A stretch of 38,600 nucleotides of DNA from Frigoriflavimonas asaccharolytica (lineage in GTDB: Bacteria; Bacteroidota; Bacteroidia; Flavobacteriales; Weeksellaceae): assembly GCF_013294015.1 (NCBI RefSeq), contig NZ_JABSNO010000028.1, positions 1 through 38,600 on the forward strand. The letters run 5' to 3'. Both the position numbers and the translations under genes were made by a program. Of the stretch, positions 1-38,600 are shown piece by piece; position 1 is the first letter of the stretch; each line of letters opens with the position of its first letter. The notes beneath the pieces were generated by a model. It worked only from the letters and a program-made list of their open reading frames with translations, ran no database searches and had not been told where the DNA came from.

Positions 1-45
1 ATTAAACTCAAAAAGCCATTGGAAATGTATAAATTAGCAGCATAA
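1..45 (+). pseudogene. 3' tail of a plus-strand ORF entering from the left edge
   Basis: Frame 1 is open from the window edge to a TAA at 43-45 and encodes 14 residues ending in KPLEMYKLAA. A tail of the kind (K/T)P.E.Y is common at the C-terminus of rve-type transposases such as IS3-family proteins. An IS end here would also explain why the neighbouring mod gene is broken. This is inference from a very short peptide. It could equally be chance, or the end of another gene. Confidence 0.25.
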
Positions 46-62
46 AAACAATTAAGAAACAA

Positions 63-569
63 CTAATTGTGGTCTAAAGAAATGAGGGTAGAATAGGTGT
101 CTATTTTTAAACCATCTTCTACAATTCCTGCATCTTCCCAATAGGCTTTTTTGTCTTGCGTAAAATTGTCTGAATACACAAAATCTTTTCCTGTATTGTA
201 AGGTGGATCTATGTAGATGCACTTTATTTTTTCACGGTAAGATGCACTCAATAGTTTCAAAACTTCTAAATTTTCGCCTTCAATAATCAGGTTTTCGCTT
301 TCTGCAGGATTTACACTTCGGTCTTCATCAAAAATTAAAGTCGCATTACTTGGTGTAAAGGCATTTCGTTTTGCATTGCTTTTTCCAAACCATCGGAACT
401 CATATCTTTCGGTTTCGGTTATGCTTTCTGGTTCTATGATTTTTTTTAATTCTTCAATGTTCAGTTTATTCTCACTCGTAAAAAGATCGGGAAACATTTG
501 TTTTAAAGTTTCCAATCTTTCCTGGTTAAAATCTGGGCTTTCGGGCATGTAGTTTTTTATGTTTTCCAT
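63..569 (-). pseudogene. mod: Truncated type III restriction-modification methyltransferase (Mod), N-terminal part
   Basis: This 168-residue ORF is the N-terminal quarter of a beta-class adenine-specific DNA methyltransferase of the type III Mod kind. Motif IV, DPPYNTG, is at residues 121-127, preceded by the usual ENLEVLKLL segment. Full-length Mod proteins are about 600 residues. The target-recognition region and the downstream SAM-binding FxGxG motif are absent. After about residue 156 the sequence stops looking like the family and ends with STLISLDHN and a stop. That suggests an insertion or deletion junction near positions 63-105. The start ATG shares one base with the stop of the upstream membrane-protein gene (TAATG), so it was translationally coupled. 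The product cannot be an active methyltransferase. Confidence 0.8.
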
Positions 570-1393
570 TATTGGGTGTTCTTCATTCTGTTAAAAAAAT
601 AAGAGTCTTTTGGACTGGTTTTCAGATTTTCAACCTTTAGTTTAGGGAATATTAAAGTTGATTCCCCTTTTTTATCATACAAGAAAATGTAGGTAGTTGA
701 TTCCCCAACAAACCGCAGATTATCATCAACTTCATATAATTTGTTTTGATAGTTGAAACTTAGATTGTTTTTTGTTTCACTTAAAAATTTTACTTCGTCA
801 GAACTAACAAACGCTTGAAAACTTGTAAAATAAATAGTTGATATATATATGATAAAAAATGCTAATAATTTAATATTTTCTGAATCTTTACCCTTATTCT
901 TGGTAAAGAGAAATAATCTGATAATTAAATAAATAAATGCTGAAGACGCTAACAATCCCAATGTTAATAATGGAATATTGAAATATTTACAAAGAATGAC
1001 GGGGAAAACCAAAAAAACAGAAAAATATAAAAAGAAGCCAAACATTTTAGATTTTCTGTATCTTTTGAATACTTTATCAGCATGAACTTTTGAAAATAAT
1101 TGATTTCTATTTATCGCCTTAATTTTTAAATTAGATTGAATTTTCTTGTAAATGAATAATTCGAAAAACATGCTAACTAAAAAAGTTCCAATAACCTCAA
1201 ATATAAATATTAAGCCTGTAAGTAGAATTATCTGTTCTACAGAAAAAAACATTAGATCACTTATTGTGACGTATTGAAAAATATTAACTCCAAAGGATGT
1301 GTAATAAACATAATTATAGAAATATGCGATTGAGTAGATTGCAATCAATAAAAAAGTCCAATATTCTTTGAAAGTTTGTAATATTAATTTCAT
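569..1393 (-). CDS. Multi-pass membrane protein of unknown function inside the type III R-M operon
   Basis: I do not recognise a family for this 274-residue protein. Long hydrophobic segments lie near residues 12-32, 48-80, 112-165 (two or three helices) and 175-195, suggesting five or six membrane helices. A polar C-terminal domain of about 75 residues follows. The gene overlaps the res stop by four bases (ATGA) and the mod start by one base, so all three were translated as one unit. A membrane protein wedged between Res and Mod is not part of the classical type III system. It may be an accessory defence component, such as a membrane effector or anchor. That role is inferred from position only. 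Confidence 0.75.
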   Translation of the reverse strand: MKLILQTFKEYWTFLLIAIYSIAYFYNYVYYTSFGVNIFQYVTISDLMFFSVEQIILLTGLIFIFEVIGTFLVSMFFELFIYKKIQSNLKIKAINRNQLFSKVHADKVFKRYRKSKMFGFFLYFSVFLVFPVILCKYFNIPLLTLGLLASSAFIYLIIRLFLFTKNKGKDSENIKLLAFFIIYISTIYFTSFQAFVSSDEVKFLSETKNNLSFNYQNKLYEVDDNLRFVGESTTYIFLYDKKGESTLIFPKLKVENLKTSPKDSYFFNRMKNTQ

Positions 1394-4095
1394 ACGCCTA
1401 TAGTTTTTTCCACTGCTGTTTTAAAATAAGAATACTCATTTACAGGTGCTTTGTATTGAACTTCAACACCAATAGATTCAAAATGTTTCAAAGCACATTT
1501 TATTTTATAAATTTCGCCTTCGGTGATGGCTTTTTTATCATTGATATCATTAGTTCCTTTGGTTTCTATCACGAAATAAAATTCGTTTTCAGTTCCGTTT
1601 TTTAATTCCTTGCGTTTCATTACCAAACCGAAATCTGGTTCGTACGGACCAATTGGTGTTTGTATTTTGTACCAACTTGGCAATTTTATAAAGCAAACCA
1701 CTTCTGAGTCTCCATCAGCACTTTCAGAAAATCTGCGTTCTACATCGCTATCTACCAACATTTTATCAAACACACCTTTCTTTGGTGTTTCTACATATTG
1801 TTTCGCAGCAATATTTTTTTCAAAATCTTTAAAATTAAAAGGAAACTCTTCGCCGTTCATTTTGTATTCTATTTTACGAAGCATTTCATCTAATTCTACA
1901 TCTTTTATAATTTGGGAAACTTCATGTATATATCTTGGCGGATTTTTTACCCATTCTTTATGATTATCAATTTTCTTAGTGATTTGAAAGAGTGTTGTAT
2001 AACTTAATCCTGTATTTTCGCTTATTTCTTCTACCAAATCCAAAGCGGTAAAAGTGGCTTTTTGTTTCACAATTGCAGTTCCGCCGAATGTTTCTTCTCG
2101 TCCACTTTCAGAAAATTGATTTACAAAATGACTGGCTGCTTCTATCACATAATCTGGAATGGTAATTTTATTAATTCTTTCTACTGCACTTTCTATTAAA
2201 TTCTCTTCATCGAACGCAATGCTGTAATCAGTTTTCTTCGCCATTGCTTTCCAAAATTTCTTAAACGCTTTTTGAATATCGTCTGAAGGATTTTTCTTGA
2301 AAAAAACTTTATCTTGTTCTTCGCCTTTGTGCGTATGCGTCATTCCTGCACCAGCATTGGCATCTCCATAAATTGATTTTATTTCTTCTTGATATTGCGT
2401 AACAAATGTTTCATAAGTTTCATTGGGAATTACCGTCAATTGGTTGATTCTGTCGGAATCTTCTGTACCGCTTTCATCATAAATTCTTTCTCCATCTGTA
2501 TTCACACAAATACGTAAACCACGTCCGATTTCCTGTCGCTTTTTTGTTTCGGAATAAGTGGTATTAAGCGTTGCAATATTAAAAACATTCGGATTGTCCC
2601 AACCAACGCCCAATGCGGAATGCGAAAAAATAAATTCTATTTTATTGGCAACTTTATCGCCAAATTGCAGAATATCTTCTTTGTCCCGAAGTATGGCATC
2701 GTAAATTTCTTTTTGTTGTTTTACGCCGCCTTCGTTATCTGCAAACTCCCCATTGGTTTTCTGTGCAAAATAATAACCTTGTGTTTGCTGAATGTGTTCG
2801 TCCGTAGGATTTGCTCCATCGTGATATTCAGGATAAACTTGTTTGTATTTCTCAACAAATAAGTTTTTAATTTTAGGATTTTCTCCTACATAATTGGCTA
2901 CACGATCAATAAAAATAAGGGACAAACATTTAATTCCTTTTTCTTTTAATTTTTGAGATTTCAGAAAATGCCGATGAATAAGCCATTCTATTTGCAAAGC
3001 CCAAATGTTTTCTAAATTTCCGGCAACTTGTTTTTCAAAAATCTCTGTACCATTAGAAAATACAACACTCCATTTTCCGGTTTTTAAACTTTTGAAAATT
3101 CGGTCTATTTTGTAATTATTGTAACTTGGATTGTTGGTTTTATCTCCTAAATTGTCGCCTTCTTTTAACCAAGTAGATAGTTTGAAATCAATTTTACCTG
3201 TAGAATTATTTTGAAACCACGCTTTCAATTTCGCTTGCGGAACTGTTTTGTTTTGAATATCAGCCAATTCAATTTTCAAAGATGCTTCATCGTTTTTTTC
3301 GGTAACGGTAAGTACTTCAATTTTCTTTACCAAACCATTTTTATAACTTTCGTAAGGTGTTAATCTATAAATTAAATTTTTGACGATTTTGTGCGTTGCA
3401 GAATAGCGGATTTTAAATAATGGATTCAATTTAGAAATCTGGCGTACAGAATTTTCTGTGTCCATTCCTTCTTGCGGTTCATCCATGATAATGATTGGCT
3501 GGGTTTTACCGATGGCTTCAATAAAAGGAATATTATTAAATAAATCTTCTCTCTGTGCTTGGTTCAAAATTTTATCTTCAGAATTAAACGAAGCCAAAGT
3601 CATGATCATCACTTGTGGATGTTGCTCTTCTATAAAATTAGAAACTTTTGAAAGTCTTTTACTGTCATATTCAAAGACATTTGGGATGAATCCGTAAATA
3701 TCTTCCAATTGATTATTGAAATTTTTGAATGATGCTAAAACACCTTCACGAATAGCAACAGAAGGAACAAGAATAATAAATTTGGTGAAATTATAATGTT
3801 TGAAAAGTTCATAAATGGTTTTAATGTAAACAAGGGTTTTTCCAGTTCCAGTTTCCATTTCAACAGACAATTCTCTTTTATCAGAAAGATGAATGTTTTC
3901 GGGTAAAAGTCCGTTTTCTTGTGCGACTTCTTTTATATTCTCTTGAAGTTCTTCTAAACTCAAATTAGAAAAATTAGAGCGTATTCCTTCAAAAGTAGAG
4001 TTATCAAAGGTATTCCGAGCAATACCTTCAAATATTTTCACAACAGATTGTATGGCTTGTTCTTGATATTCGAGGTTTTCTAATTTTAATTGCAT
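1390..4095 (-). CDS. res: Type III restriction enzyme Res subunit (SF2 helicase plus endonuclease)
   Basis: The 901-residue protein has the architecture of a type III R-M Res subunit. Walker A is TGTGKT at 82-87 and helicase motif II is DEPQ at 205-208. The SATH segment (motif III) follows, then GVGWDNPNVFNIATLN and the QEIGRGLRI motif VI. A C-terminal PD-(D/E)xK nuclease signature has PDF at about 820-822 and IETKG at 843-847. It translocates on DNA and cuts after Mod recognises unmethylated sites, so it needs Mod for target recognition. Because the only visible mod is truncated, this Res is probably inactive unless a mod elsewhere complements it. Its length is normal and no frameshift is seen. 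Usual gene order is mod then res; here res comes first. Confidence 0.93.
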   Translation of the reverse strand: MQLKLENLEYQEQAIQSVVKIFEGIARNTFDNSTFEGIRSNFSNLSLEELQENIKEVAQENGLLPENIHLSDKRELSVEMETGTGKTLVYIKTIYELFKHYNFTKFIILVPSVAIREGVLASFKNFNNQLEDIYGFIPNVFEYDSKRLSKVSNFIEEQHPQVMIMTLASFNSEDKILNQAQREDLFNNIPFIEAIGKTQPIIIMDEPQEGMDTENSVRQISKLNPLFKIRYSATHKIVKNLIYRLTPYESYKNGLVKKIEVLTVTEKNDEASLKIELADIQNKTVPQAKLKAWFQNNSTGKIDFKLSTWLKEGDNLGDKTNNPSYNNYKIDRIFKSLKTGKWSVVFSNGTEIFEKQVAGNLENIWALQIEWLIHRHFLKSQKLKEKGIKCLSLIFIDRVANYVGENPKIKNLFVEKYKQVYPEYHDGANPTDEHIQQTQGYYFAQKTNGEFADNEGGVKQQKEIYDAILRDKEDILQFGDKVANKIEFIFSHSALGVGWDNPNVFNIATLNTTYSETKKRQEIGRGLRICVNTDGERIYDESGTEDSDRINQLTVIPNETYETFVTQYQEEIKSIYGDANAGAGMTHTHKGEEQDKVFFKKNPSDDIQKAFKKFWKAMAKKTDYSIAFDEENLIESAVERINKITIPDYVIEAASHFVNQFSESGREETFGGTAIVKQKATFTALDLVEEISENTGLSYTTLFQITKKIDNHKEWVKNPPRYIHEVSQIIKDVELDEMLRKIEYKMNGEEFPFNFKDFEKNIAAKQYVETPKKGVFDKMLVDSDVERRFSESADGDSEVVCFIKLPSWYKIQTPIGPYEPDFGLVMKRKELKNGTENEFYFVIETKGTNDINDKKAITEGEIYKIKCALKHFESIGVEVQYKAPVNEYSYFKTAVEKTIGV

Positions 4096-4286
4096 TGTTG
4101 GTCTTTGAAACTGTAAGTTGCTAATTTATCAATTATAAAAAAGAATACAAAGTTTGAATGTGTATTATTTGTAGTATTTGCTTGAAACGATAATAGCATT
4201 TCTAAAAGTTCGATAAATTTTCCAAATATTATCCATTCTTCACTATTAAGATTTTGTTTAATATTCACAACAAACCAAACATTCAA
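4086..4286 (-). CDS. Possible small ORF upstream of res
   Basis: This 66-codon ORF fills the 236-bp gap between the AbiEii toxin and res and overlaps the res start by ten bases. No family is recognised. The composition (many N, F and I residues) could just reflect AT-rich DNA. It may be a decayed gene or non-coding leader carrying the res promoter. It is listed because nothing else explains the gap. Confidence 0.2.
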   Translation of the reverse strand: MNVWFVVNIKQNLNSEEWIIFGKFIELLEMLLSFQANTTNNTHSNFVFFFIIDKLATYSFKDQQCN

Positions 4287-4331
4287 ATCTTGATAGTCTA
4301 TCTTCTCCCTTTAAAATATTAATAATACTTT

Positions 4332-5126
4332 TTAAATCTTGTTTATAATATTTTCAGTAATAGTTTTATAAGCCAAATCATTATCATATTCCACTCCCGG
4401 TCTTAAAATAGTGAAAATATCATTTCGAAATTCATCGTCCTGCATTTTTTCATCCATATTGAGAAGAAACATTTTTCCTGTGGGATTTACTCCGTCTGAA
4501 AAATTGATATATTCTTTATAACATTTAGTTAAATTTTCAGTGTTGATTTCGAGTTTTGATAATGCTAGATCTAAATCAAATAAATCTCTACCTTTTCTTC
4601 TTTGGTATAATGCTCTTAATTTCGTCCCGAGTAATTCTTCAATTTGATAAGTGTTTATCATACATTCTCCAGAAAACCAACCATTTTTCACTTCAAACGG
4701 AATTTTTTGTAATCCTAAAACGGTGAAGTGTTCTCTGCAATTGATTTCTATTTTTAATCGCATCTGTATAACTGGTGCAATTTCAGTTTCAAAGCGATAA
4801 GTGGCTGTGTTGTTGTGAATACTGCTTTCAATTTTTCTTTTTGTTCCTAAAAATGGAGCTAATTTTTCTCTAATCTTCACCAAAATTGGCTTTATCGGTC
4901 CTGGTTTTATTTGCACCAAATCTATATCTTCTGAATATCTTGCTTGTGGCTTCAAAAATAATTTATGCAATGCCGTTCCACCTCGAAATGCTAAATTTTC
5001 ATTTAAAAATGGATCAGAGAATAATTCAACAATTGTTCTTTCTATAATTAAATCTTGCTCCACTTGTCCATTTTCTGGCCAAGGAGCAAATTCTCTCCAT
5101 TCTTCTATATATCTTCTCGGTATCAT
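4332..5126 (-). CDS. abiEii: AbiEii/AbiGii-family nucleotidyltransferase toxin
   Basis: This 264-residue protein belongs to the nucleotidyltransferase AbiEii toxin family (DUF1814). The polymerase-beta-like signature is clear: FRGGTALHK at about 47-55 followed by RYSEDIDLV at 63-71, giving the GG(S/T) motif and the DxD metal ligands D67 and D69. The downstream helix carries the family motif KLRALYQRRKGRDLFDL. AbiE toxins transfer nucleotides to cellular RNAs and cause reversible growth arrest during phage infection. The start overlaps the antitoxin stop by four bases (ATGA), which fits the coupled antitoxin-then-toxin order of type IV AbiE systems. Confidence 0.9.
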   Translation of the reverse strand: MIPRRYIEEWREFAPWPENGQVEQDLIIERTIVELFSDPFLNENLAFRGGTALHKLFLKPQARYSEDIDLVQIKPGPIKPILVKIREKLAPFLGTKRKIESSIHNNTATYRFETEIAPVIQMRLKIEINCREHFTVLGLQKIPFEVKNGWFSGECMINTYQIEELLGTKLRALYQRRKGRDLFDLDLALSKLEINTENLTKCYKEYINFSDGVNPTGKMFLLNMDEKMQDDEFRNDIFTILRPGVEYDNDLAYKTITENIINKI

Positions 5127-5932
5127 AAATCGTTTTCAATTTTAATATTATTTATAATCCGCCATTTTGTATCTACCGTACCTTCTTTATTTTTTCCTGG
5201 CATTAATGGAATGATATTTAATTTTTTATCAGAAATTGTTTCAAAAATTACTTTGCTCAATTTTTCATTCCCTAATTCGTACTCTAACAAATAACCCAAT
5301 CTTTGTACTGCTGCTAATTGAGAATAATTTTTAACCGTTTTCACTAATTGACTTGGTTTTATAACTTCTACTAATTCTTTTAAGATTGTGACCACTCTGT
5401 TCATTCCTAATTTCTCCACATAATACAACAAATCCAAAGCAGTAAGTTCTGGAGAAGAAACATTTACATAACCTGCATCTGTTTTTATTTGCTTAACATC
5501 TTCGCTATTCCATTCATTTTTAACAAAAAAATTTATTTTTAATTTCTGGTTTTTAATGTCTCGCAATGCTGGTTTTTCCGTTATCACAAAAGTTTCCATA
5601 GATTGTTGGTGAGATGCGCCATGAATTGCCGCCGCAGATATTAATCCCAAATAGTATTTTTTATTTAGTGATAGCATCATATCATCAAGGTACATCGTGG
5701 TAGGAATTACACCATAATTTGAGTATTCTGCCGGAAGAATTGTATAAAAACCTTTTCGAATTTGTACTATTTTCTTTTTAGCTTTTAAACGATATAAATT
5801 TTGAAGAATTGCTTTATCAGTAACATCAAATTTTTCTTTTAATTCTTCCAATGTGAAAGCATATCTACCTTTAGATCGCACGTTATCGATATATTCCTCT
5901 AAATAATTATATGTTTGAACTCTGTTTTTCAC
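5123..5932 (-). CDS. abiEi: AbiEi-family antitoxin / transcriptional autorepressor
   Basis: This 269-residue partner of AbiEii has an N-terminal winged-helix domain (about residues 20-65, with LEELKEKFDVTDKAI and the wing RKGFYTI). A C-terminal AbiEi-type domain includes SPELTALDLLYY, near residues 160-171. AbiEi proteins neutralise the toxin and repress their own promoter by binding inverted repeats. A perfect palindrome lies 21-37 bp upstream of this start. The ATG at 5930-5932 is chosen because it gives a full N-terminal HTH. Coupling to abiEii by an ATGA overlap supports a single transcript. Confidence 0.88.
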   Translation of the reverse strand: MKNRVQTYNYLEEYIDNVRSKGRYAFTLEELKEKFDVTDKAILQNLYRLKAKKKIVQIRKGFYTILPAEYSNYGVIPTTMYLDDMMLSLNKKYYLGLISAAAIHGASHQQSMETFVITEKPALRDIKNQKLKINFFVKNEWNSEDVKQIKTDAGYVNVSSPELTALDLLYYVEKLGMNRVVTILKELVEVIKPSQLVKTVKNYSQLAAVQRLGYLLEYELGNEKLSKVIFETISDKKLNIIPLMPGKNKEGTVDTKWRIINNIKIENDL

Positions 5933-5952
5933 TTATATGCTGTTTGCTATTT

Positions 5953-5969
5953 ACTACACATTGTGTAGT
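5953..5969. promoter_or_regulatory. Palindromic operator candidate for the AbiE operon
   Basis: ACTACACA and its exact reverse complement TGTGTAGT are separated by one base, giving a perfect 8-1-8 inverted repeat. It lies between the -7 element at 5976-5983 and the abiEi start, close to the expected transcription start. That is where an autorepressor would block initiation. AbiEi autoregulation through inverted repeats is known for the family; the assignment here is inference. Confidence 0.6.
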
Positions 5970-5975
5970 GTTACG

Positions 5976-5983
5976 CAAATATA
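5976..5983 (-). promoter_or_regulatory. -7 promoter element (TAnnTTTG type) for abiEi-abiEii
   Basis: On the minus strand the sequence is TATATTTG, an exact match to the Bacteroidota -7 consensus TAnnTTTG. It is 43 bp upstream of the abiEi ATG. No convincing -33 TTG was found at the standard distance. Confidence 0.5.
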
Positions 5984-6316
5984 ATAATTAATATCTAAAC
6001 TTAACATTTTGAAAGATTATTTTTAAACTCTTACAAGATTTTTCAATTGTTTAAAAACCCTCATTCAAATTCTTAAAATTGCAGTAATTTAAGAACAATC
6101 CCAAACATCTTCCTAAATATCCAAAATAATGTAAGTTCACTATTTACGTTACAAAGCACAATGTGAAAAAAAATAATTTTGCGTTATAGGTTAGTTGTTT
6201 CTAAAACTTGTAATAAAGGTTTAAGTTTACAAATCATAAATTTGTTCTTTCCACAAAATTTTTTTTGTTCTAATTTATAAAAATTGAGGATAGTTTTATT
6301 TAATAATTTTTTAAAT
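5984..6316. other. Intergenic AT-rich stretch with no supported gene
   Basis: About 330 bases between the AbiE promoter and the zinc-operon terminator hold no ORF with coding character. A TAATTTTG match at 6174-6181 on the plus strand resembles a -7 element but has no gene downstream in that direction. An unrecognised small RNA is possible but nothing specific supports it. Confidence 0.4.
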
Positions 6317-6350
6317 AAAAATACCTCCCATTTTCATGAGAGGTAATTTT
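6317..6350 (-). terminator. Hairpin terminator of the zinc ATPase operon
   Basis: The TACCTC (6322-6327) and GAGGTA (6340-6345) arms pair, with flanking A/T pairs outside and three further pairs inside. On the minus strand the stem is followed by a T-rich run. It lies about 90 bp downstream of the last operon gene. The same hairpin recurs at 16069-16099. Confidence 0.65.
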
Positions 6351-6436
6351 TTCACATTTCCGCAAATTAATTGTAAATATGCAGTGAATAATAATTTACA
6401 ACCCCAATTCTTATTTTATAATCAAAAAATAAAAAT

Positions 6437-6685
6437 TTATTTATTTAAAATATTCCTTTTGATTATGGTTCCCAAATCTTTCTCCGAAAACCAGATATCT
6501 TCGGGATGAAGATGAAGCACAGGCGCTTGTTGGCATCTATTATTACAATCCATTTTTTCAATTTCTATTTTGTTTTTTAGATTATATTTCTTTACATAAA
6601 AATCTAAAAGTTTTCCTTTTTTCTTTCTGCAATTAGCGCCATTACACCAAAAAATGATAGGCTTGCCGTTGTTAGATTCTTCCAT
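6437..6685 (-). CDS. Thioredoxin-like [2Fe-2S] ferredoxin domain protein
   Basis: This 82-residue protein has four cysteines in the thioredoxin-like ferredoxin spacing: C14 and C19 (WCNGANC), then C47 and C51 (DCNNRC), followed by the conserved QAPVLHLHP segment. Members hold a [2Fe-2S] cluster and have poorly defined electron-transfer or metal-linked roles. It sits 84 bp after the zinc ATPase gene on the same strand and just ahead of a terminator, so it is probably the last gene of that operon. Its job in metal export is unknown. Confidence 0.75.
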   Translation of the reverse strand: MEESNNGKPIIFWCNGANCRKKKGKLLDFYVKKYNLKNKIEIEKMDCNNRCQQAPVLHLHPEDIWFSEKDLGTIIKRNILNK

Positions 6686-6769
6686 ATTATTACTATTTAT
6701 TAAGACACACTAATTATATGAAGTGACCGTTCTTGATTATTTATTTTATTGCACAAATTTTAAATTTTC

Positions 6770-8722
6770 CTAAACCCACTTCATTTTCTGCAATCTCACC
6801 GCATTAAGTATTGCTAAAAGTGCCACGCCAACATCAGCAAAAACGGCTTCCCACATTGTTGCTAATCCACCTGCTCCTAAAACAAGAACTACGGCTTTTA
6901 CGCCAAATGCAAGAAAGATATTTTGCCAAACAATTTTTTGGGTAGAACGCCCAATTTTTATGGCTTTTGCAATTTTACTGGGTTGGTCTGTTTGTATAAT
7001 AACATCGGCTGTTTCTATGGCAACATCACTTCCCAAACCGCCCATCGCAATACCTACATCACTTGCCGCGATTACAGGTGCATCATTTATTCCATCACCG
7101 ATGAAGGCTACTTTTCCTTTTGTTTCAGACATCAGTTTTTCAACTTCTGCCAATTTATCTTCCGGAAGCAGACCACCTTTAGCCCAATCTACACCTAACT
7201 CTTTTGCAACTTGCTGGGTAATAGAATCTTTGTCGCCAGAAAGCATAATAATTTTCGAAATTCCTGCGTCGCGAATTTTTTTGATGGCTTCGTGCGCATC
7301 CTCTTTCAATTCATCTGCAATAATAACGTAACCTGCAAATTTATTGTCAATTGCGACCATGACGATAGATTCTACAATTGAATCTGTTTCAGTCGGGACT
7401 TGAATATTATTTGAAGTCATCAAGGGTTTATTACCTACTAAAACAATCTTTCCGTTCACTGTTCCTTTTAAACCTTTCCCTGCTATTTCAGAAACTTCTG
7501 TAGCATCAAAATTATGTTTATCAGATTTGTATTCCATGATGGCTTTTGCAATTGGATGGGTAGATTGCTCTTCCATTGCCATTAAATACTTCATAAATTC
7601 GGCTTCTTCCCAACCTATGGCTTTTATCTCTTTTATTTTGAAAACACCTTTGGTTACCGTTCCAGTTTTATCCATCACAACAGTGGTAACTTTTGTCATT
7701 TCATCTAAATAAGATGCACCTTTAAATAAAATTCCGCTTTTTGAAGCGGCTCCCAGTCCACCGAAATAGCCCAAAGGAATAGAGATTACCAAAGCACAGG
7801 GACAAGAAATTACCAAGAAAATTAGTGCTCTGTACAACCAATCTTGAAATTCATAATTTTCTACAAAAAAGTAGGGCAAAAACGTTAAAGCAATCGCAAG
7901 AAAAACGACGATTGGCGTGTAAATTCTCGCAAATTTTCTGATGAATAATTCCGTTTTAGATTTTCTTGCGGTGGCATTTTGCACCATATCCAATATCCGG
8001 GCGATGGAACTGTCTTTAAATTCTTTCGTGGTTTCTAATTCAATTACACCATCTAAATTAATGCTTCCAGCAAATACTTTTTCACCTTTTGCGATGGTAC
8101 TTGGTTTGCTTTCACCCGTTAATGCAGCCGTATTAAATGAACCTTTTTCCGAAATTAAAATACCGTCTAACGGAATTTTTTCACCTACACGAACCTGCAC
8201 TTTTTCTCCGATTTCTACGGTTTCCGGGTTTACAGATTTGTAATCATTATTCCTATAAACCAATGCTTCATTTGGTCTAACATCTAATAGTGCTTTGATG
8301 TTAGATTTTGCACGATTTACAGCTGCGTTTTGGAACAATTCTCCAACTGCATAAAACAACATTACTGCTACACCTTCAGGATATTCTCCGATTGCAAATG
8401 CGCCAATAGTTGCAATAGACATCAATAAAAATTCTGTGAAAAAGTCTCCTTTAATAATGCTTTCCCAACCTTCTTTAATTACAGGAAATCCTACGGGAAG
8501 ATAAGCAATTGCATACCAAATTATTCGTACCCAGTCTTTAAAAAATGCAACATCAAAGTAGTCCATTGCGATTCCTATCATCAGCATTACAAAACTGAAA
8601 ATAGCCGGTAGATAAGATTTAAAATCGGTTTCGCCATCGTGAGAATGACCATCATCATGAGAATGCTCTCCCGAATGTTTTTGAGTATCGATATCTCTTA
8701 AATTTATTTTTTCTTTTGCCAT
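6770..8722 (-). CDS. zntA: Zn2+/Cd2+/Pb2+-exporting P1B-2 type ATPase
   Basis: This 650-residue inner-membrane pump exports divalent soft metals from the cytosol. Visible motifs are the membrane metal site C307-P-C309 and the phosphorylation site DKTGT with D351. The HP motif is in STHPIAKAIM, and the hinge is GDGINDAP. The P1B-2 hallmarks are present: a lysine in the seventh helix (FGVKAVVLVLG) and an aspartate in the eighth (FADVGVALL), which separates it from copper ATPases. There is no N-terminal HMA domain. Instead residues 16-32 are His-rich (HSGEHSHDDGHSHDGE) and probably bind zinc. It is seven bases downstream of the SpoIIAA-like gene, in an operon headed by a Fur-family regulator. 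Confidence 0.93.
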   Translation of the reverse strand: MAKEKINLRDIDTQKHSGEHSHDDGHSHDGETDFKSYLPAIFSFVMLMIGIAMDYFDVAFFKDWVRIIWYAIAYLPVGFPVIKEGWESIIKGDFFTEFLLMSIATIGAFAIGEYPEGVAVMLFYAVGELFQNAAVNRAKSNIKALLDVRPNEALVYRNNDYKSVNPETVEIGEKVQVRVGEKIPLDGILISEKGSFNTAALTGESKPSTIAKGEKVFAGSINLDGVIELETTKEFKDSSIARILDMVQNATARKSKTELFIRKFARIYTPIVVFLAIALTFLPYFFVENYEFQDWLYRALIFLVISCPCALVISIPLGYFGGLGAASKSGILFKGASYLDEMTKVTTVVMDKTGTVTKGVFKIKEIKAIGWEEAEFMKYLMAMEEQSTHPIAKAIMEYKSDKHNFDATEVSEIAGKGLKGTVNGKIVLVGNKPLMTSNNIQVPTETDSIVESIVMVAIDNKFAGYVIIADELKEDAHEAIKKIRDAGISKIIMLSGDKDSITQQVAKELGVDWAKGGLLPEDKLAEVEKLMSETKGKVAFIGDGINDAPVIAASDVGIAMGGLGSDVAIETADVIIQTDQPSKIAKAIKIGRSTQKIVWQNIFLAFGVKAVVLVLGAGGLATMWEAVFADVGVALLAILNAVRLQKMKWV

Positions 8723-8729
8723 TTTTAAA

Positions 8730-9083
8730 TTATTTATTTACCCAAGCCATTGCCTGTTCTTTATCTATTGTTTCAAAATATTTTACGTCAGAACTCGTGA
8801 AAAATCCCATGATTTTCGCTGTCCACTCCTGCCATTTATTTTCTCCTATAATGGCTATTTTTCCATAATCTGAAAGATGTAAAGCATCTACTTTTAAATC
8901 CTCATATAAACCTTTTAATTCATAACCATGAAAATCATGCATTTCAAAATAAAAATTTACTTTTTTTCCTTTTTCAACTTTATGAATTAATGAATGTATT
9001 TGCTCTACATCACTTTTAGAAATTTTACCTTCTATTTTTGCCGCAATTAACTGGTCTGTTCTTGTTTCTATAATTTGTATCAT
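8730..9083 (-). CDS. SpoIIAA-like (STAS-related) protein
   Basis: This 117-residue soluble protein matches the SpoIIAA-like/DUF3478 family. It has an alternating beta-alpha pattern, with the central NFYFEMHDFHGYELKGLYED segment and the C-terminal region ending FFTSSDVKYFETIDKEQAMAWV. The family has a CRAL-TRIO/STAS-like fold and often binds lipids or acts in regulation; no enzymatic residues are evident. It lies between the Fur-type regulator and the zinc ATPase with a seven-base gap to the latter, so it is co-transcribed. Its role in zinc homeostasis is not known. Confidence 0.8.
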   Translation of the reverse strand: MIQIIETRTDQLIAAKIEGKISKSDVEQIHSLIHKVEKGKKVNFYFEMHDFHGYELKGLYEDLKVDALHLSDYGKIAIIGENKWQEWTAKIMGFFTSSDVKYFETIDKEQAMAWVNK

Positions 9084-9136
9084 ACTATTTAAATTTAAGG
9101 CAATTTACTTAATTAGAGGATGCAACAGAAGTGCAT

Positions 9137-9553
9137 TTATTGTCCGCTGCACTTTTCACAAATTCCTTTTACCACTAAATTTGCATTCTCTGCAACATAG
9201 CCTTCAGGCAAATTAATGGTTGGTATTTTATGCTCGGTAAGGCAAACGGTCTCATCACAATTATTGCAGTGAAAGTGAAGATGAAGGTCTTGATCTAACT
9301 CGCAATTGCAACCTGGTTCGCACAAAGCGTATTTGAAAATTCCAGTTCCGTCATCAATTTGATGTACGATCCCGTTTTCTTCAAAAGTTTTCAGAGTTCT
9401 ATATAAAGTCGTTCTTTCTGCTTTCGCGAAATTATTTTCAATATCTGTGAGTGCTAGTGCAACTTCAGATTTCGCCATAAATTTATAGATCAAAATGCGC
9501 ATTGCTGTAGGTCGAACACCATTTCTATTTAGTTTTTCTTCTATTTCAGTCAT
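9137..9553 (-). CDS. Fur-family metal-responsive repressor (probably Zur-like)
   Basis: The 138-residue form starting at MTEIEEKLNR (ATG at 9551-9553) is preferred. An upstream in-frame ATG at 9632-9634 would add a 27-residue tail with no family character. The winged helix covers about residues 8-67, with the recognition helix around AERTTLYRTLKTFEENGIV. The C-terminal part has the Fur metal sites: HLHFHCNNC at 91-99 and CEKC at 132-135, the structural zinc cysteines. It heads the zinc ATPase operon and is 157 bp from the divergent czc genes. It therefore probably senses zinc and represses one or both units. Confidence 0.85.
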   Translation of the reverse strand: MTEIEEKLNRNGVRPTAMRILIYKFMAKSEVALALTDIENNFAKAERTTLYRTLKTFEENGIVHQIDDGTGIFKYALCEPGCNCELDQDLHLHFHCNNCDETVCLTEHKIPTINLPEGYVAENANLVVKGICEKCSGQ

Positions 9554-9650
9554 TGGTACAATTTTACAATAAAAAAAAGATAATGAAAAAAAAATCTGAT
9601 TGTTTCGTATAACAGATGTTTTTTTATGTTGCATTGTCTAAAGAAACTCA

Positions 9651-9669
9651 TTTAATTTTTTAAATTAAA
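9651..9669. promoter_or_regulatory. A/T palindrome in the divergent zinc/czc control region
   Basis: TTTAATTT and AAATTAAA are separated by three T residues, giving a perfect 8-3-8 palindrome. It lies midway between the fur-type start and the small exported-protein start. Position and symmetry fit a Fur/Zur-family operator, but A/T-only palindromes arise easily in this base composition. Confidence 0.3.
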
Positions 9670-9709
9670 GTTTTAAAAATTAAATTATTATTTATTACCT
9701 TGCGCGTTC

Positions 9710-10036
9710 GTGAGACTATTTACATTCTTTTTCAGTATTTATTTATTTGCACTCGCCGTAGTGCCATGTGCTGATGCAATGACAATCCACGAACAATTTT
9801 CACAAAACTCTGAATTTTCTCAAACTGATCAACATTCTGAAAATCATCAGGATCTCTGCACTCCTTTCTGCACTTGTAGTTGCTGTGGGATTTCTTTGGA
9901 CATCAAATTCGCAAGCGTTTTTTTAAAATTTCCAGAAGCAAAGTCTGAATTTTACAAAATTATTGCAAACCGACAAACTTCCCTTTTTTCCAATTACAAC
10001 GGAAGTATCTGGCAACCGCCCAAAATTACTGTTTAA
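9710..10036 (+). CDS. Small exported Cys-rich protein upstream of czcA (DUF6660-like)
   Basis: This 108-residue protein has a hydrophobic signal segment at 1-20 (LFTFFFSIYLFALAVV). A Gln/His-rich stretch follows, then a cysteine cluster, CTPFCTCSCC, at about residues 50-59. The C-terminus is SIWQPPKITV. Small proteins of this type precede RND metal pumps in many Bacteroidota (DUF6660-like). The cluster may bind metal in the periplasm. The start is GTG, chosen because it gives the full signal peptide; no in-frame ATG exists until after it. A weak -7-like TACCTTG lies about eight bases upstream, raising the possibility of a leaderless transcript. The C-terminal motif recurs in the protein at 25699-26124. 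Confidence 0.7.
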   Translation: MRLFTFFFSIYLFALAVVPCADAMTIHEQFSQNSEFSQTDQHSENHQDLCTPFCTCSCCGISLDIKFASVFLKFPEAKSEFYKIIANRQTSLFSNYNGSIWQPPKITV

Positions 10037-10169
10037 TATCGCTCTGCTTATGTAAGATCATGTAAAGAATTTTCTTTCAATAATTCTGATCTTACTAACA
10101 GGCAACTAATTCTCTTTTATTCACATAAAAGAAATTAAATTCTATTTATTAATCACTAATTTTTAAATT

Positions 10170-13100
10170 GTGTTAGACCGTATTATAAAATTCAGTATTC
10201 AGAACAAACTTATCATCGGTATTTTTACTTTGGTGCTTATCATTTGGGGTGCATGGAGTGCTACAAAATTACCAATAGATGCTGTTCCAGACATTACCAA
10301 TAATCAAGTTCAAATTATCACCATATGCCCAACACTTGCAGGGCAGGAAGTAGAGCAATTAGTTACTTTTCCTATTGAGCAGAGCATTTCCAACATTCCA
10401 GATATAGAAGAAACACGTAGTATTTCCCGCTTTGGTTTGTCCGTAATTACAGTAGTTTTTGATGAAAGTGTAGATATTTATTTCGCACGCCAACTTGTAA
10501 ATGAAAAACTAAAAGAAGCCGAGAGAAATATTCCCCAAGATGTTGGCATACCAGAACTCGCACCTGTTAGTACAGGTTTAGGTGAAGTTTATCAATATAT
10601 CATTCACCCAAAAAAAGGCAGTGAAGATAAATACAACGCAAAAGATCTGCGAAGCATGCAGGACTGGATCATTGCGCGACAACTAAATGGAACTAAAGGT
10701 ATTGCGGAAGTTAATAGTTTTGGAGGCGAACTAAAACAATATGAAGTTTCTATTGACCCTTATAAATTAAGATCTTTTGGTATAAGTGTTACAGATATAT
10801 TCAATGCACTGGAAAAAAATAATGAAAATACAGGTGGTGCATATATCGATAAAAAACCCAACGCATATTTCATTCGTGGAATTGGGTTGGTGACATCTCT
10901 GGAAGACGTAGAAAACATTAGTGTGAAAAATTCTACTGGGAGTGTGCCAATTTTCATTAAAGATGTTGCTAAAGTTCAATTCGGAAGTGCGGTTCGTTAT
11001 GGCGCAATGACTTACAACGGAACTGTAGATGCTGTAGGCGGTGTAGTGATGATGCTGAAAGGCGAGAATAGTAATGAAACCGTAAAACGCATTAAGGAAA
11101 AAATTCCTGTCATTCAAAAATCTTTGCCGGATGATATCGTGATTGAAGCCTATCTGGATCGTACAGAATTGGTAGATCGTGCCATGAGTACAGTTGAAAA
11201 AAACCTTATTGAGGGTGCATTGATTGTAATTTTTGTTTTAGTATTATTTCTCGGAAACCTTCGTGCAGGATTAATAGTAGCATCTGCAATTCCTTTGTCT
11301 CTGCTTTTTGCATTAGGAATGATGAATGTCTTCGGCGTTAGTGCTAACCTAATGAGTTTGGGTGCTATAGATTTTGGATTGATTGTAGATGGTGCTGTAA
11401 TTATTGTAGAAGCCACGGTTCATCATTTAGGTTTACGGAAATCTCGGCAAAAATTATCTCAACTTGAAATGGATAATGAAGTCTTTTTTTCCGCATCAAA
11501 AATTCGAAATTCTGCAGCATTTGGAGAAGTGATTATATTGATAGTCTATATTCCAATTTTAACATTGGTGGGTGTAGAGGGAAAAATGTTTACACCAATG
11601 GCAAAAACCGTTGGGTTTGCAATACTGGGAGCATTGATTCTCTCCATGACTTATATTCCTATGATGTGTGCTTTGTTTTTATCTAAAAAAGTTTCACATA
11701 AAAAGAATTTTTCTGATAAAATGATGGCTTATTTACAAAAAGTTTACCAGCCACTATTGCGTAAAGCCATACAAATCAGATATTGGTTAGTAGGTGGAAC
11801 AATTATTTTATTTGTTTTCAGTTTAGGAATATTTAAAAATTTGGGTGGTGAATTTATTCCGCAACTACAGGAAGGTGATTTTGCTTTTCACTGCATATTA
11901 CCACAAGGAAGTTCATTAAGCCAAAGTATAGAAACTTCCTCGCAGGCAGCAAGAATTATAAAAGGATTTGATGAAGTAAAAATGGTTGTTGGAAAAACTG
12001 GTGCGGCAGAAGTACCAACAGATCCTATGCCACCTGAAGCAACTGATATGATCATAGTTCTAAAACCTAAAAAAGACTGGAAAACAGATAAAAGTTACGA
12101 AGAATTATCTGCTGAAATGCTGGAAGAATTGGAAATCATTCCAGGAATATTCTTTGAGGCTAATCAGCCTATTCAAATGCGATTTAATGAATTAATGACT
12201 GGTATCCGGCAGGATGTTGCAGTTAAAATTTTTGGCGAAAACTTGGACAGTCTTTCTATCTACGGAGATAAAGTAAGTAGTATCGTACAAACTGTAGAAG
12301 GAACTTCAGAGCCACAAGTAGAGCAGATCAGCGGTTTGCCACAGATCAATGTAGTTTATAATAGGACAAAACTTGCCAATTATGGTCTAAACGTGGCAGA
12401 TGTAAATGATGTTTTGAGCACCGCATTTGCTGGAAAAGTAGCCGGACAGGTATTTGAAAATGAAAGACGTTTTGATCTTGTGGTTCGATTAGATAAAGAA
12501 TTTAGAACTGATATTGCTGACGTGAGCAATCTAATAATTTCCACATCGAACGGAAGTCAAATACCTTTGTCTCAAGTTGCAGAAATCTCCTACAAAGAAG
12601 GTCCTGCACAGATAAGCAGAGAAGCAGGAAAACGACGGATCTTTGTTGGTTTTAATGTAATAGATAGAGATGTACAAAGTGTTGTAAAAGAAATTCAGCA
12701 AAAATTAGATAAAGAAATAAAACTGCCAACAGGCTATTATTTCACATACGGTGGACAATTTGAGAATCTGGAAAAAGCCAGTAAACGCCTACTGATAGCA
12801 GTTCCAATCTCACTTTTTTTGATTTTTGCATTATTATATTTTACTTTTAAATCTATAAAACAAGCGCTTCTAATTTTCACTGCCATTCCAATGAGCGCCA
12901 TTGGGGGAATTTTTGCTTTGGTTTTGCGAGATATGCCCTTTAGTATTAGTGCTGGTATTGGTTTTATTGCCTTATTTGGTGTAGCGGTTTTAAATGGAAT
13001 TGTGCTAATAAGCACTTTTAATCAACTTGAAAAAGAGGGGGAGAACAATGTTTTTAAACGCATTTTTAATGGAACTTTATTAAGATTACGACCTGTTTTA

Positions 13101-14531
13101 ATGACTGCTACGGTTGCAAGCGTGGGTTTTTTACCTATGGCATTATCTCAAGGTGCTGGTGCAGAAGTTCAAAAACCTTTGGCTACAGTGGTTATTGGTG
13201 GATTAATAACAGCAACTTTTTTAACGCTATTTGTATTGCCCTTGTTGTACCTGATATTTAATTCAAAAATTAAGTTCAAGAAAATGAAAACTAAATATAT
13301 AACAACTCTTTTGATTTTATTTTTTACAGTTTTGGGAATTTCCACACAAGCACAGACTACTAAAGTAATCGACATAAATGAGGCTATAGAAATTGCGTTA
13401 GAAAACAATGAAAATATAAAAGCGAAAAATTTAGAAATACAGGCTGTGCAAAGTTTAAAAAGAACGGCGTATGATATACCGAAACTGGATGTCTCTGCAC
13501 AATTAGGTCAGTACAACGGACCAAGATTTGATCAGTCATTTCAGATCTCACAAACAATTCCTTTCCCAACTTTATTTAAGGCAAAGAAAAATCTGAATAA
13601 TGCTGAAATAAAAAGAAAAACTTATAACCGTGAAATTTCTGAAATGGAAATCAAAAATGAGGTTCGGACTTATTTTTATCAGATACAGTATTTACAACAC
13701 AATCAAAAAAAACTCTATTCTTTAGATAGTTTGTACAATGATTTTATTCGTGTCGTAAAGTTGCGTTATAAAGTGGGAGATATTAAAAAAATTGAGATCA
13801 ATTTAGCCGAAGCCAAGAAAAATAGCATCTATCTCTTATATCAACAAAATGATATTTATTTAAAAAACGCTTATCAAAATTTGCGAACGGTAATGAATAC
13901 TTCAGAATCCTTTGTTGTAAAAGATCCGTTACATTATCAACCATTATTGTTAAGTAATTTAATAGATCAAAATTCCTTCACCGATAATCCCTCGATCAAA
14001 GCACTTTATCAAGATGCATTGATTGCAGAGGAAAACAAGAAAATAGAAAAAGCCAAAAATTTACCAGATCTCACTTTGGGATATACTAATCAATCATTGA
14101 TAGGTAATTTCGATGTGAATGGACAAGAAGTTTTCTATGATTCGGGAAAACGCTTTCATTCTGTTATGGTAGGAGTTTCTATTCCCATATTCTCAACAAG
14201 CAGATCAAAGATTGAATCGTTGGATTACACAAAAAAAGCCGCAGAAGCCAACGCAGAATATCAAAAGAAAAAAATGGCAACTCAATATGAAAATGCGCTA
14301 CAACAATATGAACTGGAAGTGCAGCAACATCAATATAATGAAAATGTGGCATTGCCAAGTGCGAAAGAAATTATTATGGCTTCACAATTAGGTTATCGTT
14401 TGGGCGAAATAACGTCTGAAGAATACCTTTTTGGTTTGCAGACTGCCGCAGATATTGAGTTAAATTATCTTAAAAGCATTCAAGAAATTAATCAGTCTGT
14501 AATATTAATTTATTCTATAATCAATCAATAA
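10170..14531 (+). CDS. czcA: CzcA-type heavy-metal RND pump fused to a TolC-like outer-membrane factor
   Basis: At 1453 residues this is two proteins in one. Residues 1-1038 are an RND inner-membrane transporter of the heavy-metal-efflux family. The proton-relay motif in the fourth helix is D401-FGLIV-D407-GAVIIV-E414, the CzcA-type arrangement for Zn/Co/Cd (HME1-like). Residues 1039-1453 are an outer-membrane efflux protein with its own signal-like start (MKTKYITTLLILFFTVLGIS) and two repeated coiled-coil halves typical of TolC/CzcC. The fusion is frequent in Bacteroidota. The start codon is GTG, followed by LDRIIKFSIQNK, the usual N-terminus of CzcA. The adaptor gene follows after six bases. 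Unless the chain is cleaved or the gene reinitiates at the internal ATG (13284), the two halves span both membranes as one polypeptide. Confidence 0.92.
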   Translation: MLDRIIKFSIQNKLIIGIFTLVLIIWGAWSATKLPIDAVPDITNNQVQIITICPTLAGQEVEQLVTFPIEQSISNIPDIEETRSISRFGLSVITVVFDESVDIYFARQLVNEKLKEAERNIPQDVGIPELAPVSTGLGEVYQYIIHPKKGSEDKYNAKDLRSMQDWIIARQLNGTKGIAEVNSFGGELKQYEVSIDPYKLRSFGISVTDIFNALEKNNENTGGAYIDKKPNAYFIRGIGLVTSLEDVENISVKNSTGSVPIFIKDVAKVQFGSAVRYGAMTYNGTVDAVGGVVMMLKGENSNETVKRIKEKIPVIQKSLPDDIVIEAYLDRTELVDRAMSTVEKNLIEGALIVIFVLVLFLGNLRAGLIVASAIPLSLLFALGMMNVFGVSANLMSLGAIDFGLIVDGAVIIVEATVHHLGLRKSRQKLSQLEMDNEVFFSASKIRNSAAFGEVIILIVYIPILTLVGVEGKMFTPMAKTVGFAILGALILSMTYIPMMCALFLSKKVSHKKNFSDKMMAYLQKVYQPLLRKAIQIRYWLVGGTIILFVFSLGIFKNLGGEFIPQLQEGDFAFHCILPQGSSLSQSIETSSQAARIIKGFDEVKMVVGKTGAAEVPTDPMPPEATDMIIVLKPKKDWKTDKSYEELSAEMLEELEIIPGIFFEANQPIQMRFNELMTGIRQDVAVKIFGENLDSLSIYGDKVSSIVQTVEGTSEPQVEQISGLPQINVVYNRTKLANYGLNVADVNDVLSTAFAGKVAGQVFENERRFDLVVRLDKEFRTDIADVSNLIISTSNGSQIPLSQVAEISYKEGPAQISREAGKRRIFVGFNVIDRDVQSVVKEIQQKLDKEIKLPTGYYFTYGGQFENLEKASKRLLIAVPISLFLIFALLYFTFKSIKQALLIFTAIPMSAIGGIFALVLRDMPFSISAGIGFIALFGVAVLNGIVLISTFNQLEKEGENNVFKRIFNGTLLRLRPVLMTATVASVGFLPMALSQGAGAEVQKPLATVVIGGLITATFLTLFVLPLLYLIFNSKIKFKKMKTKYITTLLILFFTVLGISTQAQTTKVIDINEAIEIALENNENIKAKNLEIQAVQSLKRTAYDIPKLDVSAQLGQYNGPRFDQSFQISQTIPFPTLFKAKKNLNNAEIKRKTYNREISEMEIKNEVRTYFYQIQYLQHNQKKLYSLDSLYNDFIRVVKLRYKVGDIKKIEINLAEAKKNSIYLLYQQNDIYLKNAYQNLRTVMNTSESFVVKDPLHYQPLLLSNLIDQNSFTDNPSIKALYQDALIAEENKKIEKAKNLPDLTLGYTNQSLIGNFDVNGQEVFYDSGKRFHSVMVGVSIPIFSTSRSKIESLDYTKKAAEANAEYQKKKMATQYENALQQYELEVQQHQYNENVALPSAKEIIMASQLGYRLGEITSEEYLFGLQTAADIELNYLKSIQEINQSVILIYSIINQ

Positions 14532-14537
14532 AAAATT

Positions 14538-15821
14538 ATGTATTTAAATATAAAAAACGTCTTTAGCACACTTATAATCTTTGGTTTCCTACTATCTACA
14601 GGAAGTTGCAATAAAACTACTGAAAAAGAACAAATCGATAAAACAGAAAAACCGGCAGATGAACATGGCGAAGAAGAAGCGGTGACAATCGCAACACTCA
14701 CGGAGGAACAAATAAAAAAAGTGGGGATAGAATTTGGTTTCGTAGAGCAAAAAGAACTCACATCCACACTTAAAGTTAATGGTTTACTTACTGTTCCAAA
14801 TAACAAAAAAGGAAACGCAACTTCACTTTATGGTGGTGTTATAAAAACTTTAAATGTACAGATCGGGTCTTATGTAAAAAAAGGACAGTTGATCGCTACC
14901 ATTTCAAACCCAGAATTTATTGGATTGCAGGAAGATTACCTTACAGTGGTCAGCCAGATCAACTATGCCCGACTGGAAGTAAAACGGCAACAGGAATTAA
15001 ATGCTGGCAATGCAGGTGCGCTAAAAAATCTGCAATCTGCAAATTCTCAACTACGCACTTTGCAGACAAGACGCTCTTCTTTGCAAAAACAAATTTCACT
15101 AATGGGAATGTCGCCTGGATCAGTTTCTAATTCTAATTTAAATTCCCTCCTTGCAGTTCGCAGTCCGATAAGTGGCGTAGTAAGCCAACTTTTTTCTACT
15201 ATCGGTGCTTACGTAGATGTTTCCACTCCTATCGCAGAAATTGTTGACAATTCATCTATTCATTTAGATCTGCAAGTTTTTGAAAAAGATCTACCTAAAA
15301 TGAAAGTGGGACAAATCATCCATTTCACATTAACCAACAATCCTGAAACAGAATATGATGCGACCATTTTCAGCATCGGTGCTTCTTTTGAAAATGACAG
15401 TAAAACTGTTTCTGTTCATTCCCGTGTGACTGGAAATAAAACGGGTTTAATAGATGGTATGAATGTAATGGCGCTCGTTAGTTTAGATGATTCCACTTCT
15501 CCTGCAGTTCCAGATAGTGCCATTATCAATACAGAAGGCAAAGATTATATTTTCATAGTTACCAATAAACAGTCAGAAGAACACCATGATGAAGTTGAAG
15601 GCGAAGATCACAAGCATGAAAAAGAGGAAAAAGCACCTACTGAAAAGCAGGCTTCAAAAAGCATTAATTTTGAAAAAGTACAAATTATAAAAAGTGTTTC
15701 CGCTTTAGGCTATACTGCGGTAGATTTTATAGAAGATCTTCCTGAAAATACTAAAATTGTAACCAAGGGCGCGTTTTTCATCAATGCAAAAATGTCTGGT
15801 GGCGGTGGGCATGATCATTAG
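14538..15821 (+). CDS. czcB: RND efflux periplasmic adaptor lipoprotein (CzcB-type)
   Basis: This 427-residue membrane-fusion protein links the CzcA pump to its outer-membrane channel. The N-terminus is a lipoprotein-type signal with the cysteine at residue 24 (LLSTGSC). A barrel-sandwich/lipoyl half is visible at GGVIKTLNVQIGSYVKKGQ and its partner at VRSPISGVVSQLFSTIGAYV, with a coiled-coil hairpin between them (about 140-190). Histidine/acidic clusters at about 350-370 (HHDEVEGEDHKHEKE) and the C-terminal GGGGHDH suggest metal handing-over. It is six bases downstream of czcA and clearly co-transcribed. Confidence 0.9.
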   Translation: MYLNIKNVFSTLIIFGFLLSTGSCNKTTEKEQIDKTEKPADEHGEEEAVTIATLTEEQIKKVGIEFGFVEQKELTSTLKVNGLLTVPNNKKGNATSLYGGVIKTLNVQIGSYVKKGQLIATISNPEFIGLQEDYLTVVSQINYARLEVKRQQELNAGNAGALKNLQSANSQLRTLQTRRSSLQKQISLMGMSPGSVSNSNLNSLLAVRSPISGVVSQLFSTIGAYVDVSTPIAEIVDNSSIHLDLQVFEKDLPKMKVGQIIHFTLTNNPETEYDATIFSIGASFENDSKTVSVHSRVTGNKTGLIDGMNVMALVSLDDSTSPAVPDSAIINTEGKDYIFIVTNKQSEEHHDEVEGEDHKHEKEEKAPTEKQASKSINFEKVQIIKSVSALGYTAVDFIEDLPENTKIVTKGAFFINAKMSGGGGHDH

Positions 15822-16068
15822 GATGATCTTTAAATAATTCGCCAATTTTTGTGTCCAAATTTGTGCTAAAAGACTTCTATGTGAATGTAGATAAAATTGA
15901 GAAGAATATCTTTATTTTCTAAAATTTTAGATTAAATAAAGCAAGTTGGCAGTTGTGAAATTGCTTCTTGCTCGCTGGAAATAGTTTGAGAATCTAATAG
16001 ATTATAAAAGTTACATTACCTAAAATAGATTTGTTTTGTTTTTATCATTTTTAAAAATATTGAATAGA

Positions 16069-16099
16069 AAAATACCTCCCAATTTTTGAGAGGTATTTT
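16069..16099 (-). terminator. Hairpin terminator at the end of the copA-multicopper-oxidase unit
   Basis: AAAATACCTC (16069-16078) pairs with GAGGTATTTT (16090-16099) without mismatch, with three more inner pairs after one mismatch. On the minus strand a T-rich run follows. It lies 11 bases beyond the multicopper oxidase stop and may also stop plus-strand transcription from czcB. The stem is the same as at 6317-6350. The 15822-16068 stretch before it holds no supported gene. Confidence 0.7.
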
Positions 16100-16109
16100 A
16101 AGAAAAAAT

Positions 16110-18632
16110 TTAGTACATAAACGTCAAACCTGCTCCAAAACCATAATCACTGTCATAGTTTGTGGATATTGCTACGTATTTTTGTACTATATATTTTAGA
16201 CCAATGTTATATTCCATATCAGAATTTATCATAAATCCACCGCGAATTCTGGGCGAAATTGGGATGTTTTCACGTCCTAATTCCAATATCACTTTTCCAT
16301 TTTGATCTACATTTGCGTCTGCCATTATTAACATTGGCAATAGATAACGAACTCCGGCAATTGCTACATTTTGATTTTTAGGCATAACCTCTTGACCAAA
16401 CAAAGTTTTCTTCATATCGTCCATTTTTGCACTTCTGAAACCTACGTAAGGCATTGCCCATTGGTATTTTCCTAAAAATCTACCTACTTTTACTGTTCCT
16501 TCATATCGGCTGAAATCATAATTAGAACGAAATTCATTTATATTCATCCATCTTGATCCAAACATTGTCATATTTTCAAACTGAAAACTATTTGATGACA
16601 CATCCAGCATTGCTGTAGTATTCACCATTCTGTTCTTACTTAAAAATTGTTTGTAAGAGGCTTCTTTATCTGGTAACTGTGGATTTGGTGCTGAATTTTC
16701 GTAAGAAAAAACACGACCCATTCCCGTCATCATATGGTACAAAATATGGCAATGAAAAAACCAATCTCCATCTTGGTTTGCAGCAAATTCTATGGTTACA
16801 GTTTCCATTGGCGCAACATCTATAACATTTTTCAAAGGTGCATATTCTCCTTTGGCGTTTACAATTCTAAAATCATGACCGTGAAGGTGCATTGGGTGAC
16901 GCATCATTGAATTATTATACATGGTAATACGAACAACCTGACCTTTTTTAATTAAAATTTTATCGCTTTCTGCTACAGTTTTATTATCTAAAGTCCAGAG
17001 ATAATTACGCATATTTCCTTCTAATGTAAAATTTAATTGTTTCACATTATCGGTAGGTAAAATAGTTTTAAAAGGCGATTTCAACATATTATAATTAAGA
17101 CGCTTGATGGTTTTTTCCTCTGAAGAACCCATGTCCATCTTGCTGTGATCCATCTCCATTTTTCCATTGTCCATTTTCATGTCAGACTTCATTTCCATTT
17201 TGCTGTGATCCATTTGCATTTTGCCATCTTTCATTTTCATGTCAGATTTCATATCCATTTTACTGTGATCCATTTGCATTTTGCCATCTTTCATTTTCAT
17301 GTCAGATTTCATATCCATTTTGCTGTGATCCATCTGCATTTTCTCATCGTCCATTTTCATGTCAGATTTATCCCCCATCATTTCCATCATGTGATTCATC
17401 GTTTTCATACGCTGGCTTTCAGATAATTCTGGGTACATTACTTCATTCATATCCATTACCTGATTTCCCATTTTCATCGTCATGGGTTTCATATCGCCAC
17501 TCATTTTCATCATGCCGTTCATCATTTTCATCCCTTCGAAAAGATTTAATCTTGGCAAGTTTGGTGCTTGCACTTTTTCACCATCTCCTAAATAAAGCGA
17601 AGCAAAACCCTGCCGATCTTCTGAAGTGGCTCTAAATTCGAAACTTTTATTTGCAGGAATAGTTACTTCAATATCATAAGATTCAGAAACACCTACAATA
17701 AGACGATCCACTTCCACTGGTTCTACCTCATTACCATCACTTCCAATTACCGTTATTTTTCCACCGCCATAATTCAACCAAAAATAAGAAGACGAGGCAC
17801 CATTCGCGACACGAAGGCGAACTTTATCTCCCGCTTTCAAGTTTTTGTAATCTGATGAAATAGCGCCGTTAATGAGGAAATTATTGTAATAAACATCACT
17901 TACATCCATGGCTTCCATTCGTTTCCATTCATTGAGTAATTTTGTTTTGAAATAACCTTTACCAATGGCTTCGCTATAACTTTGTACTGTACCTTTTTTG
18001 ATGGCGTACCAATCAGTTTGATCCATGTGAAGTCGGCGCATGATTTGTTTAGGATTACTCGCTGCCCAATCTCCTAAAAGGACAGGAATATCTGCCGCAA
18101 ATATTTTTTCTGGCTGACTTTCTCTTTTCTTGAACACCAAAATTCCATTCATCCCAATCTGTTCTTGCGTACCTTCGTGAGAATGATACCAATACGTACC
18201 GTTTTGCGAAATTTTAAATTTATAAAGATGCGTTTCCCCAGGTTTTATTTCTTTTGTAGTGAGATAAGGAACACCATCCATCTCATTAGGTAAAATAACA
18301 CCATGCCAATGCAATCCTGTGTTTTCCTTTTTTAATTGATTGTGCAGGTAAATTTCTGCAGTGTCTCCTTCTGTAAAATACAAGGTTGGTGCTTGTAATT
18401 TGCCATTTGTGAAAATTGCTCGACTTGTATGACCATTAAAAGTTACGACGGTATCTTTTACATATAAATCATAACGCACCGTTTTGCCACCCATGGAAAT
18501 TTTTCCACTTTCATCATTTTTTGTTTCCGATTTTTTTTCCATATGCATGGAATGATCTTGAGCAAAACCCTGAACCGAGACCATCACAAAAAGAATGAAA
18601 TAAAACTTTAAATTATGTACTCTATTTCTCAT
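16110..18632 (-). CDS. Copper-resistance multicopper oxidase with Met-rich insert and C-terminal CopB-like barrel
   Basis: This 840-residue exported protein has a signal peptide at 1-24 (cut near GFA-Q). The multicopper oxidase domain carries HWH at 108-110 and WYHSH at 148-152. Its C-terminal copper ligands are HPMHLHGH (about 577-584) and HCHILYHMMTGM (about 625-637), so type 1, 2 and 3 sites are complete. It probably oxidises periplasmic Cu(I), like PcoA/CopA oxidases. Residues about 411-508 are Met/Lys/Asp/His-rich tandem repeats of the MDHSKMDMKSDMK type, which bind copper. Residues about 665-840 look like amphipathic beta strands ending FMY, similar to the C-terminal part of the outer-membrane protein CopB/PcoB. 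The gene overlaps the DUF305 gene by 11 bases. Confidence 0.85.
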   Translation of the reverse strand: MRNRVHNLKFYFILFVMVSVQGFAQDHSMHMEKKSETKNDESGKISMGGKTVRYDLYVKDTVVTFNGHTSRAIFTNGKLQAPTLYFTEGDTAEIYLHNQLKKENTGLHWHGVILPNEMDGVPYLTTKEIKPGETHLYKFKISQNGTYWYHSHEGTQEQIGMNGILVFKKRESQPEKIFAADIPVLLGDWAASNPKQIMRRLHMDQTDWYAIKKGTVQSYSEAIGKGYFKTKLLNEWKRMEAMDVSDVYYNNFLINGAISSDYKNLKAGDKVRLRVANGASSSYFWLNYGGGKITVIGSDGNEVEPVEVDRLIVGVSESYDIEVTIPANKSFEFRATSEDRQGFASLYLGDGEKVQAPNLPRLNLFEGMKMMNGMMKMSGDMKPMTMKMGNQVMDMNEVMYPELSESQRMKTMNHMMEMMGDKSDMKMDDEKMQMDHSKMDMKSDMKMKDGKMQMDHSKMDMKSDMKMKDGKMQMDHSKMEMKSDMKMDNGKMEMDHSKMDMGSSEEKTIKRLNYNMLKSPFKTILPTDNVKQLNFTLEGNMRNYLWTLDNKTVAESDKILIKKGQVVRITMYNNSMMRHPMHLHGHDFRIVNAKGEYAPLKNVIDVAPMETVTIEFAANQDGDWFFHCHILYHMMTGMGRVFSYENSAPNPQLPDKEASYKQFLSKNRMVNTTAMLDVSSNSFQFENMTMFGSRWMNINEFRSNYDFSRYEGTVKVGRFLGKYQWAMPYVGFRSAKMDDMKKTLFGQEVMPKNQNVAIAGVRYLLPMLIMADANVDQNGKVILELGRENIPISPRIRGGFMINSDMEYNIGLKYIVQKYVAISTNYDSDYGFGAGLTFMY
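17131..17370. repeat. About four tandem copies of a 60-bp in-frame repeat
   Basis: Period-60 copies at 17161-17220, 17221-17280 and 17281-17340, with partial copies on both sides, encode the 20-residue Met/His/Asp/Lys repeat of the multicopper oxidase. Copies 2 and 3 differ by only a couple of bases, so they arose or were homogenised recently and could vary in number between strains. Confidence 0.9.
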
Positions 18633-19104
18633 TTTGTAATCTTTTTATCATTGTTTTCATTTCTTCAATTTCTTTTTTTTGAGCAGTGATAATACTTTCT
18701 GCTAATTTTTTTACTTCCGGATCTTTTATATCAGCACGTTCACTTGTTAAGATAGCAATTGAATGGTGTGGAATCATTGCTTTCATCCAAAGCACATCGC
18801 CAACTATAGGACTTTGCGTACGAACTAAACCTAACGGAGCAAAAAATAGCCCTATACTTCCAACGATGATCCCCAGATTTTTTTGCTTATTCTTATACAT
18901 TTTGCGCATGAAGAAAAACATTATTAAAGCCATTGCCGAAATTCCAAGACAAACCATATAGAATCTCGTAAGACTGAAATAAACGTGATCCAGTTCATAT
19001 GTATTGAGATACATTGTAATGTACATTGCTACAAAAGAGGCTGCGAGCATCCACATAAAGGTTGAATACGAATTGTCTTTTTTGTGTTCCATTGAATTTT
19101 CCAT
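18622..19104 (-). CDS. DUF305-domain membrane protein
   Basis: This 160-residue protein has three hydrophobic segments (about 14-32, 44-65, 76-96) and then a DUF305 helical domain with the signature MIPHHSIAIL at about 109-118 followed by ADIKDPEVKKLAESII. DUF305 is a ferritin-like four-helix family common in copper-resistance clusters. The His pair and the methionines may bind metal, but its biochemical role is not established. It is ten bases downstream of the CopA ATPase gene and overlaps the multicopper oxidase start, so all three are one transcript. Confidence 0.85.
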   Translation of the reverse strand: MENSMEHKKDNSYSTFMWMLAASFVAMYITMYLNTYELDHVYFSLTRFYMVCLGISAMALIMFFFMRKMYKNKQKNLGIIVGSIGLFFAPLGLVRTQSPIVGDVLWMKAMIPHHSIAILTSERADIKDPEVKKLAESIITAQKKEIEEMKTMIKRLQNEK

Positions 19105-19114
19105 AAGTTTAATT

Positions 19115-21607
19115 TTAAATATTTATATTTTTTAATCTTAAAGCATTCCCAATTACTGATACCGAACTGAAACTCATTGCCAAAGCCGCTATCATGGGTG
19201 ATAAAAGTATTCCAAAAACAGGAAATAATGCACCTGCAGCAATTGGAATTCCTAAAATATTGTAACCTAATGCAAAAAATAAGTTTTGCTTAATGTTTTT
19301 CATCACGGCATCGCTTAAATGGCGTGCTTTTACTATTCCATTTAAATCACCTTTTACTAAAGTGATCATTGCGCTTTCTATGGCGACATCTGTTCCAGTT
19401 CCCATGGCAATTCCTACATCACTTTTTGCTAAAGCAGGTGCATCATTAATTCCGTCTCCTGCCATTGCTACAATTTTTCCATTTTTTTGAAGTTTTTCTA
19501 CTTCCTGTAATTTATTTTCGGGCAACATTCCGGCTTTAAAATCCGTAAGATTTAATTCTTTTGCAACTGCTTGTGCGGTATCGTGATTATCACCTGTAAG
19601 CATTATCACTTGAATTCCTTTTTCCTGAAGTTCTTTGATGGCTTTTGCACTGGTCGGTTTTATTTTGTCAGATATCACTACATATCCTGCAAGTTTTGCA
19701 TCAACAGATAAATAGGAAACTGTTTTTCCTTGTTTTTGAAAGCCCTGCACTTCGGCTTCTGCCTCTTTAGAAATTTCTGCCTTTGCATAGTCCATCATTT
19801 TGGCATTCCCCAGATCTATTTTTTTTCCGTTAATTTTTCCTTCTACACCTTTTCCAGTAACTGCGCTAAAATTATCAGCGTTTAAAATTTCTGTATTTTG
19901 CTCTTTCCCATATTTTACGGTTGCTTCTGCAAGTGGGTGTTCACTCAATTTATTTAATGAAGCGATGAATTGCAAAACCTCTTTTTCTGAAAATTCTTGT
20001 CCAAAAGTGCCGATCTTTTCCACCGTTGGTTTTCCTTCTGTAATAGTTCCAGTTTTATCAATAATTAGGGTATCTACTTTGTCCATTCTCTCGAGTGCTT
20101 CGGCATTTTTTATCAAGACACCATTTTGTGCGCCTTTACCGACTCCCACCATTATAGACATTGGCGTAGCCAAACCTAAAGCACAAGGACAAGCAATAAT
20201 TAAAACTGCAATGGCATTTACAAAAGCAAATACATAAGCAGGTTCTGGACCAAAAATTGCCCAAACTACGAAAGTAATTAATGATATAAAAACAACAATT
20301 GGCACAAAATATCCAGAGACAGTATCTGCTAATTTCTGAATGGGTGCTCTGCTTCTGCTTGCATTATTCACCATTTCAATGATTTGAGAAAGTAAAGTAT
20401 CTGCACCAATTTTTTCGGCTTTCATTAAAAAAGACTGGTTTCCATTAATGGTTCCACTGCTTACTTTATCATCAACACTTTTATTTACAGGAATTGGTTC
20501 TCCTGTAATCATGGATTCATCTACGGTGGTTTGTCCTTCTTTTATAGAACCATCTACAGGAATTTTATCGCCTGGTTTTACCCGAAGAATATCACCTAAA
20601 ACAATTTGATTGATCGTCACTTCTTCTTCAACACCATCTTTAACTCTAATGGCACGATTTGGTGCTAATTTTAATAATTCTTTAACCGCAGAATTGGTTT
20701 GACTGTGGGCTCTGGCTTCTAAAACCTGCCCTAATAAAACCAAGGTTAAGATTACAGTTGCTGCTTCAAAATAAACATGGACTGCACCAGTATGCGTTTT
20801 AAATTGCGCAGGGAAAAAATCTGGAAACAGCATCCCAAAAATACTGAAAAGCCATGCTGCACCTGCGCCAATACCAATAAGCGTAAACATATTAAGATTC
20901 CATGTTTTAATACTTTTGTATGCTCGCTCAAAAAACATCCATGTTGCATAAAACACGACTGGAATAGAAAGTATCAACTGTACCCAGTTCCAGTTCTTTT
21001 GTTCCATCAATTTATAGAGCGGATTGTTTGGAATCATTTCACTCATTGCCATCAAAAAGATAGGGACGGTAAAAATTGTAGCAATCCATAGTTTGCTCAA
21101 TAATTTTTTGTAGGTTTTTTCTTCCGCAGAAATATCAACTTTCATTGGCACGAGATCCATTCCGCAGATCGGGCAACTTCCGGCTTCATCTCTGATGATT
21201 TCTGGATGCATTGGGCAAGTCCATTGTTCAAAATTGGACGTGGTTAATTTTTGTTCTTCGACAAGATCCATACCGCAAACAGGACAATCTCCCGCTTTGT
21301 CATAGGTTTTTTCGCCTTCACAATGCATAGGGCAGTAGAAAGTTCCGTTGCCACTTTTCGGTTTATCTTTTTTAGTTTTTGGCTCTGGCTTTTCGCCTAA
21401 ATTGTGAATACTATATTTTCCACCATCATTTTTCATGGCTTCCTGAAGTTTTTCCAATGGAATATGTTTTTCCATTTCAATACTTGCTTCGGCTTTTTCT
21501 AAATTTACAGATGCCTGGGAAACACCTTCAATTTTGGAAAGAGTTTCTTCTACGTGCTTTCTGCAACCGTCGCAGGTCATTCCATGTATTTGGTAGGTAT
21601 GTTTCAT
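19115..21607 (-). CDS. copA: Cu+-exporting P1B-1 type ATPase
   Basis: This 830-residue inner-membrane Cu(I) pump has an N-terminal HMA domain with GMTCDGC at 9-15. Two heavy-metal-binding (YHS-like) units follow: YCPMH...CPVCGMDL at about 91-115 and CPMHPEI...CPICGMDL at 131-152. The membrane site is CPC at about 473-475, the phosphorylated DKTGT aspartate is about residue 517, and GDGINDAP lies near 715. The last two helices carry the P1B-1 signature: NI after ALGY (helix 7) and the MSFSSVSV segment (helix 8). Doubled CPMH/CxxCGM units after an HMA are typical of Bacteroidota CopA. It is followed directly by the DUF305 and oxidase genes. Confidence 0.95.
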
Positions 21608-21647
21608 AATTCTATTTATAAATTTTGTAAAACCTTTCTTAAAGATT

Positions 21648-21785
21648 TTATTTTCCTAATATTTGCAAAACAATTACACCAAGTATAATTACGCCTATAA
21701 AAGCGTACAAACCGTAACTGAACCATTTTTTTAGGTTGCTTTTTTTCTGTTTACTTTCATTTCCTGTTTTGCAACAATCTTTCAT
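21648..21785 (-). CDS. Tiny single-pass membrane protein with CC motif
   Basis: The preferred form is 45 residues, starting [15 protein letters not shown] (ATG at 21783-21785) and ending in one transmembrane helix ([20 protein letters not shown]). An in-frame ATG at 21834-21836 would give 62 residues, but the extra part falls inside a large palindrome that looks regulatory. The vicinal cysteines near the start could bind Cu(I). It lies 40 bp upstream of copA and is probably the first gene of that transcript. No named family is recognised. Confidence 0.55.
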
Positions 21786-21801
21786 ACTATTTTTTTTTGT
21801 G

Positions 21802-21865
21802 CCTAACAAAGAGAAAAGGTATTTAGAATAATTCATGTGAATATTTCACCTTTTCTCTCATTAGG
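21802..21865. promoter_or_regulatory. 64-bp interrupted palindrome upstream of the copA unit
   Basis: The left arm CCTAACAAAGAGAAAAGGT (21802-21820) faces ACCTTTTCTCTCATTAGG (21848-21865), its near-exact reverse complement with one indel. Between them a smaller palindrome, ATTCATGTGAAT, sits at 21831-21842. It lies just after the terminator of the upstream gene and before the copA unit. That suggests an operator for a dimeric regulator, or an RNA leader structure. The nearby HMA-AraC protein is one candidate regulator (inference). Confidence 0.5.
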
Positions 21866-21884
21866 ACTTAAATTTTCCTCTGAT

Positions 21885-21914
21885 AAAAAATGATCTGACT
21901 ATGAATGCAGATCA
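21885..21914 (-). terminator. Intrinsic terminator after the DUF3347 gene
   Basis: TGATCTG (21891-21897) and CAGATCA (21908-21914) form a perfect 7-bp stem with a ten-base loop. On the minus strand it is followed by six T residues (21890-21885). It stands 21 bases beyond the stop of the DUF3347 gene and divides the copper region into two transcripts. Confidence 0.75.
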
Positions 21915-21934
21915 CATTTCAGAATTTTAAATTC

Positions 21935-22495
21935 TTATTGAATTGCTCTTTGAACTTTACCACAGGTAAGCATTTTGCTCCCATAAAATGGATTTTTCAC
22001 TTGATTACTTGTACTTAACCAACTGCTACCTTTATCATACATTGGGCAAAACTGCTCGTACAATTTTACTTTGGTTCCAGTAATGGCAACCAGATCTGCA
22101 ATATCTTTGCTTAATGTTTTAAAATGCTCACTCTGATGGGCTATTTCACTTTTAGAAATATGTTCAGCGTTTTCAGTTGCATCTTCTATGATATCCGCCA
22201 GTTCCTTCTTATTTGCCGCGGAATATTTTGAAGCATTAAATGCCTTTAAAGAAACAGCAAGTTTAGAACCTGCGGTTGCTGCTTTTTTACTATCATCTGC
22301 AACCAAAGCATCTTTCAAATTAAAATAATCGCTCAAGATAACTTCTGCTTTAGCATCGCTTTTCATAGACATTTTTTTTCCATTGTCCATTTTCATATTC
22401 ATTTTGCTATGATCCATTTTACTCATTTCCTGCGCACTGGCAAAAGAAATTGCGAATAATAATACTGCTACTATACTTACTTTAATATTTTTCAT
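21935..22495 (-). CDS. Exported DUF3347 protein with Met/His-rich N-terminus
   Basis: This 186-residue protein has a signal peptide (cut near SFASA-Q). A Met/His/Lys-rich stretch at about 23-47 ([15 protein letters not shown]) matches the repeat units of the multicopper oxidase. The DUF3347 helical domain contains [20 protein letters not shown] and TCG near the C-terminus. The conserved Cys-Pro-Met and final Cys-Gly are likely copper ligands, as in periplasmic copper chaperones associated with Cus-type systems. It is the last gene before a terminator and a paralogue of the genes at 22968 and 23801. Confidence 0.85.
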
Positions 22496-22513
22496 TTTAT
22501 TTTTTTAAAATTT

Positions 22514-22966
22514 TTATAAACTATCTTTTGTTTTTGTCATCCATTGTACAATTTCATCCTTTTCCGCTTTGGAAAATATAGCATCTCTATGAATGATGGT
22601 GTAGGAACTCATCGGCATTTCACCATCCTTGATCTGATTGACTATTGCTTTCAATTTGCTTTTTTTACGGCGCACCGAAAGAGAATCCCATTCACTAAAA
22701 TTCAATTCTTTTTTACCATCTATAATGTGGTTTTGCAAAAACATTGCAACCGGCTGAACTTTACTGTACCAAGGATAATTGGTATTATTACTGTGACAAT
22801 CATAGCAGGAAGTTTGCAACTTACTTTTAATATTTACCGGAACATTATTTACCGACATAAAATCGGCTTTTGAAGTGGTCTGGCTTTTATTAATTTGCTT
22901 TGGCAGAAATTGAATTAATACAAATGCGATCAATAAAACCGTTGCTATGATTCTGAAAATTTTCAT
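22514..22966 (-). CDS. Haem-binding domain protein (cytochrome c-like CxxCH)
   Basis: This 150-residue protein has an N-terminal membrane anchor or signal (residues 5-21). The haem-binding domain signature is CYDCHSNNTNYPWYSKVQPV at about 54-73, where CYDCH is a c-type haem attachment motif. MPMSSYTIIHRDA follows further on, with a possible axial Met. Family members are periplasmic or membrane-anchored monohaem proteins. It is wedged between two DUF3347 genes, one base from the upstream gene, so it is co-transcribed. It could pass electrons during copper oxidation or reduction; that is inference. Confidence 0.85.
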   Translation of the reverse strand: MKIFRIIATVLLIAFVLIQFLPKQINKSQTTSKADFMSVNNVPVNIKSKLQTSCYDCHSNNTNYPWYSKVQPVAMFLQNHIIDGKKELNFSEWDSLSVRRKKSKLKAIVNQIKDGEMPMSSYTIIHRDAIFSKAEKDEIVQWMTKTKDSL

Positions 22967-22967
22967 A

Positions 22968-23540
22968 CTAGTTCAATTCCTTTTCCATTTTTCCGCAGTC
23001 AAGCATTTCATCACCATAATAAGGATTTCTCACTTCTTTGCTTGAACTCAACCAATTACTTCCGCCATCATACATTGGACAAGACATTTCGTAAACTTTT
23101 GCATCTGCTCCAGTAATAGCGATCATATCTGTAACATCTTTGGTTAGTGCTTTAAAATGTTCTCTTTGATGATCTATTTCACTCATAGAAATATGTTCTG
23201 CATGTTCTTTGGCATCAACAATTATGTCCTTCAGCGTTTTTTGCTGTTGCTCTGTGTAAGTGCTCATATCAAAATTGTTCAATGCAGTTCCCATAGCCAA
23301 TCCTGCTTTTGCGGCATCTTCTTTATTGGTTGCAACTAATGCGTCTTTGATCGTCATATAATCTGCTACAACCTGTTTCGCACTTACAGATTGTGCACCA
23401 GTTGTTGCCATTTCATCCGACTTCATAGAAGAATGATCCACTGCTGTTTCTTTGGTAGACTTATTTTCCTTGCAAGAAAATGCTGTAAGACTCAATAAAA
23501 CTGCTGTTGCAATTGTTACTGTAATTTTTAAATTTCTCAT
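22968..23540 (-). CDS. DUF3347 lipoprotein
   Basis: This 190-residue protein has a lipoprotein signal ending LTAFSC (cysteine near residue 23), then a short DHSSMKSDEM stretch. A DUF3347 domain follows with SCPMYDGGSNWLSSS and NPYYGDEMLDCG. The conserved CPM and CG elements match its two paralogues. It starts 260 bp after the third paralogue, and its stop is one base from the haem-binding gene start. It probably binds copper at the outer or inner membrane surface. Confidence 0.85.
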   Translation of the reverse strand: MRNLKITVTIATAVLLSLTAFSCKENKSTKETAVDHSSMKSDEMATTGAQSVSAKQVVADYMTIKDALVATNKEDAAKAGLAMGTALNNFDMSTYTEQQQKTLKDIIVDAKEHAEHISMSEIDHQREHFKALTKDVTDMIAITGADAKVYEMSCPMYDGGSNWLSSSKEVRNPYYGDEMLDCGKMEKELN

Positions 23541-23800
23541 TTTTTCTTGATTAATGATTAGTATTATTTTAATTAAATTCGAATGTTTACACTTACTATT
23601 TCTTTTAATTAAAATCGAAACTTTTGAAAATATTAATGTTTAATAATCAGATTTTGAACTATTAAATTTTGCCTAACTATTAATATTTAAATAATCCAAG
23701 TTTTGAAAATGGATGATAATTAAAGTTGATTGCAATTTTCTATGAATAAACTTCAATTTTAATAAGAGAAGCGTTCAAACGAATTAAAAATTGAAATGAA

Positions 23801-24271
23801 TTATTTTAGTTCAGATTTCATGCTGCCGCAAGTAAGCATCGAACTTCCATAAAAAGGATTTTTCACTTCCTTTTGTGCGCTTAACCATGATGCATCTTGC
23901 ATAGGACAATAGAGAATAAATACGGAAGAATCTGCTAATTTGAAATTTTTTGCAACCTCAATCATATTACTTGATAATTTTGCAAAAGATTCGCGTTGGG
24001 TTTCTATACTTCTGCTTTCTGCGATAGTAGAAGCATCTTTCCGAAGAAGGTCTAAATTGCCTTCAGACAAAACTTTGTAATCTACCATGGAAGCAGATTT
24101 TATAAATTCATTTGCTGCCTTTGAGGCTTCATCTGAATTATCCATTACCAAAGCATCTTTTATAACGATATAGTTTTGGTAAAGTTTATAAATGGAAGCA
24201 TCAGACTTTTGTGCTGACAAATTTAAGATTGAAAATATTGAGAATATTGCTGTGAAAATTAATTTTTTCAT
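23801..24271 (-). CDS. Short exported DUF3347 protein
   Basis: This 156-residue protein has a signal peptide (cut near NLSA-Q) and goes straight into the DUF3347 domain without a Met-rich linker. The family C-terminus YCPMQDASWLSAQ, NPFYGSSML and TCG is intact. It is the most divergent of the three paralogues. A 14-bp palindrome, TCCAAA-AG-TTTGGA, lies at 24307-24320 in its leader and may be a regulatory site. The 23541-23800 gap after it holds no supported gene. Confidence 0.83.
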   Translation of the reverse strand: MKKLIFTAIFSIFSILNLSAQKSDASIYKLYQNYIVIKDALVMDNSDEASKAANEFIKSASMVDYKVLSEGNLDLLRKDASTIAESRSIETQRESFAKLSSNMIEVAKNFKLADSSVFILYCPMQDASWLSAQKEVKNPFYGSSMLTCGSMKSELK

Positions 24272-24306
24272 TGTAAAAATTTTAGGTTGTTTAGTAAAAA
24301 ATGAAG

Positions 24307-24320
24307 TCCAAAAGTTTGGA
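24307..24320. promoter_or_regulatory. Small palindrome ahead of a DUF3347 gene
   Basis: TCCAAA and TTTGGA are separated by AG, a perfect 6-2-6 inverted repeat. It is 36 bp upstream of the DUF3347 start and downstream of the HYC gene stop. It could be an operator; the evidence is symmetry and position only. Confidence 0.3.
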
Positions 24321-24363
24321 TAAGAGTTGTCATTTTTCTTTAAAAGAAAAACTTTTCTGTATT

Positions 24364-24741
24364 TTAAATTCTAAAATTACGGTATGAAATAAAGAGGGCG
24401 ACACCTACTTTATCTGGTGGTGCGTTTAAGGGAATAGAAAAATAATTACGTTCCAAAACCGTAATCAGAAAATCTGAATAGAAAATCTTGGATTGAAGTA
24501 ATGCAAATGGTGCGTCCGTTATAAAAGAAATATCTGCCTTTTGAGCGACATCAGTTTTTAAAACTTTTATCTGATCTTTGCTGCAGTCTTTCATTTTTCC
24601 TTTACCGCAAATTTTGCAAGTGTTATCAGATTTTGTCAAGGTTGTGAAAACTATATTCATGCAATAATGAACATTATAAACCATTCCAGATGAAAATCCG
24701 AAATAGAAAACTGTGAACATTATTGCAAAAAACTTTTTCAT
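24364..24741 (-). CDS. Small exported HYC_CC_PP-family protein
   Basis: This 125-residue protein has a signal segment (about 1-20) followed by VHYCMNI, then the cysteine group CKICGKGKMKDC (about 42-53) and a C-terminal NAPPDK. HYC, a downstream cysteine group and PP define the HYC_CC_PP family of small Bacteroidota envelope proteins found beside metal-transport genes. The usual CC pair is here reduced to a single C after KMKD. It probably binds copper or zinc in the periplasm. It lies between the AraC-type regulator and the DUF3347 genes on the same strand. Confidence 0.7.
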   Translation of the reverse strand: MKKFFAIMFTVFYFGFSSGMVYNVHYCMNIVFTTLTKSDNTCKICGKGKMKDCSKDQIKVLKTDVAQKADISFITDAPFALLQSKIFYSDFLITVLERNYFSIPLNAPPDKVGVALFISYRNFRI

Positions 24742-24869
24742 ATAAATTTAAAAGAACTTTTTAAACAGAAAATTGATTTGTATCGAAAACAAAATTGTCT
24801 GCTTTATTTTTATCTTGTACAAAGTTAGTATTGGTGAATAAATTTCATTGGTAATATTCGGTTTAAAAT

Positions 24870-25427
24870 TTATACAATATCGTCCAGAGATTTTCTATCC
24901 CAAATTTGAAGGTTTTTAAATTCGGACATAGACATACCAGTTTCATGTTTGAACTGTTTTGCCAAATGCCCACTATCAGTATAATCTAATTGATACGCAA
25001 TTTCTGAAAAATTTAATTCACCTAATTGTATCAATTCTTTTACTTTTTCCATCTTCAGATTGATTCTGTATTTTTCAATTGTTATTCCTTCTTCTATACT
25101 AAAAATTTTACTTAATGTGGGATAGGATTTATTAAAAGTTAAACTTAAATAAATTGAAAGATTTGAATAATCTTGACTTTCAATTTTGTTAATAATGGCT
25201 ATTTTTAAATTTTCTATTAAGACATCTGCTTCGTCATTCAAAACCTCAAAACCCAAATTATTAAGTGAAGAAGTTAGTTTTGATAAATCGTCGACATTGA
25301 CATCTATTAACGTCGCCTGTCCTAATTCTACTGATTCAAAATTGATATTTAAATCATTAATTTCTTTTATAACTGCTGATTTGCATCGATCGCAAACCAT
25401 ATTTTTGATGAATAAAACTGTTTTCAT
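24870..25427 (-). CDS. AraC-family regulator with N-terminal HMA-like metal-binding domain
   Basis: This 185-residue protein joins a ferredoxin-like HMA-type domain (about 1-70, with MVCDRC giving C12 and C15) to a C-terminal AraC HTH pair (about 95-185). The latter has FSEIAYQLDYTDSGHLAKQFKHETGMS, here split as FSEIAYQLDYTDSG and HLAKQFKHETGMS. The CxxC of an HMA fold commonly binds Cu(I) or Zn(II). A metal-gated AraC activator of the adjacent copper genes is therefore the natural reading, but that is inference. It is the first regulatory gene in the copper block and lies 128 bp upstream of the HYC gene. Confidence 0.78.
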   Translation of the reverse strand: MKTVLFIKNMVCDRCKSAVIKEINDLNINFESVELGQATLIDVNVDDLSKLTSSLNNLGFEVLNDEADVLIENLKIAIINKIESQDYSNLSIYLSLTFNKSYPTLSKIFSIEEGITIEKYRINLKMEKVKELIQLGELNFSEIAYQLDYTDSGHLAKQFKHETGMSMSEFKNLQIWDRKSLDDIV

Positions 25428-25698
25428 GGTTTTTTAAAAATTAAAATCACAAAAATTAAAATTGAAATCTTGCCCAAATTTTAACTTGAAAACTCTTCAA
25501 TTTGAAATCAATAGTTTATGATTTTTTAAATAAGATAAAATGGAAAAATGAAACTTCTTAATAAAAACGTGAATGCTTTTATTAGTTTTAGAGTCAGCAA
25601 GAATTACTGGAATAATATAACTTCGCTAATAACAAATACTACAAATAGATTTGAAATATGAAACTACAAAACATAATTCTGGCTAAACAAGAGAGAAT

Positions 25699-26124
25699 TT
25701 ATCCTATTTTTGGCGGTTGCCAAATTGAGTGAAAACCGAATGAATAAAAGGAATTTTTATAAGAAAAACGATGGTTTTTCAGAAATGAAAATGATTCAGA
25801 ATTTTGTTTTTCTTGAGATAAAGGTAAAAACCCCAGCAAACTTATTGAAGTGAAGCAAGAGGTAGCGTTGCAATTTCCATCACAATCTTCATGGCCACAT
25901 CCTTTGGGTTTTTTATTGCAACATTCACCTTTACAAGTACCATCATCACAAGAACTTTCTAACTTCGAAAATGTTGCTACAATGTGAACTTTCTTAACTT
26001 TAAGATTCTTAATTTCAATTTTTTTATTATTAATTTCTTTTTTACAGGCATGCAAAGAAATTGGAACTAAAAATAGACCCAGAATAAAACAGAATGATAT
26101 TAATTTTAAAATATATGCCACCAA
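25699..26124 (-). CDS. Exported Cys-rich protein with SIWQPPKI C-terminus
   Basis: This 141-residue protein has a signal/membrane segment at 5-25. A cysteine-rich middle (about 59-90) has CDDGTCKGECC, GCGHEDCDGNC and a further C, about ten cysteines in 33 residues, likely a metal-binding patch. The C-terminus is SIWQPPKIG, nearly the same as in the protein at 9710-10036. The start is not ATG: TTG at 26124 or GTG at 26121 directly after an in-frame stop. An exact -7 element, TAAGTTTG, lies at 26126-26133, so the transcript may be leaderless or nearly so. It may head the copper region. Confidence 0.65.
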   Translation of the reverse strand: MVAYILKLISFCFILGLFLVPISLHACKKEINNKKIEIKNLKVKKVHIVATFSKLESSCDDGTCKGECCNKKPKGCGHEDCDGNCNATSCFTSISLLGFLPLSQEKQNSESFSFLKNHRFSYKNSFYSFGFHSIWQPPKIG

Positions 26125-26125
26125 T

Positions 26126-26133
26126 CAAACTTA
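26126..26133 (-). promoter_or_regulatory. -7 element TAAGTTTG before the Cys-rich protein gene
   Basis: An exact TAnnTTTG match on the minus strand ends one base before the TTG start and four before the GTG start. If used, transcription would begin at or just inside the coding region. That favours the GTG start or a leaderless message. Confidence 0.4.
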
Positions 26134-26262
26134 TTGATTTACAAAGTTACTAATTATTTAGAGAAAATAATAAAATAATGCAAATTCCTTAATCACTCGC
26201 TCAATTTATACGAACAATTCCAATCTCGATATTTATTAATAATGTGATAAATCTTCAATAAA

Positions 26263-27099
26263 TTAAATTTTGTTAGTTGAGTTTAACCACTCATTTATAT
26301 CACCATAATCTTTGTAAAGTTGTGAGCAATCTTCAACGTTTTTATATTTTGCTAAAATTTTCTCGGTTAAAATTTTCCCGTTTGAATCATTATCCAAAAA
26401 GAGATTAATTTTATCATATTCCAGAAGATGATTTTCAACTTTAAAAAATATTGCGGTAGAATTTAATACGATGAAATCTGAATTTTCATCTTTATATAAC
26501 TTGCAGTACGAAAGAAAATCAAAAAAACCCTCAAAAACACAAACCTCTCTTTGAGGCGTATTTTCACCTTTAATAAGCGTAACATCTTTTTTGCCCAGAC
26601 AAATTTTGGAATATTTATTTCTAATTTCAAATCCACCAGAATTATTTTGGAAACCAATTCCGAAAAATAGTTTCCCATTTAATTTATAGTGTATTTCTTT
26701 CACAAAATCTTTCTGTTCCAAGACTTTTCTACTTTCTAAATATTGCAGCAAAGCAGTATTCTGAATATCTTGAATTTTGATTATCTCATAACTCTGCGAA
26801 ATTTCGGAATTTTTCATTGTTGTGGTATGCGAATAGTCAAACTTCTTTAAATATTGCAGCGCTTCTGACACAGAACATTTTTCAATTAATTGAACAATTG
26901 AAATAATGTCGTAATTTTTTCCTGTTCCGAAATCAAAAGCTTTATTTTTCGTAAAATCTACACAAAAGCTCGGAATTTTTTCTTCTCGATCTAAAGCGAA
27001 ATAAAATGCTGTTTTGGAATTTTCTTTTACAGGAAATAGATTGAAAGATTCTAAAACTGTTCTAATATCTATTTTATCTTTAATTTTTTCGCAGTTCAT
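26263..27099 (-). CDS. Primase with Toprim domain
   Basis: This 278-residue DnaG-related protein has an N-terminal CHC2-like part (about 1-85, with IPSFCVDFTKNKAFDFGTGK) that has lost the zinc cysteines. The Toprim domain has the catalytic glutamate E190 (VFEGFFDFLS) and the DxD pair D236/D238 (LDNDSNGK). The GDINEWL segment at the end is typical of small mobile-element primases. There is no helicase-binding domain, so it is much shorter than chromosomal DnaG (about 600). It sits just beyond the iteron origin and probably primes replication of the element. Confidence 0.85.
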   Translation of the reverse strand: MNCEKIKDKIDIRTVLESFNLFPVKENSKTAFYFALDREEKIPSFCVDFTKNKAFDFGTGKNYDIISIVQLIEKCSVSEALQYLKKFDYSHTTTMKNSEISQSYEIIKIQDIQNTALLQYLESRKVLEQKDFVKEIHYKLNGKLFFGIGFQNNSGGFEIRNKYSKICLGKKDVTLIKGENTPQREVCVFEGFFDFLSYCKLYKDENSDFIVLNSTAIFFKVENHLLEYDKINLFLDNDSNGKILTEKILAKYKNVEDCSQLYKDYGDINEWLNSTNKI

Positions 27100-27234
27100 T
27101 TTTTTTCTTTTTTAAAGCAAATTTTTTATCCACATTTCCCTTTTAAATAAAAAAAAACTTTTATTTACTTTTATAATGCTTTTAGTATTTCGCTATATCG
27201 CTTTATGACAAGTGTTTTAACTCGTTTTTGACAT

Positions 27235-27329
27235 GAGTGCAATTCCGAATTTGACATGAGTGCAATTCCGAATATAAGATGAGTGCAATTCCGACAAAAT
27301 GCCATTATAGGAATGAGTGCAATTCCGAA
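27235..27329 (+). repeat. Iteron cluster A (four copies)
   Basis: GAGTGCAATTCCGAA occurs at 27235-27249, 27258-27272, 27281-27295 (last base C) and 27315-27329. Start-to-start spacings are 23, 23 and 34 bp. The 23-bp period is about two helical turns, so initiator molecules would line up on one face of the DNA. Confidence 0.92.
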
Positions 27330-27417
27330 ATGAATTCTATGTTTTACTTGTTTTTTCATACTTATCCACAATTAATGGTACTTACCAATATTTTTACTCT
27401 TCTTTTTTATTTGGAAT

Positions 27418-27538
27418 GAGTGCAATTCCGAAAACAAAGCTTTCAAAAATCAAATTTTAACATTTCTTTAACTTTAGCGAGTGCAATTCCGAATTAGAGA
27501 TGAGTGCAATTCCGAAATGGAATGAGTGCAAATCCGAA
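27418..27538 (+). repeat. Iteron cluster B (four copies)
   Basis: The same 15-mer occurs at 27418-27432, 27479-27493, 27502-27516 and 27524-27538. The last copy has one mismatch (AAATCC for AATTCC) and abuts the initiator stop codon. Spacings are 61, 23 and 22 bp. A DnaA box lies between the two clusters. Confidence 0.92.
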
Positions 27539-27539
27539 A

Positions 27540-28637
27540 TCAAATTATATTTGGGTATCCATTCGGAATCAATTCTCCAACTTTTGTTTTTCTATATTCG
27601 ATAATCATAAATTCTTGCAACTCATTTAGAAATAATTTTCCTTGAAAATCAGTAGATTTTTTTCGGATTAATCTATTTCGTCTTATGAATTCTTTGAAAG
27701 ATCTTTCAATCAATTCTCTGTTTTGTGAGATTGTTCTGTATTGATAAGAAAACTGAACCATGTCAGAATCCTTTAATCCATACCTCTGTTTAAAGTAATT
27801 TAATCTCCTCGTTACATCAGTTTTTACATTCGCAATTTTTGGTAAAGTAGTTTCGGGAACCACTTTTGTATGGAATGGATTTATCGATATTAAATCTCTT
27901 CGACATCTATAATTAAATGATAAATCGTTATATTTTTCAAGACTTATTTTTACTGGTTTTAAGAATTTAAAAAAAAAATCATTGGCAGATTTATAGTTTA
28001 AACCAAACTTGTTGTTGAGTGTAGATAGCTTTAAAGTAGTTCCGTTTTCAGGCAGTTTTGATAGCCAAATTGCGAAAATAATATGCTTATTGTTTCGGAT
28101 GTTATATACCAAATTGTACAGAATATAATTGTATTCGGGGATAACCAATAGTTTTTTCAGCCAATAACTGCTGATTAAAAACGTGGTGTAACCTCTCTGA
28201 TCGTAACAGGGAATTGAAATAAGACCACCAAAAGTTTTGATTTCTTTTCCCTTTGAATTTAAAGATTTATACCATCCCATTTTAAATTTAGTCAGAAATT
28301 CATAAGCTGCAACAACTTGTTTAGAAGAACCACTCGGCGAAATTTTGCTGTTTTTAATTTTAATAGAAGCGAAAGTGTTGTTCTCTGTTTCAAATTCTTC
28401 ATCGAAAAGGGTAAGTTGTTTCGGTCGATCTTCTGGACGAAATTGCTCGTTACCAATAATTGAAATAATATTGAAAATTACCCGAAGTGCATTTATTGGA
28501 ATATCAAAAGATTCGTTGCCATCGAAAATAAAATCGTCCACAAAATGGTTACCCAAACGTATTTTGTCGGGAATTCTATCATTCTTATTTTCAAATTCCT
28601 TGCGGATTATCTTTATTTCTTTTTCTGGAACGATCAT
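27540..28637 (-). CDS. Plasmid-type replication initiator protein
   Basis: This 365-residue protein is read as a replication initiator from its position beside the iterons and from its two winged-helix-like regions. The N-terminal one begins around DIPINALRVIFNIISIIGNEQF and the second contains TLKLSTLNNKFGLNYKSANDFFFKFLKP (about 205-232, quoted in parts: TLKLSTLNNKFGL, then YKSANDFFFKFL). This is like Rep_3/RepB-type iteron-binding proteins, though the exact family is uncertain. It would bind the GAGTGCAATTCCGAA repeats and recruit DnaA and helicase. The iterons lie at its 3' end rather than in its promoter, so simple Rep autoregulation through the iterons is unlikely. Confidence 0.75.
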   Translation of the reverse strand: MIVPEKEIKIIRKEFENKNDRIPDKIRLGNHFVDDFIFDGNESFDIPINALRVIFNIISIIGNEQFRPEDRPKQLTLFDEEFETENNTFASIKIKNSKISPSGSSKQVVAAYEFLTKFKMGWYKSLNSKGKEIKTFGGLISIPCYDQRGYTTFLISSYWLKKLLVIPEYNYILYNLVYNIRNNKHIIFAIWLSKLPENGTTLKLSTLNNKFGLNYKSANDFFFKFLKPVKISLEKYNDLSFNYRCRRDLISINPFHTKVVPETTLPKIANVKTDVTRRLNYFKQRYGLKDSDMVQFSYQYRTISQNRELIERSFKEFIRRNRLIRKKSTDFQGKLFLNELQEFMIIEYRKTKVGELIPNGYPNII

Positions 28638-28694
28638 AAATTAATTCAAGATTTTTTGGAATTAAAATCTTCCTTTTTGTCTAAAGAGTTTGAA

Positions 28695-28901
28695 TTATTT
28701 CAATTCAATTTTTTCACTTTTTAGCGTTTTAATACCATCATTAAGCGTGTAATATTTAAAAATATTTATTCCATCAGCTTTGAAAACTCTTTTCTCAACC
28801 TTCCCAAAATTTTGAATTTTCACTTTTTGAATCCCATGGTATTCAGCAAGCATTCCGTTAATTGTTACTTTTTGACCTGGTTTTAAATCTGATATTTTCA
28901 T
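28695..28901 (-). CDS. Small basic protein upstream of the initiator gene
   Basis: A 68-residue protein of beta-rich character (MKISDLKPGQKVTINGMLAE) that resembles a small SH3-like or KOW-like barrel. It has no named family that I recognise. It is 57 bp upstream of the initiator gene on the same strand and has a perfect palindrome just ahead of its start. A role in controlling replication is plausible from position only. Confidence 0.6.
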   Translation of the reverse strand: MKISDLKPGQKVTINGMLAEYHGIQKVKIQNFGKVEKRVFKADGINIFKYYTLNDGIKTLKSEKIELK

Positions 28902-28931
28902 CTTTTGCGTATTTTTGTCTATATATTTAAC

Positions 28932-28947
28932 ATAGATAATTATCTAT
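28932..28947. promoter_or_regulatory. Perfect 16-bp palindrome, operator candidate
   Basis: ATAGATAATTATCTAT is identical to its reverse complement. It lies 31 bp upstream of the small protein gene that precedes the initiator. The half-site core ATAGAT is also present twice in the divergent control region (30461-30466 and 30492-30497), so one of the element's own repressors may bind both places. Confidence 0.45.
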
Positions 28948-28957
28948 ATTTCTAAAT

Positions 28958-29656
28958 TTAAACATTTGATAGTTTTGGCGGCGTTATTCTTGGAATTGTT
29001 TTTACCGAAAGTGAATTATTTTGTGTTGAATTTTTCAGATAAGGCAGCACACTTTTTAATGTAGATTTCCAATCGGTTATTGGTCGGTTTGCGCTATTTT
29101 TCCAGCTATTGCTTCTCCAATTTTTATATTTTAATTGAATTTCAGAATGTAATTGAGGATCATACATTTCTAATGATTGAGCATACTCTAAAAATTCTTC
29201 AATTGATGGAATGCTATTGTTAATTTCAACACTACTCGAAATCTGTTGTGTCCTTTTTTTAATAGAATTTACCTCTACTACCTTTGGTTCAACTTTCTTC
29301 TGAGCTTTTTTAAATTCCAATATTTCAGATTGAACTTCAGGTTTTTCAAGCACATCATTAAAAATTAAAGGATAATCCGAATTTAATTCAAAATCAGAAG
29401 GTATTCCATTACGTGAATGGTATGAAATTATACCAAATTTGCACAACTTTTCCTTACAAACCTTAACTGTTTTCCTTGTCATTTTAAGCTCTCTACTTAT
29501 CTTGCTATCAGACACTGTGAATTTTGTGTACCCTGCTTCAGATCCTATTTTCAACAAATAGAAATAAACAGAAATAGCCGATAAACCTAAAGATTTATTT
29601 TCATTAAATCCCCATATCCTGTTTGTCAATTCAAGGTACTCCATATCATTTTTCAT
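28958..29656 (-). CDS. Winged-helix DNA-binding protein, phage replication-like
   Basis: This 232-residue protein starts with a winged-helix domain (about 20-95, with FTVSDSKISRELKMTRKTVK as recognition region). A charged linker follows. The short C-terminal helical domain contains LKYKNWRSNSW and ITDWKSTLKSVLPYL, a pattern seen at the end of phage and mobile-element replication proteins of the DnaD/O type. It probably helps load the replication machinery or regulates the initiator. The start overlaps the DUF3853 gene by 11 bases, showing co-translation. The exact function is inferred. Confidence 0.6.
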   Translation of the reverse strand: MKNDMEYLELTNRIWGFNENKSLGLSAISVYFYLLKIGSEAGYTKFTVSDSKISRELKMTRKTVKVCKEKLCKFGIISYHSRNGIPSDFELNSDYPLIFNDVLEKPEVQSEILEFKKAQKKVEPKVVEVNSIKKRTQQISSSVEINNSIPSIEEFLEYAQSLEMYDPQLHSEIQLKYKNWRSNSWKNSANRPITDWKSTLKSVLPYLKNSTQNNSLSVKTIPRITPPKLSNV

Positions 29657-29897
29657 CTAAAAGTTCTAAAGCTAAATCTTTGTCGATTATGATGATATTT
29701 TTATTTTGGATAATCGCCTTATCCAATATGCCGGAAGCTTTCATTTTCGCAGCTTTCGATAGTGAACACCCTAAGATTTTTGCCAAACCTTTCATACCGT
29801 ATTCGTATTTTTTTTCAGAATTCAATTTCTTGGATACTTCTAACAATTGTTCTACGGTTAAATTTCCAACAAGTGTTTTGGGGTTTACTTCTTTCAT
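29646..29897 (-). CDS. DUF3853-family protein (copy 1)
   Basis: This 83-residue protein has the core YGMKGLAKILGCSLSKA, a short HTH, followed by SGILDKAI and an I/V-rich strand ending LALELLDEK. DUF3853 proteins are small DNA-binding proteins found in Bacteroidota mobile elements, similar in size and fold to excisionases (MerR/AlpA-like). It is a clear paralogue of its upstream neighbour and overlaps it by four bases. It may act as excisionase or activator of the replication genes. Confidence 0.8.
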   Translation of the reverse strand: MKEVNPKTLVGNLTVEQLLEVSKKLNSEKKYEYGMKGLAKILGCSLSKAAKMKASGILDKAIIQNKNIIIIDKDLALELLDEK

Positions 29898-30181
29898 TTT
29901 TTACTGTCATTAAATAGTCTTAAAGCCATTTCCGCATTCACAATTATGGTTCGCCCTTTCTGCTTTATCGCTTTGTCAAATATTCCAGTTCTTTTTAATC
30001 TACCTGCGTAATTTGTGGAACAGCCAAGAATTTTCGCCAAACCTTTTAATCCATAAACATAGGTTGAATCTACTTTTTCTAAACTAATTTTTTCTTCAAT
30101 ACTTTTAGGAAGTCTCGATTCTAATATCTCTACAAACTCACCAATGGTTAGTTGCCAAATTGGTTTATCAACATCCTTCAT
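29894..30181 (-). CDS. DUF3853-family protein (copy 2)
   Basis: The preferred form is 95 residues starting MKDVDKPIWQLTIGEF (ATG at 30179-30181), one base after the upstream stop. A longer reading frame to 30262 overlaps the upstream gene and lacks family character. The core YGLKGLAKILGCSTNYAGRL, then GIFDKAI and TIIVNAEMALRLF, aligns throughout with copy 1. It is probably a DNA-binding regulator or excisionase. The tandem pair shares about half its residues in the core, so the duplication is old. Confidence 0.8.
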   Translation of the reverse strand: MKDVDKPIWQLTIGEFVEILESRLPKSIEEKISLEKVDSTYVYGLKGLAKILGCSTNYAGRLKRTGIFDKAIKQKGRTIIVNAEMALRLFNDSKK

Positions 30182-30182
30182 T

Positions 30183-30401
30183 TTATATAGCATTATTGGT
30201 AGGTTTAAAAAAAATTTCATCTTCGCTAAATCCTTTGTCTTTGTAAAATTGCACAGCGACATACAAAGTCAATTTATTGCTATTTCTTTTTGCAAGCCCT
30301 AAGACAGATTGTTGCTGAATATCAAGTATTCTGGCAAGTTCCATGCTGAAATTATTTTCTTTTAGAATTTTCTGAACTATAAAATCGCTCACTTTTTTCA
30401 T
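30183..30401 (-). CDS. Small Cro-like HTH protein
   Basis: This 72-residue protein has an HTH-like segment FSMELARILDIQQQSVLGLA (about 18-37) and a C-terminal YKDKGFSEDEIFF. Size, position and divergent orientation from the CI-like repressor suggest a Cro-like or Str-like partner at the head of the leftward operon. Its promoter is probably TATATTTG at 30456-30463 on the minus strand. The domain call is moderate; no exact family is recognised. Confidence 0.6.
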   Translation of the reverse strand: MKKVSDFIVQKILKENNFSMELARILDIQQQSVLGLAKRNSNKLTLYVAVQFYKDKGFSEDEIFFKPTNNAI

Positions 30402-30431
30402 TTCAATTGTATTTTAAAATAAATAATTTAC

Positions 30432-30439
30432 TATATTTG
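30432..30439 (+). promoter_or_regulatory. Rightward -7 element for the repressor-integrase operon
   Basis: TATATTTG matches TAnnTTTG exactly and has a TTG 22 bases upstream (30407-30409). Transcription would start near 30446, about 70 bases before the repressor ATG. Confidence 0.55.
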
Positions 30440-30455
30440 TATTGTTAATAGATTG

Positions 30456-30463
30456 CAAATATA
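30456..30463 (-). promoter_or_regulatory. Leftward -7 element for the replication operon
   Basis: TATATTTG on the minus strand is an exact consensus match with a TTTG 21 bases upstream (30485-30488). A second possible -7 element, TAAATTTG, lies at 30485-30492. The start site would be near 30449, a few bases from the rightward start, so the two promoters should exclude one another. A 7-2-7 palindrome, AAATATA-GA-TATATTT, at 30457-30472 overlaps it and could be the operator. Confidence 0.55.
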
Positions 30464-30516
30464 GATATATTTCAATATTAAACGCAAATTTATAGATAAA
30501 AAACAATAAAATACAA

Positions 30517-30945
30517 ATGACAATAACAAGAAGACTTCAAAAATTTATGGAATACAAGAATCTGAATGCCAATAAAATTACGGTAGATGCAGGATTATCA
30601 GTTGGATTAATTGGTAGAGCCATTAAAAATGATTCAGGTTTAAATTCTGATACTGTAGAAAAAATATTAATTGCATATGCAGAACTCAGCCCAGAATGGT
30701 TTGTGTCTGGAAATGGAGAAATGTTGAAACCAGTTAATCAAACTATTGCCAGTAATAATTCACCTAATAGCGTAAATAATAATATTAATGGAAATGTAAA
30801 CGGAAATTTTAGGATTTCACACAGTGAATTTTCTGGAATTATAGACTTACAAAAGGAAACAATGTCAAGCTTAAGAACTTGCCAAGATCAACTTTCAGAA
30901 AGCATGAAACAGGTTACGATTCTTTTGGAACTTTTAAAAAAATAA
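30517..30945 (+). CDS. CI-like phage-type repressor
   Basis: This 142-residue protein has an N-terminal lambda-repressor-like HTH (about 1-70), including ANKITVDAGLSVGLIGRAIK and ELSPEWFVSGNGEML, a sequence typical of Bacteroidota prophage repressors. An Asn-rich linker follows (about 85-100) and then a C-terminal coiled-coil tail. There is no LexA-type protease domain, so induction would need another signal such as an antirepressor, as in PICIs. It is the first gene of the rightward operon and probably silences the replication genes. Confidence 0.8.
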   Translation: MTITRRLQKFMEYKNLNANKITVDAGLSVGLIGRAIKNDSGLNSDTVEKILIAYAELSPEWFVSGNGEMLKPVNQTIASNNSPNSVNNNINGNVNGNFRISHSEFSGIIDLQKETMSSLRTCQDQLSESMKQVTILLELLKK

Positions 30946-30946
30946 C

Positions 30947-31573
30947 ATGCATAAGATAATATTACTTTTCAGTACAGCCATAGCAATATCGCTAAATGCG
31001 CAAGTAAATAAAATCTTCACAAATTATAAAGCATCGATTAATAAACAGCAAAACAAAAATTTGCAAAGAGTTATAAAAATCGAAATAATTAATATTGGTA
31101 ATTGGACAAATTTTGAAGAAAACTCATTTTGGAGATTTGTAAAAATCAATGATGGAAATCTTTCGCAAATATTAAACACTGATAGTGGTATTATACGTCT
31201 TAGCGAAAATACAATGAACACGCAGAACTGGAAAGATGAAAATGGCAATTTCAGTTTCCGTTCTATTTCTGAACCATTTAAAATCTCACAGGAATATATC
31301 AGTGCTAAAAATGAAAAAAATAAAAACAAAAACGCATTAGTGGAAAAAGAAATTTATGAAACTACTGCTCCAATATCTTCTTTCACTTTTAAAATTTACA
31401 CTTACCTAAAAGATAATACGATTGAGAACGATAAAGATTTGTCAAAAACGATAAATGTTTATTCAGAAAACCAATTAATTAAAACTTTTACATACTCATT
31501 TGAAGATTTAATGAAGATTGGAGGTATTTCCATTGAAAATTACAAACTCGAAAGTACTGAATCTAAAAAATAA
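30947..31573 (+). CDS. Exported protein of unknown function in the repressor-integrase operon
   Basis: This 208-residue protein has a clear signal peptide (about 1-18, MHKIILLFSTAIAISLNA) and a mature part rich in beta-type sequence with no recognised domain. Its ATG is one base after the repressor stop and its stop is four bases before the integrase start, so it is expressed with the repressor in the integrated state. Genes expressed with a repressor often protect the host from other phages or act as fitness cargo. A superinfection-exclusion role is possible but untested. Confidence 0.75.
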   Translation: MHKIILLFSTAIAISLNAQVNKIFTNYKASINKQQNKNLQRVIKIEIINIGNWTNFEENSFWRFVKINDGNLSQILNTDSGIIRLSENTMNTQNWKDENGNFSFRSISEPFKISQEYISAKNEKNKNKNALVEKEIYETTAPISSFTFKIYTYLKDNTIENDKDLSKTINVYSENQLIKTFTYSFEDLMKIGGISIENYKLESTESKK

Positions 31574-31577
31574 AAAT

Positions 31578-32846
31578 ATGGAATTCACATACCACTCTCA
31601 ATTTTTGCTTGATAAAGAAAAAGATAGCCCAACTGGTAAAATTCGATTTAGAATAAAATGGGATAAAAACATTGTGGCTTTTGGCGTTGGCTACAGAGCA
31701 GAATTTGCAAAATGGAGTATCGAAACGCAGCGATGTAAAACTAATTCCACGCACGGGATAAAGAAAATCTCAGCAAGTGTCATTAATAAAAAGATTAGTG
31801 ACTATGAAGCAGCATGTGAACGTGTCTTTAATAGTTTTTATTATGAGAAAAAAATTCCAGATCAAAAATCAGTTAGAGATCGTTTTAATTTAGAGATTGG
31901 TAAAAAAGTAGAAAAAGAAATAGAGCCAGAAAAAACATTGTTCGAAATTTTTGATTTGTTTGTATTGGAAGAATCCAGAATCAATCTTTGGACTAATACC
32001 ACTTCTGCTAAAATGAAAACCTTCAGAAAACATCTTAAAACCTTTAATTCGAAATTAAATTTTGAAAATATTGATGAGAAAAAACTTTTACAATATCAAT
32101 ACTTTTTACAAGATAAATTACAACTTCAAAATTCAACAACTTTAAAAAATTTTTCTTTTTTACGGTGGTTTTTAAAATGGGCAACGAGAAAGGGATTTAA
32201 TTCTAATATGACTTTTCAAAATTTTAGACCTAAGTTAAAGACAGTGCAGAAAAAAATCATTTTTCTAACTCAAGCAGAATTGAAGCATGTGAAAGAATTC
32301 AAGATTCCAGCAAAGAAACAATATTTGGACAGAGTAAGAGATGTTTTTTTATTTCAATGCTTTACAGGTTTGAGATATTCTGACGTAGAAAATCTTAAAC
32401 GCAGTGACATCAATGAAAATTTTATCGAAATTATAACTGTCAAGACCTCTGACAGTTTAGTAATAGAATTGAATGACCATAGTAAAGCACTTCTGAATAA
32501 ATACAAAGATTCGCAATTTGATGATTATAAAGCTTTGCCGGTAATTAGTAATCAAAGAATGAATGAATATTTGCGTGAATTAATGGAATTAGCAAAAATT
32601 GATGAACCAGTGCGAGAAACTTATTACAAAGGGAATCAAAGATATGATGAAGTTTTTCCAAAGTATGCCTTAATGAGTTCACACGCAGGTAGAAGAACTT
32701 TTATTTGCAATGCTTTATCGCTTGGAATTCCTCCACAGGTTGTAATGAAATGGACTGGTCATAGCGATTATTCTGCGATGAAACCTTATATAGATATTGC
32801 GGATCAGACGAAGATAAATGCAATGGAGAAGTTTAATCTATTGTGA
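31578..32846 (+). CDS. int: Tyrosine recombinase / integrase
   Basis: This 422-residue integrase starts at ATG 31578-31580 (MEFTYHSQF). An upstream in-frame ATG overlaps the previous gene and is not preferred. An arm-binding N-terminal region is followed by a SAM-like core-binding domain (about 120-215) and the catalytic domain. Catalytic residues are R266 (FTGLRYSDV), H369 and R372 (SSHAGRR), H395 (TGHSDY) and the nucleophile Y404 (MKPYIDI). It would integrate and excise the element at an att site, which is normally close to the integrase gene. It resembles integrases of Bacteroidota conjugative transposons and prophages. Confidence 0.93.
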   Translation: MEFTYHSQFLLDKEKDSPTGKIRFRIKWDKNIVAFGVGYRAEFAKWSIETQRCKTNSTHGIKKISASVINKKISDYEAACERVFNSFYYEKKIPDQKSVRDRFNLEIGKKVEKEIEPEKTLFEIFDLFVLEESRINLWTNTTSAKMKTFRKHLKTFNSKLNFENIDEKKLLQYQYFLQDKLQLQNSTTLKNFSFLRWFLKWATRKGFNSNMTFQNFRPKLKTVQKKIIFLTQAELKHVKEFKIPAKKQYLDRVRDVFLFQCFTGLRYSDVENLKRSDINENFIEIITVKTSDSLVIELNDHSKALLNKYKDSQFDDYKALPVISNQRMNEYLRELMELAKIDEPVRETYYKGNQRYDEVFPKYALMSSHAGRRTFICNALSLGIPPQVVMKWTGHSDYSAMKPYIDIADQTKINAMEKFNLL

Positions 32847-32985
32847 AATATTATCTTATTTACAAATAGGAGCATTTTTCGCAACTTTAGTTTTATGATA
32901 TAATTCCATATAATTTTTAGAAATAATTTCAGAGTAAAAGTAAAAATTTAGTCTTAATATTACTTCTTCTCTATCGAATTATTAT

Positions 32986-34290
32986 ATGCCGCTAAACTAC
33001 ACTTCCTATCACACCAATATCAAACTTTGCTTTTCTTTGGGAATTGAGAAACAGATATTGCCGAAAGCATTTTTAGAAAAAATCCCTGTAAGTACATCTG
33101 TTTATTGGAAAAATAAAAACTCCGTCTATTATTCTGGGACAGAGTTTGAAGAAGTGGCACAATGTACTTTAGAAGATCTGAAAATAATTGCAGATATGCG
33201 ACTGCAAAAAAGCAGACAACTATTTGTAGCATTTTGTAGATTATATTTGATGGTTTTAAAACTCTTTGGGGAGAAAAAATTTCAGAATTTTATCAAAGTA
33301 AATTATAGAATATTGACACCATTTATTGTAAAATTTATAGAGGTTTCGGAAAATAAAAAGTTGGTTTTAAAATTCTTAAAAATATCTTCAAATCAATTTG
33401 GGCAGTGGCAGAAAATGAAGAAATACGAATGTAAAAAATCTCTCATTTGGCTTTGTTATAAACGAGTAAGCCGACAAATCAGCCAAAAGGAAATTAATAC
33501 TATGAAGTTATTATTGGCAGATAAAAAGTATCTGCATTGGAGTAGTGGTTCGGTTTGGGGAAAAGGAGTGAAAGATGGCAAAATCTCTATGTCCAGACAA
33601 AGTTGGTATCATTATGCAAAATTGTTGGGATTAGGTTTGAAGCGTAAGAAATTCTACCAAAAAAGAAAGCGGACTTCGGTACGAACCAATGAGCCGAATG
33701 AAATATGGCATATGGACGTAACGAGGTATAAAACTACAGATAATAAAATGATGTTTATCTATACTTTAATGGACAATTTCTCCAGGAAAGTTTTGGCTTG
33801 GGATGTGAGTGAAAAATTGTCTGGAGTAATGAGATTAGAAAGTTTGAAACGTGCAATTAATGAGCAATTTTTACAGAAAAATGATTTAAAAAATGACGAA
33901 CATAGTTTAGACCTGATTGTAGATGGTGGAAGCGAGAATAATAATATTACCATTCATGAATTTATCAATGACTGTAAGATTGGAATTCACAAAAAAATTG
34001 CCTTGAAAGACGTGCTTTTTTCTAACAGTTTAATAGAAGGAAATAACAGAATTTTGAAACAAACATATTTGAAAGAGGTTGAGTTAAGTTCTATTGAATT
34101 AGAAAATTATATAAGCCAATCTATTACAGAATATAACAGCGAAAAGCCACATTATTTTCACAAAATTTATACACCAGATGAAATTTACGAAAATCCGGAA
34201 TTAAAAGATACTAAAATTTTCTTTGCCCAATTAAATAAAGAAAGAATAGCAGCCAATAAAGCTTTTGTTTGTAGGAAAGTGTGCCCATAA
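32986..34290 (+). CDS. DDE-type (rve) transposase
   Basis: This 434-residue transposase has a basic N-terminal DNA-binding half and a retroviral-integrase-like catalytic core. The first aspartate is D244 (WHMDVTRY), the second is in VDGGSEN (D313) and the catalytic glutamate is E351 (SNSLIEGNNRILK). The C-terminal tail has YNSEKPHYFHKIYTPDEIY, the usual end of this superfamily. It is of IS3/IS481-like type; the exact family is not certain because only a single ORF is present and no inverted repeats were recognised. Confidence 0.85.
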   Translation: MPLNYTSYHTNIKLCFSLGIEKQILPKAFLEKIPVSTSVYWKNKNSVYYSGTEFEEVAQCTLEDLKIIADMRLQKSRQLFVAFCRLYLMVLKLFGEKKFQNFIKVNYRILTPFIVKFIEVSENKKLVLKFLKISSNQFGQWQKMKKYECKKSLIWLCYKRVSRQISQKEINTMKLLLADKKYLHWSSGSVWGKGVKDGKISMSRQSWYHYAKLLGLGLKRKKFYQKRKRTSVRTNEPNEIWHMDVTRYKTTDNKMMFIYTLMDNFSRKVLAWDVSEKLSGVMRLESLKRAINEQFLQKNDLKNDEHSLDLIVDGGSENNNITIHEFINDCKIGIHKKIALKDVLFSNSLIEGNNRILKQTYLKEVELSSIELENYISQSITEYNSEKPHYFHKIYTPDEIYENPELKDTKIFFAQLNKERIAANKAFVCRKVCP

Positions 34291-34429
34291 ACTAATGAAA
34301 AGGGCAATTTTACTAATCTTTCAGAGAAATATTAAACATTTGAAGTAACTTTTACAAAAATGGTTTTACAATTTTTAAAAAAGGCCGATATTTAAAATGA
34401 AAATCTTTATTCTTGTTTAGTAAATTACC

Positions 34430-34449
34430 AAAAACGAATTTTCGTTTTT
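34430..34449 (+). terminator. Hairpin terminator downstream of the transposase
   Basis: AAAAACGAA (34430-34438) and TTCGTTTTT (34441-34449) form a 9-bp stem followed by a T-rich run. It is 140 bases after the transposase stop. The remainder of 34291-34535 shows no supported gene. Confidence 0.5.
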
Positions 34450-34535
34450 TCTTTTAAAGAAATTACCTGTTTATAAACCCTTATTAATACTGCTTAATAT
34501 GAAATTATCAAGACGAATTCTAAAATTACGGGCTA

Positions 34536-34853
34536 TTATACGGAGCCATCTAAACCATACTGAGAAAGCGCACCTGCAAGCACAAAACCACCCATAAATA
34601 GAAAAATGATAGGATTTGCAAACTCTTGGAAGGCAAGATTTGCCGGCAATAATTGCAGAAAAATAGCGATAATTGGAATCAATAAAGCGGTTAAGGATAA
34701 AGGAATAGATTCTGTAATCCAGAGGATTGCTACAAAAAATAATAAAGCAAGCGCATTTTGGATTTCTTTTTCAACTGGAATTGGTACGTACCGTAATATA
34801 AAAAAAGCAGCAATCGCAACAAATAGACCTACAAAATTAATTTTATCCTTCAT
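34536..34853 (-). pseudogene. 5' fragment of a DASS-family (SLC13) anion/dicarboxylate transporter
   Basis: Only 105 residues remain of a transporter normally about 470-500 residues long. The N-terminus has PVEKEIQNALALLFFVAILWITESIPL (the WITE(A/S)IPL part is a family signature) and FANPIIFLFMGGFVLAGAL, typical of DASS proteins. Homology ends at YGLD, after which GSV and a stop follow. The cut coincides with the right boundary of the IS-like segment, so an insertion or recombination event removed the rest. It lies 32 bp after mlaD and was probably co-transcribed with the mla genes. Confidence 0.8.
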
Positions 34854-34885
34854 CTTTATTAAAAATTACAGTATTAAAAAAGGAT

Positions 34886-35890
34886 TTATTTCTTTAATTT
34901 TTCATCATTCTTTTCTTTTTCTTTTCTTTCTTTACGTTCCAATTTTCTAAAATAACCCCGAAACAGGAAATTATGCTTCAAGGCTTCCATATTTTGATTA
35001 AATTTATCTGCAGATTCTTTCACACTTATGGCTGTAGAATCTATATTTTTTACTAAAGTTTGGTCTTGTGTTAAATAGTTAATTGTCCCTTTTCCAGTTT
35101 TAATTTCTTGAACATAATCATTTAAACTTTCCGAAACTTTATTAATATTTTTACCGGACTTATCTAAATTAGTAAACACATTTTGAATTTGAACCCGCGT
35201 TTTTGGATCGCTTAAAAGAACTGCCGCTGCACTTTCGTCATAGTTTATTTTAGAAATTAATGCGTTTACCTTATCCATTGCTTTTGTAGCACTTTCTGCC
35301 GTTCTCTTCATTCCAGCAACAGATTTCCGTACATCATTTTCGAGCAAAGTATCACTTAAAATCGCACCCAAAGTTCCTTTTCCCTCTACCACTTTTTGAG
35401 TAATTTTTGCCAGATCTGATGTTATTAAAGCAGCACTCTCATTGGTTTTACTGAAAGTCTCCAGAATTTCATCTATCGTGATTTTAGATTTCACTTGTAT
35501 TTGGTCGCCAGAAACTACCATTTTCGCGGCTTTATTTTCACCAGGAACAATATTTACCACCATACTTCCCACTAAACCATCCGAACCAATACTTGCAACT
35601 GCATCTTTTTTGATGAATTTTGCGGCATCTTCATCGATAGACAATTCAACAGAAATTTTGCCTTCTTCCTTCATTTCTATTTTGCTTACGGTTCCTACAT
35701 CTACGCCAGAATACCGAACATTGTTGCCCAATTGTAAACCACTTACATCCGAAAATACAGCAATCAATTGAATATTTTTATTAAACAAATGTTGCTTTTT
35801 ACCCACAAAATAAAGTGCTGTAATCAGAAGTATTGTTCCAACAATAACAAATATACCAACGCTGATCTTTTTTGAGGTCGATTTTTCCAT
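34886..35890 (-). CDS. mlaD: MlaD/MCE-domain lipid-transport protein
   Basis: This 334-residue periplasmic substrate-binding component of the Mla phospholipid transporter has one N-terminal transmembrane helix (about 9-30). The MCE domain covers about 40-140, with FSDVSGLQLGNNVRYSGVDVG. A long helical tail runs to the Lys/Glu-rich C-terminus (ERKEKEKNDEKLKK). It forms a hexameric ring between MlaFE and the outer membrane. It is four bases downstream of mlaF, in the order mlaE-mlaF-mlaD. Confidence 0.92.
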   Translation of the reverse strand: MEKSTSKKISVGIFVIVGTILLITALYFVGKKQHLFNKNIQLIAVFSDVSGLQLGNNVRYSGVDVGTVSKIEMKEEGKISVELSIDEDAAKFIKKDAVASIGSDGLVGSMVVNIVPGENKAAKMVVSGDQIQVKSKITIDEILETFSKTNESAALITSDLAKITQKVVEGKGTLGAILSDTLLENDVRKSVAGMKRTAESATKAMDKVNALISKINYDESAAAVLLSDPKTRVQIQNVFTNLDKSGKNINKVSESLNDYVQEIKTGKGTINYLTQDQTLVKNIDSTAISVKESADKFNQNMEALKHNFLFRGYFRKLERKERKEKEKNDEKLKK

Positions 35891-35894
35891 AATT

Positions 35895-36647
35895 TTAATT
35901 TTTAAAGAAGGCTTTCACCTGTGGATCCTCAGAATTCGAAAGTTCCTGAAATGTACCTTCTGCATAATTAATTCCATCAACCAACAAAATGATACGGTTG
36001 GAAATAACTCTTGCACAATCTACATCGTGCGTGATAATAAGGGAAGACGTTTTATATTTTACCTGAATACTTCGAAGTAATTCTATAATTTCTTTTGCAG
36101 TAATGGGATCTAAACCTGTAGTAGGTTCATCATACATCATTATTTTCGGTTTTAAAATTAGCGCTCTTGCCAAAGCAATTCTTCGTTGCATTCCACCCGA
36201 AAGTTCTGCAGGCATTAGATCTATCGTTTTTGAAAGTCCAACATCATCAAGTGCTTCTTTTACTAAAACTTCTGTTCCTGTGAAATTTTCTATTTTATCC
36301 TTATTTCTTCTTAAAGGAAATTCTAAATTTTCCCGAACGGTCATAGAATCGTAAAGCGCACTTCCCTGAAAAAGAAATCCAATCTCTGTTCGTAGAATAT
36401 CCAGTTCTTTGTGACCTAATGTAATAATATCTTCCCCTTTAATGGTAATTGTGCCACTATCTGGCTGAATTAACCCAACAAGACATTTTACCATCACTGA
36501 CTTACCGGAACCGGATTTACCCATGATCACCAAACTTTCTCCTTCGAAAAGTTTCAGATTAAATCCCTTCAATACCTGATTGTCGCCAAAACTTTTGGTG
36601 ATATTTTTTAGTTCTAAAACTATTTTTCTATTTTCTTTATTTTCCAT
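35895..36647 (-). CDS. mlaF: MlaF ABC-transporter ATPase
   Basis: This 250-residue cytosolic ATPase of the Mla system has Walker A GKSGSGKS at 43-50, a Q-loop in FLFQGSALYD, signature LSGGMQRR at 149-156, Walker B MMYDEP at 170-175 and the H-loop in IITHDVD. The QGSALYDSMTV sequence is characteristic of MlaF rather than other ABC ATPases. Its start is directly after the mlaE stop. Confidence 0.95.
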   Translation of the reverse strand: MENKENRKIVLELKNITKSFGDNQVLKGFNLKLFEGESLVIMGKSGSGKSVMVKCLVGLIQPDSGTITIKGEDIITLGHKELDILRTEIGFLFQGSALYDSMTVRENLEFPLRRNKDKIENFTGTEVLVKEALDDVGLSKTIDLMPAELSGGMQRRIALARALILKPKIMMYDEPTTGLDPITAKEIIELLRSIQVKYKTSSLIITHDVDCARVISNRIILLVDGINYAEGTFQELSNSEDPQVKAFFKN

Positions 36648-37430
36648 TTAAACATTAAAAATAATGTCGGTTACAAATACAGCAATAAAATCAATGATAA
36701 AAATTAACATAGACGTATAAACTACTGCGGCATTGGATGCTTCACCCACGCCAACAGTTCCTTTCGCACAATTATAGCCTTTATAGCAACCAATCAGACC
36801 GATGACAAAGCCAAAGAAAAATGATTTTATGGTTGCCGGAATGATATCACCAAACTCTATTGCGGTAAAAACTTTGTTGAAATAGAGGGTAAAAGAAACG
36901 TCGGATTTTAAATTTTCTACAATGGCAGATCCAAAAAGAGATATTGTGTCGCCTATAATTATTAAAAGTGGCAACATTAAAGTCGCAGCCACGATTCGCG
37001 TTACCACCAAATATTTGAAAGGATTTGTTCCAGAAACTTCCATAGCATCAATTTGTTCTGTAACGCGCATAGAACCAAGTTCGGCACCAATTCCTGAACC
37101 GATTCTTCCTGCGCAGATCAACGCAATTATTACCGGACCAATTTCCCGGATGATAGAAATACTGATCATTGAAGGAATCCAAGATTCTGCGCCGAACTGT
37201 TCTAAAGTTGGCCGGGATTGAAGGGTAAAAACCAGTCCTAAAATAAAGCCCGTAACTGAAACTAAAAGTAAAGACCGATTCCCAATATTGTAACATTGGC
37301 GGATCAACTCTTTAAACTCAAAAGGCGGAAAAAATACTTCTTTGAAAAACCGTACAGAAAACAATGAAATATCACCCACTTCAGCGAAGAAAGATTTTGT
37401 TGAAGTGAATAATTTTGACAGATTTGACAT
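36648..37430 (-). CDS. mlaE: MlaE-type permease of the phospholipid transporter
   Basis: This 260-residue inner-membrane permease has five or six hydrophobic helices. The conserved loop GRIGSGIGAELGSMRVTEQI (about 108-127) and then DAMEVSGTNPFKYLVVTR define the MlaE/YrbE family. It is the first gene of the mla operon. The operon keeps outer-membrane lipid asymmetry and is ordinary chromosomal content. Confidence 0.95.
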   Translation of the reverse strand: MSNLSKLFTSTKSFFAEVGDISLFSVRFFKEVFFPPFEFKELIRQCYNIGNRSLLLVSVTGFILGLVFTLQSRPTLEQFGAESWIPSMISISIIREIGPVIIALICAGRIGSGIGAELGSMRVTEQIDAMEVSGTNPFKYLVVTRIVAATLMLPLLIIIGDTISLFGSAIVENLKSDVSFTLYFNKVFTAIEFGDIIPATIKSFFFGFVIGLIGCYKGYNCAKGTVGVGEASNAAVVYTSMLIFIIDFIAVFVTDIIFNV

Positions 37431-37530
37431 TTATTTTTAACAAAAATTTTTCTGATTTTTTTTAAATTTAGTTAAAGGACAAAACAATCCCACTTTAAAA
37501 ATATCATTAGCCTTACTCTACAATTTACTT

Positions 37531-38073
37531 TTATTTAATGGTATTATCCTTTAATAATACCCCTTCTGAAGAATAAAGTAAATCGTGCTTTAAAAGTCCT
37601 TTTTCTACGCGAAACTTATAAACTTTAGTGACGTCGGAAGGATCGTTTTGGTAGATTATTATCATGTCATTCGTAATCTTCCATCCGCTATAATTAGAAT
37701 TTTCAAATGGGGATGGGATTTCCGTAGGGAGTTTAAAAATGATTTTTCCCTCAACTGCGATTTTCTTTCCTGTCTTCTCATAAATTGCTTTAAGTTGGTA
37801 TTTCTCTGTGGTAAAATCCACAACATAATACTGAAAAGGTTTTGTCGAATTCATAGATAAATTGTAATCATACCAGTCTACGCCAAGAAATTCTTCGGAA
37901 TATCCGCGCCATTTTACGTCTTTCGAATTAGGATATTCATTAACAAAGTTTTGACTAATAAGTATAGGAATGTCGGTTTCATTCTGTTTTTTTATATTTT
38001 GACCATAAGTTGCGGTACTAAAAGCCATCATCATTATAACTATCGCTATTATTTTAAAAATTTTAGGTTCCAT
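37531..38073 (-). CDS. Exported PepSY-like protein
   Basis: This 180-residue protein has a signal peptide (about 1-25, ending TYGQ). The segment SQNFVNEYPNSKDVKW resembles the start of PepSY-like/beta-lactamase-inhibitor-like repeats of Bacteroidota (F...YP...V.W), and a second related half follows. These proteins are periplasmic or secreted and their role is unknown. It stands alone on the minus strand, 100 bp upstream of mlaE. Confidence 0.6.
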   Translation of the reverse strand: MEPKIFKIIAIVIMMMAFSTATYGQNIKKQNETDIPILISQNFVNEYPNSKDVKWRGYSEEFLGVDWYDYNLSMNSTKPFQYYVVDFTTEKYQLKAIYEKTGKKIAVEGKIIFKLPTEIPSPFENSNYSGWKITNDMIIIYQNDPSDVTKVYKFRVEKGLLKHDLLYSSEGVLLKDNTIK

Positions 38074-38149
38074 TCTATTTACTTTTTGTTTGAAAATGTT
38101 ATTTAGAAAATTGTTAAAATTAATTTTCTGATTATACTGTTTAACAGAA

Positions 38150-38430
38150 CTAAACCGCTACTTCTAATGATTTTTTAGTACGTTTTTGATAGTCTAATCT
38201 ACTTTCATCATTTTGATTTTGAAGTTGTATCCGAATAATCCACTTTGATTTTTTGGAATGCAATGAAGGTTTAAATTTCATACGACGCTGAAAATCTTTT
38301 TGTAAACCTGCATTGGTTTTCTTTAGCAAATACTTTAAAAATAATTGAATCACTTCAATTGGGTAAAGCAACGACCTTTATAATTCAAAACTTTATACTG
38401 CGGATAAAAAGGCTTACAACAATCACACAT
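38150..38430 (-). pseudogene. Possible frameshifted small gene
   Basis: Two minus-strand frames overlap here. One (38350-38430) starts ATG and reads MCDCCKPFYPQYKVLNYKG, ending after 26 residues. The other (38150-38371), opening at a TTG, continues with PIEVIQLFLKYLLKK and a basic tail. Together they look like a short zinc-ribbon-like protein broken by a frameshift, but no family is recognised and chance ORFs are possible. The rest of 38431-38600 shows no supported gene. Confidence 0.2.
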
Positions 38431-38600
38431 TTAAAAAAAACGTTGGTAATTGAAGCATAATTTTATGTCAGATGAATGTAAATCTTATTAATAAATATTT
38501 AAAACCAATATCGTCCTAAACGTTTAAATAAAAATGTAAAAAAAGAGGGTAAAGTTTAGTATCTCAAAGTATCTTTGAGTTGCACAACAAAACCTTTCCC

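Follow-up and report, generated by a model that had tools for sequence, protein, structure and literature searches.

PcoA and PcoB (CopA and CopB) are separate proteins in most described systems. PcoB is a 12-stranded barrel, and PMC9210255 argues that it imports Cu(II), since export would have no energy source. For Caulobacter, PMC12509749 reports that the PcoA and PcoB genes overlap by four bases, that the stability of PcoA needs the N-terminal region of PcoB, and that PcoB has a part in copper efflux; its authors suggest that PcoA docks on this N-terminal region, which may also help to transfer Cu(II). Fused PcoA-PcoB proteins have been recorded in five Legionella species and were taken there as a sign that the two proteins interact, in a brief statement in PMC3548706.

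The locus described here lies in a 38,600-nucleotide stretch of the Frigoriflavimonas asaccharolytica genome (contig NZ_JABSNO010000028.1, positions 1 to 38,600), which we call the window. A single intact frame at 16110..18632 on the minus strand, stop included, opens with ATG and encodes 840 amino acids (the parts of this gene and its two upstream neighbors given below all lie on the same strand). Like the PcoA and PcoB pair, it brings together a multicopper oxidase (MCO) of the PcoA kind and a predicted CopB-like 12-stranded barrel; unlike that pair, it does so in one chain, with an oxidase that has no Tat signal and a barrel too divergent for the Pfam CopB model. The best explanation overall, to which we assign a probability of roughly 0.8, is a natural fusion of the PcoA-PcoB type that would be exported by Sec, carry an outer-membrane barrel, and oxidize and pass on copper. 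Length and order of the parts are kept in relatives: the tail that follows the HCHxxxH motif measures 207-222 amino acids in 32 of 32 aligned members (207 in the window protein), so the length of the fusion is not due to an assembly accident. A sequencing artefact was also considered and is ruled out by equal fusion length across dozens of genomes. The window genome has a second copy of the fusion on another contig, 785 amino acids long and 75.8% identical.

Two further differences set the fusion apart from PcoB itself. PcoB's N-terminal region, rich in His and Met, has no counterpart here (38 of 49 tails lack His altogether in their first 33 residues), and a Met/His-rich loop sits in the oxidase instead. 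That the oxidase stands in place of the lost N-terminal region is as expected if the job of that region is docking. The Legionella fusion has the same two parts in one protein, but it is known only from a sentence on gammaproteobacteria in PMC3548706, whereas the form described here has a divergent barrel and occurs across Bacteroidota. We found no report of a PcoA-PcoB-type fusion from Bacteroidota in the open-access literature, subscription papers being mostly outside the scope of that search. The Bacteroidota fusion is divergent and widespread and, as far as that search goes, new; its principle is already known from Legionella.

The oxidase part (residues 51-645, 16698..18482, delimited by Pfam, NCBIfam and the structure model) is complete, as a first, sequence-only reading of this DNA had held. 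It consists of three cupredoxin domains, recognized by Pfam as Cu-oxidase_3 (residues 58-171), Cu-oxidase (206-336) and Cu-oxidase_2 (533-645), and has the four conserved copper-ligand motifs of PcoA/CopA-type oxidases; the ligands H108, H110, H150, H152, H579, H582, H584, H627, C628, H629, H633 and M638 do not vary among 29 aligned full-length members, one of them the window protein. Its best NCBIfam match, TIGR01480 (copper_res_A), reaches 357.2 bits and the second copy 374.9 bits, both below the cut-off of 478.95; we therefore place the window oxidase in a sister family and do not count it as a TIGR01480 member. A loop rich in Met, His and Asp (residues 405-506, 17115..17420, from sequence and model) separates the second cupredoxin domain from the third. 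Residues 405-512 contain 30 Met and 5 His, and pLDDT stays below 50 over residues 423-506 of the full-length model. Within the loop, Tandem Repeats Finder delimits a 60-bp tandem repeat of 4.0 copies (17130..17369) that encodes 20-residue units of the loop.

Beyond the last Pfam oxidase domain lie 195 residues, made up of a linker with a short helix (residues 646-669, helix 656-667; 16626..16697, from the models) and the CopB-like barrel with its C-terminal Tyr (residues 670-840; 16113..16625), which we assign from AlphaFold2, VIA-align, hhalign and the polar-face pattern. Scanned alone, the C-terminal 176 residues had no Pfam or NCBIfam match; a PDB sequence search with the window tail gave nothing useful, and one with the tail profile gave a single weak row, by name no barrel protein. 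AlphaFold2, run on 44 aligned tails, predicts a short helix and 12 strands in about 170 residues (pLDDT 83.9), and the same 12 strands recur in the full-length model (pLDDT 74.5 overall). The predicted fold of this region is a barrel. With the tail model, Foldseek found nothing in the PDB at E <= 0.001, and the best 50 matches listed did not include PcoB; VIA-align, which re-ranks Foldseek's own list, puts PcoB (7pge; rmsd 3.5 over 157 residues) jointly at the top with OMPLA, at an equal Z of 14.1. Barrels of 12 strands resemble one another. The authors of the PcoB structure themselves remark on its likeness to OmpLA, and PcoB too has 12 strands (both from passages of PMC9210255), so the earlier suspicion that the barrel portion is too short for a full pore finds no support.

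The alternating strands and the aromatic end that were noticed at first sight are borne out by the family. Averaged over the 12 modeled strands, the face-to-face hydropathy difference is 2.70 against a permutation mean of 1.30, and none of 5000 permutations reaches it; alternation within single strands is weaker (p >0.18 in 4 of 12). The last residue of intact tails is aromatic in 133 of 135 cases (Y 121, F 10, W 2; the others L 1 and N 1), and Y or F in 32 of 32 aligned members. We also considered and rejected a C-terminal domain of type IX secretion: Pfam gave no such match, and the region models as a 12-strand barrel instead.

PcoB has the acidic pore pairs E130-E223 and D97-E207 (from the part of PMC9210255 on the pore), and alignment with PcoB by hhalign places E130 at E700 and E207 at E788 of the window protein. 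An acid occupies the column of E700 in 32 of 49 tails and that of E788 in 39 of 49, there as E; the column of E711 is acidic (E or D) in all 49, and that of D772 is acidic in 38, with Q in 10. All four residues lie on the more polar strand face. On the polar face of strand 1, residue 677 or 679 is an acid in 37 of 49 tails and may be the counterpart of PcoB D97, in a register that is unproven. By ungapped count from R795, the equivalent of PcoB E223 is N803, an Asn in 37 of 49 tails; several distant tails have, by eye, a Glu eight residues after R795 or its counterpart, like R215-E223 of PcoB. Such partial conservation would suit a barrel that is a mere outer-membrane anchor, plugged or closed, in which what the fusion gains is position and a 1:1 amount of the two parts and not transport, and PcoB itself is partly obstructed on its periplasmic side, as described in PMC9210255. 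A pure anchor, however, would presumably need no acids on its polar face, and those at E711, D772 and E788 are largely retained. We therefore think it unlikely that the barrel serves as an anchor and nothing more.

A different question is whether the tail is related to CopB at all. The sequence-only reading had likened it to CopB/PcoB, and plain Pfam searching does not bring this out: CopB (PF05275) matches neither the window protein nor anything else in its genome, and a scan of 49 non-redundant tails at E <= 1 finds CopB in 4 (best E 2.2e-4) and the generic OMP_b-brl in 10 (best E 2.1e-4), i.e. more often than CopB. The likeness emerges when the tail family is compared profile to profile. 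Against 12 CopBs of the same phylum, hhalign gives the 49 tails 86.8% (E 4.3e-6, 132 columns), and against 17 CopBs including Klebsiella PcoB it gives 95.9% (E 5.1e-9, 121 columns), these E-values applying to a single profile pair and not to a database. Distant tails alone reach 88.5% and 94.6% against the two sets; close tails alone reach 11.4% against the first, hardly above the controls, and 67.3% against the second. The putative CopB link depends on the distant tails or on the wider CopB set. In the controls, the tails score 5-9% over 22-39 columns against the Bacteroidota barrels PF13568 and PF13505, reversed profiles give 0.2-9.9%, the 17-CopB profile against the same barrels gives 2-5%, and reversed CopB against the tails gives at most 0.5%; the two barrel controls are nearly one control, since each holds 16 sequences (from 30 loci) and 10 are common to both. 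Homology to CopB is thus seen across most of the barrel.

These numbers bear on the idea that an unrelated small Bacteroidota outer-membrane barrel became joined to an MCO and resembles CopB by convergence. The OMP_b-brl matches, the structural tie between OMPLA and PcoB and the low value of the close tails would all fit that idea. Against it, the family profile alignment is specific to CopB (121-132 columns, where other barrels align over 22-39), and CopB elsewhere adjoins a sister MCO. The tail and CopB also never share a genome in a sample of 395 genomes of the phylum, taken to be Bacteroidota from its named relatives, where the tail occurs in 62 (own included) and Pfam CopB in 27 with an overlap of 0, although two genera (g120 and g133) contain both tail genomes and CopB genomes; kinship may partly explain this pattern. 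An unrelated barrel seems to us quite improbable. That the tail is instead a soluble beta domain, such as a secretion or cell-surface domain, is very improbable: the barrel model is a prediction, but the 12-strand meander with its alternating faces, the near-universal aromatic terminus and the top structural matches, which are outer-membrane barrels, all speak against a soluble fold. We therefore read the tail as a divergent barrel of the CopB type that is complete and not cut short.

How common is this arrangement? Among 99 genomes of relatives, own included, 33 have the tail at E <= 0.001, and 37 of the 40 tail places listed lie in open frames of 742-983 amino acids (the remaining three in frames of 626, 356 and 178). 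An MCO of the window's kind (E 1e-60) was found in 34 of 198 genomes, each of which also appears among the genomes with the tail. In fetched loci of at least 4.5 kb (L034-L245), tails share a frame with the oxidase HCHxxxH motif save in L225 and L238, two broken genes whose oxidase part is encoded in the neighboring frame; no intact tail without an oxidase was present among the loci read. The best 80 loci listed are all Bacteroidota by title and come from Kaistella, Chryseobacterium, Halpernia, Elizabethkingia, Flavobacterium, Fluviicola, Pedobacter, Chitinophaga and others. Plasmids carry the fusion too: 22 records match the window tail, all from Bacteroidota genera, and 20 of these are labeled 'multicopper oxidase domain-containing protein'. 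A 675-amino-acid MCO on a plasmid of Ilyobacter polytropus (Fusobacteriota) also has the tail (HMM E 8e-23).

The separate form has a layout of its own in the same phylum. In 13 loci from 12 of the 27 CopB genomes, copB directly adjoins an MCO gene, and in four of them (L227, L228, L229 and L231) the neighbors share one to four bases. A 714-amino-acid frame in genome G433 was examined as a canonical MCO-CopB fusion and dropped, copB there being in its own frame. The statement of the sequence-only reading that PcoA and PcoB are normally separate holds for most described systems. It fails for the Legionella species noted in PMC3548706, and in the sample of the phylum the fused form is commoner than CopB (62 against 27 of 395 genomes).

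The oxidases themselves hint at how the fusion arose. In a quick IQ-TREE of the oxidase part with 69 rows, the 48 fused proteins, 16 separate ones and 5 other MCOs each fall on one side, and the branches that set them off have SH-aLRT values of 97, 100 and 91; the tree omits L239 and L240, which are truncated, and L235. The fused oxidases adjoin CopA proteins that have a separate CopB. A single origin of the fusion fits the sample, in which fused rows were picked by their tail, so that close relatives lacking a tail may be absent, and in which some branches are long.

The export signals divide in the same way. All 13 separate CopAs have a twin arginine (12 by pattern and L236 by eye), whereas a usable one was found in 0 of 133 fused frames (128 distinct; L097 starts at a contig edge) when everything before the HWHG motif was scanned for RR, as opposed to KR, with L239 and L240 omitted; an earlier scan had covered the 75 residues before the oxidase, and signals ahead of an extra N-terminal domain would escape it. 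The RRx-hydrophobic pattern does occur in 46 of the 133 fused frames, in 45 of them within an oxidase strand (RRAIA or RRALA) and in L224 before that strand; the L224 frame seems to start too far upstream, and by eye the match does not resemble a signal. In the window protein, residues 1-25 (18558..18632) form an N-terminal export signal of probable Sec type without a twin arginine, judged by eye and by family comparison. A missing Tat system was considered as the cause of the absent twin arginine and is ruled out, for TatC is present in the window genome and in 57 of 59 genomes searched, and the two without it are less than 85% complete. The fusion went with a predicted change from Tat to Sec. 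Since the fused proteins probably trace to one event, this represents one change of export route, not 133. An outer-membrane barrel crosses the inner membrane unfolded, via Sec, and the passenger oxidase would therefore take up its copper outside. Ahead of the oxidase, 67 of the 133 fused proteins, a Chryseobacterium-weighted count, have a CPMH..CPxCGM heavy-metal-binding motif (12 of 47 in the non-redundant set); the window protein has no such motif before its oxidase.

The genes around the fusion are of a copper type. Directly upstream is a gene with a DUF305/CopM-type region after hydrophobic stretches (18622..19104, from ORF, Pfam and NCBIfam), which overlaps the start of the fusion by 11 bases and whose product scores 45.9 bits against CopM, under the cut-off of 90; upstream of that is a copper-type P1B ATPase with an HMA and two HMBD stretches (19115..21607, by domain search), so that the fusion gene sits downstream of both on the same strand. 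Of 42 non-redundant fused loci, 30 have a relative of the copper ATPase, CusA, CusB or DUF305 genes of the window no more than about 8 kb away, and 36 do once DUF3347 is added, as raw counts. The same window also holds, at 10170-14531, a CusA-CusC fusion (ACR_tran + OEP). It resembles the oxidase-barrel fusion in joining a metal-export part to an outer-membrane partner; we take it to be an energized pump with an outer-membrane channel of another fold.

Returning to a PcoA-PcoB-type fusion as the preferred reading, we can sketch how such a protein would work. The chain would be exported unfolded by Sec, and its C-terminal barrel would be inserted in the outer membrane, as the barrel fold and the terminal aromatic residue suggest. 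Both ends of a PcoB-type barrel are periplasmic, as PMC9210255 implies for PcoB, so the oxidase would fold and take up its copper in the periplasm; being fused to the barrel, the PcoA-like oxidase should be held at the outer membrane. Cu(I) in the periplasm, delivered by the neighboring P1B ATPase, might be collected by the Met/His-rich loop, oxidized where the acidic barrel opens on the periplasmic side, and handed as Cu(II) to that barrel to cross the outer membrane through it. As to direction, we would favor outward release over uptake. Copper is probably detoxified at the mouth of the outer-membrane pore. A bolder version, which we regard as possible rather than likely, is a one-chain copper exit in which oxygen oxidizes Cu(I) at the periplasmic mouth of the protein's own pore and Cu(II) leaves straight outward. 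On that version the oxidase would have been freed from Tat because a BAM-inserted barrel must pass Sec unfolded, and, if it is true, oxidation and not a pump would be the driving force that outer-membrane exporters lack.

Why would it matter that the two parts are joined? The literature disagrees on whether PcoB is a copper importer or exporter, and the fusion is a natural test case. With the parts in one chain their ratio is fixed and the oxidase should sit on the periplasmic side, so the docking idea becomes testable in a single protein. In many Bacteroidota that lack a Pfam-recognizable CopB, a CopB-like barrel is hidden in a gene annotated as 'multicopper oxidase domain-containing protein', and surveys of copB genes therefore miss such barrels. 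The paired change from Tat to Sec, finally, offers a clean case in which a fusion partner may dictate the export route.

The fused gene, a multicopper oxidase (MCO) joined in one frame to a CopB-like C-terminal barrel tail, has a second copy in the window's own genome (locus L046, 8344-10701; G000:C2:100843-103200), which at 785 aa is 55 residues shorter than the window's protein. In many of the fusions, those with a length near 925 aa (L071, L077, L083 and further loci in Chryseobacterium and Pedobacter), the oxidase is preceded by an additional heavy-metal-binding motif of the CPMHPE..CPKCGM kind, which makes them copper proteins of three parts. Reading of the frames at L225 (7395-9370) and L238 (7869-8815) shows disrupted copies, with the oxidase part and the barrel part in separate frames. 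A plasmid of Ilyobacter polytropus, a member of the Fusobacteriota, encodes an MCO of 675 aa that has this barrel tail too (L306, 5944-7971), so barrel-tailed MCOs also occur beyond Bacteroidota.

The window holds a second metal exporter joined to its own outer-membrane part. Domain matches identify a single-frame protein of 1453 aa (10170-14531, forward strand) combining a CusA/CzcA-family RND pump (ACR_tran at 5-1030) with a TolC-type outer-membrane channel (OEP reaching 1451), and a CusB-type adaptor follows it. Elsewhere in the window, an AbiEi/AbiEii type IV toxin-antitoxin pair (4332-5932, reverse strand) and an adjoining type III restriction-type helicase/endonuclease (1390-4095) form a putative cluster of defence type.

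Upstream of the copper ATPase lie genes for three DUF3347 proteins and one haem-binding-domain protein (21935-24271, reverse strand). Because DUF3347 relatives are found close to the fused MCO in 29 of the 42 non-redundant loci, DUF3347 appears to be tied to copper handling.
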